Origin: Tremella fuciformis
Lineage: Eukaryota > Basidiomycota > Tremellomycetes > Tremellales > Tremellaceae
Length of the DNA: 64,000 nucleotides
Direction: 5' to 3'
NCBI GenBank assembly: GCA_032768795.1
Contig: CP136492.1
Coordinates: 2,418,001 to 2,482,000 of the forward strand
Notes under the pieces: model-generated
What the model saw: only the letters and a program-made list of their open reading frames with translations
What the model was told of the DNA's origin: nothing
The model's database searches: none
In this document: piece by piece, positions 1 through 64,000 of the stretch
Numbering within the stretch: position 1 is the stretch's first letter
Layout of the letters: each line of letters starts with the position of its first letter
Program-made: the position numbers and the translations under genes

Positions 1-15
1 TCTCTGCATCTTTCA

Positions 16-1233
16 ATGACTAGCCCCGAGCCTGCCCCAACTGTAAAGCCCGAAGGCATCGTGGGTGATACACCGTCAACAGCTGTCAGCCCGCAAAACT
101 TCATTGCGCACGTCTCCTTTAAAAATTTAGGACACCCTACCGAAGGCACATCAACAGTTGCACTGTGCACGGAATTTAGCCCCGACGACGTGACAGGCTT
201 GACACATGTGTATGTCAAGGGAGTCCGTGGCCTGTATACTGAATCTGCAAACTCCGATGGACCTAGCAGTCCGGCAGCCTCCTGCATACAACGCGCTTGG
301 AGTGCGTTTGATGAGAAGTCTGGGATTGTGAAAAGCAAATCCAAACAGACCGTGCAAGAAGCACTCGACAACTCTATCCTCGGTCACAACCCCAGCCATG
401 ACTTGAAACGCCACTTCGAGGATGTGCTCATGTCGTTCGTTCGCGTCAATCTGGACAAGTCTGTCGCCAATGTGAAGGCCTCCATGAAGGATCTCAAGGA
501 TGTCGAGGCTTCCGAGCTTTACACGATTGCGATGTTTCCCTCAGACAGTAAGATCTTTGAGGATCTGGGTTCGTACCGTTGTGTCGACTACACGGCCCAG
601 GAGTACCACGGGAGGCCTGAGAAGGTTCGAATGACACAGGAGGTCAGGAAAACAGACTGGTCTGGAGCTCTGCAAGCTCTTCAAGAATCAAAGTATAGCT
701 TAAGAGAAATTGCCAGTCCTATATTCAGGTATGGCCCAAGGACCGCCCCGGGCCGCCCCACCTTTCTCGCTGTGACATTGACCATGGAAACGGATACCAT
801 CAATCGAGACGTGATGGCAAAGCTCGAGCACTGCATAGGACACAGTACTGAGTGGGTCAGTGAGGGCGGACAAGAGCAAACATTGACGAAGCTTTCGACT
901 GTTATCGCTGACAAGTGGGAGGGAATGCTGAACGACGGCCGTGGTAAATCTTCAGCTGAGGCCTGTGTGCGAAAAGCAACACTGGGTGACGAGCGAAGCC
1001 GGAAACAAGAACAAGTACCAAAATTGACTCAGTCAGAGGTGATACAGTCCCTCTTGCAGACTCTGTCTGATGCCATCAAACAACGCGTGTCCAACAAAAG
1101 GCTGGCTAGGGACTTCCGAGTTGTGTACTATCCCAAGCAGACTTTTGATAGCCTAGCATCCAGCCGCTCAAATCTTGAGTGTGCCTATACCGATCCCCTC
1201 TTCCAAGGGATTGGAGAGAACCGGCCTAACTAG
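16..1233 (+). CDS. Orphan protein, 405 aa, unknown function
   Basis: An uninterrupted reading frame starts 15 bases inside the window and ends at a TAG. I recognise no family. The N-terminal half is mixed alpha/beta in character, with a helical charged stretch around residues 130-165. The C-terminal part is hydrophilic and helical, with no signal peptide and no membrane segment. Because the window begins just upstream, upstream exons or an earlier start cannot be excluded. It ends about 240 bases before the IS3EU-like transposon, so that insertion lies downstream of it. It may belong to the same lineage-specific class as the orphan genes at 14.2, 28.1 and 31.6 kb, but I see no convincing similarity among them. 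Confidence 0.5.
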   Translation: MTSPEPAPTVKPEGIVGDTPSTAVSPQNFIAHVSFKNLGHPTEGTSTVALCTEFSPDDVTGLTHVYVKGVRGLYTESANSDGPSSPAASCIQRAWSAFDEKSGIVKSKSKQTVQEALDNSILGHNPSHDLKRHFEDVLMSFVRVNLDKSVANVKASMKDLKDVEASELYTIAMFPSDSKIFEDLGSYRCVDYTAQEYHGRPEKVRMTQEVRKTDWSGALQALQESKYSLREIASPIFRYGPRTAPGRPTFLAVTLTMETDTINRDVMAKLEHCIGHSTEWVSEGGQEQTLTKLSTVIADKWEGMLNDGRGKSSAEACVRKATLGDERSRKQEQVPKLTQSEVIQSLLQTLSDAIKQRVSNKRLARDFRVVYYPKQTFDSLASSRSNLECAYTDPLFQGIGENRPN

Positions 1234-1474
1234 TCGAAACATGTGGTCATGGCTCTTGTACATGACCTCTGCCACTCTCCAGATTCCATGTTTGTCTAGA
1301 GGAATCAATATGTATGTCTTAATTGACAGTCTAAAGCTCAGAGCCGAGCTGGCGGGCCCGCATGATTGCTACGCAAGACGTGGCGTCAGGAAGATCCAGG
1401 ACGCAAATTTCGCAAGGAATGCATTTTGGCGATCCTGGCAGCAACCCCACGAAATGGCGCAAGCATCCCCTGAC

Positions 1475-1500
1475 TATGGCGAGCGGATCCCGCCAAAAGT
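1475..1500 (+). repeat. Left terminal inverted repeat of the IS3EU-like element
   Basis: This 26-base end pairs with 5556-5581 in reverse complement, with 21 matches. The innermost ten bases, CGCCAAAAGT, are identical. It is preceded directly by the CCTGAC target duplication. Confidence 0.85.
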
Positions 1501-1679
1501 GATTTTGACGTGTCTTTTTTGCCGCTCGACTCTGTCCAATTTGTCTTTCCATTTTTCTCGCGTCGTATGCATTGTAGAGCTCTCAAACCACCACCATTCG
1601 AATCAGCGCCTCAAAATACGCGTACCTACACCCTCTGATCACCTCAGGACGTTGTCTAGAGCGATTTCTACATGGCGGG

Positions 1680-3500
1680 TTGAATGATCGCTTTCGACGG
1701 CGCAAAAATGACCTACAGTCAACATCTACATTGCTTTCTGCCGTCGATATCACCTATCTAAGACGAAATGTGGCCCAATACAGCTCACAGGCCATGCTAT
1801 GGGTCAACAGCAACCCCACCGAGCGAGATCCAGCCGCATTACCCCGCCATATTGCCTCTATCACCCAACTCATCATCGATCTTCGGGCTATCGAGATGGC
1901 CCTTCCCGCTCAGACCTTTGCTCCGCTGCATATACACCTCACGCTCGTCCAGGACATGCTCCAGCACGCTCAGAGGTCCACAGACACCCTCCTAGGCCCT
2001 GTCACTCGGCCCAACGCGCGTCCTGACACATGGGAACCGGGAGTCATTGGTAGACCGCGACTGGCCTGTCCCGAGGAGATGATCATCGACCTGCACAAGC
2101 TCGGCATGACTGAGGGACAGCTAGCTAGGCGTCTACATGTGTCTGTGAGGACCATACAGAGGTGGAAGAAGGCATTGGGGCTCAGGAATGCCGAATCCGA
2201 GCCCCTCACAGCTCTACAGGTGCAGGCGGTGAGTGACAGGCCGCTCTTTCACTCGAGCTGATGCAGCCTTGGGCCGTCCCCAAAGCTTCTGGAGCTGACC
2301 GGTAGGAGGTAGATCGATGCTGGAAAGAGGGAGGAGGGATGGAGGGCTACCGCCTGCTGCAGGCCGCGTTCAAGAGGAAGGAAATACCAGCCTCGAGAGA
2401 CCAAGTTCGAGCAGCCGTCCGCGCTCTCGACTCTGACGAGGCAAGACGACGATTCGCCCAAACCACCACACGCAGAGTCTATCAGGTCCCATTTGCCAAT
2501 AGCCTGTGGCATATAGACGGCCATCACAAGCTCATCGACGTCAAAATCGTCATACACGGTGGTATTGACGGCAAGTCACGAAAAGTCGTCTTTCTCAAAG
2601 CGAGCACCAACAACAGGGCTGGGACGGTGTTTGAGAGCTTCCAGGAGGCGGTGGGGAGGTATGGTGTGCCCAGCAGGGTCCGGGGAGACTATGGGAAGGA
2701 GAATTTAGACGTAAAGCGATTCATGGACAACTGTCGCGGTCAGTGCGCACAGACCTCTCAAATCTCATGTCGGTCTGCTGACTGCTTTTCAGGTTTATCT
2801 CATCACGCATTCATCCAAGGCCCATCAACTCGTAATCAGAGGATAGAGCGCTTCTGGGTGGACCTCCAGTGGCGGTGCACCTTCCGATATCGCATGTTGT
2901 TCGATGGCTACAAGGAAAGAGGGCTGCTCAATGTCGACAACCCCTTTGACCTTTGGTGTCTTCACCTCTGCTACGTCCCCATGCTCAATCTCAGCCTGGA
3001 GAACACCGTGAGGGATTGGAATAGGCACAAGATGGATGACCTAGGAGGCCAGAGCCCGGATCTTATGTGGTGGGACAGTGAGTGCGATTTATAGCCCGGG
3101 CCGGCTGATGCAAGGTATTCTGGACGCCGAGGACCGTGGGATCGACATCCTGGCTGATCCAGCGGCCATCGTCCGTCAGGAGGTACTCCAGGCCCCCAGT
3201 AACGATGCCCATAGGCCTCTGGCCTTTGCCGACTACGGATTGGACGACTACGGACAAAGAGCATCTGGGCAAATTTCCGATGATGACCCCCTGGTCGATG
3301 TTCAGCCTGTCCTGGGTCAAGTTCCGCCTGAAATCGTTGCTGCTCTAGAGGATCCAGCCTATCAGAGTGGTCTGCTCAGACGTATAGGCCCATGGTCGCT
3401 TGGGATGGACGATTGGGGTGAGGAGAGATACATAAGATGTCGGACAGAGGTCGATGAGTTTCTGCGGTCTCAATTTCCTGTCTTACTCGCTCGATATTGA
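1680..3500 (+). CDS. DDE integrase/transposase of the IS3EU-like element
   Basis: Exons 1680-2228, 2306-2738, 2793-3077 and 3115-3500 join in frame to give 550 aa. A helix-turn-helix lies near residues 135-165 (motif LGMTEGQLARRLHVSVRTIQ). An rve-type catalytic core follows, with D254 in WHIDGHHK, D311 in RGDYGKEN and E346 in QRIERFW, a DD34E triad. The protein should cut and paste the element by acting on its terminal repeats. The third inferred intron is only 37 nt, so its boundary is the least certain; the second is 54 nt and in frame and could be read through. The gene is convergent with the partner gene at 3786-5431. All three acidic residues are present and no stop interrupts the exons, so it looks functional. 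Confidence 0.85.
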
Positions 3501-3785
3501 ACATCCATGCATGTCCCGACTACTGGCCATAGCCACAGGTCTCCCCATGCGGCAGATATCCATTTGAATGCATACCGAGCACATCCTGTTGAAGAATGAG
3601 CAAAAAGCAGATATCTCGGTCTCACGACAGCCTTGCCGAGCACTCTTCCTTCCACCCCTTCTGCCCACCATCCTTTAGGCGGCCCACGCCGCCGCGAATC
3701 AAGTGATCTGCTTTTCAGCTGTAAGTCCTGCAATTCTCAACCAAAATGAGAGATTGAACGACCAGAACATAGAGTGGACTTGCCT

Positions 3786-5431
3786 CTACTGGGGCCCGGC
3801 GCTTTCGGCATTATTGATTACGCCGGCTCGAGCAGAATTGCGTGTCTTGCGAGGGTTGGTTTCGTGATGTTCGGGAAACAAAGGAGACCACTCGATTCGG
3901 TGTTTCTTGGCCTTGGGCGTCTGCCTACCTCGTGTAGAAGGGGTAGTGAGGTCCACAGGGCTGCCTGTATTGGCAGCGCTGCTCATCGGGCCATTACCCA
4001 TCGATCGGCGACCTTTACGGCTGTCTTTCTTCGTCTGGGCAGGGCCAGGGGCTGTGGATCCTTCGCAGGACGTCTCTGATAGGGCCAGCGGCGGCCCCAA
4101 GACGCCTCCTGTGCCCAAAGACTCTGCTGCAACAGAGTCTTCGGGCACAGGGGGTAGCAGGGCCGGGCTGCGAGGTTGGTTGCCGCCACCTTGCAGGCCC
4201 AGCCGCTGCTGCAGCGAGTTCCTAGCATCAGCTGGGGAGGGTAAGCCTATCTGTCGGCGGCGGACGCATTCCTCGCCAGCCTCCTTGCCCAATACACGAG
4301 TAACGAACAAGTCGTTCTTATGGCCTCGGGCTTGCTTGATCTCGTAGACCGCCACGGCCATCTTCCAGTCCTCTAGGAAGTCCTGGACAACACCGAACCC
4401 GCCAAAGATCTCTTGGACTGGAGTAATGATGGTCAAGCCGCCGTCCTCAAAGAAGCGGTCGAGGTTGCGTGCCGCAGTCGACAGGCCGCGGGGGCCATTA
4501 TAAAGCTCGAGAGGGTCCCCGAGGGCCCCTATCCAGCTGTAGGTCAGCTACGAGACATGCGCCAGGCCGTCTCTGACTAGTAATCGATGTTCTCAAGCTC
4601 TGGAACCTCGGGAAGGCATTTTGCGACCTCCCGACGGACTTCTTCGACGGTCATCCCGTAGGTAAAGCAAGGATAGCCCAGGAATTCCTTGCGCCTGCAG
4701 AGCTTGCGAAGGATGTCGAGCTTCTCATGGGTCCAGGGACTGTATTGGGAGAATATGTCGCTTGCAGGGACGTAGACAAGCTAAGATGGTGAGGCTTTCC
4801 TTGCTCGGGTCAGAGAGACCTACTGCGCCCGAGGGCTGATTCTTCAGCCCTACCGCATGATCCTTGGCCAGCGGCTGCGGGACGACCTTGGCAGGGGCCT
4901 GGGGAACCTCTGCAGGGCGGCTCTCCGCGGGAGCAGCCCTTGGGACCGAGGAACGACCGGTGGTCGAGCGTCGGCCGCCTCTCGAGGCCGCCCAATTGGC
5001 TCGAATGTTGCTGGCTGACTGTATGTCAAACCGTGGCACGGAATCGTGTCGGACTTGGTTGTTTGGCTGCAGCAGGGATCCCTCTGTGTAGAACAAGCTC
5101 GCCTGGGCCGCTGGGGTAGGTGTTGGCATAGCACTCGAGTCCGAGGCGGTCGGTACATTGGTCCTGTTCGAGGCAGGAACAGCCGCCGAAGCTCCGGAAG
5201 GCAATGACGCGGTCCCACCGCTTCCTAAGGCCTGCAGGACCCCTGCAAGCGCTCCAGGATCGTTCTTGGCAAGATGTGAGATGACTTTGGCGAGCTGGAT
5301 GTCCATTGGGGACTTCATGTCAGCGAAAAGTAGGTAAGAGTCTGTAGAAATATCAGCCAACCCACCGTGACGCGTCCGGTGTCGGTCGTCCCATCTCCAG
5401 AGGGCGTATGCATGGAAATCACGTCTTGCAT
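3786..5431 (-). CDS. Second protein of the IS3EU-like element, 502 aa, unknown function
   Basis: Exons 5431-5366, 5312-4824, 4780-4578 and 4536-3786 join in phase, with introns of 53, 43 and 41 nt. The N-terminal third after a short helical start is low-complexity, rich in Ser, Pro and Ala. The central part is a compact conserved-looking region (YSPWTHEKLDILRKL, GYPCFTYGMTVEEVRREV). The C-terminus is basic and may carry a nuclear localisation signal (RGRQTPKAKKHR). I know no domain for it. Its position between the inverted repeats and its intact frame suggest an accessory protein for transposition, for example DNA binding. The start codon sits directly after the subterminal inverted repeat, which may act as its promoter region. 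Confidence 0.7.
4108..4151. repeat. 19-bp hairpin inside the transposon's second gene
   Basis: A 19-base arm, a 6-base loop and a 19-base arm with one mismatch lie inside the coding region. The encoded stretch is PVPEDSVAAESLGTGG, so the palindrome is tolerated in the protein. It could be a remnant of repeat growth or an RNA stem. Confidence 0.7.
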
Positions 5432-5555
5432 TACGCGTAATTTGGGTCGCTGAGTCGAATGGCGGTGGTTTGAGAGCGCTATCTTCAAAACTGACAGAGA
5501 TAGATGGAATGACAGCAAGGTCAAGGTGGAAGGGTGTATTAGAAAGTGCTCGGGG

Positions 5556-5581
5556 ACTTTTGGCGGTTTTCGCCCGTCATA
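5556..5581 (-). repeat. Right terminal inverted repeat of the IS3EU-like element
   Basis: This is the partner of 1475-1500. It is followed directly by the second copy of the CCTGAC target duplication at 5582-5587. Confidence 0.85.
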
Positions 5582-5587
5582 CCTGAC

Positions 5588-6282
5588 TATCTTGCCCGCA
5601 GCAAACCGACACGGCCATTGGCTCAACGCCGACGCCATCACCTGAAATCTCTCAGGTTGTTGGCACGGAAACAGGTCATCTCGCGCATGCGGACCCTCCG
5701 TAATCTTGCACAGCTTTGATAATGCGTAAAAGCGAGTCGAGAGGGACATGAGGTCCTGACACCTAAGCATCCGCTCTCCGGACAGGCCAGGCTGGGAACT
5801 TTAGGAGACCGCACGGATCTCACGTGAACCGCTCAATCTGCACCTCGCCTTGACACCCCATCTCCCCCAAGCACTGCCTCGGTACACAGCTGTCGTTAGG
5901 GATCACCCGTCACATCACCTGGCGAGCCGATGAAAACAGCATCTACCCTTGGGGGGCCATGACGACTCGCAGATGTAGCTATTGAGATGAACATGGGGTC
6001 CAGGTCACAGGCTTGTCGCCCGCACTCAGCTGTCCGACAGCAGTGCTTCTGGATCATGCGTCCAGGATGCAAACAGTACAGTACGTCTCGTGAGTAGCCA
6101 CATCCCGCCCGAAGAAAGGGACACGCAGTGCCAAAAGCCGGGCGCCCCTTTCCTTTCAACTCGTTGCCGTGGGGGAGAGAGTGACGGAAAGGAGTCTCGC
6201 CCCTTACTGGTCCCACTTCGAGCGGACTGCTGGCCAGATTGACAAGTTCAGCTGAGCTTTTCGCCTGCAATCTTCTTTAAGC
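5588..6282. other. Intergenic, between transposon and the orphan gene at 6283
   Basis: Short ORFs only, with nothing recognisable. It would hold the promoter of the gene starting at 6283. Confidence 0.4.
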
Positions 6283-7056
6283 ATGGCGCCCACCGAGGCC
6301 AATCGGCGCTTTTACGCCAAGGGTAAAGACCTCTGGGACGGGTACCAAGACATCTCCGACACGGAAGACAAGGGCGCTTTCCTCGATCGGCTAATAGAAG
6401 ATGATCGGCTCGCCATGACCTATGCCGGCGGTTTTTTCGGAAGAAACGAGCTTGTCGATCTGGAGGACGATGGAGACAATGACGAAGTGCGCTATCGGTT
6501 GGCGGAAGGGATAAGACGTGGACGGGAGCATGCCCGATCGACCATCGCGCATTGGAAGGAGACAGGCGAGCTGGACACGGCGCGGGATAGCGAGACGGAC
6601 TCTCGGGAGAGAAGCTGGTATACTTCTTGGCTGGTGCTCGGCGGGTCGGACATCGATCGGAGGAGTAGTCTGCCTTCGATACTCGCCGCAACGTCGAGTG
6701 GGACGGAGCCTCTGTCGGGATCGGCGAGTAGCGCAAGCACAAGCACGGTGAGAGCCAGCGACACGACGGACTCGCCTTCATTAGCCCCAACACCCCGCAC
6801 ACTTGATACACCTCGCTCGACAAGTCCAGAAAAGCAATCATCGGCCGTCCGACCGAAGACGAGGGACGAGTCGGGATCACACTCGTTCGATGCTAGTGCA
6901 GCATCAGCATCCTCGGCTTCGATGTTTACACAGCCTCAGTCGACAATGACGCGCCCAAGCATAGATACCGGGTCGAGCCGGACTTCCACGACAATCGCGG
7001 GGCAGCAGCCTCCGTCACTTCGTAGCCTTGCTAGGTGGACCTGCTGTGCGGCTTGA
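6283..7056 (+). CDS. Orphan acidic/Ser-rich protein, 257 aa
   Basis: A single-exon frame runs from an ATG in good context (AAGCATGG) to TGA. The first 110 residues are charged and look folded, with helices near DLWDGYQDISDTEDKGAF and RYRLAEGIRRGREHARS. Residues from about 115 onward are low-complexity Ser/Thr/Ala sequence, probably disordered, and end in a short Trp-Cys-Cys motif. There is no signal peptide or membrane segment. The function is unknown. It is convergent with the MFS transporter gene and ends 110 bases from it. Confidence 0.55.
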   Translation: MAPTEANRRFYAKGKDLWDGYQDISDTEDKGAFLDRLIEDDRLAMTYAGGFFGRNELVDLEDDGDNDEVRYRLAEGIRRGREHARSTIAHWKETGELDTARDSETDSRERSWYTSWLVLGGSDIDRRSSLPSILAATSSGTEPLSGSASSASTSTVRASDTTDSPSLAPTPRTLDTPRSTSPEKQSSAVRPKTRDESGSHSFDASAASASSASMFTQPQSTMTRPSIDTGSSRTSTTIAGQQPPSLRSLARWTCCAA

Positions 7057-7166
7057 CCGTGGGCTAGTCCTGGGTATTGGTCGTCGGGTTAATGCTTCCA
7101 TAATGCTATGTGCTCTTGTGTATGCGTGGAGATGATGCAGATTGCCAAGACAACCGGTTAGGTCTT

Positions 7167-9143
7167 TCATGCTTTGGAGAAAAAGATGAGCGGGATAAGC
7201 AGGACCGCGCCGAGTGCACAGCACCCCTTACAGTCAGCAGAGCAGAGGTGACATGTGATGTCAAACTCACTCCGGCTACGAGGAAGAGCAGTTCAGGCTT
7301 GCCCGCCTCCACCAGAATGGCGTACAGACTACCCAGTAGGAAAGGCGAGAGTAGGCGGGCTGCATTCCACACCATATCGAGGGCTGCAAGTGCGCTGCCT
7401 GTACGGTCAGTAGTATGGCCGTGCATTTATGAAGACGTACTAGCTCGACTCGCCGGAACTAGGCTAGTGAAGACAGACTTGTAAGTCGGGTTGTCTCCAG
7501 ATCCGAGGGCCAGTAGTGCGTAGCCTTGAAGCGTGTCAGAGTGTCGTCGTCATAGAGGTCGCGACACTCACTGACAAGTGCCTGCTTGTAGCTCTTGGAC
7601 AAGGAGACCAGTATGAGGCCAACGGCGTCAAAGCACACAGATACGAAGAGCAGGATGACCTGGAGCATGAGCCTTAGAGCGCTTGGAACTCTAGAGACTC
7701 ACGTCAAAGTGATTGGCCTCTTCTGGCGTGTTGCCCACACTGTCCATCCTCGACAAGAGAGGCTTGGTCTCGCCACGCCTTCTGGAGTTGTACCAGTGGT
7801 ATGCCCGTCGCCCTGAGCGCTGCAAGAGGGGGAAGATCAGGACGATATAGACGAACTTCGAGAACGTGAGGAAAGCCAGAACCCAAGCATTCCCTTCCGG
7901 CTGAAAGTCGAACTTGTCACTCAGGAAGAGGAGGGAGGCTGTAGCGATGAATATGGTCTGAGCGTCAAGCCTATCCCCAACCTGCAGCCAGGACTTACAC
8001 CGAATGTGGTCGACAGAAGACTCAGTGTCAAGACGCTCAAGCTCCACACGACCTTTCCTGTGTCTTCGTCGCGCCGTGGAAGCAAGAGGCCCAGCGGCTT
8101 TATGGGCTCGACAGCGATCTCGATAACGTCTTCCACCACGCCGACGATCCCTTCGTTCTCCTCTCCCTCCTGGCTGCCCTCCTCACTCTCCTCTTCCTCC
8201 CCTTGAGTTTTCGAGTCTCTTTTAAGCGTCTCGGGCATGAATACGGCCGAAAAGATCGAGGCAAGGAGCTGCGATCCGAGGGCGATGAAGTAGGGGAAGA
8301 GGACGATGGGGATGTATCGCGAGGATAGAGCCGAGATGACTTGGGGTCAGCAGGCGACTCGGGAAGTGACGGGACAGACGGAATGCGAAACCTGGTCCGA
8401 GCAGACTGAGAGCTTCCAGACGGCTATAGAACCGGGTTCTGATGTTCAGCTCAAGCGTCGATTGATGGTCCCGACACCTACTTCTGCTGCTCGTTGGCTA
8501 CATCTGCCACGACCAGGGTGGGGATAAAGACGCATTTCGTCGATGCGGCGACAAACATTCCTGTAGCAGCCAAGAACACCCAATCGATCGTCTTTGAATC
8601 AGCAATCTGATCCCGGATCGACCCACATGCGACCGACAGGATTGTGAATGATATCTGCGGTCAGCGACGGAGTGCAGAATGAGCAGCGACTCACATGCCA
8701 ACATCATCGATGCCGTTGAGACCATAGCCAAGAGCGGCAGAGTGAGCATGACCGGCCTTCTGCCATACTTGTCTGCCAATGTCTGCACTGCCGACGAGGA
8801 GAGGAACGCTTCGAGTCAGCGCCGTGCCTCGTACCCGACTGTACCAACATGTTACGCCATCGAGCGTGGCGAGACCGGTCATGATGCTGGCCGTAAGGGC
8901 GCCGACATCGGGATTGCGGCAAACATCATCGCCGGCCTGGGACCCGGGATAGCGTACGCGACAGGAAACCACACGCTGCTCGTTAATGCTGTTCTGAACG
9001 AATGAAGCGATACGGACGGCGATGTAGAGCGCGGTAGCGGCTGTCACGCTGGGCCCGATAGTGCACAAGAATGCATAAGGGAGAAGTCTCCTGACAGCTC
9101 GAGTGGCCTTCGCTGAGGCTTTGCTAGGAGACCGGGATGGCAT
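7167..9143 (-). CDS. MFS transporter, 507 aa, 11 exons
   Basis: Eleven exons join in frame: 9143-8973, 8936-8856, 8782-8699, 8654-8482, 8438-8380, 8339-7999, 7957-7703, 7659-7572, 7524-7441, 7398-7271, 7226-7167. The MFS signature TLADKYGRRPVM follows the second helix, VADVANEQQK falls where helix 4/5 motifs are expected, and the last helices read SALAALDMVWNAARLLSP and ALGAVLLIPLIFF. A long acidic cytoplasmic loop (Glu-rich, about 45 residues) lies between the two six-helix halves. The substrate is unknown; the pattern resembles fungal drug or small-solute transporters at the plasma membrane. Exon 3 to exon 4 needs a GC-AG intron (8655-8698): the nearby GTGAGT donor would shift the frame by one base. 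An ATG at 9143 was chosen as start. Confidence 0.8.
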
Positions 9144-9946
9144 GTGGTCGAGGAGGCGAGAAGAGATGAGATGAAGACGGAGCGCGAAACGAAATCTCAC
9201 TGCGAGCGATCACTACGTCATTATCCTACTCGTACTGTACTCGTATAACATGATTATGTTTGAATGCTATGCTCATGCAAACACGAGAGGTGAATGCAGC
9301 TCCCCATGCGTGGTTGTCCCGACATTGTCATACTCTGGTGGGTGGACCGGCCGGACGGTGAACGGAGGGCCGCGGTACTAGAGAAGTACACAGTACTGTT
9401 GTAGCTAGTCTCAGGAAAGCAAGAACTGCGATTGTTGGGTCAGACTCAATTGAGCGACTGTTCAGGGGAGGAAAGAACGCTTTCATTGCTCGCAAGGTGT
9501 CCAAAGTCGTCCTCAAGAACTCATTCAGTCACGGTCTCGGTCGCCGCGGTCTGGATGGGCTTTCATCCCGTCACCAAATCCAGCAAACCTTCATTCGTGT
9601 GCCGTGTTCTGAACGTTACGAGTAGAAAAGAGCGTCATCCTGGATGTACGCCTACGGCTTGCTGACCTCTGGACGTGCTAATCAATCGGCTGGCCCAGAC
9701 GGAGCGTCGATGATGTCAGCACGGGTGGGGGAACATGCTGATGCAATCCAGAAACGCTCATTCGTCTCGCAGATGCAGTGATCTCAGGCATGACTTGTAT
9801 CGGTTCATCACCAGGACGATCCGGCATCTTGTCCCATCGCGCCGCGTGACTCCTTTGGCCAGTCTGTCAATACCGCCCTCATCACCTCCTAAAGCCGCCC
9901 ACGCGACCCCGCCTTGCCTGGATTCATCGCTCCCGTCCAACGTATC
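9144..9946. other. Divergent intergenic region, MFS transporter and FAD/Rieske gene
   Basis: About 800 bases between two divergent starts, with no gene. It should contain both promoters. The part next to the MFS gene (to about 9235) is partly duplicated at 11.94-12.11 kb. Confidence 0.4.
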
Positions 9947-11907
9947 ATGTCGGGCACGCACACTTCAGGCGCGACCAAGCCCGGTGAGCACGCTCGCGGG
10001 CTGTGTGATACAAGCGGGCTAACCAGGCAGTGTGGCTTGAGAGAGACGACCTGCTGACCTCTGATGCTGGACCGACGTACCCGTCATTGAAGCAGGACGC
10101 GTCCACCGACGTGCTGGTCGTCGGTGGCGGGATGGCCGGGCTCCACATCGCCTACGAGTTGCTGAAGAGCGGGAAGAAGGTGGTGCTCATCGAGGATGGG
10201 AGTGAGTCTTCACTGTACCTGCAGCCCCCGAGAAGTTTGCTCAGAGGGATAGAGATCGGATCGGGCGAGACAGGTCGCACGACGGGCCACCTGTCGGTGG
10301 ACAACGAGTACAACGACTTTCTGGCAAGTTGTCCTTTCACACGCAGGTGGTGAGCGACTAGGCGCTGAGTGTGCAGAGGGTACATGGGTCGCAACAGACG
10401 GCACACATCGCCGCGGCACAGCAGGCCGCGATCGAGCGCATCGCGGGCATTGTACATGAGCATGGGATTCAGTGCGACTTTGCGCGCGTGCCGGGCTACA
10501 TGTTCCAGGGGCTTCCTCCGGGCGACGAGAAGTACGAGCTCGACACGCTGCGGCAGGTGTACGACGCCGCCAAGGGTACCCAGGCGCTCGATGTCCGCGT
10601 CGTGGAGGACGCCGGGATTTCTGGGTGGAAGAGCGGTCACGCGATACGGTTCGGGAACCAGGCGACGTTCCACCCGACGCAGTACGTGCGCGGGCTCGCG
10701 CGCGTGGTCGCTGAGGAGCTGGGCGGCAAGGTGTACGAGCAGACGCGTTACATGAGCCACGAGAAGACGGATGGAGGCGTCAAGGCCTTGCTCGCCGATG
10801 GGAAGGCGGTCAACGCAGGGGCGCTGGTGATGGCGACCAACGTCCCGCTCCAGAAGGTGAGCGGTATTACTGTACTTTGGTATTTTAGTCTGGGCTGAAG
10901 CTGACGGGCAGCTGGTCATGATCGACCGCCTGGAGGGTTTCAGGACATATGCCATCGCGCTCAAGATCGCCACGTCAGACGTGTCGACCACGGACGACGA
11001 GGCGATGTGGTGGGATATGGCCGACCCGTACCACTATGCGCGGGTAACGCCTCACAAGGAACAAGGGCACAGCCTGCTGGTTGTCGGTGGTGAGGACGAA
11101 AAGGTAGGCCAGCACGACGATTATGAGGAGCGGTACAAGCGGCTCGAAGACTGGACGCGGGAGCGTTGGGCCAAGGCCGGCAAGGTCGAGTATCGATGGA
11201 GCGGACAGGTGCTGGACTCGCAGGACGGGTCAGTGACGCTCATTGATGCGAGCGGGCGCGAGGGGAGCTGAAGGCCAGTATCGCGTACATCGGCAAGAAC
11301 CCCGGCGAGACAAACGTCTACGTACACAGTAAGTGGACATGACCAGAATATGGCGGTGCCAGAGGTAGACGAGCTGACGTGCGCGCAGCGGGGGACAACG
11401 GCGACGGCCTCACGTACGCCGCTATCGGCGGGATGGTTCTGGGCGACATGATCAACGGCCGTGAGAATCCGTGGGCTCACACGTTCTCGCCTGCGCGACA
11501 GCACAGTACGGGACACTTGCGGCAGCTGGTCCAGTCGGTGCCAAGTATGATCAAGGAGAACCTGTCTGATCAGGTGTACTACACCAAGTGGCTCACAACG
11601 TGCACGCGGAGCATCGGGGACATTGAAGACCTCGTCCCGGGCGACGGGGCTGTCGTGAGGGATGGCCTCTCGCCCGTGGCCGTGTATAGGGACGACACGG
11701 GCCAAGTGCACAAGATGACAGCGGTGTGCCCGTGGGTGTTGTCACTTCCGCGCTTGTGGCTCATGGCTGATTCACAGGCATATGAAGGGGATAGTCGGGT
11801 GGAATGGGAGCGAAAAGACGTTTGACTGCCCCATCCATGCGTCGAGGTTCACCTGCACGGGTCAGGTTGTCAATGGACCGGCCAAGGCGCCGCTGGCGAG
11901 TATGTGA
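9947..11907 (+). CDS. FAD-dependent oxidoreductase with C-terminal Rieske [2Fe-2S] domain
   Basis: Eight exons join in frame to 532 aa: 9947-9983, 10031-10201, 10253-10323, 10377-10856, 10912-11228, 11279-11328, 11389-11731, 11778-11907. A dinucleotide-binding motif (VVGGGMAGLHIAYEL) opens a DAO-type amine/amino-acid oxidase fold, followed by GSGETGRTTGHLS. The C-terminus carries a Rieske cluster, CPHMKGIVGW then CPIHASRF, giving the Cys-X-His and Cys-X2-His ligands. This DAO-plus-Rieske arrangement is known in bacteria and fungi, but the substrate is usually unassigned. A flavin oxidation coupled to one-electron transfer through the cluster is inferred. Intron 10324-10376 has a GC-AG donor (GCAAGT), the only choice I found that keeps frame. 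No targeting peptide is evident. Confidence 0.85.
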
Positions 11908-11939
11908 GTGGATCGGATGTGTTGGTACTTGGTGAATGT

Positions 11940-12110
11940 TGTATGGTATGCAGTCTTCTCACAGCTCGTGTCGCTTTTGCTGTGGCTTTGCTTGGTGATC
12001 GGGAGGGCATGTTCTTGATGAGGCGAGCTGAGATGAGATGAAACCAGAGAAAGTCAGAATAGAACGAAACCAAATCTCACGGCGACGATCACTATGTACG
12101 TCATCGCAGG
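11940..12110 (-). pseudogene. Decayed duplicate of the MFS gene's promoter and first codons
   Basis: Read on the minus strand, this stretch encodes NMPSRSPSKATAKATRAVRR, nearly the same as the start of the MFS protein encoded at 9143 (MPSRSPSKASAKATRAVRR). The upstream DNA also matches 9144-9235 (for example the motif around GGCGACGATCAC). Similarity stops right after the first codons. It is either a remnant of a tandem transporter copy or a short segmental duplication that now flanks the FAD/Rieske gene on its other side. Confidence 0.75.
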
Positions 12111-12389
12111 GACTGAGCGAAACACCAAAATGTTTGTTACGTCCCCACTCCAACTCCAGGGCTACGAGGCTGTCAGAAAATTGACACGGACATGATCACC
12201 AAGAGGCTGATGGACTCGTTGCCGACATTGGTATGAATGCCACAAGACAACTGATGAGGCGGGCGCAAACGGACCACTACATGGACATGGTATGAAATGC
12301 CAAGTGCTGCAATTGGAACAAGCACCTACTTGCCAATGCTGCAACAACAGTCAAGTTACAGGGTACCATTTGACAGTAACAACAAGTTC

Positions 12390-13420
12390 AAATGCCCACA
12401 GCATGTGACGTTGCACTTTGCAGCAACTCGCTCTTGCTTGTCAAGTTCACCTACCGTCTCGCCAAGTTCAGCAAGTCCCTTGCTGCATGCCTCACTCAAC
12501 TCGCTCACCTCTTTGACCTCCTCAAGCTCACCAAGTCCCTTGTGTCACAAATGACACCGAAGCAGCACCAAGACCGAGCAAGACCGAGCCAAAGAAACAT
12601 GAGTCGAGCACTCGTCGGCGCTCGCCGAAGCTCGCCACGACTCGTCGAGACCGACCCACATGAAATTACCGCATTTGTCAGACAAAAGGATGCATCTCTT
12701 GCACAGCTAAGTCCCGTTGTCACCGCAGCTCTCGTCGACAGCAAGGAGCTCTTCGAGACTCGCCGTGCTCGCCATGCTCGCCGTCGAAGAACAATAGGCC
12801 TCCTCAATGCTTACTCAGCGAGTTTGCCGGATGCGGCGCACTCGACTAAGGGAAACGAGAGAACAATGAGCTCGACGTACATGGGCCAAGACCTTGTCGA
12901 GCTTGCAGAGACAGAGTTGCAGAATTGACGGACGGGCTGTACGATACTTAAGGCTTGCAGAGCCCTCGTAGAACTCTAGTACTCTCGCAATTGAGTTGCA
13001 TGGGACTACTCCCTCACTTACCCTCTCTCGCTCCGTCCCGCCGACAGCTGCTAAGGTCTAGCACTTGCCGGTCCGCCTTGCCTTGCCTCGCCTTGTCTAG
13101 CCAACCTCGGCTATCCTCGTCGACACTTGTTGAGTGTCACGTAGGTGATTACATAACACAAGGAACCTTCTGATTCATACTAAACCAAAAGGAAATCTGT
13201 GGCCAAGCTCGGGTTGATCACCTCCGGACTCGACTCATTATATAGGGCTACCTTGGCGATGTGTCATTCATGACATTGAGACTCTACAAGTCCTCCGAGC
13301 CCTTGCCCTTGCCCTTCCCTCCTAGTCTCGCCCAGCCTCGCCGAAGTCGAAGAGTCTCGGTCACCCAGTGACGGGCCTTTGGACAGAGACAGAGAGGTAT
13401 CGTGACACCTTGCCAAGATC
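12390..13420 (+). repeat. Left arm of a large imperfect inverted repeat
   Basis: Blocks in this stretch recur in reverse complement at 17.44-18.34 kb, in mirrored order. Examples are the tract CGCTCACCTCTTTGACCTCC (about 12.50 kb), the segment CCTTGTCTAGCCAACCT (about 13.09 kb) and CAGAGACAGAGAGGT (about 13.39 kb). The arms are diverged and differ by insertions. The reading frame 12392-12928 in here has repeat-like composition and is not supported as a gene. Confidence 0.6.
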
Positions 13421-14097
13421 CTCACCCATCTTGCCCAGCTTGACAAGCCCCTAGGCAACTGTTCCGTTGTAACACCATGTTTGTACATCCTACAAGATGG
13501 TATGCTAATAGCAACCTTTGCCAATGGCATACTTCTGCCTCAGCTGGCTGAATCAGCAACCACTCTGCAGCGCAATTAAGATTGATCAGCAAAGACATAT
13601 TCTGTGTGGCAAATTGGGGTCAATGTGAGGGGCATAAACCCCATTTGCTTGGTCTGGAGCCTTTCAAGCGTCCAGATGTTGATCTGTCAGTGGTAGTCTT
13701 CAGAGGTTTCCACTTGACTTTCCCTTTTGCTTTTTGGCATAGCTTCACTCATCCCCCTTTGGCTTCCCCTCAGATCCTTCCCCATTGTCAGAACACTTCA
13801 CTGAGACCCTTGTCTACTATACACCAGGCAGACCCTCAGTAGACCTTTGCCATCTAAGTTGTTTCTGGTAGCCAGCTGAACCTGCCAAGGACAAGTGCTA
13901 ATAACATTGTGCCAATTCCTCAGAATGTGAATCTATGACATACCCTTTGGTAAAAACAGAAAGAAATTGCATACCCTCTCATGACTGTTCCCAAAAGCCT
14001 GTTTTTTAGGCATAACCCCAGCAGCTAGCTCCCTTGGGCCAAAAGCTCAGTGGAAAAAAGCCAAATTCATGTTCCTTTGGGCCTTGGTTTGGGCAGA
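13421..14097. other. AT-richer spacer inside the inverted-repeat island
   Basis: No gene is recognised. Base composition changes to AT-richer at about 13.5 kb and stays so to about 15.4 kb. It leads into the TATA box of the orphan gene. Confidence 0.4.
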
Positions 14098-14105
14098 TAT
14101 AAAAG
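14098..14105 (+). promoter_or_regulatory. TATA box (TATAAAAG) of the orphan gene at 14189
   Basis: A consensus TATA motif lies 91 bases before the ATG at 14189. The earlier in-frame ATG at 14138 is only 40 bases from the TATA box, at or near the expected transcription start, so the later ATG is preferred. Confidence 0.55.
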
Positions 14106-14188
14106 CATTTTTGGACTAGGGTAGCTGCGGTCTTACATTGCTTCTTCACTCTTGTGAGCAGGTACAGGTACACTTGTTAGCAGAAAGC

Positions 14189-14944
14189 ATGACAGATGGG
14201 ACTTGGTGCAGACCACCAACCTCCTCAACACTAGGGTCAGGAAGAAACCAAGACCAGTCAGCCACAACCATAAATACCGTTGAGGACCTGGCAGACAAAA
14301 TCACTTCGTCTGCTTTCATATGCCATAGCGTGGCCAGAGCTGCTAGTACCTATCCAGAGCTTCCTGAAAAGGTAAGACAAGTTATAGAAGTCCCATCTTG
14401 TATAGGCTTCCCACCTGCTGCAGGTCATGTTGTCTGTGCCACAACATTTGTTGAGGAATCATACCCACCAACATACCTTTTTGACTGGCAGGAAGTGGCA
14501 TTGGTTGATGGCACCTTCATAGTGACTACAATACCTTTTCCAAGAGGCAATAATGACGATGATTGCAATGAAGTGTCCAATATTGCAATCAAGAAGATTC
14601 ATACCTTTGCCAGCAGGGACTCACCCCAAACATATAAAGTCTCAGCTCGCAGTGAGGCAGGTGACTTGCTTTTGGATGTAGTCTACAAGGAACCTCCTAA
14701 GGAGGGATCGTGGATTGAAGAAGGGTCTATCCAAGGTTGCCTTGAGTCAGATCTATATTCACCGCTCCCTAAGCTGCCCAGCCTTGAGTATGCTCTTGCT
14801 GCAAGTTATATATTTGGATCACATTGTCTAGCAAACACTGGCAAATGGTCCTGCACTTTTCTTCGCGCAGCCCTCAACAGCAATCAAGAAGCCTATGTAA
14901 ACTATTCTCATGGATGCTTCACAGTTGCAGCAAAGAAATCCTAA
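14189..14944 (+). CDS. Orphan protein in AT-rich island, 252 aa
   Basis: The open frame, without introns, starts at an ATG after the TATA box; a 268-aa form from 14138 is possible. Codon use is AT-richer than in the flanking housekeeping genes. No known domain is visible. The centre contains VDGTFIVTTIPFPRGNNDDD and SPQTYKVSARSEAGD, suggesting a beta-rich fold, and the sequence has several Cys residues (SCIGF, GCLESD, GKWSC). It sits between the arms of the large inverted repeat, so it may be cargo of an uncharacterised mobile element rather than a host gene. Function is unknown. Confidence 0.45.
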   Translation: MTDGTWCRPPTSSTLGSGRNQDQSATTINTVEDLADKITSSAFICHSVARAASTYPELPEKVRQVIEVPSCIGFPPAAGHVVCATTFVEESYPPTYLFDWQEVALVDGTFIVTTIPFPRGNNDDDCNEVSNIAIKKIHTFASRDSPQTYKVSARSEAGDLLLDVVYKEPPKEGSWIEEGSIQGCLESDLYSPLPKLPSLEYALAASYIFGSHCLANTGKWSCTFLRAALNSNQEAYVNYSHGCFTVAAKKS

Positions 14945-15603
14945 GTACCTTTGCACACCTCTTGACACAGCAGATGGTGCTGGACAGGCATAAGACAAGC
15001 ATTGCCAGAATTGGCTCAAAGTTGTGTACAATCTTATATCTGACCTCAACCCAGAACCCAACCATATATGTGAAATACATGTACAGTTTGAACCCAATGT
15101 TTGACCATGTAATTGCTGCCTAGAACGGTGTCATGGCTGATACAAGCCAATAAGGCAGTATGATCTAGCCTTGCTAGCAGAGGCAGGGAGGCAGGTGATA
15201 AATACATGGAAGCAGAAAGAAAATTGTTATGATATCAGTCTGCTCCTTCCAAAGACCACTCTACCCTGAGGCCTATCTGCCTGCCACAACCCTTCTGCGT
15301 AGGATCCCTAATTGGTAAAATCTCTCAGCTACAAGCTGTTTTTTGGCAGCAGTGGCTTGTGGTGGATTACTTGGAGGGGAATGTGAGTGTAGTGGACCGC
15401 CCCTCTGATGCTCTGCCTGTCCCCTACATGACTAGGAGAAAGCCCTACAGCCTCTGCATTTGCCCCTCATCCAACATTCAATCCGACATCAACCGACTGT
15501 CACGACGGCCACGCCCTCGACGACATATGCACGTGACCGACACCTCTCACGTGGCCGACACGTGACCTACCTCGAGCTGAAGAACCTCAACAAAGGAGTA
15601 GAC
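14945..15603. other. AT-rich downstream spacer, no gene
   Basis: Short frames only. It belongs to the same AT-rich block as the orphan gene and ends at the solo LTR. Confidence 0.4.
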
Positions 15604-15898
15604 GTTGACAACGGAAATAGGTGGTACGCTCACATGAGCTTGACTCATCCTCGAGTAGCCTCGTCGAGGCACACACATCCTCGACGAGGCGGGGAAGCCG
15701 CCACCAACAATAACTCCGCATATAACGCCGACACCCTCAACAACCTTGTAGAATGCCGCCGCCTGTTGCCCTCTCATCACTCATAGCAAGTGCTGAGCGG
15801 GCAACAGGTGAGTCTGAATGCATCACTCATAGCAAGTGCTGAGCGGGCAACAGGTAACCGGAATCCCATTGCCTCAGAGCTAAGATTCCGTCGGTTGA
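15604..15898. mobile_element. Solo LTR of the Copia family, with target duplication
   Basis: 15609-15893 (285 bp) is closely similar to the LTRs of the Copia element at 18.6-23.7 kb. It is flanked by a perfect 5-bp duplication, GTTGA (15604-15608 and 15894-15898). It carries the same internal double copy of CACTCATAGCAAGTGCTGAG. The first bases read CAACGGAA instead of CGACGGAA. It is the remnant of LTR-LTR recombination. Confidence 0.92.
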
Positions 15899-16519
15899 AT
15901 GAACGCGCGACAACGGGAGGCAGGCGCATAGTCATATAGGATGCCCTGGGCGCCCGTTGTAGTTCTTCAGCACTCTCTGATTGAGTCTCATGGATCACCA
16001 TTGACGATCTCACTCTCTCCGTGGCACGCAGCGTGGCTGAGTCGCACTCACGCTGTATCCTCGACGACCTTGTTAACTTGACGACCTTGTAACCTCGATG
16101 AGGATCCAACCTTGACATCCTTGTTTCTACCCCTTTATCCTTTATTCTTGACTCTGGTATTGTGCGAGAGGGCCTCTGCCAACGGGAGAGCGCAGCATCG
16201 TGACACCGACATACCCACGAGTACACCCGACGCCGTATCCGATCCACCACCCTCAGGCCTGATGCCCAAACCACAGCCTGGCTCACCTCGGATCCGCCTA
16301 TGATACAATACGACCTTACCCAACACATCATCCAACCTAGGATCCTCAGCTCTCATGCCTGATCCTGCACCATTTGACAATTTTGCTCCACTCACACTAA
16401 TACGGCTGATGTCTGGACAATCCGTAGCAGACCCTTAAGCCACGTCCGTTTCCTCCCCGTGTCTCCTGTAGAACAGTTTCCTCTTGGAGTAGATTCTCCT
16501 TCCGTACTTCTCAGCCGCG
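15899..16519. other. Repeat-rich spacer
   Basis: It contains scattered CTCGACGACCTTGT-like words that also occur in the LTRs, and no supported gene. Confidence 0.4.
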
Positions 16520-16606
16520 TGTCACGAGGCCTATACCTACCAAATAGCATAGGGCGACGCACAGTAAACCACTGCACCATAAAAGGGTCACGATGACCCG
16601 AGTCTC
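16520..16606 (+). repeat. 87-bp direct repeat, copy 1
   Basis: Identical by eye to 16896-16982. It begins TGTCACGAGGCC and ends CCCGAGTCTC, and contains the small palindrome GGGTCACGATGACCC. Confidence 0.9.
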
Positions 16607-16830
16607 TGGACGTCACTGGTTCAATTCCCGCACCTTGCTTGCCCGGGGCAATTGAATTACACGTTTTGAAAGGCACCTGGCTGCCGCCCCCGGTGGAGGT
16701 GGGCAATTACGTAAGAGGGCATTACGTAATGTACCTTGGCGCGCCTTTCGGGTTCCAGATAGGGTTGAGGATAGGCTCGGCAGGAGGTAGGGCCCGGCAC
16801 GAGGGCGTGCCTATTCTCTAAGGTGGGCGG

Positions 16831-17041
16831 AGTGTCACGGAGGTGACAGCCACCGTACCCTATATGTACCAAAGACCGCGAGTCTAGCTGAGTTATGTCA
16901 CGAGGCCTATACCTACCAAATAGCATAGGGCGACGCACAGTAAACCACTGCACCATAAAAGGGTCACGATGACCCGAGTCTCAGCTAGACTCGCGGTCTT
17001 TGGTACATATAGGGTACGGTGGCTGTCACCTCCGTGACACT
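16831..17041. repeat. Perfect 62-bp inverted repeat enclosing the 87-bp repeat
   Basis: The arm 16831-16892 is the exact reverse complement of 16980-17041. The 87-bp spacer between them is a copy of an upstream sequence. This resembles a MITE-like or fold-back insertion, or a recent inverted duplication. Confidence 0.9.
16896..16982 (+). repeat. 87-bp direct repeat, copy 2 (inside a palindrome)
   Basis: Identical by eye to 16520-16606. It fills the loop between two perfect 62-base inverted arms, overlapping the right arm by three bases. Confidence 0.9.
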
Positions 17042-17439
17042 GCGCCACAATATTGTACGTACACCGTACGTACTCCATAGATTCCTCAGCCTGACTTTCA
17101 TGTATATAAACCAGGCCTGAGAGAGAGAACCCATCATCACATCCTCTTCTTCTATTCCTCTCACTCCCAACTCCCCACTCCTCTCTACTCCTCTCTCTCT
17201 CTCAGAGTCTTGGCTCTGCTCTCTACTTTTCCTAACCGACTTACTTAAGTGTTGCTCTGTGTGAGATTGACTATTGCAAAGGAACCCGACACAGCTATCA
17301 GTCTTACAGACAGAGGCTGGCTTTATTATATGTGAGGAAGAAGGTAAACTGTTTCTCTACACAGCTGACCTGAACCTTTACAGTGAGTGGGCGTGGTTGG
17401 CAGATCAAATGCTGTGGTGGATGGTCAAACAGCGGAATA
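17042..17439. other. Pyrimidine-rich spacer, no gene
   Basis: It contains a long CT-rich run at about 17.12-17.21 kb with CTCTCT repeats and the TATA-like TATATAAA at 17102. A small frame, 17274-17558, overlaps the right repeat arm and is not supported. Confidence 0.4.
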
Positions 17440-18340
17440 AGTTGTCACAAAACCTCTCTGTCTCTGTTCAAGTGCTCATCACTGGGAGACCAAGACGCTT
17501 TGACTTTGGCAAGGCTGGACAAGGCTATAAGAGAAGTGGCAAGGGCAAGGACTCATAGGTATCACAGGGCCAGGCCGGTCGTCGACTGATAGACCCCCTC
17601 ACACGTGCTGTCTGTCAATCTGTCTCTGTCCTCCACGAGAAGGTGTGTCCTACAGCCTCTCGTGCGTCGACAACACGGCTGCGCCGTTACTTCCTATCCA
17701 TGGGACTCAATACCATGGTGCTAAGGACGGTCTACGGGTGAGGGCTTGTATATATATCACCCGTGCCCTCCTCTGCACCGCCTTGGGCTTTCTCCTTGAA
17801 ACACCATCGACGAGGCTCGAGCTCTAGAGTCGTCGAGGCTACTCGAGGATCGACGATAGGCTCACGTGTCTGACAGGCGTGCTGGGCTGGAACGAGACTT
17901 GTAGGCGTGCTTTGGTGATCATGGAGGCGTGGCCGACGTGACAATAGGACATGTAGAAGGACTTGTAGAGTCTCAACAAGTGTGGCAAGGGTTGGCAAGG
18001 TTGGCTAGACAAGGCAAGACAAGACAAGGTGAGCCCAACAAGTGCTAGTCTCATGCGTCCGCCTTCTCTGTCCTAGGCCCAATGGGTGTGTACACCAAAC
18101 AATTAGTTCAGGACTCAATGAACCTGGTAGGATTAGGGAAGATGGGCAACAAGTGCAGCAAAGGACTTGCAGAGCTTGAGGAGGTGAAAGAGGTGAACAG
18201 GTTGAGCGAGAGATGTGGCAAGGGAGCTGCCAAATTCAGCAAGAGGGTAGGTAGACTCAAAGAGCGAGAGCAAATTGAGAGTGCAAGGTGGGGAACTTGG
18301 CAAGGGACTTGGTGTCACTGGCAAGCCAAGCAACAGATGG
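17440..18340 (-). repeat. Right arm of the large imperfect inverted repeat
   Basis: Its reverse complement matches blocks of 12.39-13.42 kb in mirrored order. It ends in a stretch related to one at about 29.64-29.67 kb (CCTTCTCTGTCCT followed by CCCAATG). The frame 18082-18420 lies within the repeat and is not supported as a gene. Confidence 0.6.
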
Positions 18341-18419
18341 AGCGGGCAGACTATGTGTCTGCAGAGAAAACAAATTGGAGAAGACTACAGAATATACTGC
18401 ATGCCCAGTCTCCTAAATA

Positions 18420-18460
18420 GCCCCCCTCCCCCCCCCCCCCCCCCTTCCCTCCCCTCCGGT
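18420..18460 (-). repeat. Poly-C/poly-G tract with G-quadruplex potential
   Basis: A run of about 24 C with one T interruption is followed by further CCCT groups. The minus strand therefore has several G-runs and could form a quadruplex. It lies about 180 bases upstream of the Copia insertion. Confidence 0.7.
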
Positions 18461-18636
18461 GAGCTTGGCGAGTGACGCGTTAAGTGAAAGAGTCTGAGCT
18501 CTGTCTCTGCCATGTGGCTTCCATGTGCTTCCACAATGTCTGTCATGACACAATGGGAGAGTGCAGCATTGTGACAATGAGGCAAGTCTGACAAAATATG
18601 CTATCAACAAGTGCAAATGCCCATAGCATGTGATAT

Positions 18637-18935
18637 CGACGGAAATAGGTAGTACGCTCACATGAGCTTGACTCAGCCTCGAGTAGCCTCGTCGAGGCAC
18701 ACACATCCTCGACGATGAACCTCGTCGAGGCAGGGGAAGCTGCCACAACGATAACTCCGCATATAACGCCGACACCCTCGACGACCTTGTAGAATGCCGC
18801 CGCCTGTTGCCCTCCTCATCACTCATAGCAAGTGCTGAGCGGGCAACAGGTAAGTCCGAATGCATCACTCATAGCAAGTGCTGAGCGGGCAACAGGTGAC
18901 TGGAATCCCATTGCCTCAGAGCTAAGATTCTGTCG
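18637..18935 (+). repeat. 5' LTR of the Copia element
   Basis: 299 bp, starting CGACGGAA and ending TTCTGTCG; the 3' copy ends TTCCGTCG. The ends form an 8-bp inverted repeat instead of the usual TG...CA. Confidence 0.92.
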
Positions 18936-18948
18936 TGGTAACGTCTCG
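18936..18948 (+). promoter_or_regulatory. Primer-binding site of the Copia element
   Basis: TGGTAACGTCTCG starts directly after the 5' LTR. A TGG start is expected for pairing with the CCA end of a tRNA primer; I cannot say which tRNA. Confidence 0.6.
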
Positions 18949-19032
18949 TTCGACAAGTCGCGGTAGATAGAACGCGCCAACAAACTTGTCGACCTTGCCT
19001 ACGCACCGCCAGCCTCGAAGTGGTCCTCCGTC

Positions 19033-22000
19033 ATGCCATCTGTGCAGACGGTGAAAGAAGAGCGCAAGCTCAATGGGCGCGACAACTACGCCCAGTGGGT
19101 GCGCGAGATTCGAGTCGTCCTCGGATCCGCCGGCCTTGTCCCCCACATCACCAAGGACGCGTCAGTGATCCGAGCACTCGTCGAGGCTCGATATCCAGTG
19201 TCAAGTCCGGCAACAGCAGCCGAGACATCGAAGAGAGCAGTTGCTCTATACGAGCATGAGAAGGAGCAGTCCACCGCCCTCTCCACTCTCTACGGCAGTC
19301 TGACAGAGACTGTCCAAAACAAGCTTCCCTCGAACCTGATCGACTTCGAGAATCCTCAACCGAAGGGGCTCTACGATCATCTGGTCGTCACATATGGGGC
19401 CGACAACGGATCTCGCCTAGCCGAATTATGGTCATCGATATTTGGCGAGACCATCCCAGAGAATGAGGACCCCGAACCTCATCTCACAGCTATCCGGTCG
19501 CAACTGGCCGAAATCACCTCCTCCGCCATCACTTCCAAGCTCACCCTTGAGCAATTCGCCAACCAGATTGGCGCATACGCCGCCATCCGTCGCCTACCGT
19601 CCTCATACGGCCTCCTCGCATCGACCTTCTACTCAGGGACCTCGTCGAACAAGATCCACCTTGACGAGGTTATCGATAGGGTCGCCGATGAACATCGCAG
19701 ACGTCAACAAAAGGGCGAGAGCGTAAACGAGATGGGGATGCTCAGCAAATCTCTGCAGAAACCGGCAAGCAAGAGATGCATCCACCATCCGGATCAGGGG
19801 AGGCACTCCACAGATGAGTGCTGGAAAGTGATTGGAGTGCCGAAGCACATCCAGGAGCAAAGGTCGGCCAGGGAAGCAGCAAAGGGAAGGAAGCAGGGAG
19901 GACAAGCAAAGAAGGCAAGAGAGCAGATGGAGTCAGGAGATGACTCATCGAGTGAGAACAAGAGAGGCTCGTCGAGGGAGACAAAGGAGGAAGGCTACTA
20001 TGCGACGGAGATTGCACTACACGCCAACGACAACCTCCCATCCACCTCCATCATCATCGACAGCGGTGCCACCAGTCCATTCATCAAGGACAAGCACCTT
20101 CTCTCACATCTCACCAAACTCGACAAGGCCGTCAAGATCCAAATTGGAGACGGATCGATTGTCGAAGCTACACACTCCGGCCGCCTCACCTTCAACAACG
20201 TATGGTACAACAACGCCCTCTACGTTCCATCATTCTCGCACAACCTCCTCTCAACACAGCGCCTCGGTCCGTACACAGGGACACACTGGCGCTTCTCGAA
20301 GGACTCGGCTACATTGGTCGAGAAAGGGAAGGTCATCCTCCGGGGAAAGAAACTTGGCAACCTATGGGTTGTAGACGACACACCGGTACGCACCACCTCG
20401 CGCATTCACCGAGCACTTCAGGCAATAGAAAACACTGAAGCCGAAGACACTCGCCTCCTCACCTGGCACAAACGTCTAGGTCACTCGAACATGAGGAAGG
20501 TGTGGGAGCTCGGGAAAGAGGGGAAGCTAGGGGCAAAGTGGACAGGGTCATTTCGGAGAGTCGAATGCATGGATTGCCTGAAAGGGAAGGCAACGCGCTC
20601 GGCATCTCTACCTAACCCTCGTCGAGCCAGCAAGCCCCTCGTCGGGGTATCAGTCGATCTATGGGGACCAGCGACCGTCCAGTCGAGAGAAGGCTTCCAA
20701 TACTTCCTCACCTGCTATGACAACCACAGCAAATACGTGCAGGCCATACCACTCAAGCAGAAGTCGGATGCAGCCGAAGCACTGCAAGACTATATCAAGT
20801 TGGCAGAGAATCAGCTTGATCGAACAGTCAAGACCATCCGCTCAGACCAAGGAGGCGAATTCACGAGCAAGGAATTCAGCCACTGGTGTAAAAGCAAGGG
20901 AATTGAGCACACCCTCACGCCGACCGACGCACACAACCAAAACAGTCGAGTCGAGCGCGTCCATCTTACCATCCTCAATGACATCCGGACATGTCTTGCG
21001 GACTCGAACTTGCCAACCCAGTTCTGGGTAGATGCACTGCGATATGTAGTCTTCACTCGGAACAGGCTACCAGACTCCCACGCGAAAATCCCGATAACGC
21101 TCTTCCGACCAAACCACGATATCGACCTGCAGTACCAGGGGATGCAGCCATTCGGCCATCACTGCATCTATCGAATTGTGAACCCCGCATCGAAGCTCGA
21201 CGAGCGGGGACAATGCGGTCGACTGCTGGGGTACACAGAAGGGAGCTGGGGCTACAAGGTGCTGACCCAATCCAACAGGGTCATCGCAAGCCGAGACGTC
21301 ACATTCATCATGGGCAGGAAGACAACGCCCAGTTCAGATGAACCACGACAGATCCTGGAGCCGCCTCAACCTGGACCTCGACAACCATCGACGAGCCTCG
21401 ACGAGGATGACGATACATCCATCGAGCTGAACGAGATAGTCGAGGCAGGGGAGGCACCAGAAGAAGAGGAACAAGGGGAAGAGATGGACGACATACCTCC
21501 CCAAGCCGTACCCAGGCAAGGAAGAGGCTGGGTCAATGAGTACATCCGAGAGGATGCACCCAGCCCGGAACCGAATCCCGACGACAGACCAGAGGATCCC
21601 GATCGTCGACTAAACGAGCCCACAGCGGCCGATGCAGATGAGCCAAGACGGTCGGGGAGACTAGCAGGCCAAGAACCTAGTCATCACCCTCTGCACGACA
21701 TCGACATGGACTATAACCGAGTAGCCATAGAGCACGCGTTATCAGCCCAGTCACTCAACAACCCCCAGTCATACACCGAAGCTCGTCGAGCCACAGACTG
21801 GGAGGATTGGAAATCGGCCATGGACGAGGAGATGGGAAAGATGGAGAAGTACGGAGTGTGGGAGATGGTCCCCAAGGAGAATCACCGTACTCTTACAGGC
21901 AAATGGGTATTCACTCGCAAGATCGACGGGGACACGGGCAAAGCGAGTCAGCACAAGGCCAGATTCGTCGTGAGAGGATTTCAACAGGTCTCAGGACGAG

Positions 22001-23325
22001 ATTTCGACGAACTCTTTGCTTCGGTCACCCACAGGTCATCATTTCGCCTATTCCTCTCCATCGTCAACTACCTCGACTGGGAATGCGACCAAATAGACAT
22101 CATTGGAGCATTCCTCAAGGCCAACATCGACAAGGACATCTTCATCGAGCCACCAGAAGGCAGCGACATCGCCGCCGGACACGTTCTGCACCTCCGGAAA
22201 TCACTATACGGTCTCCGACAATCACCGCACTTGTTCAACAAGCGCCTCGACGAGTTCCTACGAGAGCTAGGCTTCAAACCGACCCTAGCGGATCCATGTA
22301 TCTACTCGCTGCGACAAGGACACAAGCGGTGCATGATCTCAGTCCACGTTGACGACATGCTCATAGCCGGCAACGATCGATCAACAATCGACGAGATCAA
22401 ACGGAAGATCAACACGGAACTCGAGTGCAAGGACCAAGGACCGGTCTCTTACTTCCTCGGTATCAACATCTACCGAGATAGGCCAAACAAGAAGATGTAC
22501 CTGTCACAAGAGCACTACATCGAGGCAGTTCTTCAACGCTTCGGTGAACCCGGCAAAGCCTGCAAGACAATCTTGCCTGACGCAAAGCTCGTCAAGGCTA
22601 CGCCAAAGGAGGTCGACGAGGCTCGAGATAAACCATTTCCAGCACTCGCCGGGTCAATCCTCTATATTGCCACGATCACCCGACCCGACATCGCCTACGC
22701 AGCATCACTGCTCTGTCGCTTCATCAGCAAATGGTCACTCGCACATTGGAGGGCCGCAAAGCACCTATTAAGGTACCTGCGAGGAACATCAGATCTCGCA
22801 CTCACCTTTGACGCACATGCAGGAAGAAGAGCACTGCTAGGCTGGGCAGACGCAGACTGGGGTGGATGCCTCGACACACGTCGATCTACAACCGGCTACG
22901 TCTTCAATACATACGGGGGCATTGTGTCATGGAAAAGCAGGCGACAACCAACAGTCGCACTCTCGACGACACAGGCCGAACTCCTAGCATCAACAGAAGC
23001 GGGCAAAGAGGCAATATGGCTCAGGCAATTATTGAACGACCTCGACCTCGGTATAGATGGGGCAGTGCCCATCTACAACGACAACAATGGAGCCATTCAA
23101 CTGGCCAAACATCAACACGGGTTCAAGCTGAACAAAGCATTCGACATGCGAGCCCAGTGGATACGAGAGCATCAAGCTGGTGGACTGCTTGAGCTCAAGT
23201 ACACACCAACGGACAGCAACCGAGCCGACATCCTGACCAAGAACCTTTCGGCCGAGAAGACGAGACAGCTTCGGCAGCTACTGGGCTTGGGAAGACAAGG
23301 AGAAGCAGAGCAGCAGAGTCAATAG
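19033..23325 (+). CDS. Copia Gag-Pol polyprotein, 1430 aa, single open frame
   Basis: Gag is followed by a zinc-knuckle-like Cys/His motif near residue 249 (CIHHPDQGRHSTDEC). The aspartic protease has DSGA at about 343. The integrase has the pre-integrase motif HKRLGH and a DD35E triad (D542, D605, E641). The reverse transcriptase has HVDD at about 1106-1108. The RNase H has ADADWGG and ALSTTQAE. This integrase-before-RT order is diagnostic of Copia. Gag and Pol share one frame, so there is no frameshift site. All catalytic residues are present and there is no internal stop. Confidence 0.97.
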   Translation: MPSVQTVKEERKLNGRDNYAQWVREIRVVLGSAGLVPHITKDASVIRALVEARYPVSSPATAAETSKRAVALYEHEKEQSTALSTLYGSLTETVQNKLPSNLIDFENPQPKGLYDHLVVTYGADNGSRLAELWSSIFGETIPENEDPEPHLTAIRSQLAEITSSAITSKLTLEQFANQIGAYAAIRRLPSSYGLLASTFYSGTSSNKIHLDEVIDRVADEHRRRQQKGESVNEMGMLSKSLQKPASKRCIHHPDQGRHSTDECWKVIGVPKHIQEQRSAREAAKGRKQGGQAKKAREQMESGDDSSSENKRGSSRETKEEGYYATEIALHANDNLPSTSIIIDSGATSPFIKDKHLLSHLTKLDKAVKIQIGDGSIVEATHSGRLTFNNVWYNNALYVPSFSHNLLSTQRLGPYTGTHWRFSKDSATLVEKGKVILRGKKLGNLWVVDDTPVRTTSRIHRALQAIENTEAEDTRLLTWHKRLGHSNMRKVWELGKEGKLGAKWTGSFRRVECMDCLKGKATRSASLPNPRRASKPLVGVSVDLWGPATVQSREGFQYFLTCYDNHSKYVQAIPLKQKSDAAEALQDYIKLAENQLDRTVKTIRSDQGGEFTSKEFSHWCKSKGIEHTLTPTDAHNQNSRVERVHLTILNDIRTCLADSNLPTQFWVDALRYVVFTRNRLPDSHAKIPITLFRPNHDIDLQYQGMQPFGHHCIYRIVNPASKLDERGQCGRLLGYTEGSWGYKVLTQSNRVIASRDVTFIMGRKTTPSSDEPRQILEPPQPGPRQPSTSLDEDDDTSIELNEIVEAGEAPEEEEQGEEMDDIPPQAVPRQGRGWVNEYIREDAPSPEPNPDDRPEDPDRRLNEPTAADADEPRRSGRLAGQEPSHHPLHDIDMDYNRVAIEHALSAQSLNNPQSYTEARRATDWEDWKSAMDEEMGKMEKYGVWEMVPKENHRTLTGKWVFTRKIDGDTGKASQHKARFVVRGFQQVSGRDFDELFASVTHRSSFRLFLSIVNYLDWECDQIDIIGAFLKANIDKDIFIEPPEGSDIAAGHVLHLRKSLYGLRQSPHLFNKRLDEFLRELGFKPTLADPCIYSLRQGHKRCMISVHVDDMLIAGNDRSTIDEIKRKINTELECKDQGPVSYFLGINIYRDRPNKKMYLSQEHYIEAVLQRFGEPGKACKTILPDAKLVKATPKEVDEARDKPFPALAGSILYIATITRPDIAYAASLLCRFISKWSLAHWRAAKHLLRYLRGTSDLALTFDAHAGRRALLGWADADWGGCLDTRRSTTGYVFNTYGGIVSWKSRRQPTVALSTTQAELLASTEAGKEAIWLRQLLNDLDLGIDGAVPIYNDNNGAIQLAKHQHGFKLNKAFDMRAQWIREHQAGGLLELKYTPTDSNRADILTKNLSAEKTRQLRQLLGLGRQGEAEQQSQ

Positions 23326-23335
23326 ACATGCTCGC

Positions 23336-23344
23336 GAGGGGAGG
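23336..23344 (+). promoter_or_regulatory. Polypurine tract
   Basis: GAGGGGAGG lies immediately before the 3' LTR, where plus-strand DNA synthesis is primed. Confidence 0.75.
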
Positions 23345-23662
23345 CGACGGAAATAGGTAGTACGCTCACATGAGCTTGACTCAGCCTCGAGTAGCCTCGT
23401 CGAGGCACACACATCCTCGACGAGGTTGTGCCTCGACGAGGTTCATCCTTGACGAGGCAGGGGAAGCTGCCACAACGATAACTCCGCATATAACGCCGAC
23501 ACCCTCAACGACCTTGTAGAATGCCGCCGCCTGTTGCCCTCCTCATCACTCATAGCAAGTGCTGAGCGGGCAACAGGTAAGTCCGAATGCATCACTCATA
23601 GCAAGTGCTGAGCGGGCAACAGGTGACCGGAATCCCATTGCCTCAGAGCTACGATTCCGTCG
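23345..23662 (+). repeat. 3' LTR of the Copia element
   Basis: 318 bp. It is longer than the 5' LTR because of extra CCTCGACGAG-type units near position 60, and is otherwise almost identical. Confidence 0.92.
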
Positions 23663-23667
23663 GATAT

Positions 23668-24689
23668 TACCCTCATGCAGCAAATTGGCAAAACACCATT
23701 TGGAAAAGAGACTCGTTTGCCATATCACCCAGAGACCTCCTTTGATGTTTCTCACCCAAGTCATGTATATCTTCTGCCTGCTTAAGCTACAGCTTGCCAG
23801 TTCTGAGCACAACATCTTGACATTCTCACACCAGTGCTTGCTGGCTGTCCCTGGTCACCGCTCTTAAGACCTTCAAGTTGGATTACCAGAGCTGCAATAC
23901 CAGAATTGTCAGAGTGCTGTACTCAATGGAATCCAGGCAGCATACAGCACGGCAACCAGGCCTAAACTGGTATTTTGACTTGACAGACGTAGAAAAGACT
24001 ACGATGGAGCTTGCAAAGCTATACAGAGAGCATTCACACACAAAATGGAGCATTGTTGCAATTGGAAAGACCAGAAAAGAGCTCCAGAGGCGTCAAAAGT
24101 TATGCAATCGTCTGGAAGAAGTGTGAAGCAATGCTGCTTTATTGGGATTTCAGTTCCTTCTCTCAGAGTGGGGGTTGACACCCCCATGCCCTTCACAGCA
24201 AGCTCAAACTGCACAGGACACTGTTCAAGAATCTTACCCTGTTGATCAGATGCATAGCGCTGCTTTCAAGAAGGCCTGTTCCAGTTTCCAGATCAGTCAA
24301 GCAAGCCTAGATGAAGAGATTGGAGATGTGGAAAAAGAAAGAGCCCACACAGCCAAGTGGGATGATAGGGCAGACGAGTGGTGGGCCACATATATTGACA
24401 CCACAGCAAAATTAGTCCTGGCCGCAAATAACACTCATGGATCTCACAGTGCTAGCCAAGTTGTGTGAATGGCTTGATGGGTGGGTGCAGCAAGGCAAGT
24501 TACCCCCATTGAGTGCTGCAATGTAGCAGCCACTGGCAGGACAAAAGGAGATGGAAGGGAGGAGGTCCAGCTTCTTGCAGTGTAGTCTGCACAACGCGTC
24601 TCTCCACGTGCCTCGACATCATGTGTTGCCTGGAGAGCTGTGCACATGCATCTCATGCATCTCATACGTCTGCTCTATGCGTACCATAA
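23668..24689. other. AT-richer spacer with two short unsupported frames
   Basis: Frames 23878-24126 (82 aa, helical and charged) and 24142-24468 (108 aa) have no recognisable domain, and no TATA box or splice context ties them together. Before the Copia insertion this DNA continued from 18.6 kb, so they may be remnants of one older element. Confidence 0.35.
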
Positions 24690-25373
24690 TCACTTGTTCT
24701 TCGTCGGACTGTTGGCGGAGAGCGTTACGTCGAGAGCGATGTGCGCTCCCTCGCCCGCAAATCCGACAAAGACCTGATGCAGCGTCTCCAATACCTCGCC
24801 GGCGTCCCCTCTGAGCTTTGTGCAGAAGTTCTTGGTACGCTCTAGCGTGCCCGAGTCTGCGATGAAGTCTATGGCGGCGTAGATGTCGGACATGTAGCCG
24901 TGTGTCTCGCCCAATGGATAGTATGCGAACTGAGCAGCGACCGACTGCCCCGTCTTGGTCGCTTCGACGACCGCACGCTTTGCCCTCGCTATCCGCTCGT
25001 CCCGAGTCTCGTCCTCTGCCTCTGCCAACCTCGCCCCGCCAAGCTCCTCTGCCTGTCGCTCGCAGAACGCCACGTCCTCGCCTTGACCACCTGGACATCC
25101 ACGCGAGATCAATGCGTGTAGACATACATGGTCTCCGTTCTTCGATGCGGCCACAAAGAGGTCGCGTATAGCCGGGAAGAGAACGCCCGGCGGGCCTATG
25201 AGCAGCGTGGAGATGTCGTCCGTGTCGATCTTGAGGTGTGGGCGGTACGGGTCGAGCGCGCTGAGCGAGGAGAGGATGAGCGGGACGAAGTCCGAGGTCA
25301 TGGGGTACAGCGAGATCTGGGCGCCCGAATACATCTCGGCTGGGGCTTGCTTAGGCTGGTTCGAGCTGCTCAA
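24690..25373 (-). CDS. YkoF-type thiamine/hydroxymethylpyrimidine-binding protein
   Basis: A single-exon frame of 227 aa. The sequence fits the YkoF family (PF07615 in memory), which is built of two ACT-like ligand-binding repeats. The first repeat covers about residues 17-95, with ISLYPMTSDFVPLILSSLSAL and the typical GDHVCLHALISRGCPGG end. The second covers about 150-220, with QFAYYPLGETHGYMSDIYAAID and VFVGFAGEGAHIALDVTLSA. In Bacillus, YkoF binds thiamine and its pyrimidine moiety and is linked to uptake. No membrane segment is present, so it is cytosolic. A linker of charged helix joins the repeats. It is divergent from GABA transaminase with 355 bases between starts. Confidence 0.8.
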   Translation of the reverse strand: MSSSNQPKQAPAEMYSGAQISLYPMTSDFVPLILSSLSALDPYRPHLKIDTDDISTLLIGPPGVLFPAIRDLFVAASKNGDHVCLHALISRGCPGGQGEDVAFCERQAEELGGARLAEAEDETRDERIARAKRAVVEATKTGQSVAAQFAYYPLGETHGYMSDIYAAIDFIADSGTLERTKNFCTKLRGDAGEVLETLHQVFVGFAGEGAHIALDVTLSANSPTKNK

Positions 25374-25728
25374 GCGAGGTTTTGCGGGTCGGACGTGCGC
25401 GATGCTCAGTCAGAGAGGTGTCGCGAGTAGAGATAGGAAGACGAGTTGCCCGCATTGGTGCAGTCGGAGTTGGTCTCGTAACTCGGCTAGGCGACCCTCG
25501 TTCTCGGCTCTTTTACAGTCTCGTTCTTGTTCGACCTAAGCATCGCTTCTCTGATTGCTGGACGAGACAATTTACCCGCCTAGGCGTGTATGCAGGTAGA
25601 TCCGATCAGGCGTCCATCGGACATCAGAGATCAGAAGGCAGGAAGGAGGCCGGGTCGCTTGCAGAGAAGAATCAAAGGCCATCAATCGAGTCGAACGCCA
25701 ACTTGAGTTCTTCTCTTCACTCGACAAC
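25374..25728. other. Shared divergent promoter region, YkoF-like and GABA-T genes
   Basis: Holds both upstream regions. No clear TATA box. Confidence 0.4.
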
Positions 25729-27600
25729 ATGAGCTCGACATTCCGCACCATGATGGGGAGAGGCAGCAGCCTAGCGCGATCGTCCAAGGCGGCAGCGGTA
25801 CCGATGCGCTCTGCACGACATCTGTCCAGGCTCAGCATCATCCCCGATGAGCCTGCAGGACCTAGTGTGCAGACAGAGGCGGTTCCCGGGCCAGCGAGCA
25901 AGGCGGTCGTGAGTCCCCAGAGGGTCGCTCAACTCAAGCTGACGACAGTGTGCCGGGATCGACACGCTGCAGGACAACAGGACACATGTGATAGCTGTCG
26001 ACTACGCCAAGTCCAAGGGTGAGGGTCGGTTTCAAATCGGAAGAAGCAGAGCTCAAAGGCAGGAAACTACCTGGTCGACGCCGACGGCAACACCCTCCTT
26101 GACGTCTTTGCGCAGATCTCGTCCATCGCATTGGGCTATAATGTTCCTCAGCTGCTCGAGCTGGCCAGATCGGTGCGTTTCACCTTGCTCAGGCGTATTA
26201 TGGCTGACTTGACAGGAAGAGTTCATCACCGCCGCGATGAACCGGCCGGCACTTGGATCCTTCCCACCGGTCGAATGGGAGGAATGGCTACGAACAGGCT
26301 TGATGACTGTCGCGCCGAAGGGTCTGGACCAGCTCATGACCACGCTGTGTGGAAGCAGTGCGAATGGTCTGTTACCCATCTCTCCTGCCAGTTCATCGGC
26401 TGATAGACAGAAAATGCATTCAAGGCTGCATTCATGGCGTACCGGGCGAGAGAGCGGGGCGGGGCAGACTTCAGCAAAGAGGACATGGGCGAGTCACCCG
26501 GAGAAACGATCAAGAAGCCAGGCTGACGAGCAGACTCCTGTATGCTCAATCATGCACCGGGCAGTCCCGACCTGACCGTCTTGTCGTTCAAGTCGGGCTT
26601 CCACGGGCGTTTGTTCGGGTCTCTGTCGGCAACGCGGAGCAAGGCGATACACAAAGTGGGCATCACCCGAGATGCAAGGTCATGAGCGGGACTAATGACA
26701 GGTCGACATCCCTGCATTCGACTGGCCTTGCGCCCCGTTCCCGGAGCTCAAATACCCCTTGGCGGAGCACGCAGCCGAGAACGAGGCAGAGGAGAAGCGT
26801 TGCCTGGAGGCATATGAGCGCATACTCGCGGAGAGGTAGGCGGCAGTCCCTCAAGAGGCTGAGCGTTGCTCATGTGTCCAGCAAAACCACACGACCCGTG
26901 GCAGCGGTGATCATTGAGCCTGTGCTATCCGAAGGGGGCGACCGACACGCCTCGAATGACTTCTTCCGCCAACTCCGGCTGATTGCCAAGAAGCATGGGG
27001 CCTACTTCATCGTGGACGAGGTGCAAACGGGTGTCGGCGCAACTGGTCGATTCTGGGCTCACGAGCACTGGGGCTTGCAAGAAGGGGAGGAGCCGGACTT
27101 TGTGACGTTCAGCAAGAAGATGCAGGCGAGCGGGATCTACCACAAAGCCGAGACGCGGCCCGCTGCCCCTTATCGTATCTACTCAACTTGGATGGTGAGC
27201 CATCGCTCCCCCACCTATCTGGCTGACGGCTGACAAACAGGGCGACCCCATCCGAGCACTTCAAGCGCGCAAGTTGATCCAGCTCATCGGCCAAGCCGAC
27301 CTCGTCAGCCATACCGAGCGTACCGGCGCTCAGCTCGCCTCGCAGCTCTCGGACATCTTCGCCCGCTCGGGCGAAGGCAAAGTCTCCAGCTTCCGCGGTC
27401 AGACAAAGGGCACATTCATGGCGTGGGACTTCACCACCGGTCCACTGCGAGACCAGTTTGTGGCGGGGACGAGGAAGCGCGGGGTGCAGATGGGCGGGTG
27501 TGGAGAGCGGTCAGTCAGATTGAGGCCGATGTTGACCTTTGGGGACAAGCATGCCGAAGTGTTGTGCGAGGCGGTGGCGGCTACCCTGGAGGGAATGTGA
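25729..27600 (+). CDS. UGA1: 4-aminobutyrate aminotransferase, mitochondrial (GABA-T)
   Basis: Nine exons join in frame to 505 aa: 25729-25908, 25949-26018, 26063-26172, 26216-26366, 26411-26488, 26534-26655, 26702-26835, 26882-27194, 27241-27600. The first 45 residues are Arg/Ser-rich without acids, like a mitochondrial presequence. Class III aminotransferase motifs follow: [53 protein letters not shown], the PLP-ring aspartate in [10 protein letters not shown], and the Schiff-base lysine in [10 protein letters not shown]. It transfers the amino group of GABA to 2-oxoglutarate to give succinate semialdehyde. Intron 26489-26533 needs a GC-AG donor (GCGAGT); the nearby GT gives the wrong phase. 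Confidence 0.92.
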
Positions 27601-27971
27601 GCATTGCATTGCATATAGCATGAACGTTGTTGCACATCTGTCTTCTTTTTCGGAGAGACGGCTGCAATTGGTCGTAATTGGCATCTCCAACACCGAGTAA
27701 ATCGAATCTGTTCCCATTTCCACTTGCTGATTTGACCGCATTTGGAACGCATTGCATCTCACATCCCATGATGAGAGAAAAACCAAATCACGTCTTGCCG
27801 CCAGTCATGCAAACATTGATCGACGCCAAATTCCCAACACTCCAAATCCCACCACTCATTTCCGTTGAGCATTGATTCCCAATCTGCAGATGACCTCATT
27901 GACACATAGCTAGAAGCTCCCTTCTGCGGTTTTTACACATCATCAGAAATGCAAAGTCTGCCAGGACTAGC

Positions 27972-27978
27972 TATAAAT
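27972..27978 (+). promoter_or_regulatory. TATA box of the orphan gene at 28082
   Basis: TATAAAT about 110 bases before the ATG, in the AT-rich block. Confidence 0.5.
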
Positions 27979-28081
27979 AGGACTGCCTTGCTGGAGACAT
28001 CCTTGACCCCCAACCCCAACACTCCCCACTCATCAATCTAATTTCTTGTCATTTGGCCTTTAGTAACACAAAGTTTTAAGG

Positions 28082-28639
28082 ATGACTGACCTTGGCAAAG
28101 AATGTATCTCCTTCAAGGATGCCCAATCCACTCTTGACCAATCTGGCTTTGAACAGCTGTTGTTGGCCAGTTCCAATGAAACTTATGGAGATTTGGTTTA
28201 CAAAGGTGAAAAGGATGAGTATGAAGTCCAGGAAGAGGAGATCACAAAGAACCTGAAGCAAGTGGTGCCCATTTTATGGGAAGCCGTGTGCACCGCGTCC
28301 AAGTACACTCGCAATATAGCTGAGTTGACTGTATTGCAAACAGTTCTGGCCTCATGGGATGACTTGACATGTGTGCACCTTGATGAGAAGTTTGAGGGCA
28401 GAGATGGAGTTACTCTCCAGCAACTTGTGAGCCCTTCTCGCTTCAAACCTCATGCAACTTTTGACAAAAATACAAATCCCCCATCCATCACCATTCGAGC
28501 CTTCCAAAACACTGCTACAAACAGTTATTGGTACTCAAATTCAGAGGGCGTTGGTGAGTTGCAAGAAGATCCACCGCGGCTTCATGATGCCGAGCAGCGC
28601 ATCCTGAACAAAACTCTTGGGATTCCTAACCAGTTCTAG
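28082..28639 (+). CDS. Orphan protein in AT-rich island, 185 aa
   Basis: An open frame without introns, preceded by a TATA box at 27972. It is acidic and helical, with a stretch KGEKDEYEVQEEEITKNLKQ, and no signal peptide or membrane helix. I recognise no family. Codon use is AT-rich, unlike the GABA-T gene next to it. It may be cargo of the same repeat population that fills 27.6-32 kb. Confidence 0.45.
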   Translation: MTDLGKECISFKDAQSTLDQSGFEQLLLASSNETYGDLVYKGEKDEYEVQEEEITKNLKQVVPILWEAVCTASKYTRNIAELTVLQTVLASWDDLTCVHLDEKFEGRDGVTLQQLVSPSRFKPHATFDKNTNPPSITIRAFQNTATNSYWYSNSEGVGELQEDPPRLHDAEQRILNKTLGIPNQF

Positions 28640-30160
28640 TGGCATTGTTGCTCTTGGCAAGTATTGGGCCGTGTCCACTCCAAGCTGGTATCTAATCCTT
28701 CCTGTCTTAGAGTGCGTATTCTCACATGGCATGACCAACATCATGACTTTCCTATGCTTGATCCATTTCATGCTTTGCTGCCTGTTTGTGTTTAAATGCA
28801 ATGTAATGCCCATTTATTCAGACATTCTACCTAGCAATGACCCAACACTAGGAAGACTGGGCTGATGTCATGTTCAGTGGTCTTCTTTTGGGAGTAATGT
28901 GAGTAGAAGCAAGAACGGGTGTCATGACCGACCTCATCTCAAACACAAGTCACCGCTTTTTACGCCATTCGCCTACAAAACACAGTACTTTTTCCACCAA
29001 ACTGCTCAAACATTACCTCTTCTGGTACATCGCCAATTTAAGTCAGTACTTTTATCAGTGACCTTTTCTGAGGTCAATACTTTTATCGGTGATCTTTCCT
29101 GAAGTCAGTACTTTTTCCGGTGATCCTACTCGGCGACCTTCAGCCACCTTTCCGTTCCCAGAAATTATAGGCAGATCTGCAGCGAGGAGAATCGAGACAT
29201 ATCGGCAGCAGGAAAACTTTTCTCATGGAATGGGTGGCAAAACAGGTGGCAAATCCCTTCGGCGTACATAGCCCTCTTGTCTATATAAGGAGGCCACTTT
29301 CCGGCCAAGATAGTTTCTTCAGCAATGGATCTCTTGTGTCCCGTCACAAAAGTCACACAGCTGGTCTGAACCCAGCACTCTTGTCCTCGATACCTCAGTC
29401 CCATTGCTTTACGAGCCAGAGACTAGACCCCCTCGTGCCCTTTACCTTGGGCTACCCCTTCGAGGGTGACAATGGGGTTCAAAGCCATATGACCAAACAA
29501 CTCATTTGCACTGGCCAAAGCTTGTCCCAACTTGCCCTGTCAGAGACACACAATGTCTTGGCACATGTTGCTACAAGGGAGGGATGTTCTGTCTCTGCCC
29601 ATTCAGAATGTCCTGGTCACCATCTCCCCCTTCTCTGTCCTTGACCCAATGTGCACATATGGCAAATAGTCAATACGGGCCTTGCTGAACTTGAGAGAAC
29701 TGGGTGAGCTGAGTGAGGAGCTCAGTGAGGGGCTTCCTGAGCCTGGCAAGGAAAGGATGCGGGTTGAGTGAAGGATCTGCCCAGGAGCTTGCTGAACTTG
29801 GCAAGGAGCCTGGGCAATTGGAGAGGACATGATGGGGATGACACATATCCTGGCGTCAGTTGTGGCAGTCACACTTGGTAACGCCTACGGGCTGAGACAG
29901 GAAGATCGTGGATGATCAGGGATCAGCAGGGAATGTTTTGCATTGGCAAGGAAGGATAACAGTGTGAAAAGTAGGGATTGGCAATCATTTAACCTGTTAA
30001 ATTGTGAACAAAGTGCCTGAGAGCTGCTACATACCAGCAGTACCACATTGGGGTTGATTGATTCAAGGCCAACTGCCTCTGCCTTGAAGGGAACACAAGC
30101 CTGATATCAAAGGAGAACTGAAGAAACCTACAACAACAGGAGCCAGGCTGTGAGACAGCA
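28640..30160. other. AT-rich spacer with repeat copy, no supported gene
   Basis: It holds a TATATAAGG motif at about 29.28 kb followed by a 139-aa frame (29225-29644) that has repeat-like composition and no domain. Words related to the inverted arms at 12.4-13.4 and 17.4-18.3 kb occur at 29.5-29.85 kb. Three tandem-like tracts GTCAGTACTTTT/TCAATACTTTT occur around 29.04-29.12 kb. Confidence 0.4.
29500..29850 (+). repeat. Further copy of the inverted-arm repeat family
   Basis: TTCTCTGTCCTTGACCCAAT here parallels TTCTCTGTCCTAGGCCCAAT at about 18.07 kb. It is followed by GCTGAACTTGAG/GGGTGAGCTGAG runs like those of the arms at 12.5 and 18.2 kb. Confidence 0.5.
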
Positions 30161-31579
30161 CTACCAACCCCTGTGTGGGATTTTGGGACGTTGATGCCTA
30201 AGGTTCCTGTGTGCATGATACTTGTAGTGCTGCCGCACCTCTGGTCTTGTGGCACGACCAGGGGTGTTTTGCATAGATGATGATTGTGACCCTGAGGTTG
30301 GGTTCTGATCCGCTTGTACCTGCTCTTCAAGCATTGCCTGAGTTGTGTCTGATTGGGCATTGCTCTCAGGTGGTATTGGTAAGTCTTGATTGCGGTCATG
30401 ATCTACAACCTGTAACTCAAATTCGCCTCCTGTTGCCGATCTGAGCTTATACATGTCCTCTGCCGTGAGTAGGGTCAGATCAATTGAGGCACGGTCTGAT
30501 GGGAGCAGTTCTTTGTCTCCATCAAGGCATTTGTCCAAAGTCTTTTGCAGCCACGACATGAGGGCCTTGTCTGCTCTGTCATGGGTATCATCAAGGTCCT
30601 TCTGCTGTTTAGAAGTCAACTTGGATTTGCCTTTGCCTTTGGAGAATTCACTGGTCTCAAAGGAACGCAGAACCTCGTTGACATCCTGCTGCCAGAGAGA
30701 AGCAGACCGGTTGCTGTCCAGGCACACTCGCCAGCAGAGATGCTCTAGCCAGATGAGGGCTCTTGATGCTTGCCCCTCTTCCATGAATGAGCGTGCAGGG
30801 CAGATTGTTATGGAAGTTGAGAATCTAGCCCCTGCTCCTTGAGGTGAAGGGGGAGTCAAATTGGTGCTCATGGCCAGGGCGCTGCAAGTGCTCGAGTATG
30901 ATGTATACAAAAAAGGGATCATACGTGGTCCACGCCATCCATCATTGTGGAGAGGTGGGGACCGGATTGAGGCTATGTCTGTCTTCTCCCACCCACCTTG
31001 TGGATTGACTGGAGGGAGTTGCACATCTGTAAAGGGTAGTATATATGGGAAGGAGGCGTTCTTGGACACTGCGTCAGTGAGACCATCTTTGAGCTCATGT
31101 AACTCATGCCTTGCAGCTTGACAGGCCATATCAGTCAACATTGCCGTGATAGTTGCCCGAGCATCTTTGCGCATTCGGTTCTTCCGAGATCCTGGCTTGA
31201 GAGCAACAGACAATAGGTCCCCTTCCCCACGTACAGGATGACTGTCCCAGACTGCATCAAGAGCCTCCATGGCTCCTTCGCTTGTGCCCTCAGCAGTATC
31301 CAGATAGTTGCCAGACACCTGATTCAGGACCTCATGGAGTGGCTGTGTGACATCAACATTGTCTGTTGTTTGAAAGAAGCCTATCCTGATGCTGTACTTT
31401 GATGGCCTTTTTGGTTTTTTCAAGTCTTCCCACTGCTGGTCATCCAGTGTGACTTCAAGTGCCAAGGTCGACCTTCCATCAATTGCACAGACGTGCTGCT
31501 TTATAAGATGTTCGCACTTGCTGGATATTCCTGACTCAAGAGACAATTGACCTGTTGCAGCCGATAACGATGTCTCCAT
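30161..31579 (-). CDS. Orphan protein in AT-rich island, 472 aa
   Basis: A long open frame; the ATG at 31579 is preferred because a TATA box (31646-31652) lies 67 bases upstream, while the more upstream in-frame ATG at 31795 precedes it. The protein has a mixed N-terminal part (LALEVTLDDQQWEDLKKPKRPSKYSIRIG near residues 45-75), a helical centre with RKNRMRKDARATITAMLTD, a basic KGKGKSKLTSKQQKD segment, and a disordered Gln/Ser-rich tail. No catalytic motif is recognised. It is the largest gene of the AT-rich block and might encode a mobile-element or lineage-specific DNA-binding protein; that is a guess. Confidence 0.5.
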   Translation of the reverse strand: METSLSAATGQLSLESGISSKCEHLIKQHVCAIDGRSTLALEVTLDDQQWEDLKKPKRPSKYSIRIGFFQTTDNVDVTQPLHEVLNQVSGNYLDTAEGTSEGAMEALDAVWDSHPVRGEGDLLSVALKPGSRKNRMRKDARATITAMLTDMACQAARHELHELKDGLTDAVSKNASFPYILPFTDVQLPPVNPQGGWEKTDIASIRSPPLHNDGWRGPRMIPFLYTSYSSTCSALAMSTNLTPPSPQGAGARFSTSITICPARSFMEEGQASRALIWLEHLCWRVCLDSNRSASLWQQDVNEVLRSFETSEFSKGKGKSKLTSKQQKDLDDTHDRADKALMSWLQKTLDKCLDGDKELLPSDRASIDLTLLTAEDMYKLRSATGGEFELQVVDHDRNQDLPIPPESNAQSDTTQAMLEEQVQADQNPTSGSQSSSMQNTPGRATRPEVRQHYKYHAHRNLRHQRPKIPHRGW

Positions 31580-31645
31580 GATGAAGAATGCTGAAAAGAC
31601 AACTGCAAGAGGGGAAGAGGAAGAGCAAGGGGCAAAAGGTGCGCA

Positions 31646-31652
31646 ATATATA
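31646..31652 (-). promoter_or_regulatory. TATA box of the 472-aa orphan gene
   Basis: TATATAT on the minus strand, 67 bases before the chosen ATG. Confidence 0.5.
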
Positions 31653-32234
31653 GCTTGATGACAGATGGGGACAATGCCCCCCCTTGGACAAAGGGTGCAA
31701 AAGATTTGGTCATGCGTTTGCCAATAAGCCTGCAGAACAAAGGTAATGTGGCATTGTGGAGAATGAGCTTTGTCAATATTCAGCTGAGAAAGCACATTTT
31801 GCTCAACGCAAGGATTGACAACCGATTGTCCAAAAAGCCAATTGTTGTCAGGACAAATATGTGCGTTTGTGGGTAGTGCATTGTTGCTTGTTTGGAGGTT
31901 TCATTGCAGTTCCAGCAAGTAAATTAGGCTTGAAATTCCAAGGGGGAAAAAAAACATTAGGACGGTGTTAAACGGACCTTCTCGGCCGCAGACATGAGCC
32001 GAGATTCGGAGTGGTTAGCCGAGTTTTACGGTTCCTTATCAGCGACCAACAGAGAGGAAGGGCGAGGAAAGACTCGAGACTTGGCATGCATACTTGACAG
32101 TGACGAGTAAACTGAAGTATACAGGAGACACAGAGACACGGAGACTCGGACAACAGTTCAGTGGACCGACGACAACTACTTGAGGCTACGATTCCCCGCG
32201 CCCTTCCCGCCCATCCTACCTCCAACACGTCAAG
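31653..32234. other. Intergenic, end of AT-rich block and amidase promoter
   Basis: Composition changes back to GC-rich at about 31.95 kb, after an A-rich run (GGGGGAAAAAAAAC). No gene seen. Confidence 0.4.
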
Positions 32235-34058
32235 ATGACGCTCACCACTCCTCACTGGCAACAAGTCGCGGCCCGCAAACAGTCTGCACGAGACGCTCTC
32301 ATCCCGTCTGAGTGGCGCATCCCACCGACCGACGCTCTGAGCGTGATCGACGTGCCGGCGCAGTGTGGGATTCTCTCGCCTGCCGAGCTGGCAATCACCG
32401 AAATGCCCGCCGATGAGCTGGTCAAGGCCCTTGCGAGCGGGGCGCTCAAGTCGTACGATGTGACACTGGCATTCTGCAAGCGGTCCGCCGTGGCACAGCA
32501 GCTTGTACGTCCCCAGCTTCAGCCCGAGCAGGCGGCGCTGACAGCAGACCAACTGCCTGACCGAGATCTTTTACGAGGCAGCGCTGGCGGATGCCAAGGC
32601 CCTTGACGAGCACCTTGCGTCGACTGGCAAGACGGTCGGACCGCTACATGGCCTGCCTGTGTCGCTCAAGGACAACTTCTATGTCCGGGGCGTGGACACG
32701 ACTGTCGGATTTACCGCTTGGGCGGAAGATCCGGCCAAGGAGGAGGACGAGAGTGTCATGACGCGAATCCTTCGTGAATCGGGAGCTGTCCTGTTCTGCA
32801 AGACGTGGGTCTGACATCTGTTGAGAGTGCAATGCTGACCCGCAGCAACGTGCCGACAGCCATGATGATGCCCGAGTCGTACAACAACGTGTGGGACTAC
32901 ACTGCGAACCCGTACAACCGAACAGCGAGCAGCGGCGGCTCGTCGGGCGGCGAAGGAGCCTTGTTGGCGCTGCGAGGTGCGTTTCTCCCCGTAGATCAGG
33001 TTCGCTTAGCTGAGTCTCAGGCTCGCCCGTTGGCGTTGGCACAGACATCGGCGGCTCAATCCGCATCCCCGCCGCCTTCTGCGGTCTCTACTCGCTCAAG
33101 CCGTCATTCGGGCGATTCGCGACCTACGGCGCGCGGTCCGGCCTCCCAGGCCAAGAAGCCGTGCGGTCGATCAACGGGCCGATGTCCGCCACGCTGGCCG
33201 GGGTGGAAGTATGGGCGCGCGCCGTCGTAGGGAGCCAGCCGTGGCTGCGCGACCCAAACATGGTGCCCCTGCCATGGCGAGAGCCCGTCCTGCCGGCCAA
33301 ACTGTGCTTCGGCTTGATCGTGGACAACGGCATCGTGCGCCCGACGCCGCCCGTCCAGCGCGCGCTCGCCCTGACGCGCGCGGCGCTCGAGGCGGCCGGC
33401 CACACGGTGGTCGAGTGGTCGCCGTGCGAGCCGGAGACGTCGCAGGCGATCCTAAAATCGTTCTTCGAGGCCGACGGCGGCGTCAAGATCGCCGACACGA
33501 TCGCGGCGGGGCAAGAGCCGTGGCCGAGGGGGATGCACGCGTACGCGGCGGCCTATGAGCGCGCGACCAAGGTGGCGCTGCCGACTGTGGCGGACTACTG
33601 GGCGACGCAGGCGAAGCGCACGTCGTACGCCAAGCGCGCGCTGGACCACTGGCTGGCCAGCGCGGCGGTGAGCGGTACGGGGCGGCCGTTTGACGGCGTG
33701 ATCAGCCCGTGTGGCGCGTGGAACGCGTGCCCGCGGTATGCCCACGGCACGCACTTTACGTATACGTCCATGTGGAATGTGCTGGACCAGCCGGCCGCGA
33801 CGTTCCCCGTGACGTTTGTCGACCCGACCAAGGACGGCAAGACGGAGGTGCCGGCGCGCACGCCGGCGGAGAAGGAGCTGTGGACAGAGTGTGAGTCTTC
33901 CCCAGCTGTGGACCGGGAGCGTCAGCTGATTGGCAGACGACGCGGAGAAGCTGGTCGGTACGCCTGTGTCGCTGCAGGTGATCGGCAAGCGGCTCGAGGA
34001 GGAACTCGTGATTGAGCTGGCCAAGGTCATCAGGGATGCGCTCAAAGCTAGTGCGTAG
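32235..34058 (+). CDS. Amidase-signature hydrolase (acetamidase-like)
   Basis: Exons 32235-32504, 32548-32804, 32846-32976, 33021-33890 and 33937-34058 join to 549 aa. The amidase-signature Ser-cisSer-Lys triad is visible: Lys in [10 protein letters not shown], cis-Ser in [13 protein letters not shown] and nucleophile Ser in [11 protein letters not shown]. The length and the N-terminal helical cap ([20 protein letters not shown]) fit fungal AmdS-type enzymes, which hydrolyse carboxamides to acid plus ammonia. It has no signal peptide, so it is cytosolic. It is tail to tail with a Zn2Cys6 regulator, which in turn is divergent from a Dal5-type transporter, suggesting a small amide or acid utilisation cluster. 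Confidence 0.9.
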
Positions 34059-34160
34059 ATGGTGCATCGTAGAGATACCGCTAGATGGATTATACAACTT
34101 GCTCTCGTGGTCCATGCTTTGATTACGACGCAGCAGCCAGAAGATGGTGCCCGTGTCTAT

Positions 34161-36554
34161 CTAGTCTAAGAACGGCTGGGATCGTAGACGATTGGCGATC
34201 TGCGCAGGAGTCACCTGAACAGAGGCGTTCTCAGGCTTCCACAGCTCATTCAGCATCCTGCACGCCATCTCGACATCGAAGCTGGCATGGAAGCTGGACA
34301 TCAGCACTCGTCAAGCCCCAAGGTTTTCAAGACTTACCCGAACTCTCCCAGAAGCAGGATGGCCGTTTGTCGAGAAGGGTCCCCGGGGAGCATGTTGAAA
34401 GCAGCGATGACAATGGGCCAGGTCAGCCTGAGGGTCAACTCGCTGCCCTAACATCACCTCAACGGACGGGCTGACCACGTGATCCGGCCAAAGCGCACGA
34501 GCAGCTCCACCCCCACTTCGATGATCGCAGCCACAGAGGCCTGGACACGCGGGTCGTCCATCGGCACGCCAAACACTTCCCGTAACAGACGGATCCGCGT
34601 CGCATGGCGATACGAGTGATTCCCATACTGACATCGCAGGTGCAGCGGGGAAAAATTGGCACCCGCATCCCAGATACGCAGCTCGGCGGTGAGGCCGTTG
34701 GCCTCGGCGATCAGCGCGTCCAGCTCGGCGTCGGGATCGCTGGCGCCTGACGAGCCGCTGGACGAGGCGTCTGTGCGGGACTTGTTCAGTCTTTCAATGG
34801 CGCGCGGGGCGAGGCGCAGCATGGGGATCGTCTCTCCGCCTGGCCAGGCGGGCTCGGAGAGGCGGGTCTCGGAGAGGGTGACGCCCCTCTGGCGGACCTT
34901 GTGTACGAGCGCGCAGGACTTGAGTCAGCACCTGTATACATCACCAAGGGTTCGTGAGTGGCTCACCCTCGCCAAGACATCCACCATACCCCGTGATATA
35001 CCAAACATCCGCTCGACCGACTCCCACTCGTCGTCCCCGCGGGACCACGCTTCCGCCTCGAAGAACCAGGGGCTGAAGGCGGTGCTGAGAATGGATGGTG
35101 GCAACTCGGTGATCATGCACCCGAAGACGTCGCGGGTAGCCAGCTGTTCCAAGAAGAAACGAAAAGATGACATGCGCGTCTGGTCGCCGCCTTTCATGAG
35201 TGCTTCGGCGCCACCGAGGCGGTCGACAAATGCCATGACGGAGGTCAGGAGTTCCCGCCAGGAGTTGTCGGCGGCCAGGCTCTACACTTCAGCTTTCGCC
35301 TCTCGACATGAAATGCGTAGACGCACACTTGCAATGGTGCACGACAGCAGCGCCGCAAGGATCAGCTCGACCTCCTCTTCCTCGAGCCGGCCAGTCTTCT
35401 CTACTGCCTGACGGACGAGACGAAGGACCTTGCTCTTGGCAGTGTGCACTATTCGCCATGCCGACTGACGGTCTTTGGGATTAGAAGTGTATCGAAGGTG
35501 GACGGCGCCTACGGCCAACATGGCGCTTCGCAGTGCATCGGCGGCATGATTGGTACCGGGCAAGTGGTTGAATGCTAGCGGAGCATGAATCATGATCCAT
35601 GGGTTCCATCGCCGACGGGGACTTTCGTACGCGACGATGATATGGACGGTCTCGAGCAGGTAATGGCGTATGACCAGGCGCTCCTCGCTAGTCGTCAGTA
35701 GATGACTTTACAGCTATCAATGTGGAGACTGACACGGAGGGGAAGTACGGCCGGAGGAATGCCGGGTCAGCCATAAGCTGCGCCTGCTTCTCTGGCGGGA
35801 TGGGGCTGATCTCAATGGCGTCAAACTTTGGATGCGTGAACGCTTCAGGTGGCAGAAAGTCGGGTGGAACGTAGAAGCCGGCCTTCTGAGGGGTGACAAG
35901 CGGGACATGGGGGAAGAAGTTGAAGGTGAGGTCCAGGTCTTGCGGAGTGACGATACTGCCTCCACCCGGTTCGACGGGGCGCGGGTCGATAGTTGCCGAA
36001 GGGTTGGTGGGCGTAGGGCCCTGGCTGTGGAGGTTGAACAGAGAAGCGGCGGCATCGATGAGCAGGGATTGGTGCGGTGAGGTCGAGGCGGGGCTGGGGT
36101 TTGCATGCTGGTGTTGGACGGGGCTGAGGGAGAAGGGAGGGGTGGGATGGGTCGCGTACGACTGGACGGGAAGACCTATGCCACCGCCAATGCTTATACT
36201 GGCCAGCGAGGGCAGCGGCGGCGGCGGGAGCTTGACGCGGGTGGCGGGCGACAGCGATACATGCTTGAGACTCTGAGACGTGGACGTAGACGGCCGCGGG
36301 TATGGCTCGGTTGAGCGAGAGCCTGTGTCCCCCACATCCCCGTCGGCCCAGATACACTTGCATTCAGCCCACACTTGGTACTCGACAACTCGGTGACAGT
36401 GACCCACCTGCCTCTTCTTGATCCCACACTTCTCGCAGCTCGGCCTCGTCTCGTCGCACTTGACCTTGCGCCTTCGGCACGTCAGACACCCAGCTCGCGA
36501 GCGCTGCGGGGCCGGGCGGGTCGGTGTGTCCTGTGCAGCTCGCTCGGGAGGCAT
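34161..36554 (-). CDS. Zn2Cys6 transcription factor, 700 aa
   Basis: Exons 36554-36408, 36356-35736, 35683-35327, 35281-34967, 34918-34479, 34427-34338 and 34293-34161 join in frame. The zinc cluster at about residues 22-50 reads CLTCRRRKVKCDETRPSCEKC followed, across the first intron, by CGIKKRQC, giving the six cysteines. A Pro/Ser-rich linker and a helical fungal regulator middle region follow (EERLVIRHYLLETVHIIVAY, TIPMLRLAPRAIERLNKS). It binds DNA in the nucleus. The position between the amidase (tail to tail) and the transporter (divergent, sharing 36555-36942) suggests it controls these two genes. Confidence 0.88.
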
Positions 36555-36942
36555 TCCGGCCTTCTCGAGACGAGTGTTGATTCTCTTGACAGCCGCTTCG
36601 CTCCAGTCAGTACGGTGAGCGATGTATAGTCAGTCTGGGGAGAGAGACCAATGAGAAGACTTAGGCGAGAAATATGTTTAGACGAGGTGGGCAAATGGTA
36701 AAACTCGGCTAGGATCTCGGCTGATTTCGACTCGTTATCGTCCCATCTCATCGCTCCTCTCCTGCCTCTTGCCTCTTGCTCAGCAAATAGTCTACGTAGT
36801 AGCTCTCGTGGGACAGCAACAAGGAGCGTGGGCATGACCGACGAGCCCGGAAGTGTATAAGATTGCTGCGTTCTCCATCGTCGCGTCACAGCGCCCCGCC
36901 CTCCCTTCTACTTCTCTCCCTTCCAGATTTTTTTCCAGCACA
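36555..36942. promoter_or_regulatory. Bidirectional promoter region, regulator and transporter
   Basis: 388 bases between divergent starts, with no gene. CT-rich near the transporter start (TTTTTTTCCAGCACAATGG). Confidence 0.5.
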
Positions 36943-38786
36943 ATGGGCTTCCACCACAAGCTCGAGACGATCCTCTGGAGCAAGCCCTCGGATGATCCGA
37001 AGGAGCGCAAGCTCGTCCGAAAGCTCGACATTGTCATCCTGACCTATGTGAGCTGCCGTGACCCCGGCACTCTCAGCTGACAACTTCAGGTCTGCCTGTC
37101 CTACTTCAGCAACTACCTCGACCGCGCCAACCTCGCCAATGCTGTTGGTCATCCCTTGATTGTGGTCAAGTATGCTGACAGTACAGTACAACTCGGGTAT
37201 GAAGGAGGCCGTCGGGTGTGAGTGTTCCTAGCGACCAAAACCAGTGATGCTGACGACCAGTCAAGGGCAATGAATAGTACGCTATACGACGCACGATAGT
37301 GCCCAACATGCTGACAATGCCAGCACCTTCGCGAACACTCTCTTCACTGCTGGGTACATTGTCGGCCAGCTGCCCACCGCCTTCATCCTCTCGTCCAACC
37401 GCGTCCCGCCGCGATTCTGGTTCCCGTTCTGCATGATGATGTGGGGTATCCTCACCCTGGCCCTTGCCTGTGCGTTGTTTCAAGATTGCGAACTACCGCG
37501 CTAACTGATCTAGGGGTCAAAACGCCTCATCAGGTCTGGGGTCTGCGTTTCGCCCAAGCTCTCTTCGAAGCGTCGACATTCAGCGGGACGCATGTGAGCC
37601 TCAACGACGCAAGTCAAGTTTACGGTAGCTGACGACAGTTCATCCTTGGCTCATGGTACACCGACTCGGAGTTGGGAGCTCGCTCAGCCATCGTGAGTCT
37701 TCCGGCTCGAGCGACGGACATCTATTGACGGCAGTTCGCCACCGCTGCGCAGGTCGGCACTCTGTTCTCCGGTGTGATGCAGGGTGCAATCATGTCCAAC
37801 CTCGACGGGCACGCCGGGCTGGAGGGCTGGCAGTGGCTGTTCGTGCTCGACTTCATCATCACGGTGCCCATCGCAGCCTACGGCTTCCTCATGTTCCCCG
37901 ACACGCCGCACACCGTCAAAGCATGTGAGTGCACCACCCAACGAGCGCATACAAAAGAAGCTGACACGTAGTCTGGCTGTCCGAGGAGGAGCGCGCGCTG
38001 TGCATCTCGCGCCTGCCGCAGAAAGAGCACGTCAAGCTCACGCTGCCTGTCCTCCGGCGCTCGATGGGCAAGATCCTCTTCAACTGGCGGTGGTATCTCT
38101 TCTCGGCGCTGTTCGCCATCGGCGCCGCCGCATTCGAGAAGACGGGCATCTGGAGCGAGTTCATCTTCTACCTCAAATCCACCGGGACCTACACCGCCTC
38201 CGAGGTCAACTACTACCCGTCCATCTTCGTGACCGTCGCCATCGTGTCCACCTACGGCCTGACGGTGATGAGCGACCGGACGGGCAACCGCTTCATCATC
38301 AACCCGATCATGTACCTCGCCGTGTTCATCTCGTCGGTCATGCTGCTCAAGTGGGACATCTCGGACGGGGCGCACTGGTTCGCGTACATCATCGCCGGGT
38401 TCGGGTACGCGGGGCAGGCGTCCAACTTTGCGTGGGCCAACACGCTGTGCCGGGACGACGAGATCCTGCGCGCCGTCACGCTGGCATCGATGAACATGTT
38501 CTCAAACATCTGGGTGCTGTGGTACGCCATCGTGTGCTGGCCCGTCGTGGACGCGCCCAAGTTCCGCAACGGCCAGATCGGGACACTGGTCACGGGCGCC
38601 TTTGCCGTCCTTATCGCCATGGCGATCGTGTACTGCTCGCGCAGGTTCCCGCCGGACGTGCCGGCGCTGCAGGAGCACGCCATGGCGCAGACCGAGTCGG
38701 TCGACAAGCCGTACGACCACTCCGGAGAGGGGGAAGGGGAGAGCGTCAAGGGCCTCGAGACGTCCATTGCGGTGCAGCGGGTCTAG
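36943..38786 (+). CDS. Dal5-type (anion:cation symporter) MFS transporter, 496 aa
   Basis: Nine exons join in frame: 36943-37047, 37090-37143, 37187-37217, 37261-37276, 37324-37469, 37514-37593, 37639-37692, 37735-37924, 37972-38786. Hallmarks of the allantoate/vitamin permease group are present: RKLDIVILTYVCLSYFSNYLDRANLANAY in helix 1, FILGSWYTDSELGARSAIF, and GWQWLFVLDFIITVPIAAYGFLMFPDTP. About twelve membrane helices are expected, in the plasma membrane. Substrates of this family are small organic anions, amides and vitamins. Exon 4 is only 16 nt. The neighbouring amidase suggests import of an amide or of its acid. Confidence 0.9.
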
Positions 38787-38935
38787 GCGGAGAGAGGAGT
38801 ATATCGAGAGGAGAAGAGGTATCGAGAAGGCGTCTCGTTGTAGGTAGATCACGTAGAGGTTAGACTATTTCAGATGCAGGCGATGATGGCATACAAATAT
38901 CATAAGATGATTACATACAACGACGCCGATTGCTA

Positions 38936-41858
38936 CTACATGTCCAGGGTAGGCAATGGTGCTCTTCGCTCGCTGTCAGTGGGCGAGACCTGCACACTTG
39001 CCCCGCTCTTCCCCTCAAACACCTCATGCTGACTGCTCGTCTCCCCCACATGCCAATCCGCACCCATGATCCCCACCAGACGCCCGATCTCCCTTCGCTG
39101 CGTGACGAGCGTCAAAGTGAGAGACCACCAGCGCTTCACGTCGTCCGCCGCGAGCCCCTCGGTGCCAAATCCACCCTCGACCGCCTGGCGCAGGAGCTCC
39201 AGCGCCCCGCGGCCCCCATCGGGCTGCGTCATCTCGCGCAGCAGGCGCTCGCCCGCCTCGTCGACAAAGGGGCAGCGGGGCCGGCGGAGACTCTAGGATG
39301 GTCCAAGCCGCCCCGAGCGTCCAGAAGACACTCGAGCAGGCATTGGCGAATCCCAGAGCGGCGGCCTCGTTGGACTCGCGCATGAGGGCGCGTATGGCCG
39401 GCCGGACTGGGCCGGGGGCACACAGGCGCAGGTGGGCGGTGATGACGTCCGTACAGCGGTGCAGGGCCTCGAGGACCGCGCGCGCACGGCGGGGGTCGAA
39501 GCCGTCTCGCCCGCCCCACTCCATCAGGGCCATACTGCTGTCAGCGCTCCTTTTGAGGAGGGCATCGAGGGGCTCACTCCACGAGGCCGTCTTGGCGACA
39601 CAGGTCCGCCTTGACCTGGGCAACGGTACCCAGGAGCTCGCGAGATTGCACGGTGACGCCGACCGCGTCGTCCGTCAGGAGCACAGCGGCGGAGAGGGCG
39701 ACTTGGTCCAGGGCGAGCGAGGCGAGGGTGCGAAGAGTGGCTGCGGTGGATTTGCGCAAGATGATACGCGCAGGCTGGGGAAAGACGAGCAGCTGGAATG
39801 GGATGGCCAGTGCGATGGCGATGGCGGAGGAAGAGAGCATGTAGCCCATGTGTAGGGGAAGAGACTGGGCTGCCCCAAGCCGGGTGAGCTGCCACTGCAT
39901 GTCAGTGAGGTACAGCTGGGTGGCCTGCAATGGAGCGATGACGAACCTGTACGTTGATGAACTGCCTGTCAGCACTCGTCCGCTTTAGCCAAGGCCATGA
40001 CTTACGATGGCGCACCCGTTCATGGCGGTGACAGCAAAGAAGTCTGGCCCAGAGGTCATCCGCCAACCTACCCCTAAACAGAGGATAAGCTCAAATACAA
40101 CCAGGCCCGGGACATTGTACGTCTGCGCGGCGACCCCTCGCCAGATCACCATGATCAGGGTGGCATACAGAATCCCGACGACCGCCCCGCTGAGCTGGCC
40201 GATCCACGAGATGACCCCGAGACCAGTAGTCGGCATGAGCGCCAGAAGAAGCGGGACCGTCGCTCCTCTTACGGTGTATTTCAGGAAGAAGGGCCTTGAC
40301 GCCGGAGACCACAGTACCGCCAGAAGGCACGAGAGGGCGAGGGCGACCTTGGAGGCGTACTTGACGTCGGCGTGCGTTAGGTGCTCATACAGGCGGTCCG
40401 AGAATGGTTTGGGTGGTACGTAGGAGTACGAGCTCTTCTTGCGCAGGGTGGACGGGTGGCGTCGCTGGTGTTGTGTCCAAGACCGGAGTCTGGTGGATAG
40501 CTTGGAGACGATATACGGCTGAATGGTATGTGGGCGAGCGGACTCTTCCCGGACGAGCATGTCGAGCGCGCGTATGCCCTCGATGAGGGTGCGCGTCGCA
40601 TCGAGGCAGTGGGTGGCGCGGTCGAGGCTCTCTAGGCGGTCAGGGTCCGGAGTCGGCAGACCCAAGTCGTGTATGACAACCAGAGTGATCTGTGTATGGG
40701 CATTGTCGAGTAGAGTCTGAGCAGCTGCCAGGTCGGCTCCATGTGCCGCCTCCTCTTCTGGCTGGCGGTGGTCGAGCATCGTCACCACATTGTCGAGTGT
40801 CCCAAGCGCCCCTGCTTCTCAGCTCCGCCTCTATCCCTGGTCGGTAGGTAGGACTGACAGTCCACGAACAGCGCGACCGCCGGCCTGACAATGCGCACCA
40901 GGTCGTCCGGGAGATCTACGACAAACGGGCCATCTATCGTCCGCAGGCCCAAGTCCCTCTGAATGGCAAGGAGAGCATCGAGCTGCTGATTCCTCTGCTG
41001 TAGTGTCGATGCCGACCACCCCACCTCCCACGCCATCTCCGAGTGCAGAGCAGAGAGGGTCTGTGCGTCCGCTTGCAGCCGTTTGCGGACCGACGCTGCA
41101 TCGTGCTGATGGTGTGCGTGGACTTGCTCCGCCAGAAGGAAACCGACGATATCTCGTATGGTCCGCACAGAGTGGGCCATATGTTTCCGGGCCCGCCGAG
41201 AGGCTTTGACGGGTATGACGGCAAAGTTGACACTCTGTACCGATGTAAGCCAGAGCATTTCGTGACTGCCCAGGTGGGAGGGCGTACCAAGCTGATGGCC
41301 GCGCCGAAAGCCCAGGATCGCAGGAGATCCTTCAACGTCTCGCGGTTCACCCCATACGGGTTCGCATCCCTATACGACCCGTCTACAGCATAGACGCACG
41401 CCAGCGTAGCAAAGGTGAGTCCAATGTCCGCGCGGGGGAGCCGAGCTCGGACGAGCGTGAAGAGAAGAACCGTTCCCCCAAACACGACACCCTGCAAGAC
41501 TGGCGAGCCGCCCAGGACTTGGATGAGCGCGTAGGCAGCCGCGCCTGCTGACGCGCCCACTGCGAGCCGCCAGAAGAGCTGCTCGGTCGCCCCGCCCACT
41601 GTGAGGTCGGCTCCACCTAGCACGGTGAAGATGCATTGGTCGGACAGCGAGACGGGGGAGTACCAGAGGGAGCTGTAGCGCGGGATGAGCGAGAGGAGGG
41701 TGCCGAGGCTGACAGCGAGGCCGACTGTGGCTCAGCTCTCTGCCAGGCGGGGATGTTTGGGGTGAGGGATTGGCTGCACCTTTCAGAGCGACAATTCCAC
41801 CGCGCTGGACAGTTGGCGAGCGCAATTTGCGCTTCAAGAATGTTATTCTGCGGCCCAT
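38936..41858 (-). CDS. Aromatic-acid-exporter-like (ArAE/FUSC-type) membrane protein
   Basis: Exons 41858-41780, 41724-41288, 41234-40859, 40811-40006 and 39924-39602 follow in phase, with a last part from about 39537 to 38936. Two blocks of membrane helices flank a long soluble middle. The first is VGLAVSLGTLLSLIP and LLFTLVRARLPRADIGLTFATLACVYAVDG. The second is KVALALSCLLAVLWSPASRPFFLKYTVRGATVPLLLALMPTTGLGVISWIGQLSGAVVGILYATLI. This is the fungal layout of DUF2421/ArAE-type putative exporters. The intron at 39925-40005 (81 nt) could be two shorter ones. A one-base frame discontinuity at about 39290-39330 is not solved by any canonical intron, so the C-terminus is uncertain or frameshifted. 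It is convergent with the Dal5-type transporter. Confidence 0.7.
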
Positions 41859-42216
41859 CCTGGCTGGGCTCGACTCAGCGGACCGAAAGACTCCACCCAG
41901 AGTGTGTTTGTCGACTCATGGTCAGGTCGACGGTTCAATGTGGTCGTCCTGGCTTCGTCGACCAGCATGAAGAGTGTTACGAGCCGAGGAAGAGTGCATC
42001 TGAAAGAGCGGGCCAGGGACGGCAGAGAAAGAGCGGGAAAGCAGACGTGCGATGGCATCGGGCAGGGTAATGTAAATAGATAAGCCGAAGCAGCATGCAT
42101 GCCATGGCATCGACAACGGGCGCACATCGTGACGCCTCACAGACAAACAACGCGCTCTACCGACCGCTCCGTGAACCTAGCCCGTCCTACGTACCACCTT
42201 CTCCCTCCGGTCCACC
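41859..42216. other. Intergenic, no gene seen
   Basis: Lies between the start of the exporter-like gene and the end of the next minus-strand transporter gene. Confidence 0.4.
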
Positions 42217-43822
42217 CTAGTGCTTAAGCTCGGAGACAACGGCACTGGTGACGACCTCCTTCTCGTCCCCAGCTCCAGCTTCACCCGATGCCTCAATGCC
42301 ACCGTGCATAAGCCCGGCCTGCTCGTCGGCCTCCTGGCGGAGCTCGCGGCGGTGCAGATACCACATGATGACCATGCCGAGAATGGACGCGCAGTTAAAT
42401 GCGAGAGTGGAAGGGAAACCCTTCTTGAAGCGGGGGCTGTCGGTCTGGCGGAAGATGATGCTGGTGAGCCACGAGTTGAAGGCGTAGAACGAGGTGTTGG
42501 CGGCGGCGATGATGAATCCGCGCTCCTCCATGCTGCCGTGGCAGATCTCGTTGACCCAGGTGAAGAAGATGTGCGTGACGAACGAGGTGCCGCACACGAA
42601 GAAGGCGAAGACCTTGAGGCCGTTCGAGCTGGGCCAGGCGGCGAGCACGGCCTGGGGGAAGATGGCCCAGATGAGCGGGAGGGTGCACCAGACGAAGCGG
42701 CTGCCGGTGCGGTCGGACAGCCAGCCCCAGAGGAACTGGAAGGGGATGTAGCTGACCCAGGCAATGGCGGGGATGTTGTTGCGGGCGTCGACCGAGTACC
42801 CGGCGGCCTTGAGGTAGACGTTGAACTGCGAGTAGTTCTGGATGCCGAGCGCGTAGAGGGTGTAGACGGGGATGATGGCCCACGAGTGCCAGCTGCGCGC
42901 GACGACTTTGAGGGTCTTGAGGTTGAGGTATTCAGCCGGGGGGGCGGTGCCGTTGGCCGCGCAGCGCTCGATGGCCATCTGCTTCTCCTCCTCGGAGAGG
43001 AACCACGAGCGGGTATTGTGCGGGAAGTCGGGGAGGAAGAAGAAGACGGCGACGCCGGAGGGCACGGTCATGCAGCCGCAGACGATGTAGAGCCAGCGCC
43101 AGCCGGCGAGGCCGGCGTTGCCGTCGAGATTGGTGTAGATTGCGGCCTGCATGAAACCACTAAAAGCTGAGCCTGCCGCTGAGGCTACGTAGAAACAAGC
43201 GCTTCTTTTGGCCAATTCGGCCTTGGTATACCACGATCCCATGAGAAAGTAGGAAACGGGGACCCAGGCGGTCTCGAAAAAGGCGACGAAAAAGCGAAAG
43301 GCGTACCTGCGCACGGTCAGCACGTTCCGTGCGAGCCAAAGGATGGTCAAAGGATGCTCACATCTGCTGGTATGTCTGTGCACCGGCCTGGGCAAAGGTG
43401 AAGGCACACCATCCGAGCTCGCAGGCGCAGAGCCACCACGAGGGGCGAACCTTGAGGACGATGAGGTTGGAGGGGATCGAGAAAACGCAGGTGACGACGT
43501 TGTAGATGACCGTCATGTAGGTGTACTGGTTGCCGGTGATGTTCAAATCTTCTTTCATTCCAGAAACGTACGCGTTCGCCAGGTTCGTCTGGTCCACGTA
43601 CTTCATCAAGAATCCGAACGTGAGGAGAACGAGCAGAGAACAGTCGAGCTTCTGCACCAGGCGACGCTCGGCGTCGGATTTGGTGTAGTAGTCGGGGTCC
43701 CAGACGTAGGAAACGAAGCGCTGCCACGCCCCGCGGGTGGAGGAGGCCTTGCTGATGAGCGGGCCGTCCGTCTGGGTGGTGGCCAACGTCGGGTCGGCGG
43801 GCATGATGTCGCCGGTGGCCAT
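42217..43822 (-). CDS. Second Dal5-type MFS transporter, 516 aa
   Basis: Two exons, 43822-43362 and 43306-42217, join in frame. The protein shows the same family marks as the 36943 gene: RRLVQKLDCSLLVLLTFGFLMKYVDQTNLANAYVSGM, SYFLMGSWYTKAELAKRSACFY, and GWRWLYIVCGCMTVPSGVAVFFFLPDFP. It keeps WGWLSDRTGSRF between helices. The N-terminal 50 residues and the C-terminal tail are cytosolic. The gene has one intron where its neighbour has eight, so the two are not recent tandem duplicates. The substrate is unknown, probably an organic anion or amide. Confidence 0.9.
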
Positions 43823-44754
43823 CTTGCGACTGTAGCTCTCGATAGGTGCTCAGAAGGGTGGAAGGGTGGAGGGGAGAGGCGAGGCCGTGCGTGGCATGAT
43901 CGCTCCACGGACAAGAGGAGATGCTATCTTTATACAACGAGGTCGACGGAGAGGTGTAGAGGTCGTCGGCGACGCGACCGACAGGCGGCTCCGACCTCCG
44001 ACAGCGCAGTGATACGGCTATCGCAAGAGGAGAGAAAAGTCAGGTCCATGGGTCCAGCGGTCCGGTAAAAAGGACCCTGAGCGGCGACGCCAAGTTTCCG
44101 AAAAAGTCTGGGCTTTTCATTTGGGTCACGCGCCCACTGGCCACTGGTTCACTGGAAACAAGCTTATCATGGCGAGGCAGGGCGGTTCAATGTCCCATGG
44201 CTGCAATAGGAGGGGCGAAAAGTCGAGCGATGATGCCGTACAAAGGGGCAAAGGAGTGCCACACTCGCGCGATCCCATCATGTCCAACTTGCAGTGCATG
44301 CATCAAGATGCCCTCTCGAGTGGGACTTCTGGCAGGGTACATGCATCTATCCACGAGCTTACACCTCTGGAATCCATGCATAGAAACTCGAGATAGGACG
44401 CTCAAGCACTGACCGCTGTCTTAGACAAAGATAATTACCCGAAATGGTAATCCTGGTGCTCTCAAGAATCACGTGACATGAGGAAACAGGTCTTAGGTGC
44501 CCGATGATGATCCATTCATCGCCGTCTCGTACAGGTCATAGATCAGCGCTCCGTCAAGCGCTCCCGCATCTGAGAGGGGCATCATGTAGAGCTTCTGGTA
44601 GCCGCTTCGCTCGTCACCGCCCAAGCGGGCTCGCGCAGCTCTATCCGCCACATCCTGGACGAGACGGAGATAGGGAGGTGTCCTACGAACTTGGTGTCGA
44701 TGCGATACATGTTACAGCTCTACAACTCACACCACGATGTACTCGCACGGCAGG
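43823..44754. other. Intergenic, no gene seen
   Basis: About 930 bases of upstream region of the transporter gene plus the 3' region of the regulator gene. Short frames only. Confidence 0.4.
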
Positions 44755-47195
44755 TCAGAACGTGGGACCGAAAGCGTCCACACCAAGGGTAGCCAACAGG
44801 TCGTTGATACCCGTTTCGCTCAGGTCCATAGGCTCAAAGACATTGCTGGTCACATCCGAAGTGACCATATCCCACCCATCCAGCATCCACTGGTCGACCC
44901 CGTGATTGAGCTGCGCGCCGCCCATCTCGGTCGCAGTACCAGTAGCAACGCCGAATGTCACGTCTGTTGTGGGAGCCACCTTGACGTCCTGAGCTTGAGG
45001 CAATGCAGGCTTGTCTCGTGTGACTGTTGGCGACTGCGCTGCCTTATCACCAACGACCTGCCTGATATCCGCTGCCAGGTCTCCAAAGGCTTTACGATAC
45101 CGCACCGCACCCGGATAGCTCGTCGAGAACATGGCCAGGGCCGACTCTGTCCGGTCCACCTGGAAGAGCGCTTCGCGCCGCCACGTCGAGAGTTCCAAGT
45201 TGCTGGGGTCGCCATCGTATTCGACAAGTGTATAGATGAGGCTGACACACACAACGACAACTTGACAGATGGTGATGTTGTTGATTAGTAAGCGGTTGTC
45301 GATGGCCGCCTCGAACAGCTCCAGACACCGCTCGGCAGATTTGCGCAAAAGGGGCATCTTGAACGGGTCGGTGTGTGCTCGTAGGGGAGACGGGCGGTAG
45401 AGCGTGACGATGAGAAAGTGGTAGCTGAGCTCGAAGAAGTGGTCTCGGACCCTTCCTGCCCACCCTTCTCCGTGTGTCGTGTCCTCGTACCATCGGTCGA
45501 TCTCGTTACGGATGCGCAGCTGGGATGCAGTCCTTTGCTCAGCAGGGCCAGGGCGAAGATAGACGTCGACAAGGACTCGTTCTTGCAGCATGCGCAGGCC
45601 GACGATCTGCCTGAACCACTCCACTGAAGCCTGTGCCCAGTCAGCTGACATGCAACAGAAGTCCCGGTCACTCACTCTGTCAGAAGCGCTTCCTCCAAGG
45701 TTTGTCGGCAGTGATGCGTGGACCATATCGGAAGGTAGGATGACGGGTTTGGTAAGTGTGAATGCGACTGACGGTCAGCTTGTCGCCCATATCGCGTGAG
45801 ATACATTGTAGCTGACCGCATCGATCAAACGAGTAGACCGACCAGAAGACCCTTCTTCTTGCATCCTGCTCCTCGATAGGAAGGTGTGGTTGATCCTTAT
45901 TAAACTCGTAGGCGAGGGCAAGGCGGGAAGCGACCCGGATGATCTGGGCAGGGTTGGTCGCCGCAAAGTCGAGATATGAATGCACGGCCAACAATACTAT
46001 GCACGACAGGCAGGTCTGCCGTTCAGCACCTCAGATACGGCATGGGGGAGGGACTCACGGTGACGTCTGCTCTCAACACGGCTACAAAGTTGCGCATGGC
46101 CACGGCACGCAGGAGGACTGTGCTACTTCTCGAAGCGCTGTCGCGCTGCCATAGCAGGTTGCAGCCAATGGCAAACAGCATAAAGAGGCGAAAGACTCGG
46201 ATGTCCGGGACCGCAGTCTCGTCGATGGCGGGCATGGGCATGGTAGAGTAGATGTTGCGCAGGCTGCTGTCAGTGGTGACAAGCCATGACCACGCATTCG
46301 ACCTACTCGATGAGGACCTCTGCCTTGTCCAGTACCGGATAGGCAGGGAAGATGGGCTCGAAGAAGAGGTTGACCAGCTTCTCAGCTAGGACGTAGGACG
46401 GCCATGCCGAGCTCGTCATCGGACTGTTGGCTGGTGTGGGATCCTCTTCGTCCTGGTCGCTACTAGCTTCTGCCGACTCGGGCGTGCCGAGGTACTGCTC
46501 AATGGTCTCCCGGAAAGTCGTGCTCTTCTCCCGACTCTCCCATGTGGGGAAGAGCATCTGTATCACGACCCGCTCAGCAAGTGTGGGCTCCCATGAGCCG
46601 TGTATCAGAGTTGTTGGTGGGGCTTGGCTTGACGCGAAGGCAGTGCCCAGAGTTGCGATAGTTGTGCTCGAGTTTGGAAAGGTCTGAGGCTGAGGAGGAG
46701 CGAGGAGGACTGGAGCGGCAGGGAGTATGGAGAGGAGACTGGGGTCGAGAGGGATGGACAGGTTGGCCCAAGCATTGCTGGGCTGCGGACGCACGACAAC
46801 GGACGGTGAGGGGAGAAGCGTAGGCCTGTGCAGTTGTTGCTGCAGCTTTTCATCGAGTTGTTGCTGCTGATGCTGCTCGTGCTGCTGGACTTGTTGCCGC
46901 AACGCAGCATTCTCCGAAAGCAGCTGCTGGATATACCTTGCTCATGAGGCCTTGCTCCATGACACGCAGCTATGGCTCACTTCTGCTGGTCTTTGACCGA
47001 GGTGCTTGTCTCGTACACGCACGTAGCCTTGGACTTGACACAATCGCTGCATGTCGGGAACACCTTGTCACACTGGTTGCATGAGCTGCATACAGCTGAG
47101 CAGGGGGTATGACTTGCCTTCTTCTTTCTTCGGTGGCAGCGCTGGCAAGCGGCCACCGGCTGAGAGGCAGGGCTGGTCGGTTCGCCTATCGGCAT
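44755..47195 (-). CDS. Zn2Cys6 transcription factor with fungal-specific middle domain
   Basis: Resolved exons are 47195-47118, 47072-46981, 46936-46307, 46266-46059 and one starting at 46015. The zinc cluster is split by the first intron: CQRCHRRKKK then CDKVFPTCSDCVKSKATC. A coiled coil follows directly (YIQQLLSENAALRQQVQQHEQ), the usual dimerisation element. The middle domain has LVNLFFEPIFPAYPVLDKAEV, DARRRVFWSVYSFDR and SRDMGDKLTV, typical of Fungal_trans. The first intron has a textbook GC-AG donor (AAG then GCAAGT). Between about 45690 and 45770 the frame changes and my best splice (a 76-nt intron) removes an expected motif, so that joint is uncertain. It is divergent from the ICL-superfamily gene, which it may control. 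Confidence 0.82.
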
Positions 47196-47678
47196 GGCCC
47201 ATGCCTGTGCCCACCTTCGTAACGAGCCGTAGCAGCGGTAGTAGCGACAGTGGGTCGGTCAATGTCGGGAAGCCGACGAATCGGCAGGTGACCGCAAAAG
47301 AACGAACATTGGGATAAGCTTGTGGAGAGCATCTCGGCCGTCCAGGGCTTCTGCTCACTCCTCTTACGCCCTGACGCTGAGAGAGGGGCAGGCGCAGAGA
47401 GGGAGAAGCAGAGAAGGCCTTGGCTTGGTCTCCGTTCCGACTGGCCAGCTTCCCTGTCGTCGGACCGATAAGCTCTCGTCGGTGTCGCAACGCCGTCCGA
47501 CCGGGTCTCGTCTCCTTCTCCCATTCGGCCATGCCAGGCTACTCAATCAATGTCGGAGCGCTCGAGGATAGTCGGCGATGTGCGGACATCCTACTGATGC
47601 CTCACGAAGCATAGGTAGAGTAGGTCATACCCCTCTGAAGCACTCGACCAAGCTACCATCTCGAGATCCTGAATCACA
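47196..47678. promoter_or_regulatory. Divergent promoter region, regulator and ICL-like gene
   Basis: 483 bases between the regulator and the ICL-like gene; no gene seen. Confidence 0.45.
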
Positions 47679-49381
47679 ATGGCTCTGGAAGGCTGGAACT
47701 CGCCTGCGGGCATCGAGGCATGGTGGGCCGGGCCCACGCAGAGTGGTATAGGCCTCAAGCGCCCCTACACCGCCGAGACAGTAGCCAAGCTGCGCGAGCC
47801 CTTCCCCGAGAGCCTGCCGTCAAACCAGATGTCCCTCAAGGTCAAGGGGCTGTTCAATAGGCTGCTCGAGAGCAAGGGCGTCAGCCTTGCTGCGGCTCCG
47901 TTGGACGGTGTCTCGCAGCACATGCTGTCCGAAGCGGGCCTGGGTGCGTCTTCAGAGCTGGACATGAGGCGTAGGCTGATGGACAGAGACGGTGTATGTG
48001 TCTGGGGCGGTCACATCGATGAATGCGAGCGACGATCCGAGCACCGACCAGGTGCGCCGTTTCCTCAAACAGTCGCGGGCAGGATGCTGACGATAGTCTG
48101 ACTACTCGTATGACACGGTGCCCAAGAAAGTTGGCAGCCTCCATCGGGCACAGATGCTGTACTACCGCGCCGCTGTGGCCGCTGGTGACCCCAACCCAGA
48201 CCGATGCCTCATGCCCATCATCGCAGATGCCGACTCGGGGTGCGTCCGCTCTGCTGTCTAAGATGTCAGGCGACTGACTCACAGTCACGGGCAGAGCACA
48301 GCCATCATGAAGCTCACCAAGCTGTTCGTGCAGAATGGCGCAGCAGGCTTCCACATCGATGACCTACTGGCCGGGGTGAAGCGGTACGACGGCAAGGACG
48401 GGGAGGGGTATACGATCGTCCCATTTGGAGAGTACATCCGGCGGCTCGCCGCTTCTAGACTCCAGTTGGACATCATGGGGTGAGTTTGAACTACGGGTCG
48501 CGTCATTAGTCAAGGCTGACTTCTCAGGTCCGAGTGCTGCCTCGTCTGCCGGACAGATGGCAACACGGCCACTCGCATCACCTCTACTGTCGACCCGCGC
48601 GACAGGCCATTCATACTTGGCGCTACCGTCGAACAGGGCCAAGACTACTACCACTTGTCCGTCCCCGCCGAGCAGGCTGCCTGGAAGAAAGCAGCGGCAT
48701 TCGCAACGCTCGATGAGGCATTCAAGGCGGACCAGCCGGACTTGTACGACCAATTCGAGAAGAGCACAGCAGGCCTGAACGTCTCTGAGGCTCTGCGCGT
48801 GGCCCAGAAACTATCACCCGCATTCTTCTGGAGCACAGAGGCGGCTCGTACTCTCGCCGGCACATATCCCTTCCGCGGCTGTATCGAGGCTTCTATCGGC
48901 CGCGGGCTTGCTGCGTCCGATCTGTCTGATGTCGTGTGGTCCAACGTGTTCGGGTACAGCCAGTCGGATACGGAGAAGTTTGCAGCGGCCATTCACGCTG
49001 TCAACCCGAAAAAGTGGCTTGGCTACAACCACACCTGGGCCTTTCCCGAGGATGGTGAGTGCAGTAACACGACCGATGACTGGCAATGCGAGGCTGATGC
49101 AGACAGGAAGCCAGGACGACTTGGCACGCGAGCTGCCTCAGCGCCTCGCCGATCTCGGTTACGTCTGGCAGTTCCTCCCGTTGTCCGGATGGACAGCTAC
49201 TGGTCTCTCGGCGCGGGACGTTGCGTATACGCTCAAGGAGAAGGGCATGTTGGGATACTTTGAGACCATTTCTCGCCCCGCGGCCAAGGTGCCGGTGCTG
49301 GGCGCTTCGATCGAATGGCTGTACAAGCCCATGTCCAAGTTGACCGATGGGGCCTTCGACGCCATTGGGTCGGGCATGTAG
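47679..49381 (+). CDS. Isocitrate-lyase-superfamily protein lacking the KKCGH motif
   Basis: Six exons join in frame to 489 aa: 47679-47943, 47987-48051, 48097-48239, 48285-48479, 48528-49054, 49107-49381. Isocitrate-lyase marks are clear: ETVYVSGAVTSMN, DYSYDTVPKKV, PIIADADSGHG with metal-binding aspartates, AIMKLTKLFVQNGAAGFHIDD, and CRTDGNTATRITSTVDPRDRPFILGAT. Where isocitrate and methylisocitrate lyases have the catalytic KKCGH, this protein has KRYDGKDGEG at about residue 190. Without that cysteine, ordinary isocitrate cleavage is unlikely. It may act on another 2-hydroxy or phosphono acid, like other members of the PEP mutase/ICL superfamily. The length is somewhat below the roughly 540 aa usual for ICL. 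Confidence 0.85.
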
Positions 49382-49517
49382 TCTACCGAGTAAACTCACA
49401 ACCACGCATATGCATGCATTCCCAGAACTACGCAAGACGCTTCACTCGCGATCACCATTGTAGGATTTGGCCGTCCCTGGTGATTGAGCGCGGTCTGTAC
49501 GGATCGAGATGACAGAC

Positions 49518-50469
49518 TTACCAGTTGACAAGCCGTCCACTTTCCAATTCTTTGCAAGCGCGCTCAACGAGTCTCACAATGTGTGCTACGGTCCACTCAG
49601 CTACGCTTGTCTCGAGTGATCTGGCTAAGACTGACGGAGGACATGCGAGACGGGCAGTGGTCCGCTGTCGGACGATACCCAAGCAGTCGACTTTGTGCCC
49701 ATGTCCCTTACAGGTCAGCGAGTACAAGGTTTCATCGGTGGGCTCACGTCGCAAGCCAGCCTGGCACGAGTGCCATGACGACCAAGTCGGGGTTCTCAAA
49801 GTGCAACTTGCGGGCCTGATGTCAGCACAGACACTTGGGAACCCCAGCCGCTTACAAGGTAGTTGCAGGCCGTCTTGGTCAGCGAGTAAGCTCCGCCTCC
49901 AATGTCCATCGACTCGGGGGACAACTGGCTCATGATAGAAGACAGGATGATATACTTGGATCCCTTATGAAGGAGCGGCCGAACAGCTTGGAACAGCACG
50001 AGAGGGCCGATAACCTGCGGTCAGCCTCACTTCGCCATGACAACTCACATTCGTGTTCAGCATCTGCTGCATGATTGCCGGATCTACAGTCTCGAAGGGG
50101 TCATGTATGGGATATATAGCAGCGTTGGCAAGGACCACGTCCAGCGAGCGTATCCCGTAGTTCGCTTTCAGGTCTTCTACCACCTGTCGCTCAGCTCATC
50201 CCTCCGACAGCATTAGGACCACTTGCGTGCTTGGGATCTGTCCACGAGTCCGCGTCGAGCTTGACAACAATCATGCCTTCTTTAGCCTCCATCTTGCGCA
50301 CATCCCGGACGGCAGCAATGACGGTCCACCCTTTTGCATACCAGGCGTCCGCGAGGGCCTTGCCGAGCCTAGGATTCAGCACGGACCGCTTCGCTGTGTT
50401 CTGATTCTCCACCAACCCTCTGTTGGCTCCTGTGATGAGTACTGTAGGCATGGCGAGCTCTGCAGGCAT
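49518..50469 (-). CDS. Short-chain dehydrogenase/reductase (SDR)
   Basis: Spliced on the minus strand, with about six exons and short introns of 37-48 nt. The Rossmann motif TGANRGLG is split by the first intron. LDVVLANAAIY is the NAG-type motif, LSSIMSQLS holds the active serine, and YSLTK is the Tyr-X3-Lys pair. PGWLATDMG near the C-terminus is typical of fungal classical SDRs, which use NAD(P)H to reduce or oxidise carbonyl/alcohol substrates. The last intron (37 nt) is short but keeps the C-terminal helix in frame. The product is about 250 aa and cytosolic. The start at 50469 or the ATG at 50451 are both possible. Substrate unknown. Confidence 0.82.
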
Positions 50470-51018
50470 GCATGCATGGCGCCTCCAAGCGGACTTGTAG
50501 GAATACGACTGGTTTCCACCGTCGTCGGTAGCTGGCCGACCGAGGACGGTGGGCCCGCCTCCGCCCTGAGAGTTTCCTCGAGTATGCTTCTTCAGGCCAC
50601 GTATCTATCGACCGAGCCCCGTCCTTGGCGGCAGGCTCACACTAATGCCGTCTATGCATGATTCCTAAGCGGAGCATGGGGCACGAGGAGCCACATAGTT
50701 ATGCCACCCTCCTCTCCGTCGTTACGAATCCGACCACCAGTTGGCGTGAGGCCGAATGTGCGTCCTCGACCCTCGTCCTGTGTAGCCCCTTTCGGCGGTA
50801 GCCGCGTCCTCCATTCGTTGCACGGCCTTCAACTCCGTGTCCGGCGCATAAGCAGGCGCTCTGCTCCTTCACAGGCTGCTTTCGGCTGCGCCACCGAGCG
50901 TCGGCTGGTGAGCCGATGTGTTGCGTGGGTGGACAAAGAGTATCTCCCGAACAATGTGATAGGCAGGCCGGACTGTCATGTATGCAGACAAGGACTACCT
51001 TCGGTTTTGAGAACCAGA
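50470..51018. promoter_or_regulatory. Divergent promoter region, SDR and aminotransferase
   Basis: A long in-frame extension (from 50701) precedes the aminotransferase ATG, but it is Arg/Ser-rich without family similarity and is read as 5' leader. Confidence 0.45.
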
Positions 51019-52568
51019 ATGGCGCCAATCGCTGTCCAAGTACCGGCAGAGGTAGCTGAAGCACCAAAGAAGACAAAGGCTGGTTCAGCTGGCCTGTATT
51101 CGACCGGGTCCAGCAACCCCATCGTGGAATCTGGCAATGGGCTATACTACACCTTATCCGACGGCCGGGTGGTGCTCGACGCCGTGGCGGGCGGCGTGGC
51201 GGTCAACTCGATAGGTATGGCCAACGAAGAAGTCGTGCAGGCTATGGCGGACCAAGCTCGCAAGCTGGGGTTTGCGTACCATCAGATGCTGGTCAACGAT
51301 CGAGGGGAGGAGCTTGCAAGCTTCCTTACCAGCAGGAGTGGCGGTGCCTTTGCGAGCGCTGCCTTCCTCTGCTCTGGTAAGTATACGGGACCCGGGACTC
51401 CTGCCCATGCTGAGGTCAGGATCCGAGGCGATGGAGGCCGTTCTGAAAGTGTGTCGGCAGTACTGGGTCGAGAAGGGCCAGACTCAGCGCAAATACATCA
51501 TAGGCCGCTTCCCCAGCTATCACGGAAACACCCTGGGCGCTCTGGCCGTGAGCTGCTCCTGTTTGCCCTTCCTGGACGCGAGACTGAAGACGCAGGTGAC
51601 ATTCATCCCACAACGTCGAGACATCTACACCAACTTCTTCTCCGACTTTTGCCAACACGTCCCCACGCCACTGTACAAGCGAAACCACCTTGAAGGCGAG
51701 AGCGAAGAGCAATACTCTGAACGCATGGCCCAGGAGCTCGAAGCCAAGATCCTGGAACTGGGGGCGGAAAACGTCATCGCTTTCGTTGCCGAAACCGTGT
51801 CTGGGGCATCGGTGGGCGTGATGCCCCCGCCGAAGGGGTACTTCCCCGCCATCGACCGCGTCTTGAAGAAATACGACATCCTGCTCGCCCTCGACGAGGT
51901 CAAGTCTGGCTCGGGCCGCACTGGTGAGCTGTTCGCCTATCAGGCTGTGGGCGAGGGGGTCAAGCCGGATGTGCTCGCCATGGCGAAAGGCCTTGGCGGC
52001 GGTTACGTGACCATATCTGCCGTGCTTGTCTCGCACAAGGTGGCCGAGACGATCAGCGCGGGCGGCTGGCGTAACAGCCACACGTATCAGAATCACCCGG
52101 TGGCATGCGCCACTGCTCTCAAAGTGCAGCACATCATTGAACGCGAAGGACTGCTTGCGAACGTGAGGGAACGCGGTGCGGAGCTGCTGGCGGCTCTGCA
52201 AGCTAGCTTGGAAGGGGTGAAAGAGGTATTCGACGCTCGTGGCAGGGGTTTAGTAGGTCTTCAGAAACCATGGAGCTGGTCCTAAGAGACAGTTCCTCAG
52301 CGTCGAATTTGACACTCCCTCAACGCTCACGCCTCGCATGGCCGAACGGGTCAAGGACAGGTGCCTCAAGAACGGCCTCGTTGTGTTGGCCCTCTTGGGC
52401 ATCATTGACGGTAAAGAAGGGGACAGCTGTACGATTGCGCCCGTACGTATCTCCGTTCAAGGCTTGCTAGAAGCTGAGACATAGGCGTACAATGTCACTT
52501 CGGAACAGGTGCAGGAGATTGCGAAGCTGTTTAGTCGCAGTGTCAAGGAGGTGGTTGCAGAGTTGTAG
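51019..52568 (+). CDS. Class III PLP aminotransferase
   Basis: Exons 51019-51376, 51420-52252, 52293-52442 and 52485-52568 join to 474 aa. Motifs include FLCSGSEAMEAVLKVCRQYW at the cofactor phosphate site, GRFPSYHGNTLGALAVS, the ring-binding aspartate in LALDEVKSGSGRTGE and the Schiff-base lysine in AMAKGLGGGYV. It is distinct from the GABA-T gene. Relatives act on omega-amino acids, such as beta-alanine:pyruvate transaminases, and the 2-aminoethylphosphonate transaminase type cannot be excluded from sequence reading. It sits between an SDR and a nitrilase, so an amine/amide catabolic role is likely. No presequence is visible with this start. Confidence 0.87.
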
Positions 52569-52705
52569 AGTCTAGACACGATAGAGCCTTCCATGTACTG
52601 GTTATCCACTAGGTGCCTTCACATTCGGCAATGAAGTAGCTATAAAGCTCATGAGTGGCAACAGGTAGCATAGCTCTGTAGAGCGTATCATGGAGTACGG
52701 TATGC

Positions 52706-53968
52706 TCAAGCAGTCGACGCAACCTGGACGGTCGAGATGTCGGGGTAGAGGTCGAACCGTCTTTGTGGGATCAAGGGGATCTGCGCACGCGCACTGGTGA
52801 CCATAGCGGGGTCTGATCATCAGCACGAAGTCATTCTCATAGAGATGACAACGCACCGAGCTCTACCTGGATGATACCCTGGTCGAGTCCCGCATCTGCA
52901 ATGACCTTGCCAAGAGGGTCGACCGCCATCGAGTGAGCGTACACGACAAACTGAAAGTCAGCCGACCGCCAACACTCTTCGTTTGGGACGCACCGGCGCC
53001 TTCTCATCGCGGGCACAGCTGGCAGTAACGACGTAGACCTGGTTGTCGAGGGCCCTGGCTCGTCAGACTCGAGGAGCCATTGACGCTCGAGACACTCACC
53101 GCGCACGCTGCAGAAGCTCCCAGTGCAGCTCACCAGTCGGACGGCTGAAAGCAGCGGGGTAGAACATGGCCATGCAACCTAGCTAAGTCAGCACTGCACT
53201 GCTTGAGTCCACGGAACCCACCCTTGCGCGCTGCCAAGACGGCCATTTCCGCGAAACGAATGTCATAGCACCTGCGTGTCAGCTGCCATCCGAGTCCTCC
53301 GCACAAGATAGCATACAGCCCAATTCCAAACTTGCCAAAGGCTAGGCGTGTCAGCATCCGCCTTCTGCTCAAGACGAGTGGACGTACGAGTCTGGAAGGT
53401 TGTCAACCACGAGCCGTGGGAGATGTTGTCGCTCTCTTTGAAAGTCATCTGCGGGAGGGACACGTCGAAGAGGTGGATCTTGCGGTACTTGGCCACCAAT
53501 GCCCCGTCTGACGAGTACACCGTGGAGCAGTTGTACCGCTTCCCCTCTGCAATCTCGGGAATGCTGCCGCCCAACATCCACACGTTGAACTCCTTGGCGA
53601 CGGCCGACATCTGTCGCACGGTGAAGGCGTCGGCCGGCCATTCGCTCTGCGCGCTACCAGCTTCCGGCACTGGCTCGACATTCTTCTTGATGTCCTCGAT
53701 GGCCTGAGGTTACTACCGGCCCGCAGTGGGGCCACCCAAAACTGCTCACTAGTCCGGTGTTCCACACTTCCTGCTCATCAGCTCATGTCCGGGCATGGGA
53801 GGATGATGTGCTCACTGGCAGCACTACCATCTGCAGCTCCTTGCCCTCCGCTCGTTTCTGCTCGACGGCCCGCTTGACGAACTCGCGCATCGTGGCGCAT
53901 GTTGTAGCCTTGTCCTCGGCGGCGGTGGGTAGCTGAAGCACAGCGAGGTTGACAATAGGGGCAGTCAT
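52706..53968 (-). CDS. Nitrilase-superfamily amidase (Nit2-like)
   Basis: Several short exons from ATG 53968 to TGA 52706, introns of about 43-50 nt. The Glu-Lys-Cys triad is present across splice joints: Glu in VVLPEVWNTG, Lys in AKYRKIHLFDV and Cys in FGIGLCYDIRFAEMA. The core continues [35 protein letters not shown] and ends ARAQIPLIPQRRFDLYP. This is the pattern of omega-amidase and deaminated-glutathione amidase (Nit2/Nit1), which hydrolyse the amide of 2-oxo acids formed by transamination. The adjacent class III aminotransferase, head to tail across 138 bases, fits a transaminase/omega-amidase pair. A beta-ureidopropionase is a less likely alternative. Confidence 0.85.
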
Positions 53969-55550
53969 ATTGCTTTCACTTCAGTCAATGTAGTAGCTCG
54001 ACTTCTGATTCTGATGACCCTACACGCGTGCATGCATGCACCTCAGTGGTCGCTTGACATTCTGCGATCCGTCGCACCAAAAGTCGGAGACAGCTCCGAC
54101 ACGGCGGGCTCGACCCCGCCTCAGGCCCTGTGCATCCTCGGAGCGCCTCCAATAGGTCTTGACCCCGACTTTCGCATATGGTTGTGATTGGCTGAAAGCT
54201 GAGAGGTTGAGATAGCGGGGAGGTAAGATGGGCTGAGCATGGGCAGACAGAGCGGTCAGTGGCAGGGCCCAGGCGGAGTCGCGCTCACACGACCTTTGTC
54301 TGATAGGAGGATGGCCCTCGGGCCGAATTGCTGCGGCTACTATGACACGTGAACGGGCCAGAAGGGAAATGCATGACTGTAGAGGTGGTTGAGGTGTCTA
54401 TCGACGGTCATTGTCCCACATCCCGCCCGGTTTTCCGTGAAAAGCGTCGAGATGGTATGCTGCTAAAAGAAGGCTGGAAGTGCGGTATGACCCAGCGTGC
54501 CTAGTCACGTCGAAGCTGTGTCCTCCTGCACGCCGAAGTGTAGAGAAGACACGACTCGCAGGGCGACCTTGCCCTGCTCATATTGATGTAGGCCTGCAAG
54601 CCGTAGAGCCCACCGGCGGACAAGCCGGAGTGAGACACACCTCCCCACCCGGCACAAGACTACGGATGGTGCCGAACTGACGTGGACTGAGTCATGACCG
54701 ACAGGCATGCTCCGTCTGATGTCAACAACAGGGGAGGCGGCCTTGACCGTCCCCGCACAACGGGCTAGCCGAGCCCTCGTGGCGAGAGCGGCACGGAAAA
54801 ACTCAGGACGACACACATGGCGCCGAACGGCTGTCCCGTGCGACGGGTCATGTCGAACCGGGTGCCTGACACCCGGGCATTCCAAGGTTATGGGCTGTGT
54901 TGCGGTCTCCTAGAATGTGTAGACCGGCACCGGGACGGCACGCCGGCTTGTGGGAGACCTTGTGCTTGATAGCGGACCCGAACAGGCTGGACAGGCTGTC
55001 GGACGGTTGACGGCCCATCGGCGAGGACGCCGGAGGACCAGCTGATGGGTTGACGGAAGTGAATGTTAATCCGCCTCTTTGCCCTCGGTTCTTCTCTGCG
55101 GCCTTCATCTCTGGGTACCTGTACATACAAGCAGATCGAATCGGTATACTTACGGATCAACATGCCTGTCGAGGCGAACTCGACACGGCGACGGGCGAGA
55201 GGCAGACTTCAGGCGAGAGGTGCCGGGTGCAGCTGGTTGCTCAACTCGGTACCGACCGTACCACATAGGGTCAGCTTGACTTGGCGGCCGAGCGGGAGTG
55301 TGTTGCGAGTGGGATCTACCTATGCTTGACGCCTTCTCGGCACCGCCACCACTGGAACCCTTTCTCCCAAACAACAAGTGTCGAGGACAGCAACGATTCA
55401 AGCGGTCGGGAAGACTATAACAAGGTGAAGCTCAACTCGACGACTATCATCACTCCTTCTTCTCAACTCTGCAGCTTTGCTGCTCCCCCCTCCCCTCCCC
55501 TCCCCTCCCCGCTCACCTCCCTCCCGGAGAGACCCACATTCCTTTCAACC
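53969..55550. other. Large intergenic region, no gene supported
   Basis: About 1.58 kb with only short Arg-rich frames on both strands. It ends in a C-rich, CCCCTCCCCT-repeat leader just before the secreted-protein gene (55.48-55.52 kb). Confidence 0.5.
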
Positions 55551-57971
55551 ATGTTCTTCCTTGTCCCACTGGTTGTCAGCGCTCTAACGGCGGTCCACGC
55601 CAGAAGTTATGCCGACTTCCCAATCGACTTCTTCCCTCCCAATCCCAACGCCAACTGGTCTACTGCCGAGTACCAGGCCTACCTCGGCCACCCTGGCAAC
55701 CTATCGTACCCCTCAAATTGGGGCCGGAAGCGTGATGCCGATTGCGACGGTCTGGGCAGTGCCATCAACGAGTTCTGCGGTGACGTGGTGAGTGATCGCT
55801 GTGGGGCAGATCAGGACTCTCACTTATGCCAGTGCCCATGTGGACTTAATCCTAGCGACTCCACGCAGATGTACTGCGTGACCGGGCGGTGTCAAGCAGA
55901 GCCAGGCCCTTCTCTCACGTCTTGCACCGTCGCCACTGAGGCTACCGACTGTCCCGCTGGGCAATCTTGTGGTTGGGATCACGACCCTAACCTTGACACG
56001 TCGAGCACCCCAGATGATCAGAAAGCCAAGAGTGGGTCTAGTCCCCCCATTGTCCTCAGTACTAGCTGACCGGTCACAGCTGTCTGCGGTGGCAAGTGGG
56101 CGGGGTGTTCTCAGCAGAGTTCGTCTTGTCAATCAGTTCATGGGCTCCATTGATGTTGAGGCGACTGCACCGGACAATATGTCTGCGTGGACGGAGAGTA
56201 CGACAGTCTGCTCAAAGGACAAGATGACCACCCCAATTGTGATGGAGCGGATGTGAGTCTGCCTCACCTTTACTAGCAGGCACACACTGAGCCGCAGGCT
56301 GGCCAAGCCTTGATCTGCGTCTATGGGGAATCCGATGCCAACACCTTCTGCCAGCAGAACGACCGACTCTGGAACCTCGGATGCGGCGAGAGTCGGCGCA
56401 ACTCTGAGATATCGGGCGTGTGCAACGGCATGTTTGTGCAGGGCTGCACGATGGCGACACCTGAGGCGTACACCGACCTTGACACCGAATGCTTCTGGGG
56501 GTACTGCATTGACCGCAGCGACGGCCCTGTACCTGGACGTGAGCCTCGACTTGTATACTGCTGACGGCGACGCTAACAGCTCTAGCTTATTGCACTTGGA
56601 AGCCGGGGTGAGGCTGTCCTATGCGATGATCCAAACATAGAATCCTGCTGATGTTTCAGCCCTTGTGACACGAATGATGATTGTGACAACGGCCTGCTCT
56701 GTGCGCCCAACGGCTACTGCGGCGGTCCGGGCGCGTCTTGCTACGACAACAACTACTGCAGCGACCCGTACCCCTGCCAGGACCAAGGCAACGGAGAGAG
56801 CATGTGCATGGGTGAGCCTACATCGAACATCGTCAAGGGAGCAGCTGACAGCCACACAGACGTCGACGCTGCTACGGGAGGGACATCACCAGCGGTAGCT
56901 TACACGGCCAACTCGGGAGTCAGCACCGTACGTCCGCATCACTTCTTCACCGAAGTGTGAGTGTGACTCATCGCGATACAGATCTGCCACACCGACTCTG
57001 ACTGCGGTTCAGGTACGCCTTGGCTCAACTGCTCGCGAGGGACATATGTGGCTGAGCTCCAGTGGCATACTGCGGCGGCGTGAGGTCCGGCTCGACCGAG
57101 CCAGGCGTCTGCGGTGGGGAGGGTGCAAGTTGCAGCCTAGACAGCAGCTGCGCCACCGGCACATGTCTCGAGAACAACGAGTGCAATGAGTGGCAAGACG
57201 CGACGCAGGACGAGAACGACCCATGCGACTTCAGCACCCAATGCACGGGCGATCTCGTGTGCGCGGACGACGGCACGGGCACGTCGACGTGTCGGCAGGC
57301 CTCTACCCTCCGCGCACGGGTCTGTCAGCCGGGCATCAGCGACACTTGTAGTTCAGACCCGACGTACTCGCAGTGCGGGACCCCTGCCCCGGGGTCGGAC
57401 GAAGCGGGTGTGTGCGGCGGCGGTGGGACTTACTGTTCCAGTGCGTATAACCTTCTGGGCCTCGCCTCGCTGACATTGAAGCGGACTCGGACTGCTGGAC
57501 GCAATCGTGCAACTCTGGGCTGTGCGAGTGGGGCGCCTCCGCCCCACAGGCGACGACCAACATAAATCGAAGGCGGTTCAACGATGCCATGTGCCCGCGA
57601 GGCAAGACCCTCTGCCCAGTCGGGCTCAATTCGCGCGCCGGCGGCCAGCTCAGCATGTCAGGCTACGAGGTGAGACCACAAAAGGCGGTATGACAGGTTG
57701 CTAACGGCCAGTGCATTGACACCTCTTCGACCATTGACTCGTGTGGCGGGTGCATGTTTGGGTCGCAGTCGATCGGACGGGACTGCACTGACATTGACAA
57801 CGTGTCTGACGTGTCCTGCCTCAAGGGCAGCTGCCGTATCAGTGAGTCACTCTCGTGTCCAGTTGAGGGTTCTCACGCGCAGACGCATGTGTGTCTGGCT
57901 ATGCTCCTTCGCTCAACGGCACCTCATGTGTGCCTAGTACCGAGCAGCGTCGGTCTCGCAGATGGTGGTAG
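55551..57971 (+). CDS. PriA/CPL1-like cysteine-rich secreted protein
   Basis: A multi-exon gene with a clear signal peptide (MFFLVPLVVSALTAVHA) and then many Cys-rich modules, each often on its own exon (for example CDTNDDCDNGLLCAPNGYCGG and CSLDSSCATGTCLENNEC). The C-terminal region, CPRGKTLCPV, GYECIDTSSTIDSCGGC, GRDCTDIDNVSDVSCLKGSCRI and CVSGYAPSLNGTSCV, matches the CPL1-like domain of PriA and Cryptococcus Cpl1. These proteins are secreted and disulfide-rich; the biochemical function is not established. An intron of about 35 nt near 56.14 kb is the least certain joint. Neighbours are unrelated enzymes and a transporter. Confidence 0.85.
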
Positions 57972-58172
57972 GCGACGACGGCAGGGTTGAGCTGGCAAAA
58001 TGACAAGCGTCACGGCAAAGCCGAACGGACAATACATACATCTTGGGCTCTTGGGAATGCAGGACAATGCTCTGACCGCTCTGAGGAATGCACGCTGATT
58101 CATACCCGGGAGCGAAAGCAGATCTAATCTATGTTCAAGCACATCTTTATTGTAGCATGGCGGTTTTCTGGT

Positions 58173-59903
58173 CTACACCAGATCCTTCATCTCCTCCACT
58201 ACGACCGGATCAGTCCCCTTCATGATGGTAGAAGGGGTCTCGAGATACCCTTCATCGCCGCTCTCAACCACTTGGGTCAACGGCTCGCGCTCGCCGCGAC
58301 TGTACATTTTGTCGTCCTCGATGTCCTGAATCGTCAAGCCTTTAGTCTCGGGGATCATGAGCGTAATGAGCGCCGCAAGGGCCATGATGCCACTGAAGAG
58401 CCCGAGCACGCCGGGCAGGCCGATCTTCTCGACGATAGTGCCGAAAGCAAAGGCAGTGAGGATGGCACCTGCTTTGCCGGAGGCGGCGGCGATACCGTGC
58501 GCCGAGCCTCGGACACGGGTAGGAAAGACCTCGGTGGGGATGAGGAAGGTGGTGCAGTTTGGCCCGGCGTTGAGGACGAGTTGTGCGATGGTGAAGAGCG
58601 TCATGAGGCCTCCGATGGGGACGTTGTGCATGGTGGACACGCCGGCCCAGATGGCGTAGAGGATGGCGGTCAGGAGGCAGAAGATAAATTGTTGTCTCAC
58701 GCGACCCATAAAGTCGGGCAGGAAGATGCCGATGAAGAAGCCGGGGAGGTAGCCCTGGGCTGTCAGTACTGACGATGTAGCCGAACGATCAGCTCACCGC
58801 CGACTGCACAATGATGTTCCCCACTGCTGTGCGGAAGAGGGTGTCGTACTTGGTCTTGCCCTTGGCAAAGCCGATGTCGGCGAGGATGATCGACTGGTTG
58901 TAGTTGATACCATAGAAGGCGATATCGCTGATGTCAGCAACAAATGAGCACTGAGGGGATGCCCACTATAGGAACCACACGGCCGAAACTGCAAACAGTG
59001 TCTTGGCGTGCCGCAAGTCGCTGAAGTACTCGCGGAAGTCTTTGAACTGCTGTGAGAGACCGCGACGGCCACTGCCCTTGGCGAGACCAGTCTCTTTGGA
59101 CACGTCTGCTTGTCAGCTTGGGGCGTTAAGAGATCTTCAGGGGCATACACTGCTCGTATGGCGCGGTCTCCTTCATCGTCAGGCGAGCGTAGAGGGATAG
59201 GGCGGCAGGGACAACACCGAGACCGAGCAAGACACGCCAGACCCATTCGAGATTCTTGATATCGCGCTCAATCGCATGGCGTCCAGCCGCAAGCAGGATC
59301 GTGTTGACGACACTGGAGGTGAAGCCGCCGACACCGATACACGCGAATACCGAGAGGACTAGCTTCGCCCGACTGCCAAACGCCGACTTCTCGGCTGCCA
59401 GGGTGGAAGACATGGGATAGTCTGCCAAGAGTCAGCCTTACATGGCGTTGGCGAGGGTGCTGGACTCACCGCCACCGATACCGAAACCAGTCACGACTCT
59501 CCATACAGCGAGCCAAGCCACGACGCCGGTGGAAGAAAGACCTTTCCATGGAAGCAAGACGACCATGAGAGTGCCGAAGATGGTCATGATTAGTTCCTTG
59601 CCGTATACCTTGTGCCGTCCGAGTGCATCGCCAAACAGACCGAAGCCCAGCTGGCCAACGACCATGCCGATGGACAGAGCACCCTTGATTTCGTCGCCGG
59701 GGATTGCGGGCACGCTGCCCTTTTCAAAGTACAGATCGCCGATCATGGGCACGACTGGGAGTCAGACGGTTGTGGGATAGATGGACAGCTGGCTTACCCA
59801 GACCAATGACGATGTTGAGGTAGCCGTCTGTGAAGAAGCCCACACCGGCCATGAGGAGAAAGCGGATCCGAGCTGAGAGGCTCGCCGATGAGTCGGACGA
59901 CAT
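58173..59903 (-). CDS. Pho84/Git1-type phosphate:H+ symporter family transporter, 504 aa
   Basis: Exons 59903-59798, 59754-59470, 59421-59149, 59105-58967, 58927-58798 and 58754-58173 join in frame. The PHS-family marks are [24 protein letters not shown] in helix 1, [49 protein letters not shown] across a splice joint, and [19 protein letters not shown]. Twelve helices are expected, in the plasma membrane. Known relatives carry phosphate or glycerophosphodiesters. Next to C-P cleaving enzymes it could import the phosphonate itself or recover released phosphate. A CACGTG element lies 461 bases upstream of its start. Confidence 0.9.
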
Positions 59904-60517
59904 GACTGAAGACCGGTAAGGGGCTGTCGAGTCTCTGGTACGGTGGAAGGGTGGATTGTTGCGTCGAGCGCTGTGTCTCCTGAGGTATGACTACGTCGGT
60001 CCGATCTTCTTTATAGGCAACGAGCCAAGGGTGCTCTTTCGTGAGGTCGCTGTCAAGGCGTTTGTCTCATGAACGTCCGTGTCGCTCGTGCTGTGACTCC
60101 AATTCCAAGCCCGCGATCTGCGCAGACATTCCGGCGCACGATGTTGCAGCAAAAAGGCGGTCGAGAAGTGCGCACGGCGCCCGTAACGAGACCACTGTCA
60201 TTCGACGGTGAGAAAATTGCGGGGTTCAGTGTCAAATCCGAGACTGAAGTGGTGGAGTTGGAGAACATTCGGCGTCGTCGATCCTAGAAAAAGAACAGGA
60301 GGTGCACGTTCGTGACCTGTCCTGTCTGGCCCTCCGAGTGTTCCGAGCGATGGCTTAGATATCCACGTGGTGGCGGTCTCATCGCGAATTTGCCTCCGAG
60401 GACAGCAGACTCTTGCGGGCCAGAGCATGCAACAGAGTGAAGAGGAGGCTTGAACGCAGAGTATTTCGTTGTTGACCATTTATGTGCATGCGAGGAAAGA
60501 AAGGATGATGTACAGAG
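59904..60517. other. Intergenic, transporter promoter region
   Basis: No gene. Contains the CACGTG motif and the 3' end of the fused phosphonatase gene. Confidence 0.45.
60364..60369. promoter_or_regulatory. CACGTG palindrome, possible Pho4/NUC-1-type site
   Basis: Perfect CACGTG, the core of phosphate-starvation bHLH factors in ascomycetes. Other bHLH proteins share it, so the assignment is an inference from the phosphate-related context. Confidence 0.35.
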
Positions 60518-62455
60518 CTACACATTCAACACCACGTCAAACACGTCAAAGTTGCGCCATGCCCCTTGCTTCTCTGCTGACCGAGAAACATTGGCAATGA
60601 GGGGGATGCCTTGCTCGCTCAGACCGCCATGGCTGCGGAGCCTGTGACCCTTGAGGTTCGCCAAGTCGTGATCTGCACGCTTGGCACCGAGCACGGCGCC
60701 CTTGATTGCCACAGCGACGATGTCCCCCTCGCGATCCAGGGGCATCTCAAAGAGCGCCGCACCCTCAGCCCCGGTCATGACCGCCTCAATCTGCTCGAAC
60801 GTCTTGAGGTGCTCGATCATTTGGCTGACTTTGGTCTTGTCCGTGACATGAATACGGACAAACGAGCCGAGTGCACCGTGGTGCCGGACAAACGGGTCGG
60901 TGATGGGGCAAATAACCCTCAAGGGAGCCGAAGGGAAAGATGCCTCCAGCTCGTCCTGGACATACAGTACATTCGGCGAGCCGTCATCGAGCGACTTGTC
61001 GCTCATGCCGTGGTCGCCTGTGATACCGACCGTCGCACCCAGCTGCAAGAGCTTGCCCACTCGCTCGTCTAGCGCACGGAAGAAGTCGTTCGACTCCTCG
61101 GAGCCGGGTGCGTGTTTGTGCTGCACAAAGTCGGAGAGGGTGAGGTAGAACAGGTCCGCCCGCCCTTCTTGTAGGAGCTTGATGCCGGCGTCCAAGACGT
61201 AGATCGAGAGGTCTCCAGAGTACTGAGGCGGGGCGGGTCGGCCGACATATGCTTCCACGTCCTCGATGCCGTTCTCGGCGAGCGTGCACTGGTTGGCGTA
61301 CTCGGAAGAGAAACAGATGTCCCCTTGGGACGGCTGGAGGCCGTGCTGAATCAGTCGGCGCAGCTTGTCTTTGGCCGTGACTGCTGCGACTCGCACGCCT
61401 CGGCGGGACATCTGCTCGAGGATAGTAGAGCCTCGGAGGAGCGAGTCGTCCAATACCAAACGCTCTTCGCCGGTTTCAGCGTCGAGGTAGAAGTTGCCGG
61501 CGATTCCGTGTTTGGCGGTAGGGGCGCCGGTGATGATTGAGCAGTTGTTGGGGTTGGTGAATGTCGGCATGGCAGCTTTGGCGACGACCGAGAAACCTGA
61601 CTTGCACATCTTCCCGATGTTGGGGAGGATCCCATCGGCGATACCTTGCTCGAGGTACTCGGGATCGAAGCCGTCCACGCAGATGGCAACAGTTGGCCGG
61701 ACGGGCAAGCGGTATGTCCTGTCGTGCAGGGTGATGGAAGATCGAGACGCTGAGCGATCAGCAGAGCACCTCCTTCAACTTGCAGCACTCACTGAGGAGG
61801 CTTTTGACGGCCATGTCGGTGTAAGCCTCCAGACCAGGTACGGTGATCCCCTCCGTTTTGGCCTCATCATCCCATCGCCTCACGGCGAGCTTGTCCCGCA
61901 GCCAAGGGTCTTTCTTCGCCTCTTCAATCTGGCGCGGATTGAAGGGTCCGCCCTGTCACGTTAGCAGGACCAATCAAGACCTCTGTGATAGCCCACCTGG
62001 TACTTCAACGTCACCTTGCTGGTCGGGCTCAACTTGTCGTAGTACCCAGCTTCGGTCGCTGAAAGGTATCGCTTCGCCCAGACATGACTCCCGACCAGCT
62101 CGCACACCTTGGCGGAGAACCCGATATCCCTCAGAAACTTCTCCCCAGTGACTTCATGGGATCCCTTGCCGAGAAAAGTTCCGTCCGGCGCGAGCATGGA
62201 AGGCAGTTGGTCGTAGTTGGACCGGGGGATGAATCGCCCGACGTCATGCAACAGCGCAGCGAGCACCGTATCGTCGTCCGCACCGCCCTGTACAGCCAGA
62301 CAGGCACACTGTAGGGAGTGCTCGAGTTGAGAGACGGCTTCGCCGAGATAGTCGCCCTGGCCTTGGGCGGCGAGGTACGAAAACAGCGTCTCGACTGTCT
62401 TCTGTGCGTGGTGGCGCACGGAGGGAAGCGCAGTGGCGGACATGGTGTATGTCAT
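60518..62455 (-). CDS. phnZ-phnA: Fused PhnZ/TmpB-type HD oxygenase and PhnA-type phosphonoacetate hydrolase
   Basis: Exons 62455-61997, 61952-61793 and 61749-60518 join in frame to 616 aa. Residues about 1-205 are a mixed-valent diiron HD domain: Y36/E39 in YLGEAVSQLEH, H46, H70-D71 in LLHDVGRF, H100, H124 in GSHVWAKRYL and the RRWDD aspartate at 181-182. The Tyr/Glu pair marks PhnZ/TmpB, which oxidatively cleave 1-hydroxy-2-aminoethylphosphonates to glycine (or betaine) and phosphate. Residues about 215-616 are an alkaline-phosphatase-superfamily PhnA: D232 in ICVDGF, Thr nucleophile T271 in TFTNPNN, SDFVQHKH, GDHGMSD and RSHGG. PhnA hydrolyses phosphonoacetate to acetate and phosphate. The joining intron (61750-61792) is GTGAGT...CTCAG; without it the PhnA half has no ATG. 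Cytosolic. Confidence 0.85.
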
Positions 62456-62870
62456 CGCTTCAACTGGTGTGTGGCGAACACCCCTCACGACCTCACATTA
62501 TATCAGTCACTGTCTGCCTGAGCTGTGGTCGCGTCACCTTGCGACTCGAGCGCATGCATGAGTGGTGCACAAGTCTGCCGCCGAAGTCGCGTGGAATGAA
62601 AGCCGGAGTCCGCCTTTGCCTGAGAACGTGGGCGGGGTTCGTTTTTACCCGAATTCCGATTGGCGGAATTGGCTGCTAAGCTGAATGCCACCGCTGCGTA
62701 ACCCTAGGCAACTCGTGGTCTTGCGGAAAGCCATTCAACCGAGGGCAGAATGGCATCCGACTCGAGCGCAACCGGGAGGAGCGCCAAGGGAACGACATAA
62801 AAGCCGGGAAGGGATTGGCGGATAGCTTCTTTGGCGCTGCCACTTCCCATCCCACATCACCACTACGGAC
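62456..62870. promoter_or_regulatory. Bidirectional promoter of the phosphonate genes
   Basis: 415 bases between the divergent starts of the fused enzyme and the PhnY-like dioxygenase. It contains a symmetric element at 62652-62670 and a TATA-like CATAAAAG at 62796-62803, about 68 bases before the plus-strand ATG. Coordinated expression of both enzymes is likely. Confidence 0.6.
62652..62670. promoter_or_regulatory. Inverted repeat AATTCCG-N5-CGGAATT, possible Zn2Cys6 site
   Basis: Seven-base perfect arms around five bases, containing CCG-N5-CGG, an everted CGG pair of the kind bound by fungal zinc-cluster dimers. It lies mid-way in the divergent promoter. Confidence 0.45.
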
Positions 62871-63785
62871 ATGTACACCCTCACACAAGACCAGCTGGAT
62901 CAATACGCCAAGGACGGCTACCTCCTCGTCAACGCCCAGGAGCACGGCCTGTTGGCGGATCCGCGCTCCCTGCCCATATGGTCGGAGGAAGTGCGCAACT
63001 GGCCGCTTGAGCAGAGCGTCGGGAAGTGGATGCCGTACTTCGAAGACACGTCGAGCGGGAGGCAGATCATGCGCACCGAGATGTTCGCCGACTACCACCC
63101 TGGACTGGACGGTCTCATTCGCGGCGAGGGGCTGCTAAGCATCCTGAAACAGCTCAGCGGACAAGTGAGTGCTCTTTTCAAGGGGAAATGGCACCGCTTA
63201 CGCTACACCCAGGACATGCAGCTGTTCAAGGACAAGATCAACTACAAGCTGCCGGGCGGGGGCGGCTTCGCCCCGCACCTCGATGCACCGGCATACGACC
63301 ACATCAGCCGCGTCGAGCACGTCACTGCGAATATCGCCATTCACCCAGCTACGAAAGAGAATGGGTGTCTCGAAGTCGTGCCCGGCTCGCACAAGGGCGG
63401 CGTGGAGCTTATCCCGGGGGGCGGCCACATTGCCCAGTCGTGGATCGACTCTCACGAGTGGACGTCTGTTCCCCTCGAGACGGGCGACATCCTGTTTTTC
63501 GGAAGTCATCTCGCTCATCGGAGTGGACCGAATGGGTCCGCCAACCCCCGCGCGATGTTATATGCCACGTACGCTGCGCAGAGCGATGGGCCTGAATTGC
63601 GGAAACAATACTACGCTCATCGGCGCGAGGCTTTCCCTCCCGACTATGGTCAGTCTGGGTTGCAGGACAGCGAATGCGGGAGCTGATGAGCAGAACGCGT
63701 CAAGGGTGTGGACTACTCGGCCGGCTGGCAGAGGTACGCCTTTGCCGCGCCGTTTTCCAATCAAGGCATCACTGCGGCAAGCTGA
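62871..63785 (+). CDS. phnY: PhnY/TmpA-type 2-oxoglutarate dioxygenase (PhyH family)
   Basis: Exons 62871-63164, 63213-63648 and 63694-63785 join to 273 aa, close to the usual PhnY length. The first intron (48 nt) is in frame and could be mistaken for coding; removing it restores GQDMQLFKDKINYKLPGGGGFAPHLD. The iron facial triad is H120-X-D122 (FAPHLDAPAYDH) and H200 (AHRSGPN), with R211 (NPRAM) for 2-oxoglutarate. The C-terminus, RVKGVDYSAGWQRYAFAAPF, is typical of the PhnY/TmpA group. These enzymes hydroxylate C1 of 2-aminoethylphosphonate or its N-trimethyl form, making the substrate of PhnZ/TmpB. The divergent neighbour carries exactly that activity, which supports the assignment. No targeting signal; cytosolic. 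Confidence 0.88.
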
Positions 63786-64000
63786 GCCTGCCTGAGTCGA
63801 AAGAATTTATAGTCTTGACGATGTATGCATGCGTGTCGATACATGTTGCTCCCGTTGCCTGTTCCTCAAGAACCTCTTTTGTCTGCATACGCTACAGTGT
63901 TGTAGTAGGGCGCTTTGCAGTGGCACTGAACCTTTGGCCTTCACCTAACGCACGCAGTCACAACATGCATCGTAGTACAAGTATTCACCAGTGGTCCGGG

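What the first reader, a model, noticed from the sequence alone, without database searches (positions are those of the whole stretch)
58173..63785. Compact fungal organophosphonate catabolism locus
Three adjacent genes encode a Pho84-type transporter, a C-P cleaving enzyme with PhnZ/TmpB and PhnA domains, and a PhnY/TmpA-type dioxygenase. PhnY plus PhnZ is an established two-step oxidative route from 2-aminoethylphosphonate to glycine and phosphate, and TmpA plus TmpB does the same for the trimethylated form. PhnA handles phosphonoacetate, the end of a different route. Active-site residues of all three enzyme domains are visible. Bacterial pathways of this kind are known; a clustered version in a basidiomycete, with its own transporter, is not one I know. 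The locus would let the fungus use phosphonates as phosphorus source.
Basis: partly seen in the sequence, partly recalled or inferred. Interest (0 to 1): 0.92.

Follow-up and report, generated by a model that had tools for sequence, protein, structure and literature searches.

The report
Fungal double C–P-cleaving enzyme cluster
A fungal gene trio, found side by side in many moulds as well, encodes a dioxygenase, a protein that joins two unrelated domains whose known relatives cut carbon–phosphorus bonds, and a phosphate-type transporter; it is predicted to let the fungus feed on phosphonates as a source of phosphate.

Summary
Nine GT–AG introns of 39–48 nt give three intact genes at exactly the stated ends: a Pho84-like transporter, a 616-residue HD–PhnA fusion and a PhyH dioxygenase. 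The PhnA half passes the NCBI phosphonoacetate-hydrolase cut-off; the HD half is nearest PhnZ. A TmpA reading finds no support, and TmpB is not the nearest relative. The cluster is not special to one basidiomycete: the fusion occurs in Kockovaella and many Ascomycota, with PhyH next door in 12 of 13 genomes whose tags could be compared and the transporter often close by. No HD–PhnA fusion was seen in 80 bacterial HD loci or 24 bacterial PhnA loci. Legionella-type bacteria carry MFS–PhyH–HD operons. PhnZ His62, reported to orient the substrate hydroxyl, is Arg in 57 of 61 ligand-intact fungal fusions but His in 78 of 80 bacterial relatives. Most likely PhyH hydroxylates a small phosphonate, the HD site splits it with O2, and PhnA independently hydrolyses phosphonoacetate. 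Whether the oxidative substrate is 2-aminoethylphosphonate or methylphosphonate is unresolved. A fungal oxidative enzyme (PhoF) is already known: a new variant.

The parts
58173..59903 (-). Pho84-like (PHS family) MFS transporter, 504 aa, 6 exons (59798-59903, 59470-59754, 59149-59421, 58967-59105, 58798-58927, 58173-58754)
   Evidence: Spliced; TIGR00887 phosphate:H+ symporter 356.9 bits (cut-off 610.3); PF00083; 77% identical to a Tremellales protein and 70% to Kockovaella
60518..62455 (-). HD-PhnA fusion protein, 616 aa, 3 exons (61997-62455, 61793-61952, 60518-61749)
   Evidence: TIGR02335 537.5 bits over cut-off 407.55, TIGR03276 169.8 bits under cut-off 214.6; 72% identical over 98% to the Kockovaella fusion
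61793..62455 (-). exons 1-2: PhnZ-like HD-domain oxygenase part (residues 1 to about 206); all six iron-ligand positions kept, PhnZ His62 replaced by Arg
   Evidence: model of the Kockovaella orthologue matches PhnZ 4MLM at TMt 0.88
60518..61749 (-). exon 3: phosphonoacetate hydrolase (PhnA) part (from about residue 207); all seven metal-ligand positions kept
   Evidence: model of the Kockovaella orthologue matches 1EI6 at TMt 0.94
62871..63785 (+). PhyH-family Fe(II)/2-oxoglutarate dioxygenase, 273 aa, 3 exons (62871-63164, 63213-63648, 63694-63785); H120, D122 and H200 at the expected metal-ligand places (roles recalled)
   Evidence: orthologue model pLDDT 93 with PhyH-fold matches
62456..62870 (.). 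415-bp divergent intergenic region between the fusion and PhyH genes, a possible shared promoter (inferred)
   Evidence: Coordinates

Best explanation
This is most likely a fungal phosphonate-catabolism cluster: its central gene encodes one polypeptide joining a PhnZ-like HD domain to a PhnA-type domain, two unrelated kinds that are predicted to cleave C-P bonds, so that the cluster would release phosphate from phosphonates by two separate routes. Inferred steps, none assayed: (1) the Pho84-like transporter brings in a phosphonate or the released phosphate; (2) the PhyH enzyme hydroxylates the carbon next to phosphorus, using Fe(II), 2-oxoglutarate and O2; (3) the HD site, with a mixed-valent di-iron centre, splits the hydroxylated product with O2 into a carboxylate and phosphate; (4) the PhnA site independently hydrolyses phosphonoacetate to acetate and phosphate. 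The oxidative substrate is most likely 2-aminoethylphosphonate or a close relative (about 0.4), with methylphosphonate next (about 0.3). The Arg in place of PhnZ His62 suggests a specificity different from that of PhnZ.
For: PhnA part: TIGR02335 537.5 bits, over cut-off. The metal ligands named for Sinorhizobium PhnA in PMC7916636 (Asp29, Thr68, Asp211, His215, Asp250, His251, His377) map to the same residues in the window protein, each kept in 67-69 of 69 fusions. HD part: the four solved chains matched are PhnZ (three) and TmpB (one). Iron ligands and the Tyr24/Glu27 loop are kept in the window protein; 61 of 69 fusions keep all six ligands, 66 of 69 the loop residues. The HD part lies on the PhnZ side of branches supported 96/97 and 97/87 and 95/86 and 98/94, apart from TmpB, the methylphosphonate-type HD proteins and the PhnA-linked Burkholderia HD L072. 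Linkage: 12 contig lengths are shared by all three genes, Kockovaella among them. In 7 genomes with tags for all three the order is PhyH, fusion, one unread tag, transporter; in 5 more the fusion and PhyH tags are consecutive (tags read). Bacterial parallels: MFS-PhyH-HD runs in 3 genomes (L025, L106/L121, L107/L122) and HD-PhyH fusions in 3 of 80 HD loci. In print, phnZ sits in 24 of 75 bacterial phnWAY (PhnA) clusters (PMC8154272 Table 1).
Confidence: 0.75

Rival explanations
1. The oxidative pair is a methylphosphonate route: PhyH makes hydroxymethylphosphonate and the HD site turns it into formate and phosphate, with PhnA for phosphonoacetate.
For: The best NCBIfam hit of the dioxygenase is the Gimesia methylphosphonate hydroxylase (191.7 bits; whether the library holds a model for AEP dioxygenase was not checked). 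The PhyH tree joins fungi to the methylphosphonate side at 92/81 and 93/86. The stretch HxDAPAYxxI is shared with the two loci over that model's cut-off, where the six HD-linked gammaproteobacterial proteins read HQDAPAF. Geomyces pannorum P15 used methylphosphonate and phosphonoacetate but not AEP (PMC4133637); Pseudogymnoascus PhyH and transporter homologues are in the hit lists (P0171, P0315), though no fusion row bears that name.
Against: The same model scores the Legionella-type PhyH higher (215.8 bits), so the hit does not discriminate. The HD part lies apart from the methylphosphonate-type HD (98/94) and matches the PhnZ-side residue at 11 of 17 numbered distinguishing columns against 2 (my tally). 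In PhyH the tally is 8 against 2 of 20. Long branches were flagged.
Confidence: 0.3
2. The locus is in essence a phosphonoacetate-scavenging locus; the HD domain is a vestigial or structural part.
For: 8 of 69 fusions have broken HD iron ligands. The 8 PhnA-only fungal proteins that I put in the PhnA tree are interleaved with 9 fusions. Penicillium species are reported to use phosphonoacetate through a 43-kDa hydrolase (PMC4133637 introduction), nearer in size to PhnA alone than to the fusion.
Against: 61 of 69 fusions keep all six iron ligands, and PhyH stays next door in many ascomycetes and on one contig in Kockovaella.
Confidence: 0.12
3. The HD site with Arg for His62, and its PhyH partner, act on a new substrate, for example a hydroxylated carboxyphosphonate related to phosphonoacetate, so that both halves of the fusion serve one substrate family.
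For: Arg at the His62 position in 57 of 61 ligand-intact fusions but 1 of 80 bacterial relatives, and physical fusion to a phosphonoacetate hydrolase.
Against: Glu27, reported to bind the substrate amine (PMC7916636, PMC8177086), is kept. No direct evidence for such a substrate.
Confidence: 0.15

Closest known systems
PhnY*/PhnZ oxidative AEP pathway (uncultured bacterium HF130_AEPn_1)
   Same: A PhyH dioxygenase next to an HD oxygenase; HD ligands and YxxE loop kept; HD part on the PhnZ side of the tree
   Different: HD fused to PhnA; His62 is Arg; about 40% identity; fungal, with introns; Pho84-like transporter alongside. No PhnY* sequence was available for direct comparison
PhoF of Fonsecaea multimorphosa (PhnY-PhnZ fusion acting on AEP and 3-aminopropylphosphonate)
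   Same: A fungal oxidative C-P cleavage route made of the same two enzyme types (PMC10574752 passages)
GmPhnY*/GmPhnZ methylphosphonate pathway (Gimesia maris)
   Same: PhyH + HD pair; PhyH tree neighbour
   Different: HD clade differs; scores far under the equivalog cut-offs (191.7 of 500 and 129.5 of 300)
PhnA phosphonoacetate hydrolase (1EI6, 3SZY) and bacterial phnWAY clusters
   Same: PhnA domain over the equivalog cut-off; phnZ homologues co-occur in 24 of 75 bacterial phnWAY clusters (PMC8154272)
   Different: No bacterial HD-PhnA fusion seen in 80 HD and 24 PhnA loci; no PhnW equivalog found in this genome
TmpA/TmpB trimethyl-AEP pathway
   Same: Two-step oxidative logic; TmpB is an HD relative (E 2.7e-24)
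   Different: No TmpA match named; HD part lies apart from TmpB

Membership tests
PhnA phosphonoacetate hydrolase | Score over the TIGR02335 equivalog cut-off | tested here: met
   537.5 bits against 407.55
PhnA phosphonoacetate hydrolase | Metal ligands including Thr68 | tested here: met
   D, T, D, H, D, H, H at the homologous places; kept in 67-69 of 69 fusions per position
PhnA phosphonoacetate hydrolase | Hydrolysis of phosphonoacetate | not testable with these tools
   Needs an enzyme assay
PhnZ HD oxygenase | H...HD...H...H...D iron ligands | tested here: met
   All six in the window protein and in 61 of 69 fusions
PhnZ HD oxygenase | YxxE substrate loop (Tyr24, Glu27) | tested here: met
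   Present in the window protein; each residue in 66 of 69 fusions
PhnZ HD oxygenase | His62, reported to orient the substrate hydroxyl | tested here: not met
   Arg in the window protein; Arg in 57 of 61 ligand-intact fusions, His in 3, Gly in 1
PhnZ HD oxygenase | On the PhnZ side, apart from TmpB and methylphosphonate HD proteins | tested here: met
   Branches 96/97 and 97/87, 95/86 and 98/94; place inside the PhnZ side unresolved
Phn-HD (TIGR03276) | Score over the cut-off of 214.6 | tested here: not met
   169.8 bits
TmpB | Score over NF049941 cut-off; TmpB clade | tested here: not met
   123.6 of 300 bits; separate clade
TmpA | Sequence match of the dioxygenase to TmpA | tested here: not met
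   No TmpA named among NCBIfam or solved-structure hits; that these libraries hold TmpA is recalled
PhnY* AEP dioxygenase | PhyH fold and metal motif, beside an HD oxygenase gene | tested here: met
   PF05721, H120/D122/H200 invariant, divergent neighbour
PhnY* AEP dioxygenase | Grouping with AEP-type rather than methylphosphonate-type PhyH | tested here: inconclusive
   93/86 for the methylphosphonate side, alternatives p-AU 0.13 and 0.24, long branches; no PhnY* reference sequence was in reach
Methylphosphonate hydroxylase (NF052437) | Score over the cut-off of 500 | tested here: not met
   191.7 bits
Pho84/PHS phosphate:H+ symporter | Score over TIGR00887 cut-off | tested here: not met
   356.9 of 610.3 bits, but by far the best family
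PhoF | PhnY and PhnZ domains in one polypeptide | tested here: not met
   The two are separate, divergent genes

The most novel reading that the evidence does not exclude
Across two fungal phyla, moulds and yeasts share a phosphonate 'Swiss-army' enzyme: one protein with two mechanistically unrelated C-P scissors, an O2-using di-iron site re-specified by a His62-to-Arg swap and a metal-dependent hydrolase, fed by a dedicated hydroxylase and transporter. It would be a new substrate class of HD oxygenase and a main, so far uncharted, eukaryotic sink for environmental phosphonates.
Probability: 0.3. Interest if true: 0.8.

Novelty: new variant of a known kind. Interest (0 to 1): 0.6.

Why it matters
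The review read here (passages of PMC10574752) says that by far the most information on phosphonate degraders is on bacteria, and the passages seen name one fungal oxidative enzyme. A conserved cluster in common moulds and tremellomycete fungi would make fungi players in phosphonate turnover and gives ready targets for knock-out and assay. The fusion ties two C–P-cleaving chemistries into one protein, and the His62-to-Arg swap is a natural experiment on what sets HD-oxygenase specificity. If the substrate proves to be methylphosphonate, it would be a sink for that compound without methane release.

Tried and rejected
Rejected: TmpA-type dioxygenase; myo-inositol oxygenase (not among the solved-structure hits of the HD part); TmpB or the PhnA-linked Burkholderia type of HD; a PhnW-fed phosphonoacetate route in this genome (best PhnW hit 51.1 bits against a cut-off of 400.8); a PEP mutase, the entry to phosphonate synthesis (no match). 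The genome searches read exon by exon, so a much-interrupted gene could be missed.

Led nowhere: scans of viral contigs for the fusion (no relative) and PhyH (five weak relatives at 28–31% identity, not pursued); PHO-box search (one CACGTG at 60364, 11 in the whole window, no significance claimed); telling AEP from methylphosphonate by the PhyH tree; identifying the unread gene between fusion and transporter in ascomycetes (I found no tool that gives context in fungal records). Bacterial PhyH relatives in 12 further loci (L123–L134) have no HD gene in the fetched 12–15 kb. Three of them were read gene by gene; two (L123, L129) have a squalene-hopene-cyclase-like neighbour (naming recalled). 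I labelled these and three similar PhyH proteins 'hop' in the trees without checking each one's context.

Literature: six papers were opened. PMC10574752, PMC7916636, PMC8177086 and PMC12366243 were seen as passages; PMC8154272 as passages and section 16; PMC4133637 as parts 1 and 2 of 3 plus passages. The PhoF paper and the PhnZ structure paper are not held; what is said of PhoF comes from the review. That I found no paper describing an HD–PhnA fusion rests on nine searches of the held open-access library, seen mostly as listings.
Full report
What is there. Spliced, they give a 504-aa transporter (minus), a 616-aa HD–PhnA protein (minus) and a 273-aa dioxygenase (plus). Nine GT–AG introns of 39–48 nt separate the exons. 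Read by eye, the proteins align across the exon joins with those of Kockovaella imperatae, at 70, 72 and 68% identity. The fusion and dioxygenase genes are divergent with 415 bp between their starts; the transporter's start is 614 bp from the fusion's stop.

Families. The PhnA half scores 537.5 bits against TIGR02335 (cut-off 407.55). The HD half scores 169.8 against TIGR03276 (cut-off 214.6), 129.5 against the hydroxymethylphosphonate dioxygenase model and 123.6 against TmpB (both cut-offs 300). The dioxygenase scores best against the methylphosphonate hydroxylase model, 191.7 of 500. The transporter scores 356.9 of 610.3 against the phosphate:H+ symporter model (all). Pfam agrees: HD, Phosphodiest, PhyH, Sugar_tr. 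Among solved structures the PhnA half matches 1EI6 and 3SZY (E 3.2e-108 and 2.5e-107), the HD half PhnZ (E 4.6e-37) and TmpB (E 2.7e-24); the dioxygenase matches other PhyH-type enzymes only, none a phosphonate enzyme by name. An AlphaFold2 model of the Kockovaella fusion (mean pLDDT 89.0, pTM 0.86) matches 1EI6 at TMt 0.94 and PhnZ 4MLM at TMt 0.88. The model of the Kockovaella PhyH (pLDDT 93.0) matches PhyH-fold enzymes at TMq 0.59–0.68 in the 50 rows shown.

Active sites. PhnA metal ligands as named in PMC7916636 (passage) are all present in the window protein. In the HD half the six iron ligands, Tyr24, Glu27, Lys108, Ser126, Thr129, Gln133 and Arg158 of PhnZ are kept, but PhnZ His62 is Arg (roles of Lys108 to Arg158 not all looked up). 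PMC7916636 says the substrate's hydroxyl group is oriented by His62 and its amino group by Glu27, and that changing substrate or residues costs much activity. I aligned the window protein with 68 database fusions, namely the 68 of the 120 rows listed that cover at least 94% of the query. Of these 69, 61 keep all six ligands; among the 61, 57 have Arg, 3 His and 1 Gly. Of 80 bacterial HD relatives 78 have His, 1 Arg and 1 Tyr. The other 8 fusions have lost one or more iron ligands while the PhnA ligands are nearly all kept; some of these may be faulty gene models. The 52 shorter rows were not used in this count.

Bacterial relatives. One locus has an MFS–PhyH–HD run (L025, Legionella sp. MAG, transporter cut by the contig end), one has PhyH beside HD (L092) and one has PhnA nearby (L072); L061 has a 20-bit PhnA-profile hit beside HD. 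Two more MFS–PhyH–HD runs were found in 369 genomes of the class of L022 (L106, L107). Of 24 PhnA loci in 20 of 398 genomes none is fused to an HD domain and one has an HD gene in the fetched flank (L153). In print, phnZ homologues lie in 24 of 75 bacterial phnWAY clusters (PMC8154272 Table 1). The fungal fusion therefore joins partners that some bacteria keep as neighbours.

Trees. HD: 92 rows and a chosen 47 rows. The fungal clade is one group (100/100) on the PhnZ side, apart from TmpB and the PhnA-linked L072 (96/97 and 97/87) and also from the methylphosphonate-type HD proteins L102 and L103 (95/86 and 98/94); its nearest bacterial relative is unresolved, and most bacterial HD proteins on that side had no PhyH hit in their fetched flanks. 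PhyH: the fungi are one clade (100/100 and 100/99). The tree joins them to the methylphosphonate type (92/81 with L092, 93/86 without), but the program warns of long branches, and clades with the Legionella type or with all HD-linked gammaproteobacterial types are not rejected (p-AU 0.13 and 0.24). At columns that separate PhnZ-side from methylphosphonate-type proteins, the fungi match the PhnZ side at 11 of 17 numbered columns and the other at 2 in HD (my tally, five gap columns left out), and 8 against 2 of 20 in PhyH. Several of the eight are shared with the hopanoid-linked control and so may be ancestral. The reference sets are my proxies; only PhnZ among them is characterised. PhnA: nine fungal fusions and eight PhnA-only proteins are interleaved, which fits an early fusion with later HD loss, or truncated models.

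How it most likely works. PhyH hydroxylates the carbon beside phosphorus; the HD half splits the product with O2 into a carboxylate and phosphate; the PhnA half hydrolyses phosphonoacetate; the transporter brings in phosphonate or handles phosphate. The first two steps follow the known PhnY*/PhnZ chemistry (PMC10574752, PMC8177086, passages), the third known PhnA chemistry. All are inferred here. No PhnW equivalog was found in the genome, so phosphonoacetate would probably come from outside. 2-Aminoethylphosphonate is my first guess for the oxidative substrate because of the HD side. The growth record of Geomyces pannorum P15 (phosphonoacetate and methylphosphonate yes, AEP no; PMC4133637 results, though its abstract stresses phosphonoacetate alone) and the PhyH tree point to methylphosphonate instead. 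The His62-to-Arg change allows a third answer.

Noticed in passing
across the window's right edge: L006 1985-3291 minus (window scale about 63985-65291): A D-isomer 2-hydroxyacid dehydrogenase gene (PF02826; exon matches to PGDH-type models) ends about 200 bp from the PhyH stop. PbfF, the bacterial 1-hydroxy-AEP racemase, is of the same Pfam family (PMC12366243 passages). This genome has 32 exon matches to the family, so the neighbourhood may be chance.
   Followed up: partly
P0056, P0058, P0060, P0063, P0068, P0074, P0078, P0085: Eight fungal fusions have lost HD iron ligands while keeping nearly all PhnA ligands: decay of one half of a bifunctional enzyme, or faulty gene models.
   Followed up: partly
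ascomycete clusters, the tag between fusion and transporter: A usual one-number gap in locus tags points to a conserved fourth cluster gene that I did not see in this window.
   Followed up: partly
L021 7902-9365, L022 1163-2488, L080 966-2312: Gammaproteobacterial single proteins with an HD domain followed by a PhyH domain, a possible bacterial counterpart of PhoF.
   Followed up: partly
L121 6679-9472, L122 7229-10026, L025 3-2330: Legionella-type operons MFS transporter - PhyH - PhnZ-like HD.
   Followed up: partly
window 51215-52285 plus: A class-III aminotransferase exon; best NCBIfam model PRK07483 at 285.5 of 485 bits, with only 117.1 of 525 bits to the phosphonate lyase PbfA, so probably unrelated.
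   Followed up: partly
window 53263-53709 minus: A nitrilase-like exon, weakly like deaminated-glutathione amidase (39.8 bits).
   Followed up: no
window about 55551-57970 plus: Cysteine-rich predicted protein in many short exons next to the cluster (read); not examined.
   Followed up: no
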